Assembly: GCF_039724765.1 (NCBI RefSeq) | Contig: NZ_CP155729.1 | Location: 62,001-126,000, forward strand | DNA from: Sagittula stellata E-37 | Lineage (GTDB): Bacteria > Pseudomonadota > Alphaproteobacteria > Rhodobacterales > Rhodobacteraceae | DNA length: 64,000 nucleotides | Direction: 5' to 3' | Part shown: piece after piece, positions 1 through 64,000 of the stretch | Position numbering within the stretch: position 1 is the stretch's first letter | Layout: every line of letters starts with the position of its first letter | Program-made: the position numbers and the translations under genes | The notes under the pieces: generated by a model | The model's input: the letters and a program-made list of their open reading frames with translations, nothing else | Databases searched by the model: none | Told to the model about the DNA's origin: nothing

Positions 1-2
1 AC

Positions 3-1370
3 CGGGAGGCGAAGAAGCGCGGCAACTCCTCCTACTTTCCGGACCGCGTGGTGCCGATGCTGCCCGACCGGCTGTCGGGGGATCTATGTTCGCTGCACGA
101 AGGGGTTCCGCGCGCCTGTATCGCGGTGCGCATGAAAATCGACGCCGAGGGCAACAAGCTGGGCCAGACGTTCGTGCGCGGCCTGATGCGCTCGCCCGCG
201 TCGCTGACCTACCAAGAGGTGCAGGCGGCCATAGACGGAGAGCCGAACGAGAAAACCGGCCCGCTTCTGGATGAGGTTCTGAAACCGCTGTACGCCGCCT
301 ACGCCGCGCTGAAATCCGCGCGGGAACGACGCCAGCCGCTCGACCTCGACCTCCCGGAACGCAAGGTGATGCTGAGCGAAGAGGGCAAGGTCACATCAGT
401 CGCCTTCACCGACCGGCTGGACGCGCACAAGCTGATCGAGGAGATGATGGTCCTTGCCAACGTCGCCGCCGCTGAGACGCTGAACGCCAAGGACATGCCG
501 CTCCTGTTCCGGGTGCACGAGGAGCCGTCTCAGGACAAGTTGGAGTCGCTGCGCGACACCGCCGAATCCGCCGGGCTGACTCTGGCCAAGGGGCAGGTGC
601 TGAAGACCCGCCACCTGAACCAGCTTCTGCACCAGGCCGCAGGCAAGGACGAGGCGGAGCTGATCAACATGGCGACGCTGCGAAGCATGACGCAGGCGTA
701 CTACAGCCCCAAGAACTTCGGGCACTTCGGCCTCGCGCTACAAAACTACGCGCATTTCACGTCGCCCATCCGGCGCTACTCCGACCTGATCGTGCACCGT
801 GCCCTGATCGCCGCGCACAAATGGGGCGACGACGGCCTGACCGCGCAGGAAATCGAGCGGCTGGAACAGACCGCGCAGCACATCTCGGACACGGAGCGGC
901 GCTCGATGATGGCCGAGCGGGATACCAACGACCGCTACCTCGCCGCCTACCTCAGCGACCGTCTGGGGGCCGAGTTCACCGGGCGCTTGTCCGGCATCGC
1001 AAAGTTCGGGATATTCGTGAAGCTGGACGAGACCGGCGCCGACGGGCTGGTGCCGATCTCGACCCTTGGCAACGAGTATTTCCACTTCGACCGCGACGCC
1101 GGGACCCTGATGGGTGCCGACAGTGGGCGGATCATCGCGCTTGGGATGCGCGCCAAAGTCAAGCTGGTGGAGGCCGCGCCCGTCACCGGCGGCATCGCCT
1201 TCGAACTGCTGGAGCTGGACGACGACGCCTACGAGAGCCGGGCGGGCGGGCGGTTCGGACGTGGCGGTGCGCGGCGGGGCCGTTCCGGGCCGTCGCCGCG
1301 CCGCAAGCTCGCCAAGGCCAAGGCCCGCGACAAGAAGGTCAAGCGCAAGGTCACGCGGCAGCGGCGGTAG
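3..1370 (+). CDS. rnr: Ribonuclease R, 3' part (5' end outside window)
   Basis: This is the C-terminal 455 residues of a 3'-5' exoribonuclease of the RNase II/R family, which degrades structured RNA hydrolytically in the cytoplasm. The reading frame is open from the window edge, so the start lies upstream. The family signature NYAHFTSPIRRYSDLIVHR of the RNB catalytic domain is present, followed by an S1 RNA-binding domain (around GRLSGIAKFGIFVKLDETGA) and a strongly basic Arg/Lys-rich tail typical of RNase R rather than RNase II. Its last 20 bp overlap the 3' end of the convergent GST gene. The family call is firm; the N-terminal domains cannot be seen. Confidence 0.95.
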   Translation, partial: REAKKRGNSSYFPDRVVPMLPDRLSGDLCSLHEGVPRACIAVRMKIDAEGNKLGQTFVRGLMRSPASLTYQEVQAAIDGEPNEKTGPLLDEVLKPLYAAYAALKSARERRQPLDLDLPERKVMLSEEGKVTSVAFTDRLDAHKLIEEMMVLANVAAAETLNAKDMPLLFRVHEEPSQDKLESLRDTAESAGLTLAKGQVLKTRHLNQLLHQAAGKDEAELINMATLRSMTQAYYSPKNFGHFGLALQNYAHFTSPIRRYSDLIVHRALIAAHKWGDDGLTAQEIERLEQTAQHISDTERRSMMAERDTNDRYLAAYLSDRLGAEFTGRLSGIAKFGIFVKLDETGADGLVPISTLGNEYFHFDRDAGTLMGADSGRIIALGMRAKVKLVEAAPVTGGIAFELLELDDDAYESRAGGRFGRGGARRGRSGPSPRRKLAKAKARDKKVKRKVTRQRR

Positions 1371-2079
1371 GCGTCCTGAACCGCTCCGGGTATAGCTGCG
1401 CACGTCCACGGGTCACGTAGGCCATCAGGCTGCCGCGTTCACGCAGGGCATGTCGCGCGGGCGTGTCGCCGGGCAGCTTGTCCAGCGCCGAAAGGACCGG
1501 CAGGGCGGCGGCGTCCACCGCCGAGGGACGGCTGCCGAACAACCATGGCCCCTCGCCCAAACGCTGCTGCAGCACGTCGAGGTCGGCTGCTGCAGCCTGC
1601 GCCGCATGCGCGTCCGAGAACTTGCCGATTCCTTGGCTTTGCAACGTCTTCCGAATGCCCTTGCGCGCCAGTCCCGGCACCACGAGACGCAGCGGTCTGG
1701 GCATGGCCCCGAAGACGGCAGGCTCCAGCACGGCCCATCCGTCGTCGCGCACCCATCTGTCGTTGACCAGAAACAGGCGGAGATGCTCCTCCACCATGCG
1801 GATGATCGCATGGGCCTGCGCGCGCTGCCCCGCATCCAGGCCGGGAAACAGGTCCGCGCCCTGTGTTTCGAGCCATGCGAGGATGAAGTTGCTGTCGGGC
1901 ACCGGGCCGTCCGGCGTGCGCAGGATCGGCAGTTTGCCGTAGCCGATGGAAGGGGGCATCATCAGCCACTCCGGCTCCCACGCCTGCCCGGAAAGATCCA
2001 GCAGGATCATGGCCTTGACGCAGAAGGGGCTCAGGCTTGGCTCACCAAAGCCGGCGGGGAAGGTCATCAGTTTCAGCAT
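1351..2079 (-). CDS. Glutathione S-transferase family protein
   Basis: A 242-residue cytosolic protein with a thioredoxin-like N-terminal half (MLKLMTFPAGFGEPSLSPFCVKAMILL; the K-LPIL and DSN segments align with glutathione-contact regions) and an alpha-helical GST C-terminal domain. It resembles the metaxin/FAX-like branch of bacterial GSTs; the substrate is unknown. I chose the ATG at 2079 because the GST fold begins there; an in-frame ATG 36 bp upstream would add a non-homologous tail. It is transcribed away from a WYL-type regulator 87 bp away, and a perfect dyad lies between them, so regulation by that neighbour is a reasonable inference. The 3' end overlaps rnr. Confidence 0.85.
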   Translation of the reverse strand: MLKLMTFPAGFGEPSLSPFCVKAMILLDLSGQAWEPEWLMMPPSIGYGKLPILRTPDGPVPDSNFILAWLETQGADLFPGLDAGQRAQAHAIIRMVEEHLRLFLVNDRWVRDDGWAVLEPAVFGAMPRPLRLVVPGLARKGIRKTLQSQGIGKFSDAHAAQAAAADLDVLQQRLGEGPWLFGSRPSAVDAAALPVLSALDKLPGDTPARHALRERGSLMAYVTRGRAQLYPERFRTPTAAAA

Positions 2080-2128
2080 CGGGTCACCCGTGTCGGTTGC
2101 ATGTCTGCTAGACACTAGGGAGGCCTCA

Positions 2129-2143
2129 TGTCAGTTTCTGACA
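2129..2143. promoter_or_regulatory. Dyad operator TGTCAG-N3-CTGACA between GST and YafY-type genes
   Basis: A perfect 6-bp inverted repeat with a 3-bp centre (TGTCAGTTTCTGACA) sits in the 87-bp divergent gap, 24 bp before the regulator start codon. Position and symmetry fit an operator for the adjacent winged-helix/WYL regulator controlling both directions. The DNA is seen directly; the binding protein is inferred. Confidence 0.55.
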
Positions 2144-2166
2144 ACTGCCCATAGCATTGTTCCGAC

Positions 2167-2925
2167 ATGTCCCGCACCCACCGCCTGTTCCAGCTGATGT
2201 CCGCCCTGCGCCGCCTGCCGTCGCCGGTGACTGCCGCGCGTCTGGCCGAGGAAACCGGCGTCTCGCCACGCACGCTCTATCGCGACATCGACACGCTGCG
2301 CGAACTGGGTGCCGTGATCGACGGCGAAGCGGGATTCGGCTACCGGCTGATCGAAGACGCGCACCTGCCGCCCTTGGGCTTCGACGACGAGGAGTTGGAG
2401 GCGTTGATCCTCGGCTTGCGGGAGGTGGCCGCCGTCGCCGACCCGGCGCTGGCGGAGGCGGCGGAATCGGCTTTGGCCAAGCTGCGCGCACGCCTGCCCG
2501 AACGGCAGGCCCACCGGCTGCGCCATGCGGTCCTGAACGCCCACAGATTCGCCCCGCCGCCCCGGCCAACCATCGACGCACGCGCGTTGCGCCGCGCTTG
2601 CTGGGACGAAGAGCAGGTGTCCTTCGACTACACAGACAAGAACGGAGCCGCGACCCGGCGCGAGGTGAAACCCCTGACCGTCATGTTGTTCGACAACAGC
2701 CATTGCCTTCTGGCATGGTGTTGTCTTCGCAGGGATTTTCGTGCCTTCCGGCTGGACCGGATGCTGGATCTGCAAAGGACGGGCCAGTCTTTCCGGCCTG
2801 AACGGGTGCCCCTGCTGCGCGACTACAACGACACGTCTGACGCGAGGATTCGCGCATCGTCGGGATGGGACCTTCGCAAATCGCCCGATACGGGTTATGG
2901 TTGCGGCAAAAGAAACGAGCGGTAG
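2167..2925 (+). CDS. YafY-type transcriptional regulator (HTH_11 plus WYL domain)
   Basis: A 252-residue DNA-binding regulator. Residues 1-60 form a DeoR-like winged helix-turn-helix (RLAEETGVSPRTLYRDIDTL). The C-terminal half, from about residue 135, has the WYL-type ligand-sensing fold (VSFDYTDKNGAATRREVKPL, then LLAWCCLRRDFRAFRLDRM, where LLAW replaces the usual WYL-like tripeptide). Such proteins sense small ligands or nucleic-acid fragments, but the effector cannot be told from sequence. It starts 24 bp after a TGTCAG dyad and diverges from a GST gene, its likely target. The stop lies 8 bp before the transglycosylase start. Confidence 0.85.
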   Translation: MSRTHRLFQLMSALRRLPSPVTAARLAEETGVSPRTLYRDIDTLRELGAVIDGEAGFGYRLIEDAHLPPLGFDDEELEALILGLREVAAVADPALAEAAESALAKLRARLPERQAHRLRHAVLNAHRFAPPPRPTIDARALRRACWDEEQVSFDYTDKNGAATRREVKPLTVMLFDNSHCLLAWCCLRRDFRAFRLDRMLDLQRTGQSFRPERVPLLRDYNDTSDARIRASSGWDLRKSPDTGYGCGKRNER

Positions 2926-2933
2926 ACAATCAG

Positions 2934-4334
2934 ATGTTCAGGATGGCCTGTATCGGGCTGGGGATTGCAATCCTCGGCACGGGTCCCGTGTACGCGGAGA
3001 CTCTGCAGACGTCGCTGCGCCCCAAGGCGCGCGGCCCCCTTGTCGTGCGCCACGTCGAAGAGGTGGTCAGCCGGGCCAGCGGCCTGGGTGACAGCCTGCG
3101 CGACGACTTGCTGGCGCCCAGACGATCCACGCGCCCGGCCATCCGCCCGGCGGCCCTGAAACCGCGCACCGCGGCCGTGGCCGCAGCCCCCGTCACCGCT
3201 GTCAGCGTCAGCCCCGCCAAGGCAGCCGCCTTTGCCCGCTGGGTCGACGGTTTCCGCCCGCGCGCCCTGTCTCAGGGCGTCAGCGCAAGGACCTTCGACG
3301 CAGCCTTCCGAGGGGTCACATTCGATCCGAAGGTGGTGGAGCGGGACTCCTCCCAGGCAGAATTCGCCAAGGGCATCTGGGACTACCTCGACAGCGCCGC
3401 ATCGGACACGCGCGTGAACAACGGTCGGTCCGCACTGGCCCAGCACCGTGCGCTGCTCGACCGGATCGAGGCGCACTACGGTGTCGACAAGGAAGTCGTG
3501 CTGGCCGTCTGGGGCATGGAAACCGCCTACGGCAGCTATCGTGGCTCCAACCATATCATCCAGTCCATGGCCAGCCTCGCCTTCGACGGGCGGCGGCGCT
3601 CGTTCTTCGAAAGGCAGCTCGTGGCCGCCTTGCAGATCCTCGAACAGGGCGACACGACACCCGACAGGATGACCGGGTCATGGGCCGGAGCGATGGGTCA
3701 CACGCAGTTCATGCCCACGTCCTTCCAGTCGCTCGCCGTGGATTTCACCGGCGACGGACGCCGCGACATCTGGGGCGACGATCCGTCCGACGCGCTGGCT
3801 TCGACCGCCAATTACCTGAAAAAGAACGGCTGGATAGCCGGGCAGCCGTGGGGCGTCGAAGTCGTCCTGCCGCGCGGGTTCGACTATGACCAGACGAACG
3901 TGGAGCGCATGCCCTCCTCCTGGGCGCGACTGGGTGTTCTGGGCACCGATGGCAAGCCCGTCCCCGACTACGGCGCGGCGACTGTCCTGCTGCCCGCCGG
4001 GCACGAGGGCGCGGCCTTCCTCGTTTTCAAGAACTTCCGCGTCATCAAGCGCTACAACGCGGCTGACGCCTACGCGATGGGTGTGGGCCACCTGGCCGAC
4101 CGGATCATGGGCGGGCCCAAGTTTCAGGGCTCATGGCCCCGTGACAACCGACCGCTGACCAGCTCCGAACGCAAGGAGCTTCAGACCCGGCTGACACAGG
4201 CAGGGTATGACACAAAGGGCGTGGACGGACGCATCGGCCCGATGACGCTGCAGGCGATCCGGGGGTATCAGCGCCGTGCCGGGCTGGTGCCGGACGGCTA
4301 CGCCTCCATGGAGCTGCTGAAGAAACTGCGCTGA
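2934..4334 (+). CDS. Lytic murein transglycosylase, MltB family, with peptidoglycan-binding domain
   Basis: A 466-residue exported enzyme that cleaves the MurNAc-GlcNAc bond of peptidoglycan with formation of 1,6-anhydro-MurNAc. Residues 1-21 form a signal peptide (MACIGLGIAILGTGPVYA). An Ala/Pro-rich linker runs to about residue 95. The SLT_2 catalytic domain follows, with the catalytic Glu in WGMETAYGSY (E196), and a PG_binding_1 domain occupies about the last 60 residues (LQTRLTQAGYDTKGVDGRIG). I chose the ATG at 2934 because it places the signal peptide at the N-terminus; an upstream ATG at 2865 overlaps the preceding gene. No lipobox is seen, so the protein is probably soluble and periplasmic. 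Confidence 0.92.
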   Translation: MFRMACIGLGIAILGTGPVYAETLQTSLRPKARGPLVVRHVEEVVSRASGLGDSLRDDLLAPRRSTRPAIRPAALKPRTAAVAAAPVTAVSVSPAKAAAFARWVDGFRPRALSQGVSARTFDAAFRGVTFDPKVVERDSSQAEFAKGIWDYLDSAASDTRVNNGRSALAQHRALLDRIEAHYGVDKEVVLAVWGMETAYGSYRGSNHIIQSMASLAFDGRRRSFFERQLVAALQILEQGDTTPDRMTGSWAGAMGHTQFMPTSFQSLAVDFTGDGRRDIWGDDPSDALASTANYLKKNGWIAGQPWGVEVVLPRGFDYDQTNVERMPSSWARLGVLGTDGKPVPDYGAATVLLPAGHEGAAFLVFKNFRVIKRYNAADAYAMGVGHLADRIMGGPKFQGSWPRDNRPLTSSERKELQTRLTQAGYDTKGVDGRIGPMTLQAIRGYQRRAGLVPDGYASMELLKKLR

Positions 4335-4339
4335 CGGAA

Positions 4340-4353
4340 GGGGCTTCGGCCCC
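4340..4353 (+). terminator. UUCG hairpin after the transglycosylase gene
   Basis: GGGGC-ttcg-GCCCC lies 5 bp after the stop codon and is followed by a C-rich then CTTT stretch. It is a stable tetraloop hairpin with a weak U-tract, so termination is plausible but not certain. It sits in the 39-bp gap between convergent genes. Confidence 0.4.
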
Positions 4354-4373
4354 CGCCCCCCTTTGCACGTGGA

Positions 4374-4862
4374 TCAGGGCAGGCCCTGCTCCGTACAAGG
4401 GCCGTTTCGGAAGCACGAATTGACCCTGTCGAGGTCCTCACGCGACGGATCGGCGAACAGCCGGGTGCCGCAGGGATCGGCAAAAGCGACATGCCGGTTC
4501 GGTTCACGCTTCAGGAAAACGAGGTACTTCCGACCGCTTTTCGGCTGCGCGCACCATGGTCCGTAGCACTGGACGATCAGCGTGACATTGCCCTGGAACG
4601 GCTTGGTGAACCCGTCGCGGTCGAGCGTCTTGCCCACCAGCTGCGCCCGCAGAGGCGTTTCCGGCGGAGCGGCGTTGGGATCGTTCTGTGGCGGCTCTGG
4701 CAAACGGCTTTCGTCGAAGTCCAACCGCCCCACGGCTGCGCCCCAGCGGTCCGGGGAGGCATCCACCTCCTTGTAGGTGCGCACCACATCCGGTTTCAGG
4801 CAGGACAGGGCCTGCGCCTGGGTGGTGCACAGCACAAGTGCCGCCACCAGCCAGCGCATCAC
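4374..4862 (-). CDS. Small secreted Cys-containing protein of unknown function
   Basis: About 161 residues, with a clear N-terminal signal peptide ([17 protein letters not shown]) and a mature part containing six Cys. The segment [10 protein letters not shown] followed by DPCGTRLF recalls the end of TIMP/netrin-like (OB-fold) modules, in which a GxxYLVF strand is followed by a Cys and then T/R. That similarity is my inference and is weak. Translation is coupled to rppH: either a GTG at 4862 (4-bp GTGA overlap) or an ATG at 4859 (1-bp TGATG overlap) serves as start. The protein should be periplasmic and disulfide-bonded. No function is assigned. Confidence 0.7.
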
Positions 4863-5383
4863 AGGCGGCCCCTGAACGCGGCAATGACCTGTTCGTACAC
4901 GGGCCGCTTGAACGGCACAATCTGGGCCACGACCTCATCGGCGGGCAGCCAGCGCCATTCGGTAAATTCCTGATGTTCGTCCGCATCCAGCCGGATCTGG
5001 TCGTCGGTGCCGTGGAACCGCAGCAGGAACCACTTCTGCTCCTGCCCCTTGTAGCGGCCTTTCCAGATGCGCGGGACGATGTCGTGCGGCAGATCGTAGG
5101 CGATCCAGCCCTCGGTCTCGGCCTCGACGGTGACAAGGTCGGGCGTCACGCCGGTCTCCTCGGTCAACTCGCGCAGGGCGGCGGCGCGCGGGTCCTCGCC
5201 CTTGTCGATACCCCCCTGCGGCATCTGCCATGCGGGCGGCTCGTGCGGCTGCCGGTCGGCACGCTGGCCGACAAAGGCATGGCCGTCCGCGTTCACAAGC
5301 ATCACGCCGACGTTGCGGCGATAAGGCAGCTTGGCGATGTCTTCGGGCGTCATTTCGGTCTGGATCATAGTCATGGCCTTCAT
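4859..5383 (-). CDS. rppH: RNA pyrophosphohydrolase (Nudix)
   Basis: A 174-residue Nudix enzyme that removes pyrophosphate from 5'-triphosphate RNA ends and so starts RNase E-dependent decay. The N-terminal [13 protein letters not shown], the [14 protein letters not shown] start of the Nudix box (GGIDKGE...RELTEETG) and the KWFLLRF-G segment are the RppH/NudH pattern. The start is uncertain among three closely spaced Met codons (5383, 5374, 5368). It follows ctpA on the same strand, but a strong hairpin terminator lies between them. Confidence 0.92.
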
Positions 5384-5385
5384 GT

Positions 5386-5412
5386 GAAAAGGGCGGGACC
5401 ATGCCCGCCCTT
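5386..5412 (-). terminator. Intrinsic terminator between ctpA and rppH
   Basis: Read on the minus strand: a 9-bp perfect stem AAGGGCGGG / CCCGCCCTT with a 6-nt loop, followed by TTTT. It lies 8 bp after the ctpA stop and just upstream of the rppH start, so it likely ends or attenuates the gpmI-envC-ctpA transcript. Confidence 0.75.
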
Positions 5413-5420
5413 GTTCATCC

Positions 5421-6761
5421 TCACTGGTCGGTCGGGGCCAGTTTCGACAGGCCCTTCAGGATGTCGATGGCGTAGGCCAGCTGGTAATCCTCCTCGCGGA
5501 GCTTGGCGGCTGCCTCTGCCTTGGCGCGGTCATCCTCGATCTGCTGGATCTCTTCCTCCGTCAGGGAGTCGTTGTCGAGACGGCCACGCAGGTCGGCTTC
5601 GGAGCGGGAGAAGACGTTGGTTGCCTCTTCCTCCTCCGTTGCGTCGGGCTCACGGCGGGGCTGTTCCACCACGATGTCCGGCGACACGCCCAGTGCCTGG
5701 ATCGAGCGGCCGGACGGCGTGTAGTAGCGCGCTGTGGTCAGGCGCATTGCACCGTCGCCACGAAGCGGCATGACCGTCTGGACAGAGCCCTTGCCGAAGG
5801 ACTTCGTGCCCACGACGATGGCGCGGTGGTGGTCCTGCAGGGCGCCGGCGACGATCTCCGACGCGGAGGCTGAACCGCCGTTGATGAGAACCACCAGCGG
5901 CTTGCCCTCGGCCAGATCACCCGGAGTGGCGTTGTAACGGTCGCCGTCAGCCGGATCGCGGCCACGGGTCGAAACGATCTCGCCCTTTTCGAGGAAGGCA
6001 TCAGAGACGCGGATCGCCTGTGTCAGCAGACCGCCGGGGTTGTTGCGCAGGTCGAGGACGACACCGTTGACGTTGTCCATGCCCCCCAGCTCTTCCACCT
6101 GCTCCGCCAGACCTTCGGCGAGGTTGGGGTAAGTCTGGTCGTTGAAGGTCGTCACCCGCAGCACCACGGCATCGCTTTCGGTGCGGGCGCGGACGGCTGT
6201 GAGCTTGATGGTGTCGCGGATGATCGAGACGTCGAAAGGCTCTTCCTCGCCCTCGCGGACCACGGTGATGACGATCTCGGACCCGACCGGGCCGCGCATC
6301 AGGTCCACCGCCTGATCAAGCGTCAGGCCCAGCACGCTTTCGCCATCCACGTGGGTGATGAAGTCCCCGGCCTCGACGCCTGCCTCCATTGCAGGGGTGC
6401 CGTCGATGGGAGACACGACCTTCACGAAGCCCTCTTCCTGCGTCACCTCGATGCCGAGGCCGCCGAATTCGCCGCGGGTCTGGACGCGCATGTCGGCGGC
6501 GTCGTCGGGTGGCAGGTAGGAGGAGTGCGGGTCGAGCGAGGTCAGCATCCCGTTGATCGCCGCCTCGATCAGCTCGGAGGGTTCGACCTCCTCCACATAC
6601 TGCGCGCGGATGCGTTCGAAGATGTCTCCAAAGAGGTCGAGCTGCTCATAGACGGTGGCGGATTTGCCTTGTTCCTGCGCCACCAGCGGGCCGACGAATT
6701 GCGTCGTCGCGACCACGGAGGCCAAGGTGCCCGCCACTGCGGCCATCACGAATTTCTGCAT
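5421..6761 (-). CDS. ctpA: S41 family carboxy-terminal processing protease
   Basis: A 446-residue periplasmic serine protease. It has an N-terminal signal/anchor segment ([20 protein letters not shown]), a PDZ domain around residues 85-165 ([25 protein letters not shown]), and the S41 core with [14 protein letters not shown] (nucleophilic Ser) and [10 protein letters not shown] (general-base Lys). The acidic C-terminal tail is typical of alphaproteobacterial CtpA. It follows the EnvC-like gene by 3 bp, a conserved arrangement that links it to septal peptidoglycan hydrolase control. Substrates are not deducible here. Confidence 0.93.
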
Positions 6762-6764
6762 ATC

Positions 6765-7874
6765 TCATCCCTTGTCGATTGCGAACCACTGCTGTGGATC
6801 ATTGGGCGCGTCGCCCTCTCTGACCTCTATATAGAGCGTTTCCGAACGCCCGGCGCCAGCCCCTTCACCCGGAGTTGACGCATTTGTGGCCCCACCCATG
6901 AGACCGATCGGACTGCCCGCTGGCAGCACCTCTCCTATCTCGCCGTAGACGAGGTCCAACCCGGCGAAAACAAAGAGAATATCGGGTGACGGTTCGAGGA
7001 TCGTCACCAACCCGTAGTCCAGTAACGGTCCATTGTAGCGGATCGTTGCGGCGGTCGGCGTGGTCACCAGCGCGCCGGGTCGGGTGGCGATCACGATGCC
7101 CGGACGGGTCACTCCAGCAGCGTCGGGATCGCCCGCGGCGCGCAGCAGGACCCCCCGCACAGGCAGCGGAAGGGTGCCGCGCAGGTCTTCGATATCGGGC
7201 AGCGGCGTGGCCTCTTCTTCGCCTTCCGCGATCTGGCTAAGGCCGGAGGCGAAGCCCTGCAGCGTCTCGGTGGCGGAGATCAGAATGGCCGTCCGCACCG
7301 GGTCCTCCGTGAACCGCTTGGGCAGGTCGGTGCGGTCGGCAATGGCCTGACTGAGGTCGGTACGCGCCTCCTGCACACCTTTCAGCCCCTCGGCGAGTGT
7401 GTGCGCCGCGTTCTGCTGCAAGTCGCGCAGGGCGGTGACTTCTTCGAGATCGGCGCGCAGGTCGGCGGCCTGCGCCGCCAGACCCGGCGTCACGGCGGCG
7501 ACCAGCATACCCGACCGGGCGGTTCCCAAAGGCCCCATCGGATGCAAGAGCGCGCCCGGCGACGCCCGCCCTCCCATTGCGGTAAGTACACCCAGAAGCT
7601 GGGAAATTTCCTGGTTCTGGGCCTCAAGCTTGCGCTCCAGCTCGGTCTGGCGGATGGCGGCGGCGCGCAGTCCCTCGCGCATAGCGGCCAGCCCGTCCTC
7701 GTAGGCGCGGATCGTATCGGTCAGGGCAGAGACCCGGTCCTGCGCGTCCTCGGCCCCGTCGAGCTGCACCGAGGCAGCTTCGAGCGCTTCTGCCGCGCGG
7801 CGCGCATCTTCGCCCGCGTCCTGCGCGGCAAGCGGCGTGGCGGCCAGTGTCAGAAGGAGCGCGAGGCGTTTCAA
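6765..7874 (-). CDS. EnvC-like murein hydrolase activator (degenerate LytM/M23 domain)
   Basis: 369 residues: a signal peptide (MKRLALLLTLAATPLAAQ), a long coiled-coil region (about 20-200) and a C-terminal M23-fold domain (about 245-369). The zinc-site residues expected in active M23 peptidases are missing: the H-x-x-x-D position reads RPGIVIA and the HLS motif reads FAGL, as in E. coli EnvC, which activates amidases rather than cutting peptidoglycan itself. The closing LYIEVREG-DAPNDPQQWF matches the EnvC-type end. It overlaps gpmI by 4 bp (ATGA) and precedes ctpA by 3 bp. The activator role is inferred from family and context. Confidence 0.88.
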   Translation of the reverse strand: MKRLALLLTLAATPLAAQDAGEDARRAAEALEAASVQLDGAEDAQDRVSALTDTIRAYEDGLAAMREGLRAAAIRQTELERKLEAQNQEISQLLGVLTAMGGRASPGALLHPMGPLGTARSGMLVAAVTPGLAAQAADLRADLEEVTALRDLQQNAAHTLAEGLKGVQEARTDLSQAIADRTDLPKRFTEDPVRTAILISATETLQGFASGLSQIAEGEEEATPLPDIEDLRGTLPLPVRGVLLRAAGDPDAAGVTRPGIVIATRPGALVTTPTAATIRYNGPLLDYGLVTILEPSPDILFVFAGLDLVYGEIGEVLPAGSPIGLMGGATNASTPGEGAGAGRSETLYIEVREGDAPNDPQQWFAIDKG

Positions 7875-9424
7875 CGGATCAGACTTTTTCCTGTCATTTC
7901 ATCGGGTTGCGGAAGGTCCATCAAAGCCAGCAACGTCGGCGCCACATCGGCAAGCCGCCCGTCCGCCAGGGACGCGCCGTCCGGTCCACCGAACAGGATA
8001 ACCGGCACCAGGTTCGTCGTATGCGCCGTGTGCGGACCGCCGGTTTCCGGATCGACCATCGTCTCGCAATTGCCGTGATCGGCGATCACCAGCAGCGCGC
8101 CGCCGGTTTGTTCCAGCTTCTCAACCACTTGACCAAGGCCATGGTCCACCGCCTCGCAGGCCTTGATGGCCGCGTCCAGATCGCCTGTGTGGCCGACCAT
8201 ATCGGGGTTCGCGTAATTCACGACGATCAGGTCATACCCTTTGCCGATGGCATCAAGGAACTTCTCCGTGACCTCGCCCGCGCTCATTTCCGGCTGCAAG
8301 TCGTAGGTCGCGACCTTGGGCGACTTCGGCATGAAGCGGTCTTCGTGCGGCTCCGGAGTTTCCTTGCCGCCGTTCAGGAAAAAGGTCACATGCGGGTACT
8401 TTTCCGTCTCGGCGAGCCGGAACTGCGTCTTGTCGTGCTTCGCCACCCATTCGCCCAAAGTGTTAACGATCTCGCGCTTCGGAAAGGCGGTGGTCATGTA
8501 TTTTTCATGCGCCTCGGAGTATTGGACCATCCCGAGGCAGGCAGACAGCGCGGGCTTCTCACGCGCGAAACCGTCGAAGTCCGGCGCGGCGATGGCGGCG
8601 AGGATTTCCCGCGCTCGGTCCGCCCGGAAGTTCAGGAAGAACAGGCCGTCGCCCTCTCCAAACCCTTGATATCCCTCAATGACAGAAGGCTTGATGAACT
8701 CGTCGCCCTCGCCCCGCTGGTCATAACCGGCCTTGATCGCGGCCTCTGGCGTGGGGTGCGTGCCGCCGTTCGGGAAGGCGTCGGCGTCGCTGTCTGCGTA
8801 GGCGGTCATGGCGCGGTAGGCCGCCTCCACCCGTTCCCAGCGGTTGTCGCGGTCCATGGCGTAGTATCGCCCGATGACCGAGGCAAAGCGCACCGGCCCG
8901 GTGTTCTCCTCGGGGATGTCCAGCTCTTTACGAAGGTTAGCGATATATTTGAGCGCGCATTTCGGATCGGTGTCGCGACCGTCCGTCAGGATGTGCAGCC
9001 AGACCTCAAGCCCCTGATCCCGCATCATTTTCGCGGCGGCAATCATGTGGCTGACATGGGCGTGCACCCCACCGTCGGACGTCAGGCCCGCCAGGTGCAC
9101 CTTGCCGCCCGCTTCGTTAACGGCACCGCAGAAATCGAGGATCGCCTTGTTTTCGAAGAAACTTTTGTCCTCGATGGCGAGGTCGATCTGGCCGAGGTCC
9201 ATGGCCACCACCCGGCCCGCGCCGATGTTGGTGTGCCCCACTTCGGAGTTCCCCATCTGCCCGGTCGGCAGGCCCACGTCCGGACCGTGGGTGATCAGCG
9301 TGGCATGCGGACAAGTCGCCATAAGCCTGTCGATTGTCGGGGTTTTCGCCAGCGCGGGGGCGTTGTTCGCCGTCTCTTCGCGCAGGCCCCAGCCGTCGAG
9401 AATGGTGAGGATGACGGGTTTCAT
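7871..9424 (-). CDS. gpmI: 2,3-bisphosphoglycerate-independent phosphoglycerate mutase
   Basis: A 517-residue, two-manganese enzyme interconverting 3- and 2-phosphoglycerate in glycolysis and gluconeogenesis. It shows the N-terminal ILTILDGWGLRE metal site, the phosphoserine nucleophile in MGNSEVGHTNIGAGR (S60), the substrate motif LTDGRDTDP and the C-terminal metal site VIADHGNCE. Length is normal for the family. It is the first gene of the gpmI-envC-like-ctpA operon, and its stop overlaps the next start by 4 bp. A paired palindromic element lies 117-169 bp upstream. Confidence 0.97.
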   Translation of the reverse strand: MKPVILTILDGWGLREETANNAPALAKTPTIDRLMATCPHATLITHGPDVGLPTGQMGNSEVGHTNIGAGRVVAMDLGQIDLAIEDKSFFENKAILDFCGAVNEAGGKVHLAGLTSDGGVHAHVSHMIAAAKMMRDQGLEVWLHILTDGRDTDPKCALKYIANLRKELDIPEENTGPVRFASVIGRYYAMDRDNRWERVEAAYRAMTAYADSDADAFPNGGTHPTPEAAIKAGYDQRGEGDEFIKPSVIEGYQGFGEGDGLFFLNFRADRAREILAAIAAPDFDGFAREKPALSACLGMVQYSEAHEKYMTTAFPKREIVNTLGEWVAKHDKTQFRLAETEKYPHVTFFLNGGKETPEPHEDRFMPKSPKVATYDLQPEMSAGEVTEKFLDAIGKGYDLIVVNYANPDMVGHTGDLDAAIKACEAVDHGLGQVVEKLEQTGGALLVIADHGNCETMVDPETGGPHTAHTTNLVPVILFGGPDGASLADGRLADVAPTLLALMDLPQPDEMTGKSLIR

Positions 9425-9784
9425 GATCTGCGCCTCCGGACTGTGCTGCGCTGTCCTGTAGCAGAGCCGGAGCGCGATGTGGAGAGCGCGCAGGTCAATG
9501 CAGCGTGCGGAGGCTTAACCCAGCCCGGTTAACGCTTCGTTATGGTGAGTCCCGGCCGGTTCAGGGGGTCGAACCGGCCGGTTGTTAACCATACCTGCCA
9601 CCCGCGAATCGGGATTTCGGCGCCTCTTGCCGGTTTCGGGCATATTCCTGCCCGGCGGTCGCAAAGGGGTCATCACGACTGCGTGATAGGGACGCGGTCA
9701 CCGTGCTTTCGTACCGGGACGGCTGGCCCCCGGGTGTCCGCGTGCTAGGCTGCGTCCAAGTGATTTACCCTGGAGACCGATCCG
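9425..9784. other. 360-bp divergent intergenic region, gpmI / MipA-like
   Basis: No credible coding frame. The region holds a large nested dyad (9541-9593, listed separately) and must contain the gpmI promoter (minus) and the promoter of the outer-membrane protein gene (plus). I could not assign clear -35/-10 pairs. A GTTAAC palindrome occurs at 9528-9533 and again at 9584-9589. Confidence 0.6.
9541..9593. repeat. Paired palindrome element, copy 1
   Basis: Two copies of the palindrome AACCGGCCGGTT, the first with its first two bases altered (9550-9561, then 9572-9583), start exactly 22 bp apart with a 10-bp spacer. They are flanked by outer arms TATGGT (9541-9546) and ACCATA (9588-9593), so the whole can also fold as one long hairpin. 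The same two-copy arrangement with other outer arms occurs at 62045-62094. No U-tract follows, which argues against a simple terminator. Confidence 0.7.
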
Positions 9785-10519
9785 ATGACGCTGACCTACC
9801 GGCTTTCCGTTCTGGCGCTGGCCGCCTCGGCCCTGCCCGCCGCCGCGCAGGAGCGCGCGCTGACCTTCGAACTGGGCCTTGGCGTGCAGTCCGGCCCGGC
9901 CTACGAGGGGTCGGACGAATACGTTGTCGGTCCGGCACTGGGCGCGTCGGTATCCACGTTCCGCCTGCTGGGTCTGAACGTCGACAGGGGCGACGGCATG
10001 GGCTTTGGCTTCGGCCCGTCCTTCCGCTACCTCGCGGAACGCAAGGCCTCCGATTATTCCCGCCTGACCGGCATCGACGACGTGGACGCGGCCTTTGAAC
10101 TGGGTGGCCGGGTGTCCTACCGCTGGCCCACGGTGGAGGTCTGGGGCGCGGTCCGCAAAGGTGTCACCGGGCACGACGGCGTGGTCGGCGACCTCGGCTC
10201 GGACGTGATCCACGACTACGGTCAGGGCACGGAGGTCCGCTTCGGCCCGCGCCTGTCGTTTGCCAACGACGAATACATGGACACCTATTTCGCCGTCCCC
10301 ACCGGCGCGGCGCTGCCAGCCTATTCGGCGGACGGCGGTCTGTACACGGCGGGGCTGGAGTTCACCGTGCGGCACGACTTCTCCGAAGCCTGGGCGGTCG
10401 AGGGCGCGCTCGGCTGGAACCGGCTGGTGGGCGACGCGGCCGATTCCCCGGTGGTGCAGGACCGAGACAGCGGATCGGTCAGCGTGAAGGTTATCCGGAC
10501 GTTCGACTGGCGGTGGTGA
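9785..10519 (+). CDS. MipA/OmpV family outer-membrane protein
   Basis: A 244-residue beta-barrel precursor: signal peptide MTLTYRLSVLALAASALPAAAQ, then alternating amphipathic strands, the family-typical GPAYEGSDEYVVGPALGASV segment, GFGPSFRYL, and a C-terminal strand ending in an aromatic (RTFDWRW), as expected for BAM-dependent insertion. Members act as scaffolds or antigens in the outer membrane, and the precise role is unknown. It stands alone, divergent from gpmI. Confidence 0.85.
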   Translation: MTLTYRLSVLALAASALPAAAQERALTFELGLGVQSGPAYEGSDEYVVGPALGASVSTFRLLGLNVDRGDGMGFGFGPSFRYLAERKASDYSRLTGIDDVDAAFELGGRVSYRWPTVEVWGAVRKGVTGHDGVVGDLGSDVIHDYGQGTEVRFGPRLSFANDEYMDTYFAVPTGAALPAYSADGGLYTAGLEFTVRHDFSEAWAVEGALGWNRLVGDAADSPVVQDRDSGSVSVKVIRTFDWRW

Positions 10520-10850
10520 GGGGCGCAGTCGTCCCGGCGAACGCGACCGGTAAACACGGCTCTTCCGGGCGCGGTCTGAAAGCCGCCTAGATAGCAAGCT
10601 GATCGCCTTGAGCAAGCCGAAGCAATCGCCATGAAGGTGTCGCCGGTGCTGCGGGGCCACCTCCATGGAGGCCCCGCTTGCATGTAAGGAAAGACTTGCC
10701 GCAAACCTTCGGACGGATGCCATGCCTTTCGACAGGCGTTGGCCAAAGTCCCAAATCGTCCGGCCAATTCCGCGCCATCACCGACGTGAAACCGCCCTCG
10801 TCCGCATGCTCAGCGGCACCGGTGACGGGTGCCCCCAAGCGTTTGCACCG
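10520..10850. other. 331-bp convergent intergenic region
   Basis: This lies between the OmpV-like gene and the 3' end of carB. The only clear structure is a hairpin at 10651-10677 (GCGGGGCC / GGCCCCGC, 11-nt loop) without a U-tract on either strand. Short open frames on both strands lack ribosome-binding sites and protein-like composition. No gene is called. Confidence 0.5.
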
Positions 10851-13800
10851 TCACCCCTGCAGCGACTTCACCACCAACTCGCCCTCTTCCCGGGCCTTCA
10901 TGGCCAGCGTTGCGGCGTGGGCGCCGGCGGCGGTGGTGAAGTAGGGGATCTTGTCGTAGAGGGCGACGGAGCGGATTTCGCGGGAATCCTCGACCGCGGC
11001 GGAGCCTTCGGTGGTGTTCAGCACCAATTGCACGCCGCCGTCCTTCATCAGGTCGACGATGTTCGGCCGGCCCTCGTAGACCTTCTTCACCGTGTCGCAG
11101 GTCAGCCCGTGCTCCGACAGGAAGGCCGCCGTGCCGCTGGTGGCGATCAGGCGGAAGCCGAGGTCGGACACGATCTGCGCCGCCTCGACCATCTCCGGGG
11201 TCTTGTCGTCGTTCTTGATCGACAGGAAGACCGCGCCTTCGGTCGGCAGGTGCGTGCCCGCGCCAAGCTGGGCCTTCAGGAAGGCGCGCGGGAAGGACTT
11301 GTCCCAGCCCATGACCTCGCCGGTCGAGCGCATCTCGGGCCCGAGGATGGTGTCCACGCCGGGGAAGCGGGCGAAGGGCAGCACCGCCTCCTTGACCGAG
11401 AACCACGGCATGTCCGGATCGGCCAGCGTCATCGGATCGGCCATCGGCACGTCGGTGTCGTAGTCTATGTCGGCGGCATAGGACGGCCGCAGCGGGAAGG
11501 CCGAGAGCTTTTCTCCGGCCATCAGGCGCGCGGCGATGGAGGCAATCGCGCTGTCCGTCGCCTTGGCCACGAAGGGCACGGTGCGGGAGGCGCGCGGGTT
11601 CACCTCGATCAGGTAGATTTCGCCGTTCTTGATCGCGAACTGCACGTTCATCAGGCCGACGACGTTGAGCGCGCGGGCCAGCGCCTCCGTCTGGCGCTTG
11701 ACCTCTTCGATCAGGTCCTTCGACAGGGAGTAGGGCGGCAGCGAGCAGGCACTGTCGCCGGAGTGCACGCCGGCCTCTTCGATGTGCTGCATGATGCCCG
11801 CGACGTGCACGTTCTCCCCGTCGCACAGCGCGTCGACGTCCAGTTCGGTCGCGCCGGAGAGGTAGCTGTCCAGCAGGACGGGGCTGTCGCCGGAAACGAC
11901 CACGGCGTCGCGGATGTAGCGCTTGAGCCCGTCCATGTCGCGGACGATCTCCATCGCGCGGCCGCCCAGCACGTAGGAGGGGCGGATCACCAGCGGGAAG
12001 CCGATCTTGGCTGCTATGGCAAAGGCCTCTTCGTCGGTGGAGGCGATGCCGTTGTTCGGCTGCTTCAGGCCCAGCTCGTTGACGAGGTTCAGGAACCGGT
12101 CGCGGTCTTCCGCCAGGTCGATGCTGTCGGGCGTGGTGCCGAGGATCGGGATGCCCGCCTCTTCCAGCGCGTTGGCGAGCTTCAGGGGCGTCTGACCGCC
12201 GAACTGGACGATCACGCCGTGCAGCGTGCCGCGTTCCTGCTCGACCCGCATGATTTCCATCACGTGCTCGAATGTCAGCGGTTCGAAGTACAACCGGTCG
12301 GAGGTGTCGTAGTCGGTCGACACGGTTTCCGGGTTGCAGTTGATCATGATCGTCTCGTAGCCCGCATCGGCCAGCGCAAAGCAGGCGTGGCAGCAGCAGT
12401 AGTCGAACTCGATCCCCTGCCCGATCCGGTTCGGACCGCCGCCCAGCACGACCACCTTCTTGCGGTCCGAGGGGCGCGCCTCGCATTCGACCTCGCCCAT
12501 CATCGGCTCTTCGTAGGTCGAATACATGTAGGGGGTCTGCGCCTCGAATTCGGCGGCGCAGGTGTCGATGCGCTTGAAAACGGCATTGACGCCGAGGTTC
12601 TGGCGGGCGCGGCGCACCTGCCCCTCGGTCCGGCCGGTCAGCTCCGCCAGACGGGCGTCGGTGAAGCCGAGCATCTTGAGCTGGCGCAGCCCGTCCTCGG
12701 TGACCGGCAGACCGTCGCGGCGCACCTCTTCCTCGGCCTCGACGATCTCGCGGATACGGTCGAGGAACCACGGGTCGTACGCGGTGACGCCCTGGATCTC
12801 GATATCCGAAAGGCCGTGGCGCATGGCCTGCGCGATGGTCCGCAGACGGTCAGGGGTGGCCTCGGACAGCGCCTTGACGACGGCCGCCTTGCCTTCGCTG
12901 CCGACCGATTCCCAATGGCCTTCCTTCAGGCCTGGAATGTCGACCTCGTTGAAGCCGGTCAGCCCGGCTTCCATCGAAGCGAGCGCTTTCTGCATGGATT
13001 CGTGGATCGTGCGGCCGATGGCCATCGCCTCGCCCACCGACTTCATCGCGGTGGTCAGCTTCGGCTCGGACCCGGGGAACTTCTCGAAGGCGAACTTCGG
13101 GATCTTGGTGACGACATAGTCGATGGTCGGCTCGAAGCTGGCGGGCGTGACCTTGGTGATGTCGTTGTCCAGCTCGTCCAGCGTGTAGCCCACGGCCAGC
13201 TTTGCGGCGATCTTGGCGATGGGGAAACCGGTGGCCTTCGACGCCAGCGCCGAGGACCGCGAGACGCGCGGGTTCATCTCGATCACCACCATGCGGCCAT
13301 TCTCGGGGTTGATCGCCCACTGCACGTTGGACCCGCCGGTCTCCACCCCGATCTCGCGCAGCACGGCGATGGAGCCGTTGCGCATGATCTGGTATTCCTT
13401 GTCGGTCAGCGTCAGCGCCGGCGCCACGGTGATGCTGTCGCCGGTGTGCACCCCCATCGGGTCGACGTTCTCGATGGAGCAGACGATGATGCAGTTGTCC
13501 GCCTTGTCGCGGACGACCTCCATCTCGAACTCCTTCCAGCCCAGCAGCGACTCGTCCACCAGGATCTGCCCCACCGGAGAGGCATCCATGCCCGAACGGC
13601 AGTAGTGGATGTAATCCTCGCGGTTGTAGGCCACGCCGCCGCCGGTGCCGCCCAGCGTATAGGCGGGACGGATAATCGCCGGCAGACCGACGTAATCCAG
13701 CGTTTCCAGCGCCTTGGAGACGCCCGCGTCCAGATCGAACTTGCCCGATGCGGTCTTGGGCGCGGTGACGATGGTGGCCTTGGGGTTTTCCAGGCCGATG

Positions 13801-14213
13801 CGGTCCATCGCCTCGCGGAACAGCTTGCGGTCCTCGGCCATCTCGATGGCCTCGCGCTTGGCACCGATCATCTCGACGCCGTATTTCTTCAGCACACCCA
13901 TCTCTTCGAGCGCGAGCGAGGTGTTCAGGCCGGTCTGCCCGCCCATTGTCGGCAGAAGCGCGTCGGGCCGCTCCTTCTCGATGATCTTGGCCACCACCTC
14001 CGGCGTGATCGGCTCGATGTAGGTGGCGTCCGCCAGCCCCGGGTCGGTCATGATCGTCGCCGGGTTGGAGTTCACCAGGATCACCCGGTATCCCTCTTCG
14101 CGCAACGCCTTGCAGGCCTGTGCGCCGGAGTAGTCGAACTCGCAGGCCTGTCCGATGACGATGGGTCCGGCGCCGATGATCATGATGGATTTGATATCGG
14201 TACGTCTGGGCAT
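10851..14213 (-). CDS. carB: Carbamoyl-phosphate synthase large subunit
   Basis: 1120 residues. With the small glutaminase subunit (CarA, not in the window) it makes carbamoyl phosphate from glutamine-derived ammonia, bicarbonate and 2 ATP, feeding pyrimidine and arginine synthesis. The two homologous ATP-grasp halves are evident: [20 protein letters not shown] at the N-terminus and [20 protein letters not shown] midway. An oligomerisation domain lies between them, and a C-terminal MGS-like allosteric domain follows ([17 protein letters not shown]). I chose the ATG at 14213 ([14 protein letters not shown]); upstream in-frame sequence is not family-like. Confidence 0.97.
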
Positions 14214-14386
14214 GGAAGACCTCGTCTGGCGGCGTGTTTCAGCGGGGCATGGACTCGCCTGTCCGGCCCGCAAATTGTGGCGGGTTATAGACAGGCGCCG
14301 CGCGGGTTCAACCCCCAAGCTGACGCAATGAGAGCCAAGCCGCCAAACAGCCCGAAAGGGGCACGGGGCACACGACGCGCCCCCTC

Positions 14387-14409
14387 CTTCATCTTGGCGA
14401 TAAATACCT
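14387..14409. repeat. Intergenic motif (CTTCATCTTGGC...AATACCT), copy 1 of 4
   Basis: A 23-bp motif that reads CTTCATCTTGGC, then GATA, then AATACCT on the plus strand. On the minus strand a CCTCC-ggcg-GGAGG hairpin immediately precedes it (TATTTAT follows the stem), 51 bp after the cfa stop, so it may act as the cfa terminator. Matching copies occur at 52196, 53883 and 58673, all in the same orientation. Confidence 0.75.
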
Positions 14410-14459
14410 CCCCGCCGGAGGCGTCCCGCACCCGCCGCCCGCGCACCGCCGCGTCGGGC

Positions 14460-15686
14460 TCACTCCGCGGCCAGGCGGTGCTCCTCCGCCTCGGGCACAT
14501 AAAGATAGTCGCGGGTGATCGGCACCGCGTCCATGCGCTTTGCCAATTGCCATTGCTGGACGTGCAGCGTGCCGATGCGGAAGGACACCTCCATCGAGGT
14601 CAGGTAGAAACGGAACATGCGCACGAACCGCGTATCGAACATCGCCTCGATCCGGTCGGCCTGCGCATCGAGCCGCTCGCGCCAGGCGTGAAGCGTCTTC
14701 GCGTAATGCAGGCGCAGCGCCTCGTCGTCGGACTGGAAGAGCCAGGCCTTCTCGATCGCGCCATAAACTTCGGAGGCGGAGGGCGCATAGCTGCCCGGGA
14801 AGATATAGCGGTCGATCCAGGGGTTGTTGGCGCGCGGCGGCCCGGATTTCACGATGGAATGGATCAGCGCGATGCCGTCCGCGCCCATCAGGTCCGCGAC
14901 CTTGGCGAAATACTCGTCGAAATGCGGCGCGCCCACGTGTTCCAGCATCCCCACCGACACCACCCGGTCGAAGGTCTCGTCCAGCTTGCGGTAGTCCAGC
15001 AGGCGGAAATCGGTCACGTCCTCCAGCCCTTCGGCACGGGCGCGGGCCTGCGCGGTGGCAAGCTGGTTCTCCGACAGGGTCACACCGGTCACCCGGGCGC
15101 CGTGGTCGCGCGCCAGCGTCAGCCCCAGCCCACCCCAGCCGCAGCCGATGTCCAGCACGCGCATCCCCGGCTCGATCCTCAGCTTCGCGGCGATATGCGC
15201 CTTCTTGGCGTCCTGCGCCTCGTCCAGGGTCATGTCGGGCCGCGGCCAGTAGGCGCAGGAATACTGCATGTCTCGGTCGAGGAAGAGCGCGTAGAGATCG
15301 TCGGAGATGTCGTAGTGATGCGCCACGTTCCGCTTCGACTTGAGCGGGTTGTTGCGCTGGATGACGCCGCGCAGCGCGGTCCGGGCCTTCAGCGCGCCCA
15401 TGTACCACCCCGGCATCCGGTTGTAGCTTTCGTTTTCCAGCAGAAGCGTCATGAAGCCGGTCAGGTCGTCCCCGTCGATGCGGAGCGTGCCGTCCATGTA
15501 GCACTCTCCCAGCGCCAGCGCCGGTTGCGCGACAAGCCGCCTGATCGACTCGTCTGACGTAATGTGGACGAGGATCTCGGGGCTGCCCTGTCCGTAGGTG
15601 CCGGTCTGGTCATCCGGTCCGGTGACGCGAAGCCTGCCCCTGAGGATCATCCGTTTCAGCATTCGGTCGAGTACGGTCCACCACAT
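14460..15686 (-). CDS. cfa: Cyclopropane-fatty-acyl-phospholipid synthase family methyltransferase
   Basis: 408 residues. It transfers a methyl(ene) group from S-adenosylmethionine to unsaturated acyl chains of membrane phospholipids. The SAM site is VLDIGCGWGGLGL; NVAHHYDISDDLYALFLD and SVGMLEHVG are characteristic of the Cfa family. I chose the ATG at 15686 (MWWTVLDRMLKRM) because it follows a GGGGG ribosome-binding stretch; a longer frame to 15845 would overlap the divergent aspS start. Some family members make methyl-branched rather than cyclopropane acids, so the exact product is open. Confidence 0.9.
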   Translation of the reverse strand: MWWTVLDRMLKRMILRGRLRVTGPDDQTGTYGQGSPEILVHITSDESIRRLVAQPALALGECYMDGTLRIDGDDLTGFMTLLLENESYNRMPGWYMGALKARTALRGVIQRNNPLKSKRNVAHHYDISDDLYALFLDRDMQYSCAYWPRPDMTLDEAQDAKKAHIAAKLRIEPGMRVLDIGCGWGGLGLTLARDHGARVTGVTLSENQLATAQARARAEGLEDVTDFRLLDYRKLDETFDRVVSVGMLEHVGAPHFDEYFAKVADLMGADGIALIHSIVKSGPPRANNPWIDRYIFPGSYAPSASEVYGAIEKAWLFQSDDEALRLHYAKTLHAWRERLDAQADRIEAMFDTRFVRMFRFYLTSMEVSFRIGTLHVQQWQLAKRMDAVPITRDYLYVPEAEEHRLAAE

Positions 15687-15778
15687 CGTATACCCCCATA
15701 CGTTTGCCAGAAGACTGCTTTCCCAAACGTTCACCTTCGTTAATGGTTCCCTTCGGTCCAGCGTTTTTTGCGCCGCTC

Positions 15779-15807
15779 TTGACTTCCCGGGGCTGGAACG
15801 GTGTATC
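15779..15807 (+). promoter_or_regulatory. Sigma-70-type promoter of aspS
   Basis: TTGACT (15779-15784), 17 bp, TGTATC (15802-15807), predicted start near 15814. This is followed by a GAGGGGAG ribosome-binding site before the ATG at 15844. It is a good housekeeping match with ideal spacing. Confidence 0.65.
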
Positions 15808-15843
15808 GGCGCCTGATCTAGCCGCTTTTTGAGGGGAGCCGTC

Positions 15844-17625
<1,782 letters not shown>

Positions 17626-17659
17626 TCCCGGCCTCCGGCAATCGGGTTCGAGAACGAAG

Positions 17660-17695
17660 AAAGGGTGCCCCCGCAAGGGCACCCTTTCGTCTTTT
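17660..17695 (+). terminator. Intrinsic terminator of aspS
   Basis: A perfect 11-bp stem AAAGGGTGCCC / GGGCACCCTTT with a 6-nt loop, followed by CGTCTTTT. It starts 35 bp after the aspS stop. Confidence 0.9.
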
Positions 17696-17771
17696 ATGGA
17701 GAGAGAGTGAGAGAGTAGTGCCGGTGGTTCCCCAGACCCGGCCGCCAGCAAAACGCTGAGGGCCCCGGCTG

Positions 17772-18075
17772 TATAATTGGGGACTGCGACCTGCCCACCC
17801 AGTTGAAGCACATCTGGCCGCAGTCCCCGTGGCTTGTCGGTCCGACGGCGTTCGCGGCAGATGCCACAGACGCGTCCGATCCGAACTCCGCTGCATGTCG
17901 TTTTTCAGGTGCCCTTGGTCCGCCCCCGGACCTGTGGCACCTGCGGCGTCACACCAAGCGTGAGGCCGCGTGTCGTTCGTGAGTGGTGCCCCGGGACTGA
18001 CCTTCCGCCAGTCGCCGGGATGTCTGTATAGTCTGTGTGGTCTTCCGTGACGGCCTTGCGTCCGATCCGTGCCAA
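17772..18075 (+). ncRNA. Candidate structured RNA region (several successive stem-loops)
   Basis: This is the main content of the 476-bp gene-free stretch 17626-18101. A perfect TATAAT (17772-17777, no convincing -35) is followed at once by a 10-bp perfect stem GGGGACTGCG / CGCAGTCCCC (17779-17828), an adjacent GTGGC/GCCAC stem (17829-17867), a nested hairpin CAGGTGCC..GGTCCG/CGGACC..GGCACCTG (17906-17943), and a long helix GCGTGAGGCCG pairing with CGGCCTTGCGT around an open bubble and a CCCGGGACTG/CAGTCgCCGGG terminal stem (about 17959-18060). The last part has the overall shape of 6S RNA, but I cannot confirm that family. It could also be a set of unrelated hairpins. Confidence 0.3.
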
Positions 18076-18101
18076 CCCCCGTTGCACGTCCCGTCAGTTC
18101 G

Positions 18102-18338
18102 TCAGCGCAGGCCGCTGCCCGGCGCCAGCATTTGCGGGTCGAGCATCAGGACGGCCAGAACAATGGCCAGAGTCGCGGTGGTCACGAGTGCGAAGCGCAT
18201 CTTGTCGTTGCAGCATTCCGCGGCTTCCATGCCATGCTTCTGCGCAAGGGTTCTCTTGATAAAGCACTTCAGGGTGAAGAGCGGCAGCATCAGCGCCAGA
18301 ATTGCCCCAGAAACCAAAAGCGCGACTTGAGTTGCCAT
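18102..18338 (-). CDS. Small two-helix membrane protein, unknown function
   Basis: 78 residues with two predicted membrane helices (VALLVSGAILALMLPLFTL and FALVTTATLAIVLAVLML) joined by a charged loop containing a Cys pair (ECCNDK). The start is supported by GGAG 8-9 bp upstream of the ATG. An AT-rich promoter-like stretch upstream contains a perfect TTACAAT-N5-ATTGTAA dyad, suggesting dedicated regulation. It lies downstream of the hemerythrin gene on the same strand, separated by 134 bp. I do not recognise the family. Confidence 0.6.
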   Translation of the reverse strand: MATQVALLVSGAILALMLPLFTLKCFIKRTLAQKHGMEAAECCNDKMRFALVTTATLAIVLAVLMLDPQMLAPGSGLR

Positions 18339-18363
18339 CCTCTAACTCCGTCTGCGGTTGTAT

Positions 18364-18382
18364 TTACAATTAGAGATTGTAA
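18364..18382. promoter_or_regulatory. TTACAAT-N5-ATTGTAA dyad upstream of the small membrane protein gene
   Basis: Perfect 7-bp inverted arms 26-44 bp upstream of the start codon at 18338, in AT-rich DNA that could hold a promoter (TTGCCT...TAAATA, minus strand, overlapping the dyad). It is probably an operator; the cognate regulator is not identifiable. Confidence 0.5.
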
Positions 18383-18472
18383 GGCAAATGTGGCGCGATT
18401 GCGGCAAAAGGGTGCAGAATCTACGGTTTATTAACTTTTGTATATCCCGCACCCCAAACGTATAGGTTTCGC

Positions 18473-18949
18473 TCAGTCTTCGAGGGAATCTTCCCGTTTC
18501 TCGTCGATCAGACCGGCCTCTTCCTGCTTCCGACGAAGGAAGCGCTCGCCGTATCCCTTGATCTCCGAATCGTCGATAACCTCTTTTGCACGCGAGAAAA
18601 CTTCGTCTTCTTCCTCATCGACGTGGTGTTCGTAGTCGTGCCGGAGGGTCTTGAACCTGGTCAGCCAGCCAGAGGAGGACATGTCCGTCTCGTTGAGCTC
18701 TTCCATCAGGTCGTCAAGCTGCTGGTGCTCGTGGACGGAGTGCCGTGCCGCGTCCTGACCCCAGGTCTTGGAGATCAGCTTGGAGTAGAACGTCTCTTCT
18801 TCCGCCGCCGCGTGCGCTTTCACGTCGTGGTAGAATTCGTCCCATGCCGCCTTGCGCGTGTCCGACGCGCCTGACGTGTCGGAGATCGTCTCCAGCAACG
18901 CCCGGTGCCTGTCGTGGTCGGACTTGATGGCGGTGTAGATGTCGGTCAT
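18473..18949 (-). CDS. Hemerythrin HHE-domain protein
   Basis: 158 residues forming a four-helix bundle with the ligands expected for a carboxylate-bridged di-iron site: IKSDHDRHR, FYHDVKAHAAAEEETFY, HSVHEHQQLDDL and RHDYEHHVDEEEDEVF. Such proteins bind O2, NO or iron, or protect against oxidative or nitrosative stress. The acidic composition and solubility are typical. It stands alone apart from a small membrane protein gene downstream. Confidence 0.88.
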   Translation of the reverse strand: MTDIYTAIKSDHDRHRALLETISDTSGASDTRKAAWDEFYHDVKAHAAAEEETFYSKLISKTWGQDAARHSVHEHQQLDDLMEELNETDMSSSGWLTRFKTLRHDYEHHVDEEEDEVFSRAKEVIDDSEIKGYGERFLRRKQEEAGLIDEKREDSLED

Positions 18950-19223
18950 TTCGCTCCCCTAACTGTTGTCACTCTTTTGTGCCGCGGCTCATTCGCGCGT
19001 TTTCGCGTTGAGAACGCACAACCCCGCGCCGGGTTCCGGACACGCAGGCGAATTCGCGCGCTGGGCAGGAAGCACGGCGGACCGCCCGTCCGCGCAAGCG
19101 GATGCGCGGTCGTGACGGCAGGTCCGGTTCGGACGTGGGGCAAACGGGTTTCCCCGGGCGCGGCATGCGCACCGCCCCGGGGGCTTTTCAGCTTGTCAGG
19201 TCGTCGGGGGAACGCCTGTGGGC

Positions 19224-19940
19224 CTACATCGCCAGCCGGTCGGTCAGCCGGTCCTGCACAAGCGCGGTCACGCGGGCGAGGCTGGATTGCATCGGCCGCC
19301 CGGATCGGCGGGCATCGGCCAGATCCTCTGCCGCGCTTTGCAGCGCGCGATCCCCGGCACTGCGCGCCACGCCGGTCAGGAACTGCGTGACATAGCGCAG
19401 GGAGCGTTCGTCGTCGCGGTCGTCCAGCACGTCGGCGGCATGGGCCATGTCGTCGCGGTAGGCCAGCGGGTCGGGCAGGATCGGGTCGTCGATCACCGGG
19501 CGCGGCCCGGTCGGCTGCCGTTCGGGCGGCAGGGCGGACAGGACGGCGGTCTGGAACGCCGTGACGGAGGCGATGGGTTTCGACAGGAAGCCGTCGGCCC
19601 CGGCAGCAAGCGCCACCTCCTCCGCAAAGCTGTCGCCGGAGGTCCCGAGCAGCACATCCACCCGCGGGCAGGCGATGGAAAGTTCCGAGATCAGCTCGGC
19701 CCCCGATCCGTCGGGCAGGCCGAGGTCGATGATGACCACGCTGGGACGGTAGACCTGCAGGTGCCGGCGCGCGGACTTCAGGCAGTCGGCGCGGCGGATG
19801 CGGGCGCCGGAGCGCAGGCACAGGAGCCGCATGGCATCGCAGGCAAAGCGGCTGTCCTCGACCACGAGGATGGTGAGCCCCAGCAGGGGCCGGGCGGCTG
19901 TGGGCCGCATGTGCGCGGCGAGGTGATCGTTGCGGTCCAT
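19224..19940 (-). CDS. Stand-alone receiver-domain (response regulator-like) protein
   Basis: 238 residues. A CheY-like receiver spans about 21-140, with the acidic pair VVEDS, the phospho-acceptor in VVIIDLGLPDGSG (D72), T/S100-101 and K121 in FLSKPI. The C-terminal ~100 residues are mostly alpha-helical (SLRYVTQFLTGVARSAGDRALQSAAEDLADA), without a DNA-binding or enzymatic motif I recognise. A strong GGAGGG ribosome-binding site precedes the ATG at 19940. No partner kinase is nearby. It may act by protein interaction. Confidence 0.8.
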   Translation of the reverse strand: MDRNDHLAAHMRPTAARPLLGLTILVVEDSRFACDAMRLLCLRSGARIRRADCLKSARRHLQVYRPSVVIIDLGLPDGSGAELISELSIACPRVDVLLGTSGDSFAEEVALAAGADGFLSKPIASVTAFQTAVLSALPPERQPTGPRPVIDDPILPDPLAYRDDMAHAADVLDDRDDERSLRYVTQFLTGVARSAGDRALQSAAEDLADARRSGRPMQSSLARVTALVQDRLTDRLAM

Positions 19941-20143
19941 TTGTCCCTCCGGGTTCCGAGTCGCCGATCATGATGCCGTCCGGCTGGTGAATAAGCGGTT
20001 AAGCAAGGTTTCGCGGGCTGTGCGGGCCTGCGCCCCTACCGGCGCCTGCGGGGTGGCGCCTGTTGTCGCGGTCCGCGTGCCGCCGCTTGTCTTGCGTGGG
20101 TCCGCGCAGGCATAAGACGGCAACCCAAGACAGGAGTTCAGGA

Positions 20144-20548
20144 ATGATCGGTCGTCTCAACCATGTCGCCATTGCCGTCCCCGATCTGGAGGCGGCCTCT
20201 GAACAATACCGCAGCGCGCTTGGCGCCAAGGTCGGCGCGCCGCAGGACGAACCCGACCACGGGGTCACGGTGGTGTTCATCGAACTGCCGAACACCAAGA
20301 TCGAACTTCTGTACCCGCTGGGCGAGGACAGCCCGATCAAGGGGTTCCTCGACAAGAACCCCTCCGGCGGCATTCACCACGTCTGCTACGAGGTCGACGA
20401 CATCCTTGCCGCGCGCGACCACCTTAAGGCGACAGGCGCGCGGGTGCTGGGGTCGGGCGAGCCGAAGATCGGCGCCCATGGCAAGCCGGTGCTGTTCCTG
20501 CATCCGAAGGACTTCAACGGCTGCCTCGTGGAACTGGAGCAGGTCTGA
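20144..20548 (+). CDS. mce: Methylmalonyl-CoA epimerase
   Basis: 134 residues of the vicinal-oxygen-chelate (glyoxalase) fold. The enzyme interconverts (S)- and (R)-methylmalonyl-CoA in propionyl-CoA metabolism and in the ethylmalonyl-CoA route common in this family. Visible: MIGRLNHVAIAVPDLEAA (metal His7), GGIHHVCYEVDD and FNGCLVELEQ (metal Glu). The ATG at 20144 follows AGGAG. The stop overlaps the next start (TGATG), so the DUF1467 gene is translationally coupled. Confidence 0.92.
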   Translation: MIGRLNHVAIAVPDLEAASEQYRSALGAKVGAPQDEPDHGVTVVFIELPNTKIELLYPLGEDSPIKGFLDKNPSGGIHHVCYEVDDILAARDHLKATGARVLGSGEPKIGAHGKPVLFLHPKDFNGCLVELEQV

Positions 20549-20838
20549 TGGGTATCACTTCCGGACTGGTGCTGTTCGCCGTCATCTGGTTCATGACGTT
20601 CCTCTGCGTGATCCCGGTGCGGCTGAAGACGCAGGGCGATGTGGGGCACGTGGTGGAGGGCACCCACGCGGGCAGCCCCGAAGTCCATAACCTGAAGAAG
20701 AAGGCGCTGATCACCACGGTGATTTCGCTGGTGCTTTGGGCGGCGATCGCGACGGTGATCCTCTCTGGCGCGATCACCGTGCGGGATATCGACGGCTGGA
20801 TGTTCAACCGCATGGCGCCGCTGGACGCGCAACAGTAA
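20548..20838 (+). CDS. DUF1467 family small membrane protein
   Basis: 96 residues: membrane helices at about 4-24 (SGLVLFAVIWFMTFLCVIPV) and 55-75 (LITTVISLVLWAAIATVIL), with RLKTQGDVGHVVEGTHAGSPE between them, the DUF1467 signature. It is usually encoded directly after methylmalonyl-CoA epimerase in this lineage, as here (1-bp overlap). Function unknown. Confidence 0.88.
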   Translation: MGITSGLVLFAVIWFMTFLCVIPVRLKTQGDVGHVVEGTHAGSPEVHNLKKKALITTVISLVLWAAIATVILSGAITVRDIDGWMFNRMAPLDAQQ

Positions 20839-20991
20839 GGCGGCGCATAGCCCCGCCCTACAGGGCGCCGCGCGGGAAGGATTGCGCCGCGCCACGTCCG
20901 ACAGGGGAGGCGCCGCCCCGTGCCCGCATCGAATCATGCACCGCCGTGCCGTTTCAGGACCGGCAGCAGTAGGGCGGGGCTATGCGCCGCC
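20839..20991. repeat. REP-like element: 23-bp perfect inverted repeat, two copies
   Basis: Copy A (20839-20861) and its exact reverse complement (20969-20991) flank a GC-rich 107-bp core. The unit contains GGCGCA-T-AGCCCC and ends CCCTAC, and each unit is itself partly self-complementary. A related single copy with three differences is at 39128-39150. Both sites are between convergent genes, as is typical of REP/BIME elements. Confidence 0.75.
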
Positions 20992-21013
20992 CTAGGCCCG
21001 GTTGAGACCCGGT

Positions 21014-21703
21014 TCAGGTCCGGTTCAGGCCGTGGAAGATGTGGGTGAACGTCGCCGCGCCCAGCACCGGGATCAGCAGGTTCACCAACGGCACGGACAG
21101 CGGCATGGCCATCAGCACGCCCCCGGCCCAGATCGTCACCAGGTGCCTCCGCCAGAGCCGCTTCGCCTCCACCCGGCCGACGCGGCGCATGGCGGCGAGG
21201 ATGAAGTATTCCCGCCCCAGCAGGAAGCCGTTGAGCCCCCAGAAGATGAACGGCGCGAGGGGGGCGAACAGCAGGTAGAGCACCAGCGCCACCCCGTTCG
21301 CCAGCACCATGGTGCCCAGGAAACCCAGCCCGTCCAGCGCCGCTTCGGAGAACGGCACAGACGTGGCGCGGCCGGCGTCGGGGTAGTGCACGTCCTCCAC
21401 CGCCTGCGCGACCTCTTCGAGAAAAAGGCCGGTGACGGCCGAGGCCACCGGCACCATCAGGAAGACCGAGGCCACCATCGTCACCGGCACCATGGCCCAG
21501 CTCAGCACGTTGTCGATCCAGGTGATCGTGCCGATCCACGGCAGGGTCAGGCTGTCGCCCACCAGCCAGCCCGCGCCCCAGACCATCAGCGCGGCGAAGG
21601 CGAACAGCACCGCGACGGTGATCCCCACCCCGCGCAGCAGCACGGAGCGGAAGCGCGGATCGCCCATCTGGCCCAACGCCTTGAAGAAGGCGTCGAAGAT
21701 CAT
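21014..21703 (-). CDS. EI24/CysZ-like membrane protein
   Basis: 229 residues with several hydrophobic helices (for example ITVAVLFAFAALMVWGAGWLV, AMVPVTMVASVFLMVPVASAV, LVLYLLFAPLAPFIFWGLNGF, IWAGGVLMAMPLSVPLVNLLIPVLGA) and the family hallmark NGFLLGREYFILAAMRRV. Some relatives (CysZ) transport sulfate; others are uncharacterised. The ATG at 21703 overlaps the nitroreductase stop by 4 bp (ATGA), so the two are an operon. Confidence 0.85.
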   Translation of the reverse strand: MIFDAFFKALGQMGDPRFRSVLLRGVGITVAVLFAFAALMVWGAGWLVGDSLTLPWIGTITWIDNVLSWAMVPVTMVASVFLMVPVASAVTGLFLEEVAQAVEDVHYPDAGRATSVPFSEAALDGLGFLGTMVLANGVALVLYLLFAPLAPFIFWGLNGFLLGREYFILAAMRRVGRVEAKRLWRRHLVTIWAGGVLMAMPLSVPLVNLLIPVLGAATFTHIFHGLNRT

Positions 21704-22278
21704 GCGTCCACCCAGGTGGTGATGGCGCCGAGGTCGGGGCGCGGCCGGTCCGGCGGCGTCGCGGTTTCCGTGCCGATGTGGACAAAGCCCGCGATGGTCT
21801 CGTTCTCTGCCAGTCCCAGGGCATCGCGGCGGAAGTCCGCGTCGTGGCTCGCCCAGCCCGACAGCCAGTTCGCGCCCCAGCCGCTGGCCAGCGCCGCGTT
21901 CAGCAGCGCGAGGCAGACGGCCCCGGCGGAATAGGTCTGTTCGATGGCCGGGATCTTCTCGGACGGTTTCTGCACCTCGATCACCGCGACGCAGAGCGGG
22001 CTGTCGTCGAAGGCCGCGCGCGCCTTGGCGATGGTGGGTTCGTCCTTGCCGAGGCGCGCGCCCGTGGCCGCCACCTCGCCCGCCATCCGGTGCAGCGCGT
22101 CGCCCGACAGCACGATGAAGCGCCACGGCTCCAGCTTGCCGTGATCCGGCGAGCGGGCGGCGGCGGTCAGCAGCGTTTCCAGCGTCGCGCGGTCCGGGAC
22201 GGGGGCGGTCAGCGTCTTGGAGGGACGAGAACGGCGGGTGAGAAGGAAGTCCATCGCTTCCGGGTTCGGGGTGGGCAT
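21700..22278 (-). CDS. Nitroreductase family protein (YdjA-like)
   Basis: 192 residues, FMN-dependent NAD(P)H oxidoreductase fold. It begins with the FMN-binding LLTRRSRPSK, then AARSPDHGKLEPWRFIVL, and ends with the glycine-containing segment IAGFVHIGTE. The small size and the SPDHGKLEPWRF motif match the YdjA/TdsD-like subgroup. The physiological substrate is unknown. It is the first gene of a two-gene operon with EI24 and diverges from the DUF167 gene by 100 bp. Confidence 0.87.
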   Translation of the reverse strand: MPTPNPEAMDFLLTRRSRPSKTLTAPVPDRATLETLLTAAARSPDHGKLEPWRFIVLSGDALHRMAGEVAATGARLGKDEPTIAKARAAFDDSPLCVAVIEVQKPSEKIPAIEQTYSAGAVCLALLNAALASGWGANWLSGWASHDADFRRDALGLAENETIAGFVHIGTETATPPDRPRPDLGAITTWVDA

Positions 22279-22378
22279 GCGGCCTCTCCTTGTCTTGTCG
22301 GGTGGTATGAAAGCCCTGAGCGCCCGGGATTCAACCGGGAAAGTTGCGGGATTGTCGTCAGGATGCTAGCGCCACCCC

Positions 22379-22633
22379 ATGAAACCGCCCGATCTCTCCG
22401 ACCTCGCCGTGCCCGGCGCGACCCTCGCGGTACGTGTCACGCCCAAGGCCTCGCGCAACGCGGTGGAGCGGACCGACGACGCGCTCCGGGTCTATGTGAC
22501 CACCGTGCCGGAGGGTGGCAAGGCGACGGCGGCGGTCGTCAAGCTGCTGGCAAAAGCCCTTGGCGTGCCGAAGTCGCGGCTGGAGCTGGTCCGGGGAGAG
22601 ACCTCACGCGACAAGGTGTTCCGGGTGCTGTGA
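22379..22633 (+). CDS. DUF167 (YggU-like) protein
   Basis: 84 residues with the family pattern LAVRVTPKASRNAVE, LRVYVTTVPEGGKATAAVVKLLAKALGVPKSRLELVRGETSRDKVFRV. The small conserved fold is of unknown function. The gene ends 10 bp before the 3' end of the convergent acr3 gene. Confidence 0.88.
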   Translation: MKPPDLSDLAVPGATLAVRVTPKASRNAVERTDDALRVYVTTVPEGGKATAAVVKLLAKALGVPKSRLELVRGETSRDKVFRVL

Positions 22634-22643
22634 GCCTGCGCCG

Positions 22644-23687
22644 TCACGCCATGCCGGGAAAGCGCGCCCTCGTACGGTTCGCGAAGGCGACAAGCGACAG
22701 CATCACCGGCACCTCGACCAGCACGCCGACCACAGTGGCCAGCGCCGCACCGGAGTTCAGCCCGAAGAGCGAGATCGCCACGGCCACCGCCAGTTCGAAG
22801 AAGTTCGACGTGCCGATCATCGCGCAGGGTGCGGCGATGCGGTGCGGCACCTTCAGCAGGAAGGCCGCGCCGTAGGCCAGCGCGAAGATGCCGTAGCTCT
22901 GGATCAGGATGGGTACGGCGATCAGTGCGATGACAACGGGACGGTTCAGGATGACCTCGCCCTGCAGGCCGAAGAGGATCGCGACCGTGGCCACGAGACC
23001 GATCATCGAGAGCGGCTTGACCCGAGCAGAGAAGGCGTCGATCGCGGCATCGGATCCCAGCATCCGGCGGGTGATCAGCCCGGCGATCAGGGGCAGCACG
23101 ACGTAAAGCACCGTCGCCAGAACCAGCGTGTTCCAGGGCACGGCGATCTCCGTCACGCCCAAAAGCAACGCCACGATGGGCGCGAAGGCCACCACCATGA
23201 TCAGGTCGTTCACCGACACCTGCACCAGCGTGTAGGTCGCATCCCCGCGTGTGAGCTGCGACCAGACGAAAACCATGGCCGTGCAGGGCGCCGCGCACAG
23301 CAGGATCAGCCCAGCGATGTACTGGGAGGCATCTTCGGGCGCGATCCACGGCGCGAAGATGTGGTCGAAGAACAGCACGGCCAGAAACGCCATGGTGAAG
23401 GGCTTGATTAGCCAGTTGACGGTGAGCGTTACCATCAGGCCCCTTGGCTGCCTTGCCACGCCCGCCACGGCGCCGAAGTCGACGCCGACCATCATCGGGT
23501 AGACCATGGCCCAGATCAGCACCGCGACCACCAGATTGATCGAGGCGACCTCGGCCCCGGCGATGGCCTGAACCAAGCCCGGCGCCACCACGCCGACGGC
23601 GATGCCGCCGAACATGGCGAGCGCCACCCAGAGGGTCAGCAGGCGTTCGAATGGGCCCATGGGTTGCGGGGCGGCTGCGTCGCTCAT
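22644..23687 (-). CDS. acr3: Arsenite efflux transporter, ACR3 family
   Basis: 347 residues with about ten membrane helices. It exports arsenite through the inner membrane. The ACR3-specific [22 protein letters not shown] contains the conserved thiolate Cys; [10 protein letters not shown] and [41 protein letters not shown] are further signatures. It diverges from arsR across 125 bp containing two operator-like repeats, so arsenite-induced derepression is likely. No arsenate reductase gene is in the window. Confidence 0.94.
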
Positions 23688-23726
23688 CGTTCCCTCCGGC
23701 CCCGTCTGCGGGCTGTCATGATGGTG

Positions 23727-23810
23727 TCATTTCGCGGAATCCCGAATTGAGGGCGGTGTAGCCCCCGCCCGCCGATCTTGTCAAGATTCGTCATTTCGCG
23801 TATTCACGAA
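23727..23810. promoter_or_regulatory. Paired ArsR operators between acr3 and arsR
   Basis: Two 20-bp direct repeats (23727-23746 and 23791-23810), each beginning TCATTTCGCG and ending CGAA, agree at 16 of 20 positions. Each contains a TTTCG-N8-CGAA dyad. The second ends 2 bp before the arsR start codon and so would block arsR translation/transcription start; the first faces acr3. The DNA pattern is direct; assignment to ArsR is by position. Confidence 0.7.
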
Positions 23811-23812
23811 AC

Positions 23813-24136
23813 ATGGATCAGGCCAAGGCAACGGACGCTTTCACCGCGCTGGCGCACGACGTGCGGCTGTCGGTGTTCCGTCTGCTGGTGAAACGCGGGC
23901 CGGACGGCACCCCCGCGATGGAAGTCGGGCGCCTGCTGGACCTCAAGCCCTCGACCCTGTCGGGCCATCTGTCGGTGCTCAAGCGCGCCGGTCTGGTGAC
24001 GGCGACACGTCAGCACCGCGAGGTGCTTTATGCCCCGAACTTCTCGGCGGTGAACGGGCTGGTCACCTTCCTGCTGGAGGACTGCTGCGGCGGCGATCCG
24101 GCGGCCTGCGCCGGCATCGGCCTGCCCCTGCGCTGA
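23813..24136 (+). CDS. arsR: ArsR family arsenite-responsive repressor
   Basis: 107 residues, winged-helix fold (ALAHDVRLSVFRLL; recognition helix LKPSTLSGHLSVLKRAGLV). The usual CxC in the DNA-recognition helix is absent. Instead Cys91-Cys92 and Cys99 lie in a C-terminal DCCGGDPAAC motif, resembling the arrangement known for the Acidithiobacillus ferrooxidans ArsR branch. This predicts As(III)-triggered release. It is divergent from acr3 with operators in the gap. Confidence 0.9.
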   Translation: MDQAKATDAFTALAHDVRLSVFRLLVKRGPDGTPAMEVGRLLDLKPSTLSGHLSVLKRAGLVTATRQHREVLYAPNFSAVNGLVTFLLEDCCGGDPAACAGIGLPLR

Positions 24137-24330
24137 ACTCTGCCCCCCAAACGGCGGAGAGCGCATACAGCGGAGGTCCCCAACCTTTTTCGGCAACTGG
24201 CGTCCCGCACGGATGGCTGGCCTCTGGCCACAACGCCGTGCCGACAGCATTGCCCGAAATGAACGCTACGACTGCTGATCGCGGATGCCAGCTTGGCCGG
24301 ACGAAGCCAACCTTGGTGCCTTTCGTCTTG

Positions 24331-24356
24331 CAATGTAAAACGTTCGTTTTACATTG
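24331..24356. promoter_or_regulatory. 26-bp perfect palindrome, TetR operator
   Basis: CAATGTAAAACG and its exact complement are separated by TT, 29 bp upstream of the tetR start. Length and symmetry fit TetR-family dimers. A TTGCAA at its left edge could be the -35 element, so binding would occlude the promoter of the tetR-MFS operon. Confidence 0.75.
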
Positions 24357-24385
24357 GGACCCATGGACCCTGAAGGAGGCTAGCC

Positions 24386-24910
24386 ATGGATATGACGACC
24401 AAGCTCACCGCCGCCGCCGAGCGTCTCTTTGACCGGCACGGCTACATGGCCACCGGCATGGACCGGCTGACTGAGGCTGCGGGAATGTCGAGCCGGACGC
24501 TCTACAAGCATGCGGGCAGCAAGGCGCAGCTCATGGCACGGGTGCTGACCGAGCGGGACCGGCGGTTCATGGCCCGGCTCGATGTGCGGACCGTCGATGC
24601 GCTGTTCGCGGCGCTTGAGGACTGGGTGCGGGTCGAGGGCACGCGAGGGTGCCTGTTCCTGCGGTCGCGTGCCGAAACCGGCGGCGACACGCCCGAGATC
24701 GCGGAGGTAGTCGCGCTGCACAAGACGGCGTTTCATCGACGGATCGAAGAGGTTGTCGCGACAGACCTCGGACGCGAAGATCCGGTGCTCGCCGAGCAGG
24801 TGCTGGTTCTCCTCGAAGGGGCGACCCACGCAGCGGTCTACCGGGGCGCAGATGCCGTGTCCGCCGCGCGGGCGGCGGCCGCCATCCTGATCGAGAGGGC
24901 CCGATCATGA
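24386..24910 (+). CDS. TetR family transcriptional regulator
   Basis: 174 residues. The N-terminal TetR helix-turn-helix is AAERLFDRHGYMATGMDRLTEAAGMSSRTLYKHAGSK; the C-terminal ligand-binding helices include EGTRGCLFLRS. A strong AAGGAGG precedes the ATG. The stop overlaps the MFS gene start by 4 bp (ATGA), so regulator and transporter form one operon, presumably autorepressed through the palindrome just upstream. The inducer is unknown. Confidence 0.92.
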   Translation: MDMTTKLTAAAERLFDRHGYMATGMDRLTEAAGMSSRTLYKHAGSKAQLMARVLTERDRRFMARLDVRTVDALFAALEDWVRVEGTRGCLFLRSRAETGGDTPEIAEVVALHKTAFHRRIEEVVATDLGREDPVLAEQVLVLLEGATHAAVYRGADAVSAARAAAAILIERARS

Positions 24911-26043
24911 GTCCCGCGCTTCGCATCGGTGCGACAGGCTTCGGCCTGATCGCGGTCTGCTATGGCTTCGCCCGCTTCGCCTTTGGCCTGTTCCTGCCGC
25001 AGATCGACGGCGATCTGAGCCTCGGCCCCTCGCTCAGCGGGATCATTTCCGGTGGCTCCTTCGCTGGCTATTGCATCGCCATTGTCGCTTCTGCCGTGCT
25101 GACCGAACGGATCGGCGCGCGCGCGGTCGCTGTCGGCGCTGCCATCGTCGCCGCCGTCGGTATGGCCGGGATCGCGCTTGCGCCATCGCCACTGATCCTT
25201 GCCATCGCCGTGGTGGTGGCGGGATCGAGCACGGGCCTCGCCTCTCCGCCCATGGCCGCAGCCGTGGCGGCCACGGTGCAGAAGAGCCGCCAGAACCTCA
25301 CGAACACGGTGATCAATGCGGGCGTGAGCGCGGGGGTGGCCCTGTCGGGGCCGATCGCCCTGGCCATCGCCGGGCAATGGCGGCTGGCCTTTGGCGCGTT
25401 CGCCGCCGTCGCGGTTGTGCTGACGGTTGCGGCCGCGGCCTCCCTTCCGGCCTCTCGGGGTGGCGAGGGCGCTGGCGGTCTTCCTCCGATGACTGGCCCG
25501 GTTCTGCGCCTGATCTCCGCATCGTTCCTGATGGGCGCGGCGAGCACCGCCCTGTGGTCCTTCGGAGGCCAGCTCGTGTCGCAGCAACTCGGATGGGGGC
25601 CGACGGGAACCGGGCTTCTCTGGACCTGTATCGGCGCTGGCGGCATTGCTGGCGCCTGGGCCGGCAAGCTTGTCGACCGGTTCGGTCTCGACCCCGTTCA
25701 CTGGTCTTTCCTGGGGCTGATGGCCGCGAGCATCTTTGCAGTCGGATCGGGCGTCGCCACACCCTCACTCGTTTTGATCGGAGGCGCTCTCTTCGGTGCG
25801 GCGTATGTGATGCTGACGGGGGTCTACCTCGTCTGGGGAACCCACGCCCTGCCGGACCGTCCCGCGACCGGGCTCATGATCGGGTTCCTGACCATCGCCG
25901 TGGGCCAGACCGCCGGTGCGCCTCTCTTCGGGTTTCTGATGGCAGGTCCGGGCGCAGGACCGGCTGTGACATGTTTCGCTGGCATCGCACTGCTTGCGGG
26001 GGCCTTTCGGGCAAGAAGCGTGACCGGCAGTGCGGTTGCGTAG
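24907..26043 (+). CDS. MFS transporter, YbfB/YjiJ-like
   Basis: 378 residues with about 12 hydrophobic helices, opening with FGLIAVCYGFARFAFGLFLPQI, characteristic of the YbfB/YjiJ branch of the major facilitator superfamily. It is probably an efflux pump for the ligand sensed by the overlapping TetR gene. I chose the ATG at 24907 for its 4-bp coupling to tetR. The substrate is unknown. Confidence 0.87.
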   Translation: MSPALRIGATGFGLIAVCYGFARFAFGLFLPQIDGDLSLGPSLSGIISGGSFAGYCIAIVASAVLTERIGARAVAVGAAIVAAVGMAGIALAPSPLILAIAVVVAGSSTGLASPPMAAAVAATVQKSRQNLTNTVINAGVSAGVALSGPIALAIAGQWRLAFGAFAAVAVVLTVAAAASLPASRGGEGAGGLPPMTGPVLRLISASFLMGAASTALWSFGGQLVSQQLGWGPTGTGLLWTCIGAGGIAGAWAGKLVDRFGLDPVHWSFLGLMAASIFAVGSGVATPSLVLIGGALFGAAYVMLTGVYLVWGTHALPDRPATGLMIGFLTIAVGQTAGAPLFGFLMAGPGAGPAVTCFAGIALLAGAFRARSVTGSAVA

Positions 26044-26143
26044 CAAGATCAACCGGGGAGCGGTGCGCACGCATGTCGTGGAAGGGCTCTGAAGCGGTCA
26101 TTGGCTTCGCGCGGTTTCCCGGCTTGCGGGTGTACGTGGCATG

Positions 26144-26170
26144 AAAAAAGGCGGGGCTTCCCCCGCCTTT
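26144..26170 (-). terminator. Intrinsic terminator of clpB
   Basis: On the minus strand: a 10-bp perfect stem AAAGGCGGGG / CCCCGCCTTT with a 4-nt loop, ending in six T, 24 bp after the clpB stop. Confidence 0.88.
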
Positions 26171-26193
26171 CTCTTTGCCTTCCGGCGTCAGGA

Positions 26194-28806
26194 TCAGTGC
26201 ACCACGGCATCGTCCGGCTTGGGCCGGTTGGTGGCGCCGACGCGGTCGCCGATCAGGAGGCCTTCTGCCCCGGCAGAGACCGGAACCACGTCGCCGTCGT
26301 TCACGTCGCCGGACAGCAGCATCTCGGCCAGCGGGTCCTGCAGCGCGCGCTGGATCACCCGCTTCAGCGGACGCGCACCGAACACCGGGTCGTAGCCCTC
26401 GTCCGCCAGCCACGCCTTCGCCGCGTCGTCCAGCTCCAGCCGGATCTTGCGGGCCGCGAGCCGCTTCAGCAGACGGCGGAGCTGGATCTCCACGATGCCG
26501 CCCATGTCCTCGCGCTTCAGCCGGTCGAAGATGATCGTCTCGTCGAGACGGTTCAGGAACTCCGGCCGGAAGTGGGCGCGGACCGCGTCCATCACGTCGC
26601 GCTTGGCCTGACCGCCGTCAGCGCCTTCCGGCAACTGGCTGAGCGCCTGGGACCCAAGGTTCGACGTCAGCACGATCAGCGTCTGCTTGAAGTCCACGGT
26701 GCGGCCCTGACCGTCGGTCAGCATACCGTCATCGAGGACCTGCAACAGCACGTTGAACACGTCCGGGTGCGCCTTCTCGACCTCGTCGAACAGCACGACC
26801 TGATACGGACGCCGCCGCACGGCTTCGGTCAGGACACCGCCCTCGTCGTAGCCCACGTAGCCCGGAGGCGCGCCGATCAGGCGCGCGACCGCATGCTTCT
26901 CCATGAACTCCGACATGTCGATGCGGACCATCGCGGAGTCGTCGTCGAACAGGAATTCCGCCACGGCTTTCGTCAGCTCGGTCTTACCGACGCCGGTGGG
27001 GCCGAGGAACAGGAAGCTGCCCAGCGGGCGGTTCTCGTCGTTGAGGCCCGCACGGGCCCGGCGCACGGCATTCGCCACCGCCGTCACCGCCTGGTTCTGG
27101 CCGACAACCCGACGATGCAGGTTCTCTTCCATGCCCAGCAGCTTTTCGCGTTCGCCTTCCAGCATCTTGCCGGCGGGAATACCGGTCCAGCGCTCCACGA
27201 CAGAGGCGATCTGATCCGGGCGCACCGCTTCCTCGACCATGACGTCGTCGGACGCCTCGGCCTCGGCCAGCTGCTTCTCCAGCCCCGGGATGATGCCGTA
27301 GGACAGTTCCCCGGCGCGGGCGAGGTTGCCCTGCCGTTTCACCTGCTCCAGCTCGGCACGGGCGCGGTCCAGTTGCTCCTTCACGTCGTTGGCCGAGGCC
27401 AGCTTGTCACGCTCCGCCTGCCAGCGCGCGGTCATCTCCGCGCTCTGCTCCTGCAGGTCGGCGAGGTCCTTCTCCAGCTTCTCCAGCCGGTCCTTGGAGG
27501 CCTGATCGTCCTCGGACCGCAGGGCTTCGACCTCGATCTGCTTCTGCAGGATGTCGCGGTCGAGCGCGTCGAGTTCCTCCGGCTTCGAATCCACCTCCAT
27601 CCGGAGACGGCTGGCGGCCTCGTCCATCAGGTCGATGGCCTTGTCCGGCAGGAAACGGTCGGTGATGTAGCGATGCGACAACTGCGCCGCCGCCACCAGC
27701 GCGGAGTCGGCGATCCGCACGCCGTGGTGCAGTTCGTACTTCTCCTTGATACCGCGCAGGATCGAGATGGTGTCGTCCACCGTCGGCTCCTCGACCATGA
27801 CCGGCTGGAAGCGCCGTGCCAGTGCCGCGTCCTTCTCGACGTGCTTGCGGTATTCGTCCAGCGTGGTTGCGCCGACGCAGTGCAGCTCACCGCGGGCGAG
27901 CGCCGGTTTCAGCAGGTTGGACGCATCCATCGCGCCATCCGCCTTGCCTGCGCCGACCAGCGTGTGCATCTCGTCGATGAACAGCACGATCTCACCGGCG
28001 GCCGAGGTGACCTCCGACAGGATCGACTTCAGACGCTCCTCGAACTCGCCCCGGTACTTCGCACCGGCAATCAGCGCGCCCATGTCGAGCGCCAGAAGAC
28101 GCTTGTTCTTCAGGCTTTCGGGCACGTCGCCGTTGACGATCCGCAGGGCGAGGCCCTCCGCGATCGCGGTCTTGCCGACGCCCGGCTCACCGATGAGCAC
28201 CGGGTTGTTCTTGGTCCGGCGGGACAGCACCTGCATGGTACGGCGGATTTCCTCGTCACGGCCGATGATCGGGTCGATCTTGCCCTCGCGGGCGCGGTCG
28301 GTCAGGTCCAGCGTGTACTTCTTCAGCGCCTCATAGCTGTCTTCGGCATTGGCGCTGTCCGCCGTGCGCCCCTTGCGCACGTCGTTGATGGCCTCGTTCA
28401 GACCCTGCGGCGAGACCTTGCCGGCTTCCAGCGCCTCTTTCGCGGGGGATTTCACCATGGCCAGCGCCATGAGCATCCGCTCTACCGGGACAAAGCTGTC
28501 GCCGGCCTTCTTGGCGATCTTCTCGGCCTCGTCCAGCACCTTGCCGGTGGCGGAATCGAGGTACACCTGCCCGGCGTCGCCGGACACTTTCGGGATCTTC
28601 GCCAGCTTGGTGTCCAGCACCTGCACCACGCGCTTCGGCTCTCCGCCGGAGGCTGCGATCAGGTTGGTTGCCAGTCCCTGCTCATCGTCCATCAGCGCCT
28701 TGAGCAGGTGCTCCGGGGCCAGCTTCTGGTGGCTCTCCCGCATCGCGATGGTCTGCGCGGCCTGAACGAAACCGCGCGCACGTTCCGTGAACTTGTCCAA
28801 GTTCAT
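26194..28806 (-). CDS. clpB: ATP-dependent chaperone ClpB
   Basis: 870 residues. A hexameric AAA+ disaggregase that threads aggregated proteins with DnaK. It has the N domain ([21 protein letters not shown]), AAA-1 with Walker [14 protein letters not shown], the coiled-coil M domain (about 405-530), AAA-2 with Walker [11 protein letters not shown], and the C-terminal domain. The length matches ClpB, and the M domain excludes ClpA. I chose the ATG at 28806 after AGGAG; a longer upstream frame is not family-like. A heat-shock sigma promoter lies 80-108 bp upstream. Confidence 0.97.
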
Positions 28807-28885
28807 CTTACTCTCCTTTGCACAAGCACCCCTATGCGACCGCGCCTGCACAAGGCAGCGCCCGGCCTCTTGGGCCTCGCATGAT

Positions 28886-28914
28886 AAATGGGCCTGTTTG
28901 CGCTCCCCTTCAAG
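28886..28914 (-). promoter_or_regulatory. RpoH (sigma-32) type promoter of clpB
   Basis: On the minus strand: CTTGAAG (28914-28908), 14 bp, GCCCATTT (28893-28886). This matches the established CTTGAA / CCCCATNT heat-shock consensus at nearly every position. It is placed 80-108 bp before the clpB ATG. Confidence 0.8.
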
Positions 28915-28919
28915 ACATT

Positions 28920-28937
28920 CGTTGCAAAAATGCAACG
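28920..28937. promoter_or_regulatory. CGTTGCA-N4-TGCAACG dyad upstream of the clpB promoter
   Basis: A perfect 7-bp inverted repeat lies just 6 bp upstream of the clpB -35 element, in the clpB/pyrF divergent gap. It is possibly a regulator site affecting clpB or pyrF; no factor is identified. Confidence 0.4.
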
Positions 28938-29102
28938 CGACTGGCGGGCCCGGCTCAGTCAGGTCCTCCACCCGCCCGGACAGGTTCCGGCAACCGGGAC
29001 AGATGGTGCGCGCGCCACGGCCCGACCACTGCGTGACAGGTCCCCCGCGCTTGACGCGACACGTCCGGGCGGTCACATGAGAAAAACATCAGGAGCCCAG
29101 CC

Positions 29103-29858
29103 ATGACCCTTGCCCGCGCCACCGAACAGAATGCCTCAAATGCCGCCGATGACCGGCTGATCGTGGCGCTGGACGTCCCGAACGTGCTGGAGGGCATCGA
29201 CCTCGTGCAAAAGCTGGGGGACACGGTGTCCTTCTACAAGATCGGGCTGGGTATGCTGACCGGCGGCGGGCTGGCGCTGGCGAACGAACTGAAGGCCGAA
29301 CACGGCAAGCGCATCTTCCTCGACATGAAGCTGTTCGACATCGGCGCCACCATCGAAGCGGCGGTGCGGGGCATCGCGCAGTTCGACCTCGACTTCCTCA
29401 CCGTGCACGGCGACCCCTACGTGGTCCGCGCCGCAAAGCAGGGCGCTGCCGGGTCCGACCTGAAGATCCTCGCCGTGACCGTTCTGACATCGCTGGACCG
29501 CGACGACCTCGACTCGGCGCTCATCAAGGATGGCATGATCCCCGACCTCGTGACCGAGCGGGCGGGACGCGCCTTCGAGGCCGGAGCGGACGGGGTGATC
29601 TGTTCGCCGAACGAGGCGGCGCAGATCCGCGCCCTGCCGGAGGCCGACGGGCGCCTGATCGTGACCCCCGGTGTGCGCCCCTTCGGTGCCGACGTCGGCG
29701 ACCAGAAACGCATCGCCACGCCGGCGCAGGCGATTCGCGATGGCGCGGACCACATCGTCGTCGGACGCCCCGTGCATCGCGCCGCATCGCCCAGACAGGC
29801 GGCAGAGGACATCGTGGCAGAGCTGCGCTCCCCTCAGGCGCAGCGCGCGAACACCTGA
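29103..29858 (+). CDS. pyrF: Orotidine-5'-phosphate decarboxylase
   Basis: 251 residues, TIM barrel, last step of UMP synthesis. It begins LIVALDVPN, with the catalytic Lys-Asp array in FLDMKLFDIGATIEAA, then TVHGDPYV, and the phosphate-binding end VTPGVRPFGADVGDQKRIATPAQAIRDGADHIVVGRPV. The overall length is slightly above typical (about 230) because of N- and C-terminal tails. It is divergent from clpB. Confidence 0.95.
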   Translation: MTLARATEQNASNAADDRLIVALDVPNVLEGIDLVQKLGDTVSFYKIGLGMLTGGGLALANELKAEHGKRIFLDMKLFDIGATIEAAVRGIAQFDLDFLTVHGDPYVVRAAKQGAAGSDLKILAVTVLTSLDRDDLDSALIKDGMIPDLVTERAGRAFEAGADGVICSPNEAAQIRALPEADGRLIVTPGVRPFGADVGDQKRIATPAQAIRDGADHIVVGRPVHRAASPRQAAEDIVAELRSPQAQRANT

Positions 29859-30238
29859 ACGTTTCAATCACGCCCTGAAACATGTGAGCCGTCTAAATCC
29901 AGCAGGATTCAGGCGGCTCTATCGCTATATCTGGTCGATTTTGGAACCGTGTCGGCGGGCTTTGCGTTTTTTACCTGTTGGAAGTGCAGAAATGCCGATC
30001 TGGCGGAGGCAAACGTGGGCAACGTTCGAAATAATTTGACACGTGGTCGTGATGCAACGCTTGCCGCAAGGACAACTATGGGCGAAAAGGCGCCTAGAGC
30101 TGCGCTGTATTCCGCTTGCACATTGGAGTCACAGGGAAATTCCTTACCTGACTCTGTGATGAAACTTATCCACAAGTTCTTACGTTATGTGTATACCGGG
30201 GCCAAAAATGAGGTCCGTCACAAAAAAGGGTTGAGGTT
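29859..30238. other. 380-bp AT-richer gap after pyrF, with a hairpin and a DnaA box
   Basis: No credible gene. It contains a nested hairpin at 29886-29919 (outer GAGCCG/CGGCTC, inner AATCC/GGATT), probably ending pyrF transcripts, then relatively AT-rich DNA carrying a perfect DnaA box (30166-30174) and three GANTC sites (29906, 30126, 30150), the CcrM methylation target in alphaproteobacteria. It likely holds the promoter of the 92-residue gene. Confidence 0.55.
30166..30174 (+). promoter_or_regulatory. Perfect DnaA box TTATCCACA
   Basis: An exact match to the 9-bp consensus, 65 bp before the start of the 92-residue gene. A reverse-oriented near match (TGTGTATAC, one mismatch to TGTGNATAA) begins at 30188. 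Too few boxes for an origin; a DnaA-influenced promoter is the more modest reading. Confidence 0.45.
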
Positions 30239-30517
30239 ATGAGCGATATGACACCCCGAATTCACGACGTCCGTTACAACGCCGCCGAACAGTGCTTCGA
30301 GGCTCTTGTGACCCTTCACACGCCCGGTGGACGGGTGCGCGTGGCCAGCACGTTCTCCGCGCCGATGACCACCGATTTCGAGGCCGCCTCGCGTGGGTTG
30401 CTGAACACCGCGCTGATGGCGTTGGGCGACCGCGCCGCGCTGAAATCGCGCGAACTGCGCACGCCGATCGTTCCGCCGCGCACCGCCGTGGCGTCGCACA
30501 TGCCACACGCCGCCTGA
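30239..30517 (+). CDS. Conserved-looking 92-residue protein of unknown function
   Basis: A soluble small protein: MSDMTPRIHDVRYNAAEQCFEALVTLHTPGGRVRVASTFSAPMTTDFEAASRGLLNTALMALGDR. The first 55 residues look like an antiparallel beta-sheet, followed by a helix and a disordered tail. A TGAGG ribosome-binding site precedes the ATG. The upstream DNA holds a DnaA box and methylation sites; two RNA-like repeats follow. I do not recognise the family. Confidence 0.7.
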   Translation: MSDMTPRIHDVRYNAAEQCFEALVTLHTPGGRVRVASTFSAPMTTDFEAASRGLLNTALMALGDRAALKSRELRTPIVPPRTAVASHMPHAA

Positions 30518-30546
30518 GAGTTTTCGTCGTGCTGTCGATGGTATCC

Positions 30547-30674
30547 GGCACGACACCTTCTGCCTGCCGCTCATACGCCTGTATGAGCCTGCCTGACCGA
30601 CCCCCTTCTGTCCCTCGGGGCGCGGTCTGACTGCCGGGGCGCCGCACGCTGCCTTTCGCGGCCCCCGGCTTTTT
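30547..30674 (+). ncRNA. Candidate small RNA, copy A of a tandem pair
   Basis: A gene-free block with a conserved core: GGCACGA, then TCTGCCTG (30559-30566), then hairpin CTCATAC-gcct-GTATGAG (30570-30587), then GCCTGCC and CTGTCCC. It ends in a terminator-like GCCGGGG / CCCCGGC stem followed by TTTTT (30633-30674). A diverged copy lies 190 bp downstream with compensatory changes in the hairpin, which is strong evidence for selected RNA structure. An additional stem GTCGTGC/GCACGAC (30526-30554) overlaps the 5' side. The promoter was not identified, so the 5' end is approximate. Confidence 0.55.
30633..30674 (+). terminator. Intrinsic terminator ending sRNA candidate A
   Basis: GCCGGGG (30633-30639) pairs with CCCCGGC (30663-30669), the CGC/GCG inner pairs extend the stem, and five T follow. 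No protein gene on the plus strand lies between this and the 92-residue gene ending at 30517. Confidence 0.6.
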
Positions 30675-30741
30675 CTCCCCAAGCGGGAGACCCATTTTCG
30701 CCGCGCCTGCCCGTCATGGCCTTCCCGTCATGGCACTGCGT

Positions 30742-30862
30742 GGCACGATCTGCCTGAAGCCCATGCGCCTGTATGGGCCTGCCTTCCGGGATCTCTACTG
30801 TCCCCTGAGACCCGGACAAACTTCCGGGACGTGTCAGTTTCAGACACGTCCCGGTTTTTTTT
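30742..30862 (+). ncRNA. Candidate small RNA, copy B of a tandem pair
   Basis: The second diverged copy: GGCACGA, TCTGCCTG (30749-30756), hairpin CCCATGC-gcct-GTATGGG (30760-30777), GCCTGCC, CTGTCCC. Compared with copy A one stem pair changes T-A to C-G and another A-T to G-T while the GCCT loop is unchanged. It ends in a perfect 12-bp stem with eight T on the plus strand. That terminator cannot serve the flanking Nudix gene, which is on the minus strand, so a plus-strand non-coding transcript is implied. A CCGTCATGGC direct repeat (30711, 30725) precedes it. Confidence 0.6.
30824..30862 (+). terminator. Strong intrinsic terminator ending sRNA candidate B
   Basis: CCGGGACGTGTC / GACACGTCCCGG, a perfect 12-bp stem, 7-nt loop, then TTTTTTTT. 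The stop codon of the opposing Nudix gene lies inside the stem. Confidence 0.9.
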
Positions 30863-31271
30863 GACCCGAGTGCAGATAGTTGGCGAGGATGCCGCGGAAG
30901 GGCCAGACAGCATCCGGAGCATTGACGAAATCCATCGGTGCGATGGCCGCCCACTCCAGCCCTTCGCCGCCAAAGCGGACCTCATCCACCAGACTTGCCG
31001 GGCCATGCGCCGCGAAGAACCAGCTTTGCCGCCCGTCGACCTCGCGCAGGTGCACCCAGCGGAGCAGGCCGGGGTCCAGCGCCAGCCCCAGCTCCTCACG
31101 CGTCTCTCGCAGGACGCAGGCTATGGGGTCTTCGCCGCCTTCCGCCAGACCGCCGGGGAAATCCAGCATCCCCGGCCACGACAGGCCCGGCGCGAAGTCG
31201 CGGCGCAGGACCAGCAATTCGTCGCCGGCGAACAGCATCACCTTGGCGCCGACGAAGCGGCGGCTATTCAT
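30840..31271 (-). CDS. Nudix hydrolase
   Basis: 143 residues with a complete Nudix box (GGLAEGGEDP...RETREELGL), which binds Mg and hydrolyses nucleoside-diphosphate derivatives. The substrate is not evident from sequence. Its start overlaps the NfeD gene end by 8 bp, so it is likely the last gene of the SPFH-NfeD-Nudix operon. Its stop codon lies within the terminator of the opposing RNA candidate. Confidence 0.88.
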   Translation of the reverse strand: MNSRRFVGAKVMLFAGDELLVLRRDFAPGLSWPGMLDFPGGLAEGGEDPIACVLRETREELGLALDPGLLRWVHLREVDGRQSWFFAAHGPASLVDEVRFGGEGLEWAAIAPMDFVNAPDAVWPFRGILANYLHSGQKKPGRV

Positions 31272-31530
31272 TGATGTCCGTTGTCCAGATCTTCACCTGG
31301 CCCTTCCGCTCGCCGACGAGTTTGCGGATCACCAGCCACGCCACCAGTGAGGCGACGGCCCAGATCAGCAGCGTCACCGGCAGGGAGCCTAGCCCCGTCA
31401 CCAGAAGCAGCAGCCCGACCACGAAGGCCCCGACCGCCAGCCCGAGGGCGATGAAGCCGGGCGCCAGCACCTCGACGATCAAAAGGACGATCCCGCCCGC
31501 GATCCAGAGCCACCAGGTGTCCCAGCTCAC
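31264..31530 (-). CDS. NfeD family membrane protein (short form)
   Basis: 88 residues with two to three membrane helices (LWIAGGIVLLIVEVLAPGFIALGLAVGAFVVGLLLLV, LLIWAVASLVAWLVIRKL). The short form lacks the OB-fold extension of long NfeD proteins. It forms the classical pair with the upstream SPFH gene (4-bp ATGA overlap), thought to organise membrane microdomains or control a protease. Confidence 0.9.
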   Translation of the reverse strand: MSWDTWWLWIAGGIVLLIVEVLAPGFIALGLAVGAFVVGLLLLVTGLGSLPVTLLIWAVASLVAWLVIRKLVGERKGQVKIWTTDINE

Positions 31531-32423
31531 GACTTGCCTCCCTTGAATAGCTTGAATGCATCTCCGAAGGCCTCGATCGCGCTCGACGGCAGGACGACGG
31601 TCTGCGTGCCGCCCTTCTCGGCGATGCGGCGCAGGGCGTCGACCTGTTTCAGCGCGACCTCGTATTGCGCGGCCTCGACGCCGTTTTCGCGGATGACCTT
31701 GGCGACGACCTCGTTGGCGTAGGCCTCCGCATCGGCGGTGATCCGGCGTGCCTCGGCCTCCTGCTTGGCGGCGTAAAGCTGGGCGTCGGCGGCCAGTTCG
31801 ACCGCGCGGCGCTTGCCCTCCGCCTCTGTCACCTGTGCGCGACGGGCGCGTTCCGCGTTGAGCTGCTGGAGCATCGCATCGCGAGTCGCCTGGTCGAGGT
31901 TCACGTCGAGGATTTCAGCGCGCGTCACCTCGATCCCCCAGTTGTCGACCGCGTCCTCGACCAGCATCTTGATCTCGGAAATCAGGCGCGAGCGGTTCGA
32001 CTGCACTTCGTCCAGTTCCATCTTGCCGATCTCGGCGCGGACGATGCCCGCCACGGTGGTGGCTATGGCCGCGTCCACGTCACGGATCCGGTAGACTGTC
32101 TTTTCCGGCTCAAGAATGCGGTAGAAGACGGAGGTTTCCACCTCGACCAGCACGTTGTCCATGGTGATCGCGTCCTGCGACGCGGTGGGCAACTGGCGTT
32201 CGAGGATCGAGATCTTGTGCCGGACCTTGTCGAGGAACGGGATGATGAAGTTGATCCCCGGCCCCAGAACCGCGCGCAGCCGGCCAAAGCGTTCGACCAC
32301 GTGCTTTTCGGACTGCGGCACGATCCGCACACCAAGGAAGATGCAAAGCAGGATGAAGACCGCCAGAAGCAGGAAAACGATGTTCCCGCCGAGGAATTCG
32401 GCGATCAGCGACTCAATGGGCAT
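31527..32423 (-). CDS. SPFH/Band-7 domain protein (QmcA/stomatin-like)
   Basis: 298 residues: one N-terminal membrane anchor (IVFLLLAVFILLCIFLGVRIV), then the SPFH domain (VVERFGRLRAVLGPGINFIIPFLDKV through VEVETSVFYRI) and a C-terminal helical oligomerisation region (AKQEAEARRITADAEAYANEVVAKV). It is paired with NfeD, the standard partner. It resembles QmcA more than HflK/HflC. Confidence 0.92.
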   Translation of the reverse strand: MPIESLIAEFLGGNIVFLLLAVFILLCIFLGVRIVPQSEKHVVERFGRLRAVLGPGINFIIPFLDKVRHKISILERQLPTASQDAITMDNVLVEVETSVFYRILEPEKTVYRIRDVDAAIATTVAGIVRAEIGKMELDEVQSNRSRLISEIKMLVEDAVDNWGIEVTRAEILDVNLDQATRDAMLQQLNAERARRAQVTEAEGKRRAVELAADAQLYAAKQEAEARRITADAEAYANEVVAKVIRENGVEAAQYEVALKQVDALRRIAEKGGTQTVVLPSSAIEAFGDAFKLFKGGKS

Positions 32424-32518
32424 CGAAGGACCTTTCTCGGAAATAATCTTGGACTTATGTAAGCATGACCGGAGATTTGCGCCAGATTATCCGGTGACCC
32501 GGCAAGGATAACCCGACC

Positions 32519-33772
32519 ATGCCCGCGCTGTGCCGCGACTGCCTGACCCTCTTTGACAGCGGACCGCGCTGCCCCGCCTGCGAGCGGCCGCGCGTGATCG
32601 CGCATCCGGAGCTGGCCGACCTGAGCATCGCCCACATGGACTGCGACGCCTTCTATGCCTCGGTCGAAAAGCGCGACAACCCGGAGCTGGCCGACAAGCC
32701 GGTGATCATCGGCGGCGGGCGGCGCGGGGTGGTGTCGACCGCCTGTTACGTGGCGCGCATCCGTGGGGTGCGGTCGGCCATGCCGATGTTCAAGGCGCTG
32801 CAACTGTGCCCCGACGCCGTCATCATCAAGCCCCGGATGGAGGTCTATGTTGGCGTGTCGCGCCAGATCCGCGCCATGATGGAGGAGCTGACCCCCGCCA
32901 TCGAGCCGCTGTCGCTGGACGAGGCCTTCATGGACCTGTCCGGCACCAGCCGGCTGCACGGCGCGCCGCCCGCCGTCATGCTGGCCCGGCTGGTCAAGCG
33001 GATGCAGGCGGAACTGGGGGTGACCGGCTCCATCGGGCTGTCGCACAACAAGTTCCTGGCCAAGATCGCCTCCGACCTCGACAAGCCGCGCGGCTTCGCG
33101 GTGATCGGCAAGGCGGAGACTCAGGCGTTCCTCAGGCCGAAACCGGTGCGCATGTTGTGGGGTGTGGGTCAGGCCGGGCAGGAGAGCCTCGACCGGGCGG
33201 GCATCCGCACGTTCGAAGACCTGCTTCGCTGGGAGCGCCGCGACCTTGAGGCGCGGTTCGGGTCGATGGGCACCCGGCTGTGGCATCTGGCGCGAGGGGA
33301 GGATCACCGGCGGGTCAACCGCAATTCCCCGGTGAAGTCGATCTCGAACGAGACGACCTTCAACGAGGACACCGCCGATGCGGACATCCTCGACGGGCAT
33401 CTGTGGCGGCTGTCGGAAAAGACCACCGACCGGGCAAAGGCGAAGGGCATGGCGGGCCGGACGGTCACGCTGAAGCTGAGGCGCACGAATTTCAGCATCC
33501 TGACCCGGCGGATGACCTTGCCGGATGCGACGCAGATGGCTGACCGGCTCTACCGGGCGTCGCGCGCCCTGTTCGACCAGGTGAAGGAGCCGGGGCCGTG
33601 GCGGCTGATCGGCGTGGGCCTGTCGGACCTCGTCCCCGAGGCGCAGGCGGATCGTGCGGGCGATCTGCTCGACCCGCAGGCCGGGGTGCGGGCGAAGGCC
33701 GAGCGGGCCGCCGACGAGATCCGCGCCCGTTTCGGCAACGAGGCGATCCTCAAGGGGCGGGCGCTCAGATGA
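32519..33772 (+). CDS. dinB: DNA polymerase IV (Y family)
   Basis: 417 residues, error-prone translesion polymerase. Catalytic acidic residues are visible in IAHMDCDAFYASVEKRDNP and LSLDEAFMDLSG; HhH, little-finger (SNETTFNED...RTVTLKLRR) and C-terminal regions follow. The N-terminal extension CRDCLTLFDSGPRCPACERPR has two Cys-x2-Cys pairs, probably a small zinc knuckle, a lineage trait. No LexA-type GTTC-N7-GTTC box was found in the 95-bp upstream gap. Confidence 0.94.
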   Translation: MPALCRDCLTLFDSGPRCPACERPRVIAHPELADLSIAHMDCDAFYASVEKRDNPELADKPVIIGGGRRGVVSTACYVARIRGVRSAMPMFKALQLCPDAVIIKPRMEVYVGVSRQIRAMMEELTPAIEPLSLDEAFMDLSGTSRLHGAPPAVMLARLVKRMQAELGVTGSIGLSHNKFLAKIASDLDKPRGFAVIGKAETQAFLRPKPVRMLWGVGQAGQESLDRAGIRTFEDLLRWERRDLEARFGSMGTRLWHLARGEDHRRVNRNSPVKSISNETTFNEDTADADILDGHLWRLSEKTTDRAKAKGMAGRTVTLKLRRTNFSILTRRMTLPDATQMADRLYRASRALFDQVKEPGPWRLIGVGLSDLVPEAQADRAGDLLDPQAGVRAKAERAADEIRARFGNEAILKGRALR

Positions 33773-33787
33773 AGGCGGGTTGCCGGG

Positions 33788-34117
33788 TCAGGACCCGCGC
33801 CGCAGCAGGTCGTCCTCTTCCTCGGTGACGCTGTATCCCAGCGCGTCCAGCCCCGCCTCAAGGTTGTCGGCCAAGTGCGGCGTGCCTATCAGGTAGTCCG
33901 ACGTGGGGGCCGTCGCCTCTGCCAGCGCGGTGCGGTAGGCCTCGTCGTATTCCTCCGCATCGAAGGACCCGCGCCCGATCCACATGATCGCGGTCAGCGC
34001 GGCGGCTTCCTCTTCGTCCATCCGGTCGATCAGGCCGCGCAGCTCGCCCTCGCCCCGTTCGATTTCGCGCGCCATGAGAATCACGGCCGCCACCTGTCTT
34101 GTGCTGATCTGGTCCAA
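33788..34117 (-). CDS. DUF3775 family protein
   Basis: 109 residues, acidic and soluble, with the pattern DQISTRQVAAVILMAREIERGEGELRGLIDRMDEEEAAALTAIMWIGRGSFDAEEYDEAYRTALA that defines DUF3775. Function unknown. It ends 15 bp from the dinB stop (convergent). Confidence 0.85.
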   Translation of the reverse strand: MDQISTRQVAAVILMAREIERGEGELRGLIDRMDEEEAAALTAIMWIGRGSFDAEEYDEAYRTALAEATAPTSDYLIGTPHLADNLEAGLDALGYSVTEEEDDLLRRGS

Positions 34118-34183
34118 GGCGGTCTTCCTTCATTGTCTTGTCCGGGTGGACCGTGCACCGAAAAGGAGTACGCCACCTTGATC

Positions 34184-34915
34184 TTAAGCAAACAGGCGGA
34201 AGTACAGCCAATCCGGCAATAGCTGGCTGCCGCGGAACAACAGGCTGAACATGCGGGGAAACGCGCGCTGGAAGCTGTTGCCGCTCATGTGCCTGAAAAC
34301 GATGTCCGCCGCCTCTTCCGGCTCCATGATGAAGGGCATCTTGAAGTCGTTCTTGTCGGTGAGCTGCGTGCGGATGTAGCCCGGGTTCACAAGCTGCACG
34401 TCGACGCCGGTGCCCTTGAGGTCGGCATAGAGCGATTCCGCCAGCGCCATGACGCCCGACTTGGTGGAGACATAGGCCGCGGCCCCCGGCAGGCCACGAT
34501 ACCCCGAGAGCGACCCGGTCAGGACGATATGCCCCGACCCGCGCGCCACGAAGCGCGGCACCACCACGCCCACAAGACGCATGGCGCCGCCGAAGTTGAC
34601 GTCGGCCATGAGGTTGGCGTGCTCTGCCTCCCATTCCTTGCCGCCGAAGGGCCAGTAGACCGCCGCAAGCTGCACAACCCCGTCGAACGTGCCGATCTTC
34701 TGCGCGGCCTCTTCCAGCGCGGCGGCGTCGGTGACATCCACCGGCACCACCTCGGCCTTGCCGGGCAGCTTGTCGGCCAGCGCGCGCAGCTTGTCCTCCG
34801 AGCGGGCCGAGAGGATCAGCTCGGCGCCGGCCTCGCTCAGCTTGCGGGCCAGCGCGGCGCCCAGCCCTTCGCTTGCGCCCACGATCCAGTAGCGTTTGCC
34901 GTTCCAGTCTCTCAC
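34184..34915 (-). CDS. Short-chain dehydrogenase/reductase in the rpoE-linked operon
   Basis: 243 residues, Rossmann fold: cofactor motif YWIVGASEGLGAAL, the NAG-equivalent replaced by LAAVYWP, catalytic Ser in VLTGSLSGYRG and Tyr-x3-Lys in AAYVSTKSGVM. The start is a GTG at 34915, overlapping the DUF3833 stop by 4 bp (GTGA). It is the last gene of the four-gene operon divergent from rpoE-chrR; a homologous SDR lies in the sigma-E regulon of Rhodobacter sphaeroides (from memory). Substrate unknown; an acyl or lipid carbonyl is plausible from context. Confidence 0.9.
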   Translation of the reverse strand: MRDWNGKRYWIVGASEGLGAALARKLSEAGAELILSARSEDKLRALADKLPGKAEVVPVDVTDAAALEEAAQKIGTFDGVVQLAAVYWPFGGKEWEAEHANLMADVNFGGAMRLVGVVVPRFVARGSGHIVLTGSLSGYRGLPGAAAYVSTKSGVMALAESLYADLKGTGVDVQLVNPGYIRTQLTDKNDFKMPFIMEPEEAADIVFRHMSGNSFQRAFPRMFSLLFRGSQLLPDWLYFRLFA

Positions 34916-35475
34916 ACAACCTCCTTGCGGCGCATGACCGCCACGAGTTCCGCAACCTTCAGGCCCAACTTCCGAAACTGCGAACGGTTCACGATGGTGC
35001 CGTCGGGCGTGAGGTACATCCAGTCGGTGGCGTTCAGCACGATGCCGCCCTTGTCCTCGGGCAGCCGAAGCCGGTAGCGCATCTGGACGGACGGGCCGCT
35101 CTGCTGACCGCTGCCCTCTCCCACCACGTCCGCTGCCGTGGCACGGATACGCCCGTCGTTGCCGAGTGTCAGGTGCCAGGCGCGTTCTTCCTCGACGCCG
35201 GAGGCATAGAGGTAGCGTTCGTGCAGAACACAGGTGTTGCCCTCCCACGTGGCGACGAAATCGCCCTTGAAGCGTGACGTGACCCGGCCCGTCGGTCCGT
35301 AGATCACGCCCTCCGCCTCCAGTGCGCCGTTCAGGTGGCGGCGGATGTCGATCGATTCGCCCGGAGCATCGGCGTAGTCGGCGGGGCGCTGCGCCGGAAA
35401 ACCCGCCAGCCGGTCACGCAGCCAGACAAGCGCCAGCGCGACACCCGCGCCGGTAAGGAGCCAGACGGCAGCCAT
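34912..35475 (-). CDS. DUF3833 family protein
   Basis: 187 residues: an N-terminal membrane anchor (AAVWLLTGAGVALALVWL) without lipobox Cys, then a lipocalin-like beta-rich domain (GALEAEGVIYGPTGRVTSRFKGDFVATWEG, LNATDWMYLTPDGTIVNRSQFRKLGLKVAEL) typical of DUF3833. Start and stop overlap their neighbours by 1 and 4 bp, so it is fully coupled. It is probably a periplasmic, membrane-anchored lipid-binding factor; that is inference. Confidence 0.87.
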   Translation of the reverse strand: MAAVWLLTGAGVALALVWLRDRLAGFPAQRPADYADAPGESIDIRRHLNGALEAEGVIYGPTGRVTSRFKGDFVATWEGNTCVLHERYLYASGVEEERAWHLTLGNDGRIRATAADVVGEGSGQQSGPSVQMRYRLRLPEDKGGIVLNATDWMYLTPDGTIVNRSQFRKLGLKVAELVAVMRRKEVV

Positions 35476-36248
35476 CACGCGGCCTCCCTGTCGTTGTGCC
35501 GCCCGGTGACCTCGGCCTCCGGCGGTTCGGGGCGATTGCGGTAGCGGGCACCTTTGAGCCGCAGCTTCAGTGCCTGCCAGAAGATCAGCGCCAGAACCCG
35601 GCGCGACCCGAACGGACGGCGCAGCAGGGTCCACAGGAGATGCCCGCTGGTGAGCGGCCTGCGCGGACCGACGAGCGTGGCGATCAGACCGCCGCGTTCA
35701 TGGTCGAGGTCGATCCAGATGCCCACCCGCTCTGCCGTGATGTCGAAGCGGAAGGTGTATCCTCCGGCAATCGGCTGGAAGGGCGAGACGTGAAAGACCT
35801 TCTCTGCCACCAGTTCGTCGCCCGGCCCGATGGGGGCGCCGTCGGGCTTGTGGCACAGGTAGGAATGCCGGTCGCCGAAGGTGTTGCTGACCTCTGCGAT
35901 CACCGCCTTCAGCGCCGCGCCGTCATAGGCAAGCCAGAAGGACACCGGGTTGAACACATGCCCCAGGATGCGCGGCTGGGTCAGCAGCATCAGCGGCCCC
36001 TGCGCGGCGATGCCGTAGCGGTCCAGCACTTCGCGCGCCCAGGGCGCACCGCGCCCGTCCTTCGGCGGGCCGCCATGGTCCTTGTCCTGCACGGACGCCA
36101 GATTGACCCGGTTGCGGGAAAAGAGCGCGGGGCCCTTCAGCTCGGCCTCTGCGTCGAACAGCACGTAATCGACGGAGTAGCGGAAAGCGTTTTCGACCGC
36201 GCCCTTCCGGCCATGCCATGTATGCGCCTGAACCAGATCGACTGTCAT
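35475..36248 (-). CDS. DUF1365 family protein
   Basis: 257 residues. Family landmarks are HTWHGRKGAVENAFRYSVDYVL at the N-terminus, RILGHVFNPVSFWLAYD, FGDRHSYLCH, KVFHVSPFQPIAGGYTFRF. DUF1365 proteins accompany the adjacent FAD oxidoreductase type and Cfa-like methyltransferases, and homologues belong to the sigma-E (singlet oxygen) regulon, linked to furan fatty acid formation. Coupled by ATGA to the FAD gene upstream. Confidence 0.9.
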   Translation of the reverse strand: MTVDLVQAHTWHGRKGAVENAFRYSVDYVLFDAEAELKGPALFSRNRVNLASVQDKDHGGPPKDGRGAPWAREVLDRYGIAAQGPLMLLTQPRILGHVFNPVSFWLAYDGAALKAVIAEVSNTFGDRHSYLCHKPDGAPIGPGDELVAEKVFHVSPFQPIAGGYTFRFDITAERVGIWIDLDHERGGLIATLVGPRRPLTSGHLLWTLLRRPFGSRRVLALIFWQALKLRLKGARYRNRPEPPEAEVTGRHNDREAA

Positions 36249-37540
36249 GCCACGGCCCCGAGCCTGTTGCCCGCGTGGATCGCCTCGACCACGTCGGCGG
36301 CGCTGGCCAGCCCGTCCTCATGGAAGCCGTTGCGCATCCAGGCCCCGCAGAACCATGTGTTCTGCGCGCCGTTGAAGCGGGCCACCTGGGCCTGCGCCTC
36401 AAGCATGCCTTCGTCGTAGACCGGGTGCCGCAGGATGACCTCGTCGTAGATCAGCTCGTCGCGGATGGGCCGCGTGCTGTTGAGCGTGACGAACATCGGG
36501 TCGTCCTTCGGGATCGGCTGCAGGCAATTCATCCAGTAGGTCAGGTCGATGGTCTCGACGGTCTTGTCGGCGGCCTCCGTGTAGTTCCACGAAGACCACG
36601 CGGCGCGGCGCTTCGGCATCAGGGACACGTCGGCGTGCAGGACCACGCGGTTCGGCTGGTAGGCGACCTTCGACAGCGCCGCGCGCTCCTCGACACTCGG
36701 ATCGTCCAGCAACCGCAGGGAGGTGTCGCCATGGGTGGCCATCACCACCTCGTCGAACGTTTCCCAGTCGGCGCCCGCCACCTTGATCCGGACTTCGCCG
36801 CCCGCACGCCGCACCGCCTGCACCGGTGTGTCCGGCCTGAGTGTCGCGCCGCGCCCCACAAGCGCGGCGGTAAGCCGCCGCACGTATTCCACCGAACCGC
36901 CCTGAACCGTCCACCACTGGTGCTGTCCGGTGGCGCTGAGCAGCGCGTGGTTCTGGAAGAAGGTGACCAGCGCGTGGGCGGGGAAATCCATGATCTTCTC
37001 GGTCGGCGTCGACCAGATCGCGCCCGAAAGGGGCAGCAGGTAGTAGTCGCGGAACCACGCCCCGGTGCCCAGCACGTCAAGGAACTGGCGCAGCGACAGG
37101 CTGCGGTCGCGGGCCACGTCCACCGCACGGGCGTTGAACCGCATGACGTCGCGCAGCATCCCCCAGAACTTCGGGTTCCCGAGGTTGCGCTTCTGCGCGA
37201 AGATCGCCTTCAGGTCGCGCAACCCGTACTCCATGCGCCCGCCGCCGAGCGAGGCGGAAAAGCTCATGTCCGAAGGGGTCACCGGCACGTCCAGCTCCTC
37301 GAAGAGGCGCGTCAGCAGGGGATAGTTCGCGTAGTTGAACACGATGAAGCCGGTGTCGACCGGTTGATCGCCGTTGCGACCGGCCATACGGGTGCGGGCA
37401 TGGCCGCCAAGGCGCGGCTCGGCCTCGAACAGGGTGACATGCGCGTTCTCCGCCAGCATGTACGCCGCGCCGAGACCGGAGATACCGCCTCCGATGACGG
37501 CGATGCGGCGTGGCGCGTGCGGGCTGTTTTCGAACGGCAT
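36245..37540 (-). CDS. FAD-dependent oxidoreductase (amine-oxidase fold) of the rpoE-linked operon
   Basis: 431 residues. The Rossmann FAD site IAVIGGGISGLGAAYMLAEN and LFEAEPRLGGHARTRMAG place it among flavin-containing amine-oxidase-like/desaturase proteins; the C-terminal NTWFCGAWMRNGFHEDGLASAADVVEAI completes the FAD domain. It is always found near DUF1365, and acts on membrane lipids in the proposed singlet-oxygen response. First gene of the minus-strand operon, divergent from rpoE. A weak possible ECF promoter (TCATCC, 18 bp, TAGACA on the minus strand, 37599-37570) lies upstream. Confidence 0.9.
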   Translation of the reverse strand: MPFENSPHAPRRIAVIGGGISGLGAAYMLAENAHVTLFEAEPRLGGHARTRMAGRNGDQPVDTGFIVFNYANYPLLTRLFEELDVPVTPSDMSFSASLGGGRMEYGLRDLKAIFAQKRNLGNPKFWGMLRDVMRFNARAVDVARDRSLSLRQFLDVLGTGAWFRDYYLLPLSGAIWSTPTEKIMDFPAHALVTFFQNHALLSATGQHQWWTVQGGSVEYVRRLTAALVGRGATLRPDTPVQAVRRAGGEVRIKVAGADWETFDEVVMATHGDTSLRLLDDPSVEERAALSKVAYQPNRVVLHADVSLMPKRRAAWSSWNYTEAADKTVETIDLTYWMNCLQPIPKDDPMFVTLNSTRPIRDELIYDEVILRHPVYDEGMLEAQAQVARFNGAQNTWFCGAWMRNGFHEDGLASAADVVEAIHAGNRLGAVA

Positions 37541-37690
37541 GGGCTGGTCCTTTTCGGTGTCTTTCCTGCTGTCTACGCAACAGCGCCGCAGTCGGATGAC
37601 TTTAGGCGATGATTTTCAAGGAAAACCCGGCAGGGCCCTGTCCGGCTCCGACCCGAGCCCCGCACAGAATGAAAGAACATGAAAAAAATG

Positions 37691-37720
37691 TGATCCGGGT
37701 GGCGCGCCGCATCGTAGGAT
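37691..37720 (+). promoter_or_regulatory. Sigma-E (RpoE) type promoter of rpoE-chrR
   Basis: TGATCC (37691-37696), 18 bp, TAGGAT (37715-37720). This resembles the Rhodobacter sphaeroides RpoE-dependent promoters (TGATCC and a TAAGAA-like -10). The predicted start near 37727 excludes the upstream ATG codons and supports the GTG start of rpoE at 37827. It implies autoregulation. Confidence 0.65.
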
Positions 37721-37826
37721 GGGCATGTTCACCGCACCGCAGCAGACCGACCCTTGCGACTCCTTGCCCCCTGCCATGACGGCGGGCGGCGGGCGATCAA
37801 GCCTGAGACGACAAAAGAGGACCGCC

Positions 37827-38405
37827 GTGAACAGACAGTCCGACAGCGACCGCGAACGAGAGCAGGCCACCTGGGCCGCGCTCCTGATCCGCATTCGCGA
37901 CCATCGGGACGAAGCCGCCTTTGCCGCGCTGTTCTCGCATTTCGCGCCGCGTCTTAAGGGTTTTCTGATCCGTAGCGGCGCCGACGCCGCACAGGCCGAG
38001 GAATGCGTGCAGGAGGTGATGACGACGCTCTGGCAGAAAGCCGCGCTGTTCGATCCCGAGCGCGCCTCGGCCGCGACGTGGTTGTTCACCATCGCGCGGA
38101 ACAAGCGGATCGACCTGCTGCGCCGCGCCCGGCGTCCGGAGCCGGAAGACCTGCCCTGGGGACCGGAGCCCGACCCGGACCAGGCAGAGATGCTGGGACT
38201 TCAACAGGAGACGGAGGCGCTTGGCTCCGCCGTGGCCGCGCTGCCGCCGAAACAGCGCGACCTGATCCACAAGGCCTATTTCGGCGAGATGACCCACAGC
38301 GAGATCGCCGCCGAAACGGGGCTGCCGCTGGGCACCATAAAGTCACGCATAAGGCTTGCGCTGGACCGCCTGCGCCACGCCATGGACGGAAAGAACGAGA
38401 GATGA
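37827..38405 (+). CDS. rpoE: ECF sigma factor RpoE (singlet-oxygen type)
   Basis: 192 residues: sigma region 2 (FAALFSHFAPRLKGFLIRSGADAAQAEECVQEVMTTLWQKA...TWLFTIARNKRIDLLRR) and region 4 (ALPPKQRDLIHKAYFGEMTHSEIAAETGLPLGTIKSRIRLALDRL). I chose the GTG at 37827 because it follows AGAGGA and lies downstream of the predicted RpoE promoter; an ATG at 37719 precedes the likely transcription start. The stop overlaps chrR by 4 bp. It is held inactive by ChrR and released by singlet oxygen in the known system. Confidence 0.93.
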   Translation: MNRQSDSDREREQATWAALLIRIRDHRDEAAFAALFSHFAPRLKGFLIRSGADAAQAEECVQEVMTTLWQKAALFDPERASAATWLFTIARNKRIDLLRRARRPEPEDLPWGPEPDPDQAEMLGLQQETEALGSAVAALPPKQRDLIHKAYFGEMTHSEIAAETGLPLGTIKSRIRLALDRLRHAMDGKNER

Positions 38406-39052
38406 CGGAGATCAATCACCACCTGACCGAAAGCCTTGTGATGGGCTATGCCGCCGGCACCCTGCCCGAGGCCGTGAACCTGATCGTCGCCGCGCATGTG
38501 TCGATGTGCGACACCTGCCGCGCCGCCGTGGAGGCGCACGAGGCGCTTGGCGGCGCGCTGCTGGACGACACCGACGCCGTGGCGATGGACGACGGCGCGC
38601 TGCAGCGGGCGCTGGACGCCGTGCGCGGTGCCGATCCGGAGCCGCGCCCGATCCGTGTGGCCGAACCCGACCCGATCGTCCCCGCACCGCTGGCCGACTA
38701 CATCGGGGGCGGGCTGGACGACGTGCGCTGGCGTCCGTTGGGCATGGGTGTCAAGCAGGCGATCCTGCCCACCGCCCCCGGAGCCACAGCGCGGCTGTTG
38801 TTTATCCCCGCGGGCACCGCCGTGCCGGACCACGGCCACAACGGGCTGGAGCTGACGCTGGTTCTGCAGGGTGCGTTCTCGGACGAGGGCGGCCGCTATG
38901 CGCGTGGCGACGTCGAGGTTGCCGACGGCGACACGGAGCACATGCCGGTGGCCGACATCTCGGCGGACTGCATATGTCTTGCCGTCACCGATGCGCCGCT
39001 GAAGTTCCACGGCGTCCTGCCGCGTCTGTTGCAACCGTTGTTCCGTATCTAG
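38402..39052 (+). CDS. chrR: Zinc anti-sigma factor ChrR
   Basis: 216 residues. The N-terminal zinc-binding anti-sigma domain has His6, His32, Cys36 and Cys39 (AAHVSMCDTC). The C-terminal cupin has VPDHGHNGLE (His144, His146, Glu150) and TEHMP (His180); Cys190 and Cys192 (ADCICLAV) also match the Rhodobacter pattern offset by about three residues. All metal ligands known from ChrR are conserved, so a functional singlet-oxygen sensor is expected. It is cotranscribed with rpoE (ATGA overlap). Confidence 0.95.
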   Translation: MTEINHHLTESLVMGYAAGTLPEAVNLIVAAHVSMCDTCRAAVEAHEALGGALLDDTDAVAMDDGALQRALDAVRGADPEPRPIRVAEPDPIVPAPLADYIGGGLDDVRWRPLGMGVKQAILPTAPGATARLLFIPAGTAVPDHGHNGLELTLVLQGAFSDEGGRYARGDVEVADGDTEHMPVADISADCICLAVTDAPLKFHGVLPRLLQPLFRI

Positions 39053-39079
39053 TGGCGTGACGGCATGAAGCACGAAGAA

Positions 39080-39106
39080 GGGGCGCGCCGGTCGACGGCG
39101 CGCCCC
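39080..39106 (+). terminator. Hairpin terminator after chrR
   Basis: A perfect 10-bp stem GGGGCGCGCC / GGCGCGCCCC, 7-nt loop, followed by ATGTCTTTCT, 28 bp after the chrR stop. Confidence 0.7.
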
Positions 39107-39127
39107 ATGTCTTTCTGACGGAGGCAG

Positions 39128-39150
39128 GGTGGCGCAAAGCCCCACCCTAC
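39128..39150. repeat. REP-like unit, single copy
   Basis: Matches the 23-bp unit at 20839/20969 with three substitutions and itself folds (GGGTGG / CCACCC). It sits between the convergent chrR and lpdA genes. Confidence 0.65.
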
Positions 39151-39156
39151 AAGGTC

Positions 39157-40902
39157 TCAGTGCTTCTTCTTGCGGGGCGGCATGAGGTCCGTGATGGTGC
39201 CCTCGAACATCTCCGCCGCGAAGTTCACAGTCTCCGACAGGGTCGGGTGCGGGTGGATCGTGTGGCCCAGATCGACCGCATCGGCCCCCATCTCGATGGC
39301 CAGGGCCACTTCGGCGATCAGATCGCCCGCATTCGGGCCGACCATGCAGCCGCCGATCACGCGCTGGTCCTCGGGGTCGAAGATAAGCTTGGTCATGCCC
39401 TCGCTGCGGCCCAGCGACAGGGACCGCCCCGATGCCGCCCAGGGGAACACGCCCTTTTCGACCTTCACGCCCTGCTCCTTGGCCTGCGTCTCCGTCAAGC
39501 CGACCCAGGCGACTTCCGGATCGGTGTAGGCCACCGACGGGATCACCTTGGCATCGAAGTGGCGCTTCTCACCGGCGCAGACCTCGGCCGCGACCTTGCC
39601 TTCGTGCACCGCCTTGTGTGCCAGCATAGGCTGGCCCACCACGTCGCCGATGGCAAAGATGTGCGACACGCCGGTGCGCTGCTGGCTGTCCACGGCGATG
39701 AAACCGCGGTCGTCCACCGCAACGCCCGCCTTGTCGGCATCGACCTTCTTGCCGTTCGGACGGCGGCCCACCGCCACGAGCACCTTGTCGAAGGTGTCCG
39801 TGAAGGACTCGCCCTTGTCGTCCTCGAAGGTGACATGCAGCCCGTCGTCCTTCGCCTCGACCGCCGTGACCTTGGTCTTGAGAAAGATGTTCTCGTAGCG
39901 GCCCTTGATGCGCTGCATCAGCGGCTTGACCACGTCCTTGTCTGCGCCAGGGATGATCTGGTCCATCAGCTCGACGACCGTGACCTTCGATCCCAGGGCA
40001 TCGTAGACACAGGCCATCTCCAGCCCGATGATCCCGCCGCCCAGCACCAGCATCCGCTTCGGGATGTCGGCCAGTTCCAGCGCGCCGGTCGAGTCGATTA
40101 CCCGCGGATCGTCATGCGGGATGAAGGGCAGTGCCACGGGTTCGGAGCCGGCGGCGATGATGCACTGGTCGAAGCTGACCGTGGTGCCCTCGACGTCGAT
40201 CATGTTCGGCCCGGTGAACTTGCCGTAGCCCTTCACCACCTTGACCTTGCGCTGCTTGGCCAACCCGTCGAGGCCGCCGGTCAGCTTGCCGACCACATCG
40301 TTCTTGAAGCCGCGCAGGCCGTCGAGGTCGATCTCCGGCTTTCCGAACGTCAGCCCGTGGTGCGCGGTTTCCTCTGCCTCGGTGATGACCTTGGCCATGT
40401 GCAGAAGCGCCTTCGAGGGGATGCAGCCCACGTTCAGGCAGACGCCGCCGAGGGTCTTGTCCTTCTCGATCAGCACCACCGACTTGCCGAGGTCCGCCGC
40501 ACGGAACGCCGCCGTATAGCCGCCGGGGCCGGAACCCAGGACAACCACTTCGGCATGCACGTCGCCCGGACCGGACGCGGTGCCGCTGGCTTCGACAGCT
40601 TTCGGTGCCTCCTTGGCGGGGGCCTTTTCCGGCGACTTGCCAGAGTCGGAGCCGCCGCCGGACGCCTCGCCCGACGCACCTTCGAGCACGACGATCACGT
40701 CGCCCTCGGACACGCGGTCGCCTTCCTTGACCTTGATTTCCTTGACCTTGCCGGCGCCCGACGAGGGCACCTCCATGGTCGCCTTGTCGGACTCCAGTTC
40801 GATCAGGGCGTCCTCTTCCGCCACGGTGTCGCCCACCGAGACGAGGACCGTGACCACGGGAACGTCCTTGAAATCGCCGATATCGGGTACTTTGATGTCC
40901 AT
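39157..40902 (-). CDS. lpdA: Dihydrolipoyl dehydrogenase (E3) with N-terminal lipoyl domain
   Basis: 581 residues. Residues 1-75 are a lipoyl domain (lipoylated Lys in ELESDKATMEVPSS), then a Ser/Ala/Glu-rich linker to about 115, then the FAD/NAD disulfide oxidoreductase: VVLGSGPGGYTAAFRAADLG, redox Cys pair GGVCLNVGCIPSKALLH, and the active-site HTIHPHPTLSE. It reoxidises dihydrolipoyl groups of E2 with NAD+. Start options are ATG 40914, GTG 40911 (overlapping aceF) or ATG 40902; the last begins the lipoyl fold cleanly. Third gene of the PDH operon. Confidence 0.95.
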   Translation of the reverse strand: MDIKVPDIGDFKDVPVVTVLVSVGDTVAEEDALIELESDKATMEVPSSGAGKVKEIKVKEGDRVSEGDVIVVLEGASGEASGGGSDSGKSPEKAPAKEAPKAVEASGTASGPGDVHAEVVVLGSGPGGYTAAFRAADLGKSVVLIEKDKTLGGVCLNVGCIPSKALLHMAKVITEAEETAHHGLTFGKPEIDLDGLRGFKNDVVGKLTGGLDGLAKQRKVKVVKGYGKFTGPNMIDVEGTTVSFDQCIIAAGSEPVALPFIPHDDPRVIDSTGALELADIPKRMLVLGGGIIGLEMACVYDALGSKVTVVELMDQIIPGADKDVVKPLMQRIKGRYENIFLKTKVTAVEAKDDGLHVTFEDDKGESFTDTFDKVLVAVGRRPNGKKVDADKAGVAVDDRGFIAVDSQQRTGVSHIFAIGDVVGQPMLAHKAVHEGKVAAEVCAGEKRHFDAKVIPSVAYTDPEVAWVGLTETQAKEQGVKVEKGVFPWAASGRSLSLGRSEGMTKLIFDPEDQRVIGGCMVGPNAGDLIAEVALAIEMGADAVDLGHTIHPHPTLSETVNFAAEMFEGTITDLMPPRKKKH

Positions 40903-40907
40903 ATCGC

Positions 40908-42182
40908 TCACCACATCAGCTTGCGCATGTCGCCAAGCAGCGTCTTGAGCGTCACGCAGAAGCGTGCGGCAAGCGCGCCGTCGATGGCACGGTGGTCATA
41001 AGACAGCGACAGCGGCTGCATGAGGCGCGGAACGAACTGCTCTCCGTCCCAGACCGGGGCCATCTTCGACCGGGTGAGGCCGAGGATCGCCACTTCCGGC
41101 GCATTCACGATGGGGGTGAAGGACGTGCCGCCGATCCCGCCCAGGGACGAGATGGTGAAGGTCGCGCCCTGCATGTCGCCGGACTTCAGCTCCCCTTTGC
41201 GGGCCTTTGAGCTCAGCTCCATCAGGTCCTTGGAGATGTCCACCAGACCCTTGCGGTCGGCGTCCTTGATGACCGGAACCACCAGCCCGTTCGGCGTGTC
41301 CGCCGCGAAGCCGATGTTGTAGAAGTCCTTCTTGATCAGCTTGTCGCCGTCCGGGTGGATCGACGAATTCACTTCCCAGTGCTGTTTCAGCGCCGAGACC
41401 GACGCCTTGATGACGAAGGACAGAAGCGTGACGCGATAGCCGTCTTCCTTGGCCATCGTGTCCATCTCCTTGCGGTACTTGTCCAGCTCGGTGATGTCGG
41501 CTTCGTCGTTGTGGGTGACGTGCGGGATGTTCAGCCAGGACCGGTGCAGCGCGGGGCCGGAGATCTTCTTGATCCGCGACATCTCCACGTCCTCGACGGG
41601 GCCGAACTTCGAGAAGTCGACCTTCGGGATCGGCGGGATGCCCATGCCGCCGGACGCGGCAGGCGCGCCCGCAGCGGGGGCGGACTGGCCCTTCAGCGCT
41701 TTTTCCACGTCCTCGCGCAGGATACGGCCCTTGCGGCCCGACCCGTTCACATGGGCGAGGTCGACCTCGACCCGGCGGGCAAAGGCCCGGACCGATGGCG
41801 AGGCATGGACCTTGTTGAAGCCCTTGTCCGTCACCGCCGACGCCGCGGGGGCGGCCGGGGCGGATTTCGGTGCGGAGGACTCCTTCGGCGCCTCTTTCGG
41901 CTCTTCCTTGGGTGCCTCGGATTTCTCTTCCTTGGCGGCGCCCGCGCCGTCGCCTTCGAGCAGGATGATCACCGTGCCTTCGGACACCTTGTCGCCTTCG
42001 GAGACCAAGATCTCCTTGACCGTGCCGGCCGCGGAAGACGGCACTTCCATCGTCGCCTTGTCGGACTCCAGTTCGATCAGCGCGTCCTCTTCCGCGACGG
42101 TGTCGCCGACGCTCACAAGGATGCTGACCACCGGGACATCGGTGAAATCGCCGATGTCCGGCACTTTAATTTCGGTTGCCAT
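40908..42182 (-). CDS. aceF: Pyruvate dehydrogenase E2, dihydrolipoyl acetyltransferase
   Basis: 424 residues: a single lipoyl domain (1-77, ELESDKATMEVPSS), an Ala/Glu/Lys/Pro-rich linker, a peripheral-subunit-binding domain (VHASPSVRAFARRVEVDLAHV, about 125-160), and the acyltransferase core ending in the catalytic DHRAIDGALAARF. It moves the acetyl group from E1 to CoA. It lies 21 bp after aceE and directly before lpdA. Its lipoyl domain is closely similar to that of lpdA. Confidence 0.95.
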   Translation of the reverse strand: MATEIKVPDIGDFTDVPVVSILVSVGDTVAEEDALIELESDKATMEVPSSAAGTVKEILVSEGDKVSEGTVIILLEGDGAGAAKEEKSEAPKEEPKEAPKESSAPKSAPAAPAASAVTDKGFNKVHASPSVRAFARRVEVDLAHVNGSGRKGRILREDVEKALKGQSAPAAGAPAASGGMGIPPIPKVDFSKFGPVEDVEMSRIKKISGPALHRSWLNIPHVTHNDEADITELDKYRKEMDTMAKEDGYRVTLLSFVIKASVSALKQHWEVNSSIHPDGDKLIKKDFYNIGFAADTPNGLVVPVIKDADRKGLVDISKDLMELSSKARKGELKSGDMQGATFTISSLGGIGGTSFTPIVNAPEVAILGLTRSKMAPVWDGEQFVPRLMQPLSLSYDHRAIDGALAARFCVTLKTLLGDMRKLMW

Positions 42183-42203
42183 TTGTATTCCCTCCTCGTG
42201 CCG

Positions 42204-44864
42204 TCAAACCAAACGCGGGTTCGGCTTGCCGCCGTCGATATCGTATTTCTTCATGGCCGCCTCGAGATCCTTCTCCGAGACGACGCCTTCGCGCCACAGG
42301 TCCACCATTGCAGCGGCGGCGATGTGGTTCGCGTCCACCTCGAAGAACTTGCGCAGGTTCACCCGGCTGTCCGAGCGGCCGAAGCCGTCGGTGCCCAGAA
42401 CGGTGAAGCGCTGCTTGACCGCGCCGCGCACCTGTTCGGCGTAGTTCTTCATGTAGTCCGTCGCCACCACGATCGGCCCCTGCACGTTGGTCAGGGTCTG
42501 GGTGATGTAGGGCACGCGCTCTTCCGCGAAGGGGTTGAGACGGTTGTGCCGCTCGCAGTCCTGGTAGTCGCGGGCCAGTTCGTTGAACGAGGTCGCCGAC
42601 CAGATGTCGGAGGTGACGGCAAAGTCCTCTTCCAGCATCTTCGCCGCCTTGATCGCCTGCACGAGGATCGTGCCGGAGCCCATCAGGTTGACGTGCTTCT
42701 TGGCGGGCTTGTCGGCCTTCTTCATCCGGTAGAGGCCCTTGATGATGCCCTCTTCGGAGCCCATCGGCATTTCCGGGTGATGATAGTTCTCGTTCATCAG
42801 GGTCAGGTAGAAGTAGACGTCCTCCTGATCCACGAACATCCGCTGCAGGCCGTTCTGCACGATCACCGCGACTTCGTAAGAGAACGTCGGGTCGTAGCTG
42901 ATGCAGTTCGGGATGGTGCTGGCAAGGATGTGGCTGTGGCCGTCCTCGTGCTGCAAACCTTCGCCGTTCAGCGTAGTCCGCCCGGCGGTGCCGCCCAGCA
43001 TGAAGCCGCGTGCGCGGCTGTCGCCCGCCGCCCAGGCCAGGTCGCCGATCCGCTGGAACCCGAACATCGAGTAGTAGATGTAGAACGGGATCATCGGCAC
43101 GCCGTGGTTGGAATACGACGTTGCCGCCGCGATCCAGTCGGCCATGGCCCCGGCCTCGTTGATGCCTTCCTGAAGCACCTGACCGCTCTCGGATTCCTTG
43201 TAGTAGGACATCTGTTCACGGTCTTCGGGGGTATAAAGCTGCCCCTTCGGATTGTAGATGCCCACCGACCGGAACAGCCCTTCCATGCCGAAGGTGCGGC
43301 TTTCGTCCGGCACGATCGGCACGACTTGCTTGCCCACCTTCTTGTCGCGCAGCAGCGTGGTGAGGATGCGGACAAAGGCCATGGTGGTGGAGAACTCTCG
43401 GTCGCCCGAGTCCTGCAACTCCTTCTTGAAGGCGTCGAGTTTCGGGACCTCCAGCTTCGGCGCGTCGGTGAACCGCTTGGGGAAGGCCCCGCCCAGTTCC
43501 TCGCGCCTCTCGGCCAGGTAGGCCTTCTGAGCGTTGTTGAGCGTCACGAACGGCGCGTCGCCCTTCGCCAGTTCCTCGTCAGTCACCGGAATGCGGAAGC
43601 GGTCCCGCATCGCCTTGAGCTGGTCCACCTGCATCTTCTTCTGCTGGTGGGTGGTGTTCTGGCCCTCGCCGGCAGTGCCCATGCCGTAGCCCTTGACGGT
43701 CTTGACCAGCAGAACGGTCGGCTGGCCCTCGGCCTTGGTGGCGCGCAGGAAGGCGTTGTAGACCTTCTTCGGATCGTGACCGCCGCGGCGCAGCGCCCAG
43801 ATCTGATCGTCGGTCCAGTCCTTCACCAGTTCGGCGGTCTCCGGATACTTGCCGAAGAAATGCTCGCGGATGTAGGCGCCGTCCTTCGACTTGAAGGTCT
43901 GGTAGTCGCCGTCGATGGTCTCGTCCATCAGCTGGCGCAGCTTGCCGGAGGTGTCCTGTTCGAGCAATTCGTCCCAGCCACGGCCCCAGAGCAGCTTGAT
44001 CACGTCCCAGCCGGAACCGCGGAAGTTGCCCTCAAGTTCCTGAACGATCTTGGAGTTGCCGCGCACCGGACCGTCGAGCCGCTGCAGGTTGCAGTTCACG
44101 ACGAAGATCAGGTTGTCCAACCCTTCGCGGGCGGCAAGGTGGATCGCGCCCAGCGATTCCGGCTCGTCCATCTCGCCGTCGCCGAGGAAGGCCCAGACCT
44201 TGCGGTCCTGCTTCTCGATCAGGCCACGGTTCTCCATGTATTTCATGAAACGTGCCTGGTAGATCGCCATCAGCGGGCCAAGGCCCATGCTGACCGTCGG
44301 GAACTGCCAGTAGTCCGGCATGAGCCAGGGGTGCGGGTAGGACGACAGCCCCTCGCCGCCGACTTCGGAACGGAACTGCTTGAGCTGCTCTTCGCTGATC
44401 CGGCCCTCCATGAAGGACCGCGCGTAGATGCCGGGGATCACGTGGCCCTGGAAGAACACCAGATCACCGCCGTGGATCGCGCTCTTGGAACGCCAGAAGT
44501 GGTTCAGGCCGACGTCATAAAGCGCCGCGGACGACGCGAAAGATGCAATGTGGCCGCCGTACTCGGACGATTCCTTGTTCCGCTTCACCACCGTCGCCAT
44601 GGCATTCCAGCGGTTGATGGTGCGGATGCGCCATTCCATCTCCAGATCGCCGGGCATGTCGACCTCGTCGTCCGGAGAAATGGTGTTCTGGTAGGGGGTG
44701 GTCGCAGAAAAGGGCAACCGTGTCCCGGCTGCCCTTGCGCGTTGCACCGCCTTGTCCAGCAGGAAATGCGCGCGGTCCGCACCGTCGCGCTCGATCACGT
44801 CCTCGATGGCTTCCTGCCATTCCTGGGATTCGACCGGATCTAGATCCCGGGGAGCGTCTTTCAT
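42204..44864 (-). CDS. aceE: Pyruvate dehydrogenase E1, homodimeric type
   Basis: 886 residues. Thiamine-diphosphate enzyme decarboxylating pyruvate to feed the TCA cycle. The ThDP motif GDGEMDEPESLGAIHLAAREGLDNLIFVVNCNLQ and the homodimer-type layout match E. coli-like AceE rather than the E1 alpha/beta type. I chose the ATG at 44864 because GGAGGAG precedes it. First gene of the operon; the 233-bp upstream region carries three helically phased repeats. Confidence 0.96.
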   Translation of the reverse strand: MKDAPRDLDPVESQEWQEAIEDVIERDGADRAHFLLDKAVQRARAAGTRLPFSATTPYQNTISPDDEVDMPGDLEMEWRIRTINRWNAMATVVKRNKESSEYGGHIASFASSAALYDVGLNHFWRSKSAIHGGDLVFFQGHVIPGIYARSFMEGRISEEQLKQFRSEVGGEGLSSYPHPWLMPDYWQFPTVSMGLGPLMAIYQARFMKYMENRGLIEKQDRKVWAFLGDGEMDEPESLGAIHLAAREGLDNLIFVVNCNLQRLDGPVRGNSKIVQELEGNFRGSGWDVIKLLWGRGWDELLEQDTSGKLRQLMDETIDGDYQTFKSKDGAYIREHFFGKYPETAELVKDWTDDQIWALRRGGHDPKKVYNAFLRATKAEGQPTVLLVKTVKGYGMGTAGEGQNTTHQQKKMQVDQLKAMRDRFRIPVTDEELAKGDAPFVTLNNAQKAYLAERREELGGAFPKRFTDAPKLEVPKLDAFKKELQDSGDREFSTTMAFVRILTTLLRDKKVGKQVVPIVPDESRTFGMEGLFRSVGIYNPKGQLYTPEDREQMSYYKESESGQVLQEGINEAGAMADWIAAATSYSNHGVPMIPFYIYYSMFGFQRIGDLAWAAGDSRARGFMLGGTAGRTTLNGEGLQHEDGHSHILASTIPNCISYDPTFSYEVAVIVQNGLQRMFVDQEDVYFYLTLMNENYHHPEMPMGSEEGIIKGLYRMKKADKPAKKHVNLMGSGTILVQAIKAAKMLEEDFAVTSDIWSATSFNELARDYQDCERHNRLNPFAEERVPYITQTLTNVQGPIVVATDYMKNYAEQVRGAVKQRFTVLGTDGFGRSDSRVNLRKFFEVDANHIAAAAMVDLWREGVVSEKDLEAAMKKYDIDGGKPNPRLV

Positions 44865-45029
44865 GTATTCTCCTCCTGCAGCCCATGCCGCAGTGCGGCA
44901 TTGGTTTAGCCTTAAACAATTTCGCAGATCCGCCGAAGCGGGTCGCCCGTCGAGAAGAAGGTTAGCACAATCTTCTCGGGGATAAAGTGGGTCTATCAGG
45001 GTCGATAACGAAGCGGCAGGTTGACCGCC

Positions 45030-45079
45030 GCATAACATCCATGCGCTCAGCGCATAACTGATAGCGCAAAATGCATAGC
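45030..45079. promoter_or_regulatory. Three phased GCATARC direct repeats upstream of aceE
   Basis: GCATAAC at 45030, GCATAAC at 45052 and GCATAGC at 45073: spacings of 22 and 21 bp, two helical turns each, 166-215 bp upstream of the aceE ATG. Between the first two lies the perfect dyad ATGCGC-TCA-GCGCAT (45041-45055). This fits cooperative binding of a regulator on one DNA face; the factor is unknown. Confidence 0.5.
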
Positions 45080-45097
45080 TAATAGTTCAGTGTTAAA

Positions 45098-46264
45098 CTA
45101 CTCTCGATTTGCGCCCCGGCCGTCGCCTTCGGCAAGCGCCAGAGGCTCTTCGGCGAGTTCCTCGAAATCGAAATTATCCAGCCGTCTTGCACGCTTACCG
45201 GCTTTGTCGGCGCTGATGCGGATCTCTTCGATGTCCTTCGCGGCCATACCGAAGTGGCGGTCGAGGTTCCCGACCCGGATGCTCAGACGCTCCACATCGC
45301 CGGACAACGCGTGCAGTTCCTTGCGGATCGCCCCCGCCTGCGCCCGCATGCGGGCATCCTTGAGAATCGCCCGCATCGTGTTCAGCGTCGCCATGCAGGT
45401 AGTGGGCGATACGATCCAGACCCGGGCGGTGAATCCCTCGCGCACAAGCTCCGGAAAGTTGGCGTGCAACTCGGCGTAGATCGCCTCAGAGGGCAGGAAC
45501 ATCAGTGCGCCGTCTGCCGTCTCGCCCTCGATCAGGTAGCGATCCGAAATGTCGCGTATGTGTTTGCGCACCGACAGCCGGAAAGCCTGCGACGCGCGGG
45601 CCGTCTGTTCCGGCCCCTCTGCCCGGCGCAGCGCCTCATAGCCCTCCAGCGGGAACTTCGCGTCCACCACGATCGGTCCCGGCGGGTTCGGCAGGTGGAT
45701 CAGGCAGTCCGCCCGCCGCCCGTTCGAAAGGGTCGCCTGCAGCGTATAACTGTCCGAGGGCAGTGCCTTCGATACGATGTCGTTCAACTGGATCTCGCCG
45801 AAGGCGCCGCGGGTCTGCTTGTTCGACAGGATGTCCTGCAACGACAGCACGTCGCCCGACAGACGGGTGATGTTGGCCTGCGCCTTGTCGATGACCTGCA
45901 GCCGCTCCTGCAACTCGCCCAGCGACCGGGCCGTGCGCCGTGCGGAGCCATGCAGGTTCTCGGCCATGCGCTCCTGCACCTCGGCCAGCCGCTGCTCCAT
46001 AAGCTGGATCATCGCGGACTGGCTGGCCGCCTGCGCCTCGCTGACATGATGCAGGCCGCCCGCCAGACGCTCCTGCCCGTCCGACAGGGCCTGCACGCGG
46101 CGCGCCAACTGCCCCAACGGCTCCACCGCCCGCGCCGACCGGCCCGCCGCGCGCACCGTCATCACCAGCAGAAGCAGGATCAGCAGAACCACCGCGACGC
46201 CACCCAGCCCGGCCAGCACAAGAGGATCGTTCAGGTCCAGCGTGACCCCGCCCAACGCGATCAT
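45098..46264 (-). CDS. rmuC: DNA recombination protein RmuC
   Basis: 388 residues: an N-terminal membrane helix (VLAGLGGVAVVLLILLLLVMTV), coiled coil (about 45-140), then the PD-(D/E)xK-like RmuC domain (RGAFGEIQLNDIVSKALP, RADCLIHLPNPPGPIVVDAKFPLEGYEAL). It limits inversions or rearrangements in E. coli. The ATG at 46264 overlaps the mutL stop (ATGA). Confidence 0.93.
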   Translation of the reverse strand: MIALGGVTLDLNDPLVLAGLGGVAVVLLILLLLVMTVRAAGRSARAVEPLGQLARRVQALSDGQERLAGGLHHVSEAQAASQSAMIQLMEQRLAEVQERMAENLHGSARRTARSLGELQERLQVIDKAQANITRLSGDVLSLQDILSNKQTRGAFGEIQLNDIVSKALPSDSYTLQATLSNGRRADCLIHLPNPPGPIVVDAKFPLEGYEALRRAEGPEQTARASQAFRLSVRKHIRDISDRYLIEGETADGALMFLPSEAIYAELHANFPELVREGFTARVWIVSPTTCMATLNTMRAILKDARMRAQAGAIRKELHALSGDVERLSIRVGNLDRHFGMAAKDIEEIRISADKAGKRARRLDNFDFEELAEEPLALAEGDGRGANRE

Positions 46265-48150
46265 GTGCGCCCGAACAACCGTTCGATATCGGACAGCTTC
46301 AGTTCGACATAGGTCGGGCGGCCATGGTTGCACTGGCCGGAGTGCGGCGTCGCCTCCATCTCGCGCAGGAGCGCGTTCATCTCTTCGGCGCGCATGACGC
46401 GGCCGGACCGGATGGAGCCGTGGCAGGCCACCCGGCTCAGGATCGCCTCGATCTTCTCCTGCACGAGAGAGGTCTCACCCATGTCATCGAGTTCGTCGAG
46501 GATGTCGCGGATCAGGCCCTGGCTGTCCACTTCGCCAAGGATCGCGGGCGTTTCGCGCACCGCGATGGCGCCCGCACCGAAGGGTTCCACCGTCAGACCC
46601 ATGCGCGACAGGTCGTCGGCCACCGCAAGCAGCCGCGCCGCGTCATCCGCCGACAGGTCGACCACGTCGGGGATCAGCAACGCCTGCGCGGGCACGCCGT
46701 TCTCCGCCATCTGGCGTTTGAGCTTTTCGTAGACCAGCCGTTCGTGCGCCGCGTGCTGGTCGACGATCACCACGCCGTCCTCGGTCTGGGCGATGATGTA
46801 GTTCTCGTGCACCTGCCCGCGCGCCGCGCCCAGTGGACGGCGGGTCACGTCTTCTGCGGGGGCCTCGGCGACCGGCGCCGTCTCGACCACGCGGCCCGAG
46901 TAGCTTTCGCCCAGATCGGCAAACCCCGGTGCGGGCGCCTGCGCCCTGTAGGCCGCCGCGCGCGCGCCCAGCGAAGGGCGGTCCATCTGGTAGACGCGCG
47001 GACCGCTCACCGGCTCCGGTCCGGCGCCAAGCGGGGCGTTCGGCGCGTAGGCCGGTCCGGCCTCGGGCCGCATCGCCCCCAGCGTCGCCGCCGCAACGGT
47101 GGACGACGCCCGGTGCCCCGCCTCTGCCAACGCGTGCCGAAGGGTGGACACGATCAACCCGCGCACCACGCCGGGATCGCGGAACCGGACTTCGGACTTC
47201 GCCGGGTGCACGTTCACGTCCACCTTGTGCGGGTCGCAATCGACGAAAAGCGCCACCGCCGGGTGCCGTTCGCGCGACAGGAAGTCGTGGTACGCACCGC
47301 GCAGGGCGCCGATCAGCATCTTGTCGCGGACGGGCCGCCCGTTGACGAACAGGTACTGCGCCACCGCCGTACCGCGCGAATAGGTGGGCAGTGCGGCATA
47401 GCCCGTCAGGCGGAAGCCTTCGCGTTCCGCTTCGACGGCCAGCGCGTTGTCGGTGAACTCCGCCCCCATGATCCGCGTCAGCCGCCCGCGCAGCGCATCG
47501 AAAAGGTCGCCGGTCTCCGGCTCTACCCGGAAGGTGACGCGATCGCCCCCGCCGGACACGTCGCGCAGGGTGAAGCCCACCGCCGGTTCCGCCATCGCCA
47601 GACGCTTGACGGTGTCGGAGATCGCCTGCGTCTCCGCCCGGTCGGTGCGCAGGAACTTCAGGCGCGCGGGGGTGGCGTAGAACAGGTCGCGCAGCGTGAC
47701 CACCGTGCCGCCGTTCAGCGCGCAGGGTTTCACCGCGCTCATCACGCCCCCCTCGACCGAGAGCTCGACGCCCGACTCTCCGCGCACCCGGCTTTGCAGA
47801 GACAGCCGCCCGACCGCGCCGAGCGAGGGCAGCGCCTCGCCCCGGAAACCGAAGGAGTGGATGTCCAGCAGGTCGGTGCCGTCGATCTTCGACGTGGCGT
47901 GGCGCGACAGGGCAAGGGGCAGCTCCGCACCGGTCATCCCGCAGCCGTCGTCGGTGACCCGGATCAGGGTCTTGCCGCCATCCGCGATCTCGATTCCCAC
48001 CCGGCGCGCACCCGCGTCTATGGCGTTTTCCACCAGTTCCTTGACCGCGGACGCCGGGCGTTCGACCACCTCGCCCGCCGCGATACGGTTGACAGCCGCG
48101 TCGTCGAGTTGTCGGATAACCGGGCGCATATTGGGGTCATGGGTGTTCAT
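46261..48150 (-). CDS. mutL: DNA mismatch repair protein MutL
   Basis: 629 residues. GHKL ATPase motifs AAGEVVERPASAVKELVENAIDAGA, TDDGCGM and DIHSFGFRGEALPS. The C-terminal domain contains DQHAAHERLVYE, the DQHA(X)2E(X)4E endonuclease motif, so this MutL is probably a nicking endonuclease, as expected in an organism without MutH. The start is ATG 48150 (or 48129). It is coupled to rmuC by a 4-bp overlap. Confidence 0.95.
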   Translation of the reverse strand: MNTHDPNMRPVIRQLDDAAVNRIAAGEVVERPASAVKELVENAIDAGARRVGIEIADGGKTLIRVTDDGCGMTGAELPLALSRHATSKIDGTDLLDIHSFGFRGEALPSLGAVGRLSLQSRVRGESGVELSVEGGVMSAVKPCALNGGTVVTLRDLFYATPARLKFLRTDRAETQAISDTVKRLAMAEPAVGFTLRDVSGGGDRVTFRVEPETGDLFDALRGRLTRIMGAEFTDNALAVEAEREGFRLTGYAALPTYSRGTAVAQYLFVNGRPVRDKMLIGALRGAYHDFLSRERHPAVALFVDCDPHKVDVNVHPAKSEVRFRDPGVVRGLIVSTLRHALAEAGHRASSTVAAATLGAMRPEAGPAYAPNAPLGAGPEPVSGPRVYQMDRPSLGARAAAYRAQAPAPGFADLGESYSGRVVETAPVAEAPAEDVTRRPLGAARGQVHENYIIAQTEDGVVIVDQHAAHERLVYEKLKRQMAENGVPAQALLIPDVVDLSADDAARLLAVADDLSRMGLTVEPFGAGAIAVRETPAILGEVDSQGLIRDILDELDDMGETSLVQEKIEAILSRVACHGSIRSGRVMRAEEMNALLREMEATPHSGQCNHGRPTYVELKLSDIERLFGRT

Positions 48151-48279
48151 CCCACCAGACCTAGCAGGGCGGTTGCGATTCTGGAACCATGCGCCGAGCG
48201 CCGCGTGAGGAAATCTTAAAGGGTTCGAGTTACACTTGGGCAACATGTGTACCTTCGTATTAGCTACGGCGAAACTTTC

Positions 48280-48307
48280 TTGCGTTAATAAAGTTTAAAG
48301 ATATGCT
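48280..48307 (+). promoter_or_regulatory. Promoter-like site upstream of the 32-codon gene
   Basis: TTGCGT, 16 bp of very AT-rich DNA, TATGCT. The predicted start near 48314 precedes a purine-rich ribosome-binding stretch. Confidence 0.45.
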
Positions 48308-48334
48308 AGCGTTCTCAAAGGAAAGGAAACGAAG

Positions 48335-48433
48335 ATGCTCGTACCCCTGATCGCGTTCGAAACGATTTCGTCTTTTTACGGAGAGGCATTTGCCCGGACC
48401 TGGTTCCAGCCGATTTCCGTCACGCGCAAATAA
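48335..48433 (+). CDS. Possible 32-residue small protein or leader peptide
   Basis: MLVPLIAFETISSFYGEAF... then ARTWFQPISVTRK. It is supported by an AAAGGAAAGGAAA ribosome-binding stretch and the promoter-like site 28 bp further up, and it is followed by a perfect 7-bp GC hairpin (48440-48457). No larger gene continues downstream on this strand, so it would be an autonomous mini-gene. The gap 48151-48517 holds nothing else obvious except the mutL promoter. There is no recognised family; coding status is unproven. Confidence 0.4.
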   Translation: MLVPLIAFETISSFYGEAFARTWFQPISVTRK

Positions 48434-48439
48434 GAACGA

Positions 48440-48457
48440 CCCGCGCAGCGGCGCGGG
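48440..48457 (-). terminator. Hairpin after puuD (minus) and after the 32-codon gene (plus)
   Basis: CCCGCGC-agcg-GCGCGGG. On the minus strand it is followed by TCGTTCTTATTT, so it best fits a puuD terminator about 60 bp after its stop. On the plus strand no T-run follows. Confidence 0.55.
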
Positions 48458-48517
48458 CCGTCCGACCAGAACCGGGGCAAGGCGACGACGCCGGGCCCCA
48501 GAAAGAAAGCTTGCGAC

Positions 48518-49747
48518 TCAGCCCTTTTCCGCCGCCCGGAACCAGCGACGGATGGCGGCGCGCTCATCCTCTTCCATGTAGGACAGGTTGGCCGGTGGCA
48601 TGGCATGCGTCACGCCCGCCTGCAGGTAAATCGCCCGCGCCTGACGCGCGATCTGGTCCGCCGTTTCCAGCCGCACGTTCTTCGGCGCCCACAGGAACGG
48701 ACCATACCCCGGTTCCGCCGCGTGGCACATCGAACAGCGGCCCAGCACGATATCGTGCACCTCGTCAAAGCCCTCGGCCTCCGCAAAGCGCAGCGCCGCG
48801 CCCTGCGCCTCTTCCACCGGATCTTCATCTTCGCGGTAGAGCGGCGCCGTCGACAGCCACATCACGATGATGAACAGGATGGCCGTGGCCAGCCACGTCC
48901 AGTGCGGATTGCCCTTTCGCGCATGCACCGTGTTGAAGAAATGGCGGATCGTGACCCCCATCAGGAACACCAGAGATGCGATCAGCCAGTTGTATTCGCT
49001 CGCAAACGCCAGCGGGTAATGGTTCGACAGCATCAGGAACAGCACTGGCAGCGTCAGGTAGTTGTTGTGCGTGGACCGCTGCTTTGCGATGTAGCCGTAC
49101 TTCGGATCGGGCTTCCGCCCCGCCAGCAGGTCCGCCACCACGACCTTCTGGTTCGGGATGATGATCATCGCCACGTTGCCGGTCATGATCGTCGCGGTGA
49201 AGGCGCCGAGGTGCAGCATCGCCGCCCGCCCGCTGAAGACCGACGTGTAGAACAACGCCATCAGCACGATGATGACGAACAGCACCCCCATCAGCAGGTT
49301 CATGTTCTTCCCGATGGGCGACTTGCAGATCTGGTCGTAGGCCACCCAGCCCAGCACCAGCGACAGAATGGAAATGCAGATCGCCTGCCACCCCGCCAGG
49401 TCCGCGACACGCGGGTCGACAAGGTAGAATTCCGCCCCGAAATAATAGACGATGGTCAGGAGCGCGAAGCCCGAGATCCACGTCCAGTAGCTTTCCCATT
49501 TGAACCAGACGAGGTCGCCCGGCATCTGATCCGGCGCCACCAGGTACTTCTGGATGTGGTAGAAACCGCCGCCGTGCACCTGCCATTCCTCGCCGTCCGC
49601 GCCCGATGCGAGATTCCGGTCGCGGTGCAGCCCGAGGTCCAGCGCGATGAAATAGAACGACGATCCGATCCAGGCGATGGCGGTGATGACATGCAGCCAT
49701 CGGACGGCGAACTCCATCCAGGCGCCGATGGTGGCGATATCGTACAT
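48518..49747 (-). CDS. puuD: Urate hydroxylase PuuD (membrane enzyme with cytochrome c domain)
   Basis: 409 residues: about eight membrane helices (for example VRWLHVITAIAWIGSSFYFIAL, ISGFALLTIVYYFGAEFYL, LLMGVLFVIIVLMALFYTSVF) and a C-terminal cytochrome c module with heme motif CSMCH (338-342) and the axial Met in THAMPP. This is the PuuD type that oxidises urate to 5-hydroxyisourate, passing electrons to the respiratory chain. I chose the ATG at 49747 after AGAGGGA. No other purine genes are in the window. Confidence 0.92.
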   Translation of the reverse strand: MYDIATIGAWMEFAVRWLHVITAIAWIGSSFYFIALDLGLHRDRNLASGADGEEWQVHGGGFYHIQKYLVAPDQMPGDLVWFKWESYWTWISGFALLTIVYYFGAEFYLVDPRVADLAGWQAICISILSLVLGWVAYDQICKSPIGKNMNLLMGVLFVIIVLMALFYTSVFSGRAAMLHLGAFTATIMTGNVAMIIIPNQKVVVADLLAGRKPDPKYGYIAKQRSTHNNYLTLPVLFLMLSNHYPLAFASEYNWLIASLVFLMGVTIRHFFNTVHARKGNPHWTWLATAILFIIVMWLSTAPLYREDEDPVEEAQGAALRFAEAEGFDEVHDIVLGRCSMCHAAEPGYGPFLWAPKNVRLETADQIARQARAIYLQAGVTHAMPPANLSYMEEDERAAIRRWFRAAEKG

Positions 49748-49902
49748 GCCGTGTCCCTCTGTTCTTGTCTTTTGCGCCACGCTAGCGCGCCGCCGCGCCC
49801 GCTGCAAAGCCTCGTTAACTGGCTTGCGACGACAGGTCTTTTGGCCTGCGCAGAAAACGGGCAGCGAATTGCCTTGGCCCCGCTCCCTTGTTCTCGGATT
49901 AC

Positions 49903-49918
49903 ATTCCGCTAAATGAAT
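49903..49918. promoter_or_regulatory. ATTC-N8-GAAT operator upstream of blh
   Basis: A dyad with the half-sites and spacing I recall for the SqrR/BigR/YgaV persulfide-sensing ArsR-type repressors, 43 bp before the blh ATG and overlapping the probable promoter. Target genes agree: sulfur dioxygenase and rhodanese. The sensor gene is not in this window. Confidence 0.55.
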
Positions 49919-49960
49919 ATCAAGCAGCGCAACGACACAAGACGACACAAGGAGACATCC

Positions 49961-50857
49961 ATGTTCACCCGGACCAGCCCATCGAACGGCAGCGGTTCGC
50001 CCGAGGTCACAGGCTTCTACGATGCCGACACCGGCTCTGTCATGTACGTGGCCGCCGATCCGGCGACGCGGCAGGCCGCGCTGATCGACGTGGTGCTCGA
50101 TTTCGATGCGCCCGCGGCCCGCACACGAACGGACAGCGCACAGCAGGTTCTGGACTTCGTGAAGGAGAAGGGCCTCACGGTCGCATGGATCCTCGACACC
50201 CACCCGCACGCCGATCACCTCATGGCCTCCGCCTGGCTGAAGGAACAGACCGGCGCGCCCACCGCCATAGGCGAGAAGGTGCGCGAGATCGCCGTGCTGT
50301 GGCGCGAACTTTACAACCTGCCCGACGCCTTCGACCCGGACCGCGACTTCGACCGCCTCTTCGCCGACGGCGACACCTTCAGGCTGGGCGACATCGAGGT
50401 GCGGGTCATGCTGTCCCCCGGCCACACGCTGGGCTCGGTCACCTATGTCATGGGGGATGCGGCCTTCGTGCACGACACCTTCATGCACGTCGATTCCGGC
50501 ACCTCGCGCGCCGATTTCCCCGGCGGTTCGTCGAAGGATCTGTGGAATTCGCTCCAGGCGATCCTGTCGCTGCCGGACGACACCCGCCTGAACGTCGGCC
50601 ACGACTATCCACCGGTGGACGGACGCGAAGACCCGGCATGGGAGGCGACCGTGGCCGAACACCGCGCCCACAACAAGCACATCGGCGGCAACGTGACAGA
50701 GGCCGAATACCGCAAGCTCCGCGACGAACGCGACGCCACGCTGTCGCTGCCAGACCGGATGCTGCACGCGCTTCAGGTCAACCTGCGCGGTGGGCGCCTG
50801 CCCGCCGCCGAGGCCGACGGCAACCGCTATTTCAAGATCCCCGCGAACAGGTTCTGA
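49961..50857 (+). CDS. blh: Metallo-beta-lactamase-fold persulfide dioxygenase (Blh/ETHE1-like)
   Basis: 298 residues. Metal motif ILDTHPHADH (His81, His83, Asp85, His86), SPGHTLGSVTY and VGHDYPP, the ETHE1/Blh arrangement for a mononuclear iron enzyme that oxidises glutathione persulfide to sulfite. I chose the ATG at 49961 because AAGGAG precedes it; an ATG at 49913 lies inside the operator. Followed after 11 bp by a rhodanese gene. Confidence 0.88.
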   Translation: MFTRTSPSNGSGSPEVTGFYDADTGSVMYVAADPATRQAALIDVVLDFDAPAARTRTDSAQQVLDFVKEKGLTVAWILDTHPHADHLMASAWLKEQTGAPTAIGEKVREIAVLWRELYNLPDAFDPDRDFDRLFADGDTFRLGDIEVRVMLSPGHTLGSVTYVMGDAAFVHDTFMHVDSGTSRADFPGGSSKDLWNSLQAILSLPDDTRLNVGHDYPPVDGREDPAWEATVAEHRAHNKHIGGNVTEAEYRKLRDERDATLSLPDRMLHALQVNLRGGRLPAAEADGNRYFKIPANRF

Positions 50858-50868
50858 GGAGACCGATC

Positions 50869-51249
50869 ATGAAAACCGAAACGACAGACGGCGCCACCTT
50901 CGAGACATGGACCCCGGACGAGGTCGAGACCGCGATGAAGAACGGCGAAATCGTCCTGATCGACGTCCGCACCCCGCAGGAATACATGTTCGAACACATC
51001 GAAGGGGCGCTGCTGATGCCGATGGCCTTCTTCCGGGCCGACGCACTGCCCGGCCAGTCCGAAAAGCGCATCGTGTTCCACTGCGGCTCCGGCGTGCGGT
51101 CCGAGAAGGTCAGCCGCGCCGCCATCGCGACCGGCGTGAAGACCATCGCCCACATGGAAGGCGGCTTCGGCGCCTGGAAGCAGGCGAAGAAGGCCTACAC
51201 CGGCACCGACATGGGCTCCGGCGCCCCCAAGAGCGTCCCCGCCGGCTGA
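50869..51249 (+). CDS. Single-domain rhodanese-like sulfurtransferase
   Basis: 126 residues with the rhodanese fold (VLIDVRTPQEYMFEHIEGALLMP) and an active-site loop starting at Cys72 (FHCGSGVRSEK), so a persulfide intermediate is possible. GAGGAG precedes the ATG. The pairing with blh suggests sulfur transfer during sulfide/thiosulfate detoxification. A GGGGCGTTG/CAACGCCCC stem (51258-51299) follows the gene. Confidence 0.88.
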   Translation: MKTETTDGATFETWTPDEVETAMKNGEIVLIDVRTPQEYMFEHIEGALLMPMAFFRADALPGQSEKRIVFHCGSGVRSEKVSRAAIATGVKTIAHMEGGFGAWKQAKKAYTGTDMGSGAPKSVPAG

Positions 51250-51375
51250 CACGTGCTGGGGCGTTGGGCGGCGCGCCACATGATCCAGCGCAACGCCCCC
51301 CGCGCCCGGCCGTGGCATTCTGAACCGCAACGGCCCCCCGGGCGTTGTCCGGGGGTCCCCATTAGGAGAGGCGCC

Positions 51376-52098
51376 ATGATCACCGTTACCCCCCTGCCCC
51401 CCAAAGGCCACTACGAAGTCCGCATGTCCGGCCGCATCCGCGAGGACGACTACGAGGACCGGCTCATTCCCGCGCTCGACAAGGCGATCGAGGAACACGA
51501 CCGCATCCGCGTCCTGACGATCATCGAGGACGACGCCGAGTTCTCCATCGGCGCCATGCTCGACGACGCGGAACTCGGGATGCGCCACTGGAAAGGTTTC
51601 GACCGCGTCGCGGTCGTGGGCAAGCCCGGCTGGATGATGCGCCTTGTGCGCGGCTTCTCCCCCGTCATGCCCTGCCCGGTCCGCACCTTCGCCCCCGGAC
51701 AGGAGGACGACGCGCGCCGCTGGCTGCAGGAATCGCTCGGCGCCATGCACCAGACCGACCTCGGAGACGGCGTGCTGCACGTCCAGCTCGTCGGCAAGCT
51801 CGACCCGGCGGTGATGGAGGAGGAAGAGCGCGACATGGACGCCTTCGTCCGGGCCAACCCCCGTTTCCGGCTGCTGCTCGACCTGACGGAATTCGACGGC
51901 TGGCAGGGACTCGCCGCGCTGAACCAGCACTTCCGGATCGCCCGCAATCACTACGACCTGATCGACAAGGCCGCTGTCGTGGGCAAGGCCTCCTGGCAGA
52001 AACTGGCGGCGCGCGGCCTCGGCCGCCTCTCGGGGGCAGAGGTCAAACACTTCGACCCGGACGATCTCGACGCGGCCAAGACCTGGATCAAGTCCTGA
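51376..52098 (+). CDS. SpoIIAA-like (STAS-fold) protein with two tandem domains
   Basis: 240 residues made of two homologous SpoIIAA-like halves (about 1-118 and 122-240). Each has the pattern sG+I...D.. / D+.RVAVVGKPGWM...FSPVMPCPVRTFAPGQEDDARRWL in half one and DLIDKAAVVGKASWQK...LSGAEVKHFDPDDLDAAKTWI in half two. Family members usually have one domain. Function unknown; membrane or lipid association is suggested for relatives. A CCCCCGG/CCGGGGG hairpin (51335-51355) lies just before TAGGAGAG and the ATG at 51376. Confidence 0.8.
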   Translation: MITVTPLPPKGHYEVRMSGRIREDDYEDRLIPALDKAIEEHDRIRVLTIIEDDAEFSIGAMLDDAELGMRHWKGFDRVAVVGKPGWMMRLVRGFSPVMPCPVRTFAPGQEDDARRWLQESLGAMHQTDLGDGVLHVQLVGKLDPAVMEEEERDMDAFVRANPRFRLLLDLTEFDGWQGLAALNQHFRIARNHYDLIDKAAVVGKASWQKLAARGLGRLSGAEVKHFDPDDLDAAKTWIKS

Positions 52099-52195
52099 TC
52101 CCGTCACCCTCGCGAAGAACCGGCCCCGCCCGGAATCGGGGCAGCCTCGCCGGGCAACCACGCGATCCCAGCCCCAAGGAAGCGAACCCCGATCC

Positions 52196-52218
52196 CTTCA
52201 TCTTGGCGGTAAATACCT
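52196..52218. repeat. Intergenic motif, copy 2 of 4
   Basis: CTTCATCTTGGC, GGTA, AATACCT. It lies 100 bp after the stop of the minus-strand aminotransferase gene, with a CCCCGGGGCGGGCCGGGG-rich segment on its 5' side when read on the minus strand, so it could be that gene's terminator region. The preceding 8 bases (CCGATCCC) are also shared with copy 3. Confidence 0.75.
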
Positions 52219-52317
52219 GATCCCCGGCCCGCCCCGGGGCACGCCCGCCCGAACACATGGCGATCCCGGCGACAAACGGAAAAGGCGCGGCGTGCACCGC
52301 ACGCCGCGCCCTCTGCC

Positions 52318-53721
52318 TCAGACCGTGGGCACCGCCACCATCAGCCCCTGTTCCTGCAACGTGGCATGCGCCTCGTCGAGGCTCTTCCACGCGCGCGCGA
52401 TCAGCGTGTCGATCTCTTCGTGAGAGATCACCAGCGGCGGCGAAATGATCATCCGGTCGTTCACGTGCCGCATGATCAGGTTGTTGGCAAAGCACCGCTC
52501 CCGGCAGATGTAGCCCGCCTGCCCCGCCTCGCCCGCGAACTGCGCGCGCGATGCCTTGTCCGGCGTCAGAGCAATCGACCCCATCAACCCGACAATCGTC
52601 GCCTCGCCCACCAGCGGATGGTCGGTCAGCGATTCGAACCGCTCCTTGAGATAGGGCGCCACGTGGTCCCGCGCCCGTGCCACGATGCCTTCCTCGTCCA
52701 GCAGCCGCAGGTTCTCCAGCGCCACGGCGCAAGCCACCGGATGGCCGGAATAGGTGTAGCCGTGGTTGAACTCCACGCCGCCGATCACCGCTTCCACCGC
52801 GTCCGACACGATCGACGCGCCGATCGGCTGGTAGCCCGAGGACAACCCCTTCGCGACCGTCATGATGTCGGGACGGATGTCCATGGTCTGCGACCCGAAC
52901 CACTCGCCGGTCCGGCCAAAGCCGCAGATCACCTCGTCGGCGATCAGCAGGATGCCGTACTTGTCGACGATGCGCTGGATTTCCGGCCAGTAGGTCGAGG
53001 GCGGCACGATCACCCCACCGGCGCCCTGGATCGGCTCCGCGATGAAGGCCGCCACCTTGTCCTGCCCGAGCTCCAGGATCTTCTCCTCCAGCAGACGCGC
53101 CCGCGCCAGCCCGAACTCCTCCGGCGTCATGTCGCCGCCTTCGAGATACCAATAGGGCTGGTCGATGTGATGGATGCCGGGGATCGGCATGCCGCCCTGC
53201 GCGTGAATGCCCTTCATCCCGCCAAGGCTGCCGGACCCCACCGACGACCCGTGGTAGCCGTTCCACCGCGCGATGATCTGGTCGCGCTGCGGCTCACCCT
53301 TCTCCGCCCAGTAGGTCCGCACCATACGCAGGTTGGTATCGTTCGCCTCGGACCCTGAGTTCGCGAAGAACACATGGTTCAGGTCGCCCGGCGCCAGCTC
53401 CGCCAGCCGCGCCGCCAGGTTGATCGCCGGAACGTGGCTGGTCTGGAAGAACGTGTTGTAGAACGGCAGGTCGCGCATCTGCCGCGCCGCAACCCCGGCC
53501 AGTTCGTCGCGCCCGTAGCCGACGTTCACGCACCAGAGGCCCGCCATGGCGTCGAGGATACGATTGCCCTCGCTGTCCTGCAGCCAGCAGCCCTCGGCCC
53601 GGGTGATGATCCGCGCGCCCTTTTCCTTCAGCCCGCTCGCATGGGTGAACGGATGGATGTGGTGCGCCGCGTCCAGCGCCTGAAGCTCGGCGGTGGGGGA
53701 ATTGATGGTCAGGATGGTCAT
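52318..53721 (-). CDS. spuC: Class III PLP aminotransferase, putrescine/polyamine type
   Basis: 467 residues. PLP-binding Asp262 in LLIADEVICGFGRTG and Schiff-base Lys291 in MTVAKGLSSGYQPIGA; FFANSGSEANDTNLRM is the subgroup signature of omega-aminotransferases such as putrescine-pyruvate aminotransferase. The polyamine ABC transporter next door supports a polyamine substrate, but taurine- or beta-alanine-pyruvate transamination is possible from sequence alone. A TATGATCAAA operator-like site lies just upstream of the start. Confidence 0.8.
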   Translation of the reverse strand: MTILTINSPTAELQALDAAHHIHPFTHASGLKEKGARIITRAEGCWLQDSEGNRILDAMAGLWCVNVGYGRDELAGVAARQMRDLPFYNTFFQTSHVPAINLAARLAELAPGDLNHVFFANSGSEANDTNLRMVRTYWAEKGEPQRDQIIARWNGYHGSSVGSGSLGGMKGIHAQGGMPIPGIHHIDQPYWYLEGGDMTPEEFGLARARLLEEKILELGQDKVAAFIAEPIQGAGGVIVPPSTYWPEIQRIVDKYGILLIADEVICGFGRTGEWFGSQTMDIRPDIMTVAKGLSSGYQPIGASIVSDAVEAVIGGVEFNHGYTYSGHPVACAVALENLRLLDEEGIVARARDHVAPYLKERFESLTDHPLVGEATIVGLMGSIALTPDKASRAQFAGEAGQAGYICRERCFANNLIMRHVNDRMIISPPLVISHEEIDTLIARAWKSLDEAHATLQEQGLMVAVPTV

Positions 53722-53748
53722 GAAACGCCTCCGGTCAGAGTTGCCGCC

Positions 53749-53766
53749 AGAATATGATCAAATTCT
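53749..53766. promoter_or_regulatory. Near-perfect 18-bp palindrome upstream of spuC
   Basis: AGAATATGATCAAATTCT: 8 of 9 base pairs symmetrical, centred on TGATCA, 28 bp before the spuC ATG. Shares TATGATCAAA with 54784-54793 upstream of potF. Probable site for the GntR-family regulator encoded between. Confidence 0.6.
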
Positions 53767-53882
53767 GCGGAGTCAATCGACTCAGCCGAACGCCGCTCTC
53801 CGCCCAGCCGGCCAGCCCCGACCGCAACCGCCGCGCAAGGCCTGGCTCGCCTCCGCAGGCAAGGGCGGTAAAGCCCCGATCC

Positions 53883-53904
53883 CTTCATCTTGGCAAAAAT
53901 ACCT
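53883..53904. repeat. Intergenic motif, copy 3 of 4
   Basis: CTTCATCTTGGC, AAAA, ATACCT. Same orientation as the other copies; downstream of the minus-strand GntR gene. Confidence 0.75.
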
Positions 53905-54029
53905 GAATCGACACCGCCGCAGGCGCCGAACCCGGCGCACCTCGCCAGAAACTCGCCCGAAAAGGGATGGCCGGGGCGGGCGGGCCGATTTCCGCAGGAA
54001 GAGGTCTGCCCCGCCCCGCAAGACCGGCG

Positions 54030-54689
54030 TCAAAGGCTCTGCGCGATCAGCTCCATGCCCTGCCGCACATCGCCCGCCATCGCGTCGGCGGCCGCGCCCG
54101 CGTCGCGCGCCAGAAGCGCCTTCAGTAGATCCTTGTGCCGATCCGGCAGGTTGCGGGTGCCGGTCTGGCCGCAGACCACCCGCAGCGACGGGCCGAATCG
54201 CAGCCACAGCCCTTCCGTCAGCGCCGACAGGATCGGCGCGCAGGCCTCGGCGTTCAGCGCCGCGTGGAAGGCGAAATTGCCGCGCAGGTAGGCCTCCACA
54301 TCGCCACGCGCGATGGCCTGATCCAGAAGGGCGTCGATCCCGGCCAGCGCCGTCACCGCCTCCGGCGCGATCCGTTCCGCCGCGCGCCGGGCCAGCCGCG
54401 TCTCTATGGTCAGCCGCGCTTCCGTCAGGTCGGCCACCGCCGCCGCATCCAGCACCGGAACCATGATTCGCCGGTTGCCGAGCGCGGCCAGCGCGCCCTC
54501 CGCGGTCAGGCGGCGCAGGGCTTCGCGCACCGGCGTCATGCCCGCGTCCATCCGCTCCACCAGCCCCTGAATGGTCACCGGCTCGCCGGGGGCCAAGGCC
54601 CCGAACAGCACCATCTCGCGCAGGGCGCGGTAGACCTGTTCATGCGCCGGAAGGCCCGCGCCGTCGCGTATGTCTGCCGCTTTCGTCAC
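54030..54689 (-). CDS. GntR family regulator (FCD subfamily) of the polyamine cluster
   Basis: 219 residues. The N-terminal winged helix is HEQVYRALREMVLFGALAPGEPVTIQGLVERMDAGMTPVREALRRL; the all-helical FCD domain (about 85-215; LTIETRLARRAAERI, NFAFHAALNAEACAPIL) usually binds a carboxylate or metal-ligand complex. I chose the GTG at 54689 because GGGGAGG lies at the right distance. It lies between spuC and potF and diverges from potF; related TATGATCAAA sites precede both. Confidence 0.87.
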   Translation of the reverse strand: MTKAADIRDGAGLPAHEQVYRALREMVLFGALAPGEPVTIQGLVERMDAGMTPVREALRRLTAEGALAALGNRRIMVPVLDAAAVADLTEARLTIETRLARRAAERIAPEAVTALAGIDALLDQAIARGDVEAYLRGNFAFHAALNAEACAPILSALTEGLWLRFGPSLRVVCGQTGTRNLPDRHKDLLKALLARDAGAAADAMAGDVRQGMELIAQSL

Positions 54690-54783
54690 CACCTGCCTCC
54701 CCTTTATGCACCGGGTGCCCGGAGCCGCTTGCACACGTCATCAGGCCGTGGAAACATCGCCGAAGTTGCCTCACAACGCAACT

Positions 54784-54793
54784 TATGATCAAA
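54784..54793. promoter_or_regulatory. TATGATCAAA site upstream of potF
   Basis: Identical 10-bp core to the site upstream of spuC (13 of 18 matches over the longer window), in the potF/gntR divergent gap, 49 bp before the potF ATG. Confidence 0.5.
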
Positions 54794-54841
54794 ATCCTGG
54801 CACGGGGGCGCCGAAGACCCCCCGACCAACGGGAGAAAGAG

Positions 54842-55939
54842 ATGACCAAGACCCCTATGACGACCCTGGCGAGCCTGACCGCCTCCGCGGCGCTGCTGGC
54901 CACCATGGCTGCCGCCGAAGAGGTGCGTGTCTACAACTGGTCGGACTACATCGACGAGAGCCTGCTCGAGAAATTCGAACAGGAAACCGGCATCGACCTG
55001 ATCTACGACGTTTTCGACTCCAACGAACTCTTGGAGACCAAGATGCTGGCCGGCAACTCCGGCTATGACGTGGTGGTGCCCACCGGCACCTTCCTGCAGC
55101 GCCAGATCGCTGCCGGCGCCTTCCAGAAGCTCGACAAGGAGCAGCTCCCCAACCTCGACAACATGTGGGGCACCATCGAGGAGCGCACGGCGAAATACGA
55201 CCCCGGCAACGAATACGCCATCAACTACATGTGGGGCACCACCGGCATCGGCGTGAACGTCCCCAAGGTCAAGGAACTGCTGGGCGAGGACGCCCCGCTC
55301 GACAGCTGGGACCTGGTGTTCAAGCCGGAGAACATGGAAAAGCTCGCCGAATGCGGCGTACATTTCCTCGACGCCCCGGCCGAGATGCTGCCCGCCGCGC
55401 TGAACTACATCGGCGAGGACCCGGACAGCCATGATCCGGACGTGATCGCCAAGGCCGGAGATGTCTACGCCCCGATCCGCCCCTACATCCAGAAGTTCCA
55501 CTCGTCCGAGTACATCAACGCGCTGGCCAACGGCGAGATCTGCGTGGCCGTCGGCTGGTCCGGCGACGTGCTTCAGGCCCGCGATCGCGCCGCGGAGGCC
55601 GACAACGGTGTCGAAGTGGCCTACATCATCCCGAAGGAAGGCGCGCAGATGTGGTTCGACATGATGGCGGTTCCGGTCGACGCCCCGAACCCGGACGGCG
55701 CGATGAAGTTCCTGAACTTCATCATGGACCCCGAGAACATGGCCGCGGCGTCGAACTACGTCTACTACGCCAACGGCAACAAGGCTTCGCAGGAGTTCCT
55801 GAACGAGGACGTGATCGACGACACCGCGATCTATCCGGACGAGGAAACGCTGAACAACACCTACACGACCACGCCCTACGATCCGAAGGTGCAGCGCGTG
55901 GTCACGCGCCTGTGGACCTCGATCAAGTCCGGCACCTGA
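54842..55939 (+). CDS. potF: Polyamine ABC transporter, periplasmic binding protein
   Basis: 365 residues: signal peptide (TTLASLTASAALLATMAAA) and the PotD/PotF fold (VRVYNWSDYIDESLLEKFEQETGIDLIYDVFDSNE; YDVVVPTGTFLQRQI; VAVGWSGDVLQA). The aromatic/acidic residues expected around a polyamine (W, D) are visible in NWSDYID and GWSGD. GGGAGAAAG precedes the ATG at 54842. First gene of potFGHI. Confidence 0.92.
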   Translation: MTKTPMTTLASLTASAALLATMAAAEEVRVYNWSDYIDESLLEKFEQETGIDLIYDVFDSNELLETKMLAGNSGYDVVVPTGTFLQRQIAAGAFQKLDKEQLPNLDNMWGTIEERTAKYDPGNEYAINYMWGTTGIGVNVPKVKELLGEDAPLDSWDLVFKPENMEKLAECGVHFLDAPAEMLPAALNYIGEDPDSHDPDVIAKAGDVYAPIRPYIQKFHSSEYINALANGEICVAVGWSGDVLQARDRAAEADNGVEVAYIIPKEGAQMWFDMMAVPVDAPNPDGAMKFLNFIMDPENMAAASNYVYYANGNKASQEFLNEDVIDDTAIYPDEETLNNTYTTTPYDPKVQRVVTRLWTSIKSGT

Positions 55940-56011
55940 TACGACGATTCCCACGACCGGCCCGCGCCTGACGACCCCGGCGCGGGTCACCTCACCTGCG
56001 GAAAGAACCTC

Positions 56012-57484
56012 ATGGCCCAGACCGTCTTTGCCCCTTGGGAGAACCCCGAGGAGAAACCGCTTATCCGGTTCCGGAACGTCACCAAGCGATTCGGCGATTT
56101 CACCGCCATCGACGACCTGACGCAGGACATCTACGCGCGGGAATTCTTCGCGCTGCTCGGCCCTTCGGGCTGCGGCAAGACCACGCTCATGCGGATGCTC
56201 GCCGGTTTCGAAGCCCCGACCGAAGGGCAGATCCTGCTCGACGGTCAGGACATCGCGAAGATCCCGGCCAACAAGCGCTCGGTGAACATGATGTTCCAGA
56301 GCTACGCGCTGTTCCCGCATCTCTCCGTCTGGGAAAACATCGCCTTCGGGCTGAAGCGCGCGAAGAAGCCAAAGGCCGAGATCGAGTCCCGGGTCGGCGA
56401 GATGCTCCGCCTCACGCACCTCGAAAAGTTCGCCCAGCGAAAACCACACCAGATTTCCGGCGGCCAGCGCCAGCGCGTGGCCCTCGCCCGCTCGCTCGCC
56501 CGCGCGCCGAAACTCCTGCTCCTCGACGAACCGCTCGGCGCGCTCGACCGCAAGCTGCGCGAGGAAACCCAGTTCGAGCTGATGGACATCCAGGAGAAGA
56601 CCGGGACCACCTTCATCATTGTGACCCACGACCAGGAAGAGGCGATGACCGTCGCGTCCCGCGTGGCGGTCATGGACCACGGCAAGATCATCCAGGTCGA
56701 CACCCCCGACCGCATCTACGAGGCACCCGTCTCGGTCTACGTGGCGGACTTCATCGGCGACGTGAACCTGTTCCGCGGCACCGCCGAAGCGCGCCCCGCC
56801 GCCGCGCCGGTCCCCGCACACGAACCGGCACCGGTGCCCGAAACGAAGCTGCCCATGCCGGAACCCGACACGCCGGAGGCCGAGGCCGCCCTGCAGGAAG
56901 CGGCAGAAGATCACGCCCGCCGCCCGCAGCCCAACGAACTGGGCCAGAAACTGCACGACAAGGTGCTGGCCCCCATCGTCGGCAAGTGGCTGGAAGAACC
57001 GCAGAAGGCCCTTCCCCTGCCCGACGCCCCGGCCCCGACGGGCACCACCGCCGAACCCGCGTCCGCCCCGGCGGCACAGGCAACCGCACAGGCGACCGCT
57101 CAGGCGACAGTCCCGGCCGCGCCGGCGACCGACGTGCCGCCCGGCGGCCTCGCCATCACCTGGGCGGAAGGCCAACCCAAGCTGATCGCCGTCAATGGAC
57201 CCGAGGACAAGGCCGGCCAGAAGGTCGTCCTCTCGCTCCGCCCCGAAAAGATCTCGATCTCCAAGACCCGCCCCGACGCTGTGAACGTGCTGAAGGGCAA
57301 GGTGATCGACATCGCCTACCTCGGCAACATCTCCACCTACCACGTCCAGCTAGCGGGCGGGCTGATGGTCAAGGCGCAGGCCACCAACAACCGCCGTGTC
57401 GCCAACCGCGACATCACCTGGGAGGACGAGGTCTACCTCTCCTTCACCCCCACCGCGGGCGTCGTGCTGGAGGATGACACGTGA
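56012..57484 (+). CDS. potG: Polyamine ABC transporter, ATP-binding protein (with a long Ala/Pro insertion)
   Basis: 490 residues versus about 370-380 for the family. Walker A GPSGCGKTTLM (K56), signature SGGQRQRVALARSLA, Walker B LLLLDEPLGALD and the H-loop Thr-His-Asp are intact. The extra length is a low-complexity Ala/Pro/Glu-rich stretch at about residues 258-378, inside the regulatory TOBE region between ADFIGDVNLFRG and VVLSLRPEKISIS. It includes a QAT(A) triplicate (AQATAQATAQAT). The coding frame is uninterrupted, so it is a real insertion rather than a frameshift. The GTG of potH overlaps its stop. Confidence 0.92.
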   Translation: MAQTVFAPWENPEEKPLIRFRNVTKRFGDFTAIDDLTQDIYAREFFALLGPSGCGKTTLMRMLAGFEAPTEGQILLDGQDIAKIPANKRSVNMMFQSYALFPHLSVWENIAFGLKRAKKPKAEIESRVGEMLRLTHLEKFAQRKPHQISGGQRQRVALARSLARAPKLLLLDEPLGALDRKLREETQFELMDIQEKTGTTFIIVTHDQEEAMTVASRVAVMDHGKIIQVDTPDRIYEAPVSVYVADFIGDVNLFRGTAEARPAAAPVPAHEPAPVPETKLPMPEPDTPEAEAALQEAAEDHARRPQPNELGQKLHDKVLAPIVGKWLEEPQKALPLPDAPAPTGTTAEPASAPAAQATAQATAQATVPAAPATDVPPGGLAITWAEGQPKLIAVNGPEDKAGQKVVLSLRPEKISISKTRPDAVNVLKGKVIDIAYLGNISTYHVQLAGGLMVKAQATNNRRVANRDITWEDEVYLSFTPTAGVVLEDDT

Positions 57485-58581
57485 TCGACGAGGCCGCCAA
57501 CCGGCGCAATGCCGCGCTGATGATCGCGCTCCTCGTCGCCGCGGTCTACTTCGCCATACGCACCGCGCTGATGCTGGCCCAAACAGGGCTCGAAACGCCC
57601 GCCCTGCCGGTGCATGTCGCCGGGCTCGTCGCCACGCTGGGCGGTTTCCTCGCGCTCCTGAACAAGAGCGATCCGGACCAGCGCCGCGCCTTCCTCGGAA
57701 ATGCCATCATCGGGCTGCCGTACTTCTGGCTGCTCGCCCTGTTCCTCGTGCCCTTCCTGATCGTCCTGAAGATCTCGCTCTCGGACGTGGCGCTGGCCCG
57801 CCCGCCCTACATGCCGCAGCTGGACCTTTCCGGCGGCTGGACGGCACTCATGGACTTCCTGTCGCAGCTCGACTTCGAGAACTTCGTCTTCCTGACCAGC
57901 GACGACCTCTACTGGAAAGCCTACCTCAGCTCGCTCCAGATCGCCCTGATCGCCACCTTCGCCACCCTGCTGGTCGGCTACCCGATGGCCTACGGCATGG
58001 CGCGCGCCCCGAAGGAATGGCAGGCCACGCTGCTGATGCTGGTCATCCTGCCGTTCTGGACGTCCTTCCTGATCCGCGTCTACTCGCTGATGGGCATCCT
58101 CGGGAACGAGGGGCTGCTGAACCAGTTCCTGCTCTGGACCGGCCTCATCTCGACGCCGCTGCAGATCCTGAACACCAAGATCGCGGTCTACATCGGCATC
58201 GTCTACACCTACCTGCCGTTCATGATCCTGCCGATCTACGCGGCGCTGGAGAAGATGGACGAAAGCCTGCTCGAAGCCGCCGAAGACCTCGGCTGCTCGC
58301 GGCTCGAAGCCTTCTGGCTCGTCACCTTCCCGCTCTCGCGCGGCGGCATCGTGGCCGGCTGCTTCCTCGTCTTCATCCCCACCATCGGCGAATTCGTCAT
58401 CCCCTCGCTGCTCGGCGGCTCCGGCACGCTGATGATCGGCAAGGTGCTGTGGGAGGAGTTCTTCAACAACCGCGACTGGCCCGTGGCCTCCGCGGTGGCG
58501 GTCATCCTTCTGCTGATCCTGATCATTCCGATCGTCCTCTTCCAGCGCTCCGAGGAACGCGCAAGGCAGGCCGGGAAATGA
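57481..58581 (+). CDS. potH: Polyamine ABC transporter permease 1
   Basis: 366 residues; N-terminal helices (ALMIALLVAAVYFAIRTALML, VAGLVATLGGFLALL) are extra compared with E. coli PotH, then the usual six-helix permease core (FWLLALFLVPFLIVLKISLSD onwards) and the EAA loop LLEAAEDLGCSRLEAFWLVTFPLSRGGI. Starts with GTG, overlapping potG by 4 bp. 220 bp, not a few bp, separates it from potI. Confidence 0.9.
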   Translation: MIDEAANRRNAALMIALLVAAVYFAIRTALMLAQTGLETPALPVHVAGLVATLGGFLALLNKSDPDQRRAFLGNAIIGLPYFWLLALFLVPFLIVLKISLSDVALARPPYMPQLDLSGGWTALMDFLSQLDFENFVFLTSDDLYWKAYLSSLQIALIATFATLLVGYPMAYGMARAPKEWQATLLMLVILPFWTSFLIRVYSLMGILGNEGLLNQFLLWTGLISTPLQILNTKIAVYIGIVYTYLPFMILPIYAALEKMDESLLEAAEDLGCSRLEAFWLVTFPLSRGGIVAGCFLVFIPTIGEFVIPSLLGGSGTLMIGKVLWEEFFNNRDWPVASAVAVILLLILIIPIVLFQRSEERARQAGK

Positions 58582-58801
58582 CCCGTCTCTTGCACCGAAC
58601 CGACACCGGCCACGCCACGCGCACGACAGGCACCCGTGCCGCTCTGCCCGGCAATCGCCTCCCGGCCCGCAGCTTCATCTTGGCACAAATACCTTGGGGG
58701 GAGCCGAAGGCGGGGGGCAGCGCCCCCCTCTCCGACCGCCACCGGTACGGACCGCCCGCACAGCCGCGCAACACAAGGCCCAACCGCTCGGGAGCCGCCG
58801 C
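58582..58801. repeat. 220-bp insertion-like gap within the pot operon, with motif copy 4
   Basis: Contains the intergenic motif CTTCATCTTGGC, ACAA, ATACCT (58673-58694), followed by a GGGGGG-cagcg-CCCCCC stem (58712-58728). Unlike the other copies, no minus-strand gene ends here. It splits two permease genes that are normally a few bp apart. No coding frame is seen. Confidence 0.65.
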
Positions 58802-59620
58802 ATGAAACGCTTCTCCTGGTTCAACGCCACCGCCCTGACGCTGGGCTTCGCCTTCCTCTACCTGCCGATGGTCGTGCTGGTCATCTACTCGTTCAACGCC
58901 AGCCGCCTCGTGACCGTCTGGGCCGGCTTCTCGACGCAATGGTACGCCGAACTCTTCCGCGACCAGGAATTCCTCGACGCCGCATGGGTCACGCTGCGGG
59001 TCGCCTTCTTCTCCTCGACCATCGCGACGGTCCTCGGCACCATGGCGGCGCATGTGCTGATCCGGACCGGCCGTTTCCGGGGCCGGACGCTTTTCTCCGG
59101 CATGATCTACGCGCCCCTCGTCATGCCCGAAGTCATCACCGGCCTCTCGCTGCTGCTGCTGTTCATCGGCATCGGGCTCGACCGTGGCGTGCTGACCGTG
59201 GTGCTGGCGCACACCACCTTCGCCATGTGCTACGTATCGGTGGTGGTCTCGTCCCGCCTTGCCACCTTCGACACCGCACTGGAGGAAGCAGCCCTCGATC
59301 TCGGCGCCACCCCGTTCGAGGCCTTCCGCTTGGTGACCCTGCCGATCATCGCACCTGCGGTGATCTCCGGCTGGCTGCTCGCATTCACCCTGTCGCTCGA
59401 CGACCTGGTGATCGCCAGCTTCACCACGGGCCCCGGCGCCACGACCCTGCCGATCAAGATCTTCTCGGCCGTCCGCCTCGGTGTAAGCCCGCAGATCAAT
59501 GCGCTCTCGACCCTGCTGATCGTCTTCGTCGCCATCGGCGTCATCACCGCTTCTCTGGTGACCAAACGGGCCGCCGTACAGCGCGCGCGCGAAGAGCGCG
59601 CCGCCGAAACCACCTCGTGA
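58802..59620 (+). CDS. potI: Polyamine ABC transporter permease 2
   Basis: 272 residues, six membrane helices (ALTLGFAFLYLPMVVLVIYSF; VITGLSLLLLFIGIGL) and the EAA loop LEEAALDLGATPFEAFRLVTLPIIAPAVISG. Pairs with PotH to form the channel energised by PotG. I chose the ATG at 58802 (MKRFSWFNATAL). The stop overlaps the FAD oxidase GTG by 4 bp. Confidence 0.92.
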   Translation: MKRFSWFNATALTLGFAFLYLPMVVLVIYSFNASRLVTVWAGFSTQWYAELFRDQEFLDAAWVTLRVAFFSSTIATVLGTMAAHVLIRTGRFRGRTLFSGMIYAPLVMPEVITGLSLLLLFIGIGLDRGVLTVVLAHTTFAMCYVSVVVSSRLATFDTALEEAALDLGATPFEAFRLVTLPIIAPAVISGWLLAFTLSLDDLVIASFTTGPGATTLPIKIFSAVRLGVSPQINALSTLLIVFVAIGVITASLVTKRAAVQRAREERAAETTS

Positions 59621-60915
59621 TCCGGCTCTACGAACCGGCGGCCTACACGCGTGATCCCGGCAGCTACTGGACCGGCACGGTCACGCCCCCGGCGTGGCCG
59701 CGCCTCGACGCAGCCTTGCAGACCGATGTCGCCATCATCGGCGGCGGCTTCACCGGGCTGAACGCCGCTCTGACCTTGACGCAGGCCGGCACCCGCACCG
59801 CGCTGTTCGAGGCCGAGAGCCCCGGCTGGGGCGCCTCCACCCGAAACGGCGGCTTCTGCTGCATCGGCGGCGCGCTGGTGGGCGAAAAGGCCCTGACCCG
59901 CCGCCATGGCGCAGCCCAGGCCGCCCTCTGGCACGACACCCAGACCGCCGCCGTGACCCATGTTCGCGGCTTCCTCGACAGCCACGGCATCGACGCCGAC
60001 ACACACTCCGATGGCGAGACGGAACTGGCCCACACCGCGCGCGCAATGTCGGCCCTCCGGAAGGAAGCGGAGGCCGACCCGACCGCCCGCCTCACCGAAC
60101 GCCGCGACCTCGCCGCCGAGGGCATGGCCGGGCCGTGGCATGGCGCCCTCACCCGCGCCACGGGCTTTGCCCTCAACCCGGCGAAATACCACGCGGGCCT
60201 CGCCCGGGCCGCCGCCGACGCGGGGGCAAGTCTTTTCGCCGACAGCCCCGTCTCCGCGCTGAAGCGCAATGGCAGATGGCAGCTGACCGTCAATGGCCGG
60301 ACCGTCACCGCCGACCGCGTCATCCTGGCCACCAACGGGTATTCCTCCGAGGATCTGCCCCCCTGGCTCCGCGCGCGCACCCTGCCGGTGCAAAGCTCCA
60401 TCCTGCTGACCCGCCCCCTCAGCGACGCCGAGGCCGAAGACGCCGGCTGGACCACCGCACAGATGGCCTACGACTCCCGCCGCCTGCTGCATTATTTCCG
60501 CCGCCTGCCCGACGGCCGGATGATGTTCGGGATGCGTGGCGGCCTGACCGCCCGCCCGTCCGAGCAGGCGGCCATCGCGAAACGCATCCGGACGGACTTC
60601 GCCACGGCCTTCCCGGCCTGGGCGGATGTGGAGATCACGCACGAGTGGTCCGGTTTGGTCTGCCTGATGGCCAGCGGCCACCCCTTCATCGGCGCCGTGC
60701 CAGATCACCCGGGCCTTCACGCGGCACTGGGATTCCACGGCAACGGCGTCGCCATGGGCAGCTTTGCGGGCCACGCACTGGCCAGTGCCCTCCTTGGCCA
60801 GCCAATCGACCTTCCCGGCTTCCTCTCGAAGCCACCGAAGCGGTTCCCCTTGGGTCGCCACAGGCGCGCCCTTCTGCGCCCCGCCTACCGGATCGCGGAA
60901 ACCCTCGATCTCTGA
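59617..60915 (+). CDS. puuB: FAD-dependent amine oxidoreductase (PuuB/DadA-like)
   Basis: 432 residues. Rossmann motif VAIIGGGFTGLNAALTLTQAG with GWGASTRNGGF, and the DAO-type C-terminal ALGFHGNGVAMGSFAGHALA. The opening LYEPAAYTRDPGSYW resembles gamma-glutamylputrescine oxidase (PuuB). Translational coupling to potI (GTGA) ties it to polyamine catabolism. Other Puu enzymes are absent here, so the substrate could instead be a free polyamine or another amine. Confidence 0.83.
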   Translation: MIRLYEPAAYTRDPGSYWTGTVTPPAWPRLDAALQTDVAIIGGGFTGLNAALTLTQAGTRTALFEAESPGWGASTRNGGFCCIGGALVGEKALTRRHGAAQAALWHDTQTAAVTHVRGFLDSHGIDADTHSDGETELAHTARAMSALRKEAEADPTARLTERRDLAAEGMAGPWHGALTRATGFALNPAKYHAGLARAAADAGASLFADSPVSALKRNGRWQLTVNGRTVTADRVILATNGYSSEDLPPWLRARTLPVQSSILLTRPLSDAEAEDAGWTTAQMAYDSRRLLHYFRRLPDGRMMFGMRGGLTARPSEQAAIAKRIRTDFATAFPAWADVEITHEWSGLVCLMASGHPFIGAVPDHPGLHAALGFHGNGVAMGSFAGHALASALLGQPIDLPGFLSKPPKRFPLGRHRRALLRPAYRIAETLDL

Positions 60916-60922
60916 ACCCCAG

Positions 60923-60974
60923 GATTTTTCGAAGAAAAATCTTCCCGCGGCCAAAATCTTCGAACGAAGATTTT
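60923..60974. terminator. Two back-to-back hairpins between convergent genes (bidirectional terminator)
   Basis: GATTTTTC-gaa-GAAAAATC (60923-60941) and the perfect AAAATCTTCG-aa-CGAAGATTTT (60953-60974), which has T-runs on both strands. The eamA stop codon lies in the second stem. Serves both puuB (plus) and eamA (minus). Confidence 0.8.
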
Positions 60975-61887
60975 ACCCCTGCGGCGTCATGTTCGAACGC
61001 GCCTGCCCTCGTTTCAGGCCCAGTTGGCGTTCGCGCCAGATGATGAGCACCCCGGCCAGCACGATGATCGCCGCGCCGATCAGCACGCTGGCCGTCGGCA
61101 CCTCGTCGAACACTGCGTAGCCAAAGAAAACCGCGAACAGGATCGACGCGTATTCGAACGGCGCCAGCACCGCCGCGCCCGCGAACCTGTAGGAAGACGT
61201 CAGGAAGATCTGCGCCACGCCACCGATAACCCCCGCAGCCACCAGCATCCAGACCACCGCCCAGCCCGGCCAGGTCCAGCCGAACGGCACGGTCAACAGC
61301 GAAAACAGCGTCGCCGTCAGCGAGAAGTAGAACACGATGGCCGAGGTCTCCTCGCTCGACACCATGCGGCGGATCTGGATCTGCGCCAGGGCCCGCATGA
61401 CCGTCGACACCCCGATAAAGATCAGTCCCATCATGGCAGCATGGTTCCAGGCGTCTGGCGACAGGCGCGGCCACAGCGCGATGGTCACGCCCGCAAGGCC
61501 CAGCAGGACCGCCGACATCCGGAAAAGGCGCAGGCGTTCTCCCAGCATCAGCGCGGCCAGGATCACTGTCAGCATCGGTGCCGCGTAGCCCAGCACCGTG
61601 ACTTCCGGCAGCGGCAAGAGCCCCAGGGCCGCGAAGTTGCAGCCCATGGCGGTCACCCCCACCAGTCCGCGCCAGACGTGCATCAGGGGCCGTTTCGCCT
61701 TGAAACCGGTGCTCAGGTCGCCGCGCAGGGTCAGCCACAGGACGATCACCGGCATGGCAAAGAACGACCGGAAGAACACCGCCTGCCCGGCGGGCACTTC
61801 GCTCGAACTGGCCTTGATGAGGGAGGCCATGATCGTAAACAGGAAAACGGAGGCCAGCTTCAGCGCAATGCCGCGCATCGGTGACAT
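60973..61887 (-). CDS. EamA/DMT family transporter
   Basis: 304 residues with ten hydrophobic helices in two EamA repeats (GIALKLASVFLFTIMASLIKASS..., then MMGLIFIGVSTVMRALAQIQI...). Members export metabolites or amino acids; the substrate is not evident. A 402-bp gap with hairpins and a paired palindrome lies upstream of its start. Confidence 0.88.
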   Translation of the reverse strand: MSPMRGIALKLASVFLFTIMASLIKASSSEVPAGQAVFFRSFFAMPVIVLWLTLRGDLSTGFKAKRPLMHVWRGLVGVTAMGCNFAALGLLPLPEVTVLGYAAPMLTVILAALMLGERLRLFRMSAVLLGLAGVTIALWPRLSPDAWNHAAMMGLIFIGVSTVMRALAQIQIRRMVSSEETSAIVFYFSLTATLFSLLTVPFGWTWPGWAVVWMLVAAGVIGGVAQIFLTSSYRFAGAAVLAPFEYASILFAVFFGYAVFDEVPTASVLIGAAIIVLAGVLIIWRERQLGLKRGQARSNMTPQG

Positions 61888-62289
61888 GTGGGGGGTCCTT
61901 TCGAATTGACGCCACCGTGAACCCCGGACGGGGAAAGGTCAATCTGCCTGCCCCGTTTTACATGCCCTCGGCATGGGAAAACCCAAAAAGGTTAACGCGG
62001 AAATTGTCGATGCAACGGTCGCGCTGCATCAACGCAGGCAAAAGGTTACCAACCGGCCGGTTCGACCGCCTCAACCGGCCGGTTCACCGGTAACGGCCAG
62101 GCAACCAAAGTGAAGATCTTCATGCACCCTTGTGGACGGACGCGCCCGCGCCGCCACATCTGGCCTGCGCGCGCCCCGTTACTCTACCGGGCGCACCATG
62201 CAAGAAGACCGGGTGTTACCGCGCGTTCACCAGTTCGGCCAGATGGCCGTCCGGGCGCCATTGTAGCCGCATTGGAAACGATCAGGCCC
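61888..62289. other. 402-bp gap rich in hairpins upstream of eamA
   Basis: No coding frame. In order: GTTTT-a-CATGCC / GGCATG-gg-AAAAC hairpin (61955-61982), GATGCA / TGCATC stem (62009-62030), and the paired palindrome element (62045-62094). After that, about 190 bp of ordinary GC-rich DNA. An active regulatory or RNA function is possible; none assigned. Confidence 0.5.
62045..62094. repeat. Paired palindrome element, copy 2
   Basis: Two perfect copies of AACCGGCCGGTT (62051-62062, 62073-62084), 22 bp start to start, spacer 10 bp, nested in outer arms GTTACC (62045-62050) / GGTAAC (62089-62094). Same geometry as 9541-9593. 158-207 bp upstream of eamA. Confidence 0.75.
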
Positions 62290-62676
62290 TCAGGACGTTT
62301 CCAGGCAATGCCGCCGGAACGCTCTCTTCAGCATGTCCAGTTCCGCGCGCAGCAGATCGACCTCGGCCCGGATGTCGTCGCCCAGCGCCTCACCCGAGAT
62401 CAGAGAGAAGCTCTGCAACACCGCGTTCGTGGACGCATCGGTGATCAGAAAGGTCTGCACGCCGTCGCCGATCGCTTCGGGTGGAACCGGCACCTGCAAC
62501 AACCAATGCGCGCCCGTTTCCCGCGCCTTGCCCGCGACTTCGGTCACCATCACACCGGCCACCGGCTCATCGTTCAGCGTCACTTCGACGTCCGGGGCCG
62601 CAGCGCCTTCCGTGCTCAGAACCCCTTCCCAGAGCCCTTCCCGGAACCGTGTCTTCGTCAGGGTGAATGCGCTCAT
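62290..62676 (-). CDS. Conserved-looking hypothetical protein, 128 residues
   Basis: Beta-rich first ~90 residues (FREGLWEGVLSTEGAAAPDVEVTLNDEPVAGVMV...HWLLQVPVPPEAIGDGVQTFLITD) and a C-terminal helix with heptad-like leucines (RAEVDLLRAELDMLKRAFRRH), suggesting oligomerisation. 22 bp after the DUF6478 gene on the same strand, so likely the same operon. I do not recognise a family. Confidence 0.72.
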   Translation of the reverse strand: MSAFTLTKTRFREGLWEGVLSTEGAAAPDVEVTLNDEPVAGVMVTEVAGKARETGAHWLLQVPVPPEAIGDGVQTFLITDASTNAVLQSFSLISGEALGDDIRAEVDLLRAELDMLKRAFRRHCLETS

Positions 62677-62698
62677 GCTTCGGCCTCCTTCCGGCGGG

Positions 62699-63475
62699 TC
62701 ACAGCGCCGCGCGCTTGCGGCGGCTGAACGTCAGATCGCGAAGGATCACCTGGTTCATCTCCGGCCCTTCGAAGATCAGGTCGAGCCAGATCTTTTCCAC
62801 CCGCTTCTCGTTCAGCTTGGTGTAGGCAAGGTCGAATTCGACGTGGATCTCTTCTTCGTTTAGCGGCAGTTCGCGAACGATCTGTTCCGTGTTCGGACCA
62901 TGTTTGATGTTCAGTCTTGCAAAGATTTCAAGGGGTTTCTCCATCTCCACGATGGTCTCGATCCGGATCAGGTGGCTGCGTTTCAACCCCTGCGACGCCT
63001 CCTGCGGCAGGTCGATGGCCAGCGACAGGTAGGACCCGTCGAAGCGGAAGACATCCATCCGCAGACCATAGGCCGCGAGATCCGCCTCCCGCATGTTGCG
63101 GATCTGGCGCAGAGTCAGCTCCGAGTGGACGCAGTCGTGAAAGAGCGTGGCTTCCCCGCCCAACATGCTTTGCGTCTCGACCGACGAGATGCCCGGCGTC
63201 CGCAGCGGCCCGCACCACAGTTCCGGCCGCCAGGACCAATCGGCATCGACCGGGCGCGGAAAGGCCTGATTGCCGATCATCGGCAGGGCCAGCCGCTCTT
63301 CCGCGACGTGGATCAGCCGGTCGAGCTGGGCGCGGAGGCGCCGGGCCCGGTTGCGGCTTTCCCGCAGAGCGGCAATATCCATGTCCGGGGCCGCATGCGC
63401 CGCCTGCGACCAGCGCCTCAGACCCGCGGCAAAGACCAACTTGTCCAGCAATCCCTGCCGCTGCCCTGTTTTCAT
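62699..63475 (-). CDS. DUF6478-like protein
   Basis: 258 residues, soluble. The pattern SWRPELWCGPLRTPGISSVETQSMLGGEATLFHDCVHSELTLRQIRN and AYGLRMDVFRFDGSYLSLAIDLP recalls a lineage-restricted Rhodobacterales family (assigned DUF6478 from memory). Basic N-terminal helix (RNRARRLRAQLDRLIHVAEERL). Function unknown; first gene of a two-gene unit. Confidence 0.7.
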   Translation of the reverse strand: MKTGQRQGLLDKLVFAAGLRRWSQAAHAAPDMDIAALRESRNRARRLRAQLDRLIHVAEERLALPMIGNQAFPRPVDADWSWRPELWCGPLRTPGISSVETQSMLGGEATLFHDCVHSELTLRQIRNMREADLAAYGLRMDVFRFDGSYLSLAIDLPQEASQGLKRSHLIRIETIVEMEKPLEIFARLNIKHGPNTEQIVRELPLNEEEIHVEFDLAYTKLNEKRVEKIWLDLIFEGPEMNQVILRDLTFSRRKRAAL

Positions 63476-63638
63476 TCCGTGCCGTGTCCCCGAGCGTCTT
63501 TTGCATCTTCCGAATACGACCGTTCGTTTCGGGTTCGGAAACCAGTATGGCTTAGACGTACGTTCGGATAAACGCGAAAAACCACAATATTCCTATGCTT
63601 TTCCTTGTACTCACCCGCGCGGCGGCTTCACCCTTCCT

Positions 63639-64000
63639 TCACGGACTGGCGCGTACGATAAGGTCACGCACCTGCCTCAGCATCCGCGCCCCGTCGCGAC
63701 CGGCCAGGGCATCGCCCTCCGGCGCGTAAAGCGCAAGACCGATCATGTGACCGCCTTGAAGGAAGGCACCGCGCCAGTACCGCTTGTCGCCCTCGCTCAG
63801 CATCTTGTCGCCGCCGCCTCCAAGGTGGGCCAGCGCAAGCCCGTCCTGCTCATAGGCCCCCAGCAACGGCGCGCCGGCGGCCTTCGCCAAGGCAGCCGGG
63901 TCCGGCACGACGCCCTCCGGGTCCTTCGGTCCCACGGTTACCGTCACGATCGCCGGCGGCACGTTGTAGCCGGTCTGCCCCCCCGACAGTATAAAGCACG
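63639..64000 (-). CDS. Hypothetical protein, 5' part cut off by window edge
   Basis: The minus-strand frame is open to position 64000, so the visible 120 residues are the C-terminal part. Sequence: SGGQTGYNVPPAIVTVTVGPKDPEGVVPDPAALAKAAGAPLLGAYEQDGLALAHLGG...KRYWRGAFLQGGHMIGLALYAPEGDAL, ending QVRDLIVRASP. Gly/Ala-rich alternating pattern; no family recognised. An internal GTG at 63962 is an alternative start but the upstream frame reads protein-like. Confidence 0.6.
   Translation of the reverse strand, partial: CFILSGGQTGYNVPPAIVTVTVGPKDPEGVVPDPAALAKAAGAPLLGAYEQDGLALAHLGGGGDKMLSEGDKRYWRGAFLQGGHMIGLALYAPEGDALAGRDGARMLRQVRDLIVRASP

Follow-up and report, generated by a model that had tools for sequence, protein, structure and literature searches.

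The question raised by this locus of Sagittula stellata E-37 was whether two related blocks of DNA behind a small protein gene are non-coding RNA genes, as the initial annotation had proposed, and what such RNAs could do. The window, i.e., the whole stretch of DNA analysed, comprises 64,000 nucleotides (C1:62001-126000 of the 5.29-Mb genome); positions are given within it unless prefixed with C1. The locus contains the following features.

29103..29858, plus strand: pyrF, a conserved neighbour
29943..29968, plus strand: putative upstream promoter P1, sigma-EcfG-type, GGAAC-N18-GTT, exact match
30161..30186, plus strand: putative proximal promoter P2, sigma-EcfG-type, GAAAC-N18-GTT, 78 bp before the start codon
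30166..30174, plus strand: perfect DnaA-box sequence TTATCCACA within P2 (0.04 expected in the window)
30239..30517, plus strand: small protein gene, 92 aa, predicted beta-beta-beta-alpha-beta fold, C-terminus AA
30547-30674, plus strand: RNA copy A, predicted to fold into hairpin 1, hairpin 2 and an intrinsic terminator
30569-30588, plus strand: hairpin 1 of copy A, loop GCCU
30595-30627, plus strand: hairpin 2 of copy A, CUGUCCC within the loop at 30608-30614
30634-30674, plus strand: terminator of copy A
30738-30862, plus strand: RNA copy B, predicted to fold into hairpin 1, hairpin 2 and an intrinsic terminator
30759-30778, plus strand: hairpin 1 of copy B, loop GCCU
30785-30816, plus strand: hairpin 2 of copy B, CUGUCCC within the loop at 30798-30804
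30824-30862, plus strand: terminator of copy B
30840..31271, minus strand: convergent NUDIX hydrolase gene, its 3' end overlapping terminator B

Two structured blocks behind a small protein gene

The two blocks had been described as lying 190 bp apart. This spacing was found for TCTGCCTG (30559 and 30749), GCCTGCC (30587 and 30777), CTGTCCC (30608 and 30798) and hairpin 1, but the two copies of GGCACGA (30547 and 30742) are separated by 195 bp. The stem of hairpin 1 consists of 8 bp (GCTCATAC/GTATGAGC and GCCCATGC/GTATGGGC) rather than the 7 bp originally claimed, and its loop GCCT is indeed present in both copies. The reported differences between the copies in this stem, a compensated change of T-A to C-G and a wobble (A-T to G-T), could be read from the sequence. 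Each block is closed by an intrinsic terminator on the plus strand, as had been stated. Terminator B has a perfect 12-bp stem followed by eight T, and terminator A has a bulged 6+5-bp stem and a 12-nt loop followed by C and five T; because the simple scan used accepted loops of at most 8 nt, terminator A was absent from its list. Positions 30547 and 30738 are the limits of the predicted RNA blocks and not mapped 5' ends.

The predicted folds were more stable than those of shuffled sequences, with z values of -5.35 and -6.60 for the two blocks, and none of 200 shuffles equalled either block. Considering that folding exceeded that of shuffles and that relatives kept the structure (see below), a tandem pair of diverged RNA genes with compensatory stem changes was the best-fitting reading. 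The complete unit, including its own terminator, was doubled in two Sagittula genomes. In S. salina, an additional CUGUCCC hairpin (z only -1.33) was found upstream of the full copy, so the doubled state may predate the two genomes in which it is complete.

The small protein gave no match to Pfam or NCBIfam, and no known fold could be assigned to it securely. A profile of this protein, which also gathered a shorter form of approximately 60-70 aa that may be paralogous and was counted with the rest, matched 76 of 394 genomes of the family; in a class-wide draw, it matched 2 of 289 genomes, both of the same family. The 14 named loci of the scan belonged to Sagittula, Mameliella, Maliponia, Sulfitobacter and Roseobacter. 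For the reading of loci, 40 further stretches were fetched, and the six weakest genomes were left out. The usual context was clpB, pyrF, the ORF and often the NUDIX gene, with pyrF on either side of the ORF; in 68 of 72 loci, the flank that was fetched contained pyrF. Six loci (L089, L097, L101, L102, L103 and L107) carried two small-protein paralogues each.

Conservation of the RNA structure and of the CUGUCCC loop

A covariance-model search for relatives, which the initial annotation had suggested as a check, was carried out with a model built from six Sagittula copies. The model detected related RNAs behind the small ORF in additional genera, at E-values between approximately 1e-16 and 2e-5. 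Matches were obtained in 6 of 295 genomes of the family, one of them (G223) behind a different gene; this low number was probably due to the model having been built from close copies. Matches at L002:7999, on the minus strand at L023 and L095, and at two minus-strand places in the window were judged to be chance and dropped. Weak matches at L012, L013 and L015 (17.1, 17.1 and 11.4 bits, respectively) were in the right place and were left out of the count.

Loss of the stem without compensation in relatives had been named as the outcome that would speak against RNA genes. The opposite was observed over 17 aligned copies, in which the changes were compensatory. In this alignment, which was itself fitted to the structure, standard pairs made up 92.5% of 415 pair cells (75.4 in shuffles), changes on both sides occurred in 20 of 27 pairs (11.2 in shuffles), and the covariation score was 0.463, with a shuffle mean of 0.182 and values of 0.049-0.121 when the partners were slid. 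None of 500 shuffles reached the observed pair fraction, number of both-side changes or covariation score. The pair count used 15 of 19 sources, after the exclusion of L032 (a duplicate), L073 and L107 (no match) and L095 (minus-strand match only). When six copies were aligned by sequence only, 9 of 34 predicted pairs showed changes on both sides.

Hairpin 2 showed changes on both sides at 9 of its 10 pairs, with a constant loop sequence. In a search for enriched 6-mers within 150 nt after the ORF, run with no motif chosen beforehand, TGTCCC ranked first: it was found at 36 of 80 loci versus 2.7 expected (approximately 13-fold) and was absent from this interval in the other 44. The next words were GTCCCT, TCCCTC, T runs and CTGCCT (25 versus 2.6 expected). 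The mean predicted unpaired probability was 0.78 at 43 TGTCCC sites and 0.40 at 125 similar C-rich words.

Sulfitobacter-type loci were arranged differently: the first hairpin carried CUGUCCC and the second UGCCUGCCUG (L010 and L012 by folding, L013 by sequence). These loci scored weakly or not at all with the covariance model. Near the ORF, only the second motif (UGCCUGCCUG) was found at L014 and L015, and neither motif was found at L009 and L011. At many of the loci listed, the script detected no terminator or a single hairpin. Judging from these sequence comparisons, the blocks belong to a real, conserved RNA gene family adjoining the small protein gene, and the part that is widely conserved is the predicted CUGUCCC hairpin, not hairpin 1.

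Promoter motifs, NepR and the DnaA box

Neither a sigma-70-type promoter nor an EcfG-type motif was found directly before the RNA blocks. Two EcfG-type motifs were located upstream of the small ORF. P1 follows pyrF closely and precedes the ORF by 296 bp; both of its boxes were kept in the close relative G002, where the spacer differed. No element was identified between P1 and P2. In four Sagittula genomes, P2 was 77-79 bp before the ORF. According to a review, the canonical EcfG boxes are AAC and CGTT, and GAAAC is present in the promoter of a Sinorhizobium gene induced by RpoE2 (PMC8103513, PMC6180224).

Of 79 loci (84 minus four near-duplicates and one with a short upstream part), 38 carried the strict motif GGAAC-N16-18-GTT in the 130 bp upstream, with 0.003 expected per locus from the surrounding DNA. 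Its presence followed that of the anti-sigma factor NepR: the motif was found at 32 of 55 loci from genomes with NepR and at 0 of 16 without a NepR match (Fisher 1.9e-5). With GAAAC allowed (G[GA]AAC-N16-18-GTT, within 130 bp), a variant that was admitted only in the light of the window's own promoter, the numbers were 43 of 55 and 0 of 16 (9.5e-9). Since the loci share descent, these p-values overstate the evidence; since NepR was searched with a 35-position profile, some of the 16 genomes, two of which were less than 90% complete, may hide a NepR. Two loci without NepR (L055 and L070) carried 7 of the 8 motif positions within 130 bp, and the motif was missing within this distance at 12 of the 55 loci with NepR. 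Mameliella loci L004-L007 and the Mameliella-like locus L056 kept the RNA and the ORF with no motif within 130 bp; L007 had one at -243. The genome of L056 has NepR. In the genome of S. stellata E-37, phyR, nepR and ecfG are together in one locus. TGTCCC was also commoner with NepR (29 of 56 genomes versus 3 of 16, p 0.024). Taken with the promoter counts, this suggests that the RNA genes probably belong to the general stress response. This link and the wide conservation of the locus go beyond the first reading.

Of 78 loci, 31, including that of the window, had the DnaA-box sequence TTATCCACA on either strand in the 200 bp upstream. Box and promoter occurred together at 23 loci. The start of the box preceded the promoter by 25-28 bp in 6 of them and fell 5-6 bp inside it in 5 and 23-24 bp inside it in 7; the remaining 5 had the box elsewhere. 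The box was independent of NepR (22 of 56 genomes with NepR versus 5 of 16 without), and the 5.29-Mb genome contained 27 copies versus 16 of a backward control. A replication origin at the locus (92 kb) was considered and rejected, as the GC skew, sampled coarsely in 21 stretches, turned from negative to positive between approximately 0.25 and 0.48 Mb. The presence of such a box at an EcfG-type promoter prompts one to ask whether replication and stress are linked. It is conceivable, if rather doubtful, that the putative stress operon is additionally connected to the replication initiator, with DnaA gating the RNA induced by stress and the small protein, which may be uS5/dsRBD-like, acting as its RNA-binding partner. 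If true, the operon would represent a novel type of protein-sRNA stress operon in Alphaproteobacteria, with a replication-stress link at the RNA level.

Possible function and comparison with known RNAs

The explanation that we consider probable is a general-stress operon that would encode the small protein and one or two sRNAs with a C-rich loop acting on target mRNAs. It is supported by the comparison of relatives, i.e., by the conserved RNA structure, the fixed loop and the promoter tied to the presence of NepR. Under stress, PhyR would take up NepR and thereby free sigma-EcfG, which would transcribe the small ORF and, following it, the RNA. Short terminator-ended RNAs would then arise by partial termination or by nuclease cleavage, with RNase E as the likeliest enzyme; presumably, one such RNA is made per operon in most genera and two in two Sagittula genomes. 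The unpaired CUGUCCCY loop and the CUGCCUG stretches could base-pair with target mRNAs at G-rich stretches, probably close to the ribosome-binding site, and thereby alter translation or stability of the targets. The small protein may also act on the RNA.

The blocks could instead be no more than a structured 3' terminus of the small-protein mRNA, a terminator with a stabilising hairpin, in which case the protein would be functional and the RNA would have no role in trans. Their position just behind the ORF and the missing promoter motifs before them would agree with this, as would L068 and L096, which seem to retain little more than the terminator. However, a plain terminator needs neither an unpaired loop that stays constant while the stem changes at 9 of 10 pairs, nor a 13-fold enrichment of TGTCCC, nor the doubling of the whole unit with its own terminator in two genomes, and we regard this explanation as unlikely. 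A binding site for an RNA-binding protein, perhaps the small protein as an autoregulator, in place of an antisense function appears less likely still; it is compatible with the other readings. Finally, hairpin 1 is also an 8-bp DNA palindrome, as would be expected of an operator-like DNA element, but G-U wobbles, compensatory stem changes, strand-specific terminators and loop conservation fit RNA, which leaves the DNA element highly improbable.

For the stress operon with sRNAs, an antisense mechanism via the loop appears to be the likeliest reading, and targets were sought with the loop complement AGGGACAG. It was found before the ATG of rpoH in two of four Sagittula genomes. Among the rpoH leaders (43 read of 56 found, the start of the other 13 not being recognised by the script), GGGACA was present in 4 of 20 with a TGTCCC RNA versus 11 of 23 without (p 0.11, the wrong direction), and the looser GGG[AG]CA in 9 of 20 versus 11 of 23. 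Hence, rpoH was unsupported as a target and was rejected. Separately, an EcfG-type motif was observed upstream of rpoH in 6 of the 43 leaders (G000, G001, G002, G003, G356 and G172), including all four of Sagittula. In four genomes, AGGGACAG followed by ATG occurred 88 times versus 35 for the backward control, an excess that may merely reflect ribosome-binding sites, and no target was found among 20 such places picked as apparently shared.

The literature search revealed no such RNA described for Rhodobacteraceae. In the sRNA survey of Ruegeria pomeroyi (PMC4809877), pyrF and clpB are absent from the main text, to which the search extended; the RNA could be listed in the supplements. An sRNA branch of the general stress response in Rhodobacterales is described neither in the available text of the GsrN survey (PMC5869019) nor in that of the R. 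sphaeroides PhyR study (PMC5830050), and the latter states that PhyR had previously not been analysed in any member of this order. The role of PhyR-NepR-EcfG has received little attention in Rhodobacterales, to which many marine bacteria belong. A direct, testable entry is offered by a putative conserved operon that combines a promoter observed only alongside NepR, a fixed loop and an uncharacterised small protein.

None of the 4227 families of Rfam 15 matched the window at or above the gathering threshold; the best sub-threshold match over 30500-30900 reached 19.6 bits on the opposite strand. GsrN of Caulobacter is an sRNA dependent on sigma-T/EcfG whose C-rich loop pairs with katG, and the main text of its survey names relatives in Caulobacteraceae, Rhizobiaceae, Brucella, Rhodopseudomonas and Bradyrhizobium, with Rhodobacterales absent (PMC5869019). 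The present RNA resembles it in that its most conserved part is a C-rich loop predicted to be exposed (CUGUCCC, mean unpaired probability 0.78) and in the probable general-stress context. The putative sigma-EcfG-type promoter, whose motif lies upstream of the ORF and not directly before the RNA, would be a further parallel. It differs in lying behind a small ORF, in the loop being CUGUCCC rather than six C and in the doubling in two Sagittula genomes. GsrN is typically near the phyR-ecfG locus, though not in C. crescentus, whereas here nepR (C1:179459) and the RNA (C1:92548-92862) are approximately 87 kb apart.

CcsR RNAs have a pyrimidine-rich motif, with CCUCCUCCC in loops and two motif copies per RNA. 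In Rhodobacter, CcsR1-4 and CcaF1 (cuckoo/CIN1 RNAs) are reported to form a small-protein operon with an alternative-sigma promoter and RNase E processing (PMC10253847). The order of a small-protein gene and related sRNAs, the alternative-sigma promoter and the pyrimidine-rich motif are similar here, but the promoter is of the EcfG type rather than RpoHI/II. Identity with CcsR, against which the initial annotation had already argued, was rejected because two defining features fail: CCUCCUCCC is in neither copy, and the small ORF encodes no DUF1127 protein, the three DUF1127 genes of the genome all being elsewhere. A separate CcsR-like locus (L122, C1 at approximately 1.77 Mb) contains a DUF1127 gene followed by nine copies of CCTCCTCCC, which we take to be four or five RNAs at the two copies per RNA of CcsR.

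CcnA of Caulobacter lies at the replication origin in a region with DnaA boxes and base-pairs through a CCCC loop with GGGG in the leaders of its targets (PMC8959179). The alphaproteobacterial origin, the C-rich loop and the DnaA boxes in the region are shared, whereas the present locus is not at the GC-skew switch as coarsely sampled. With membership in neither family claimed, the locus would appear to work like GsrN or CcsR, combining traits of the two.
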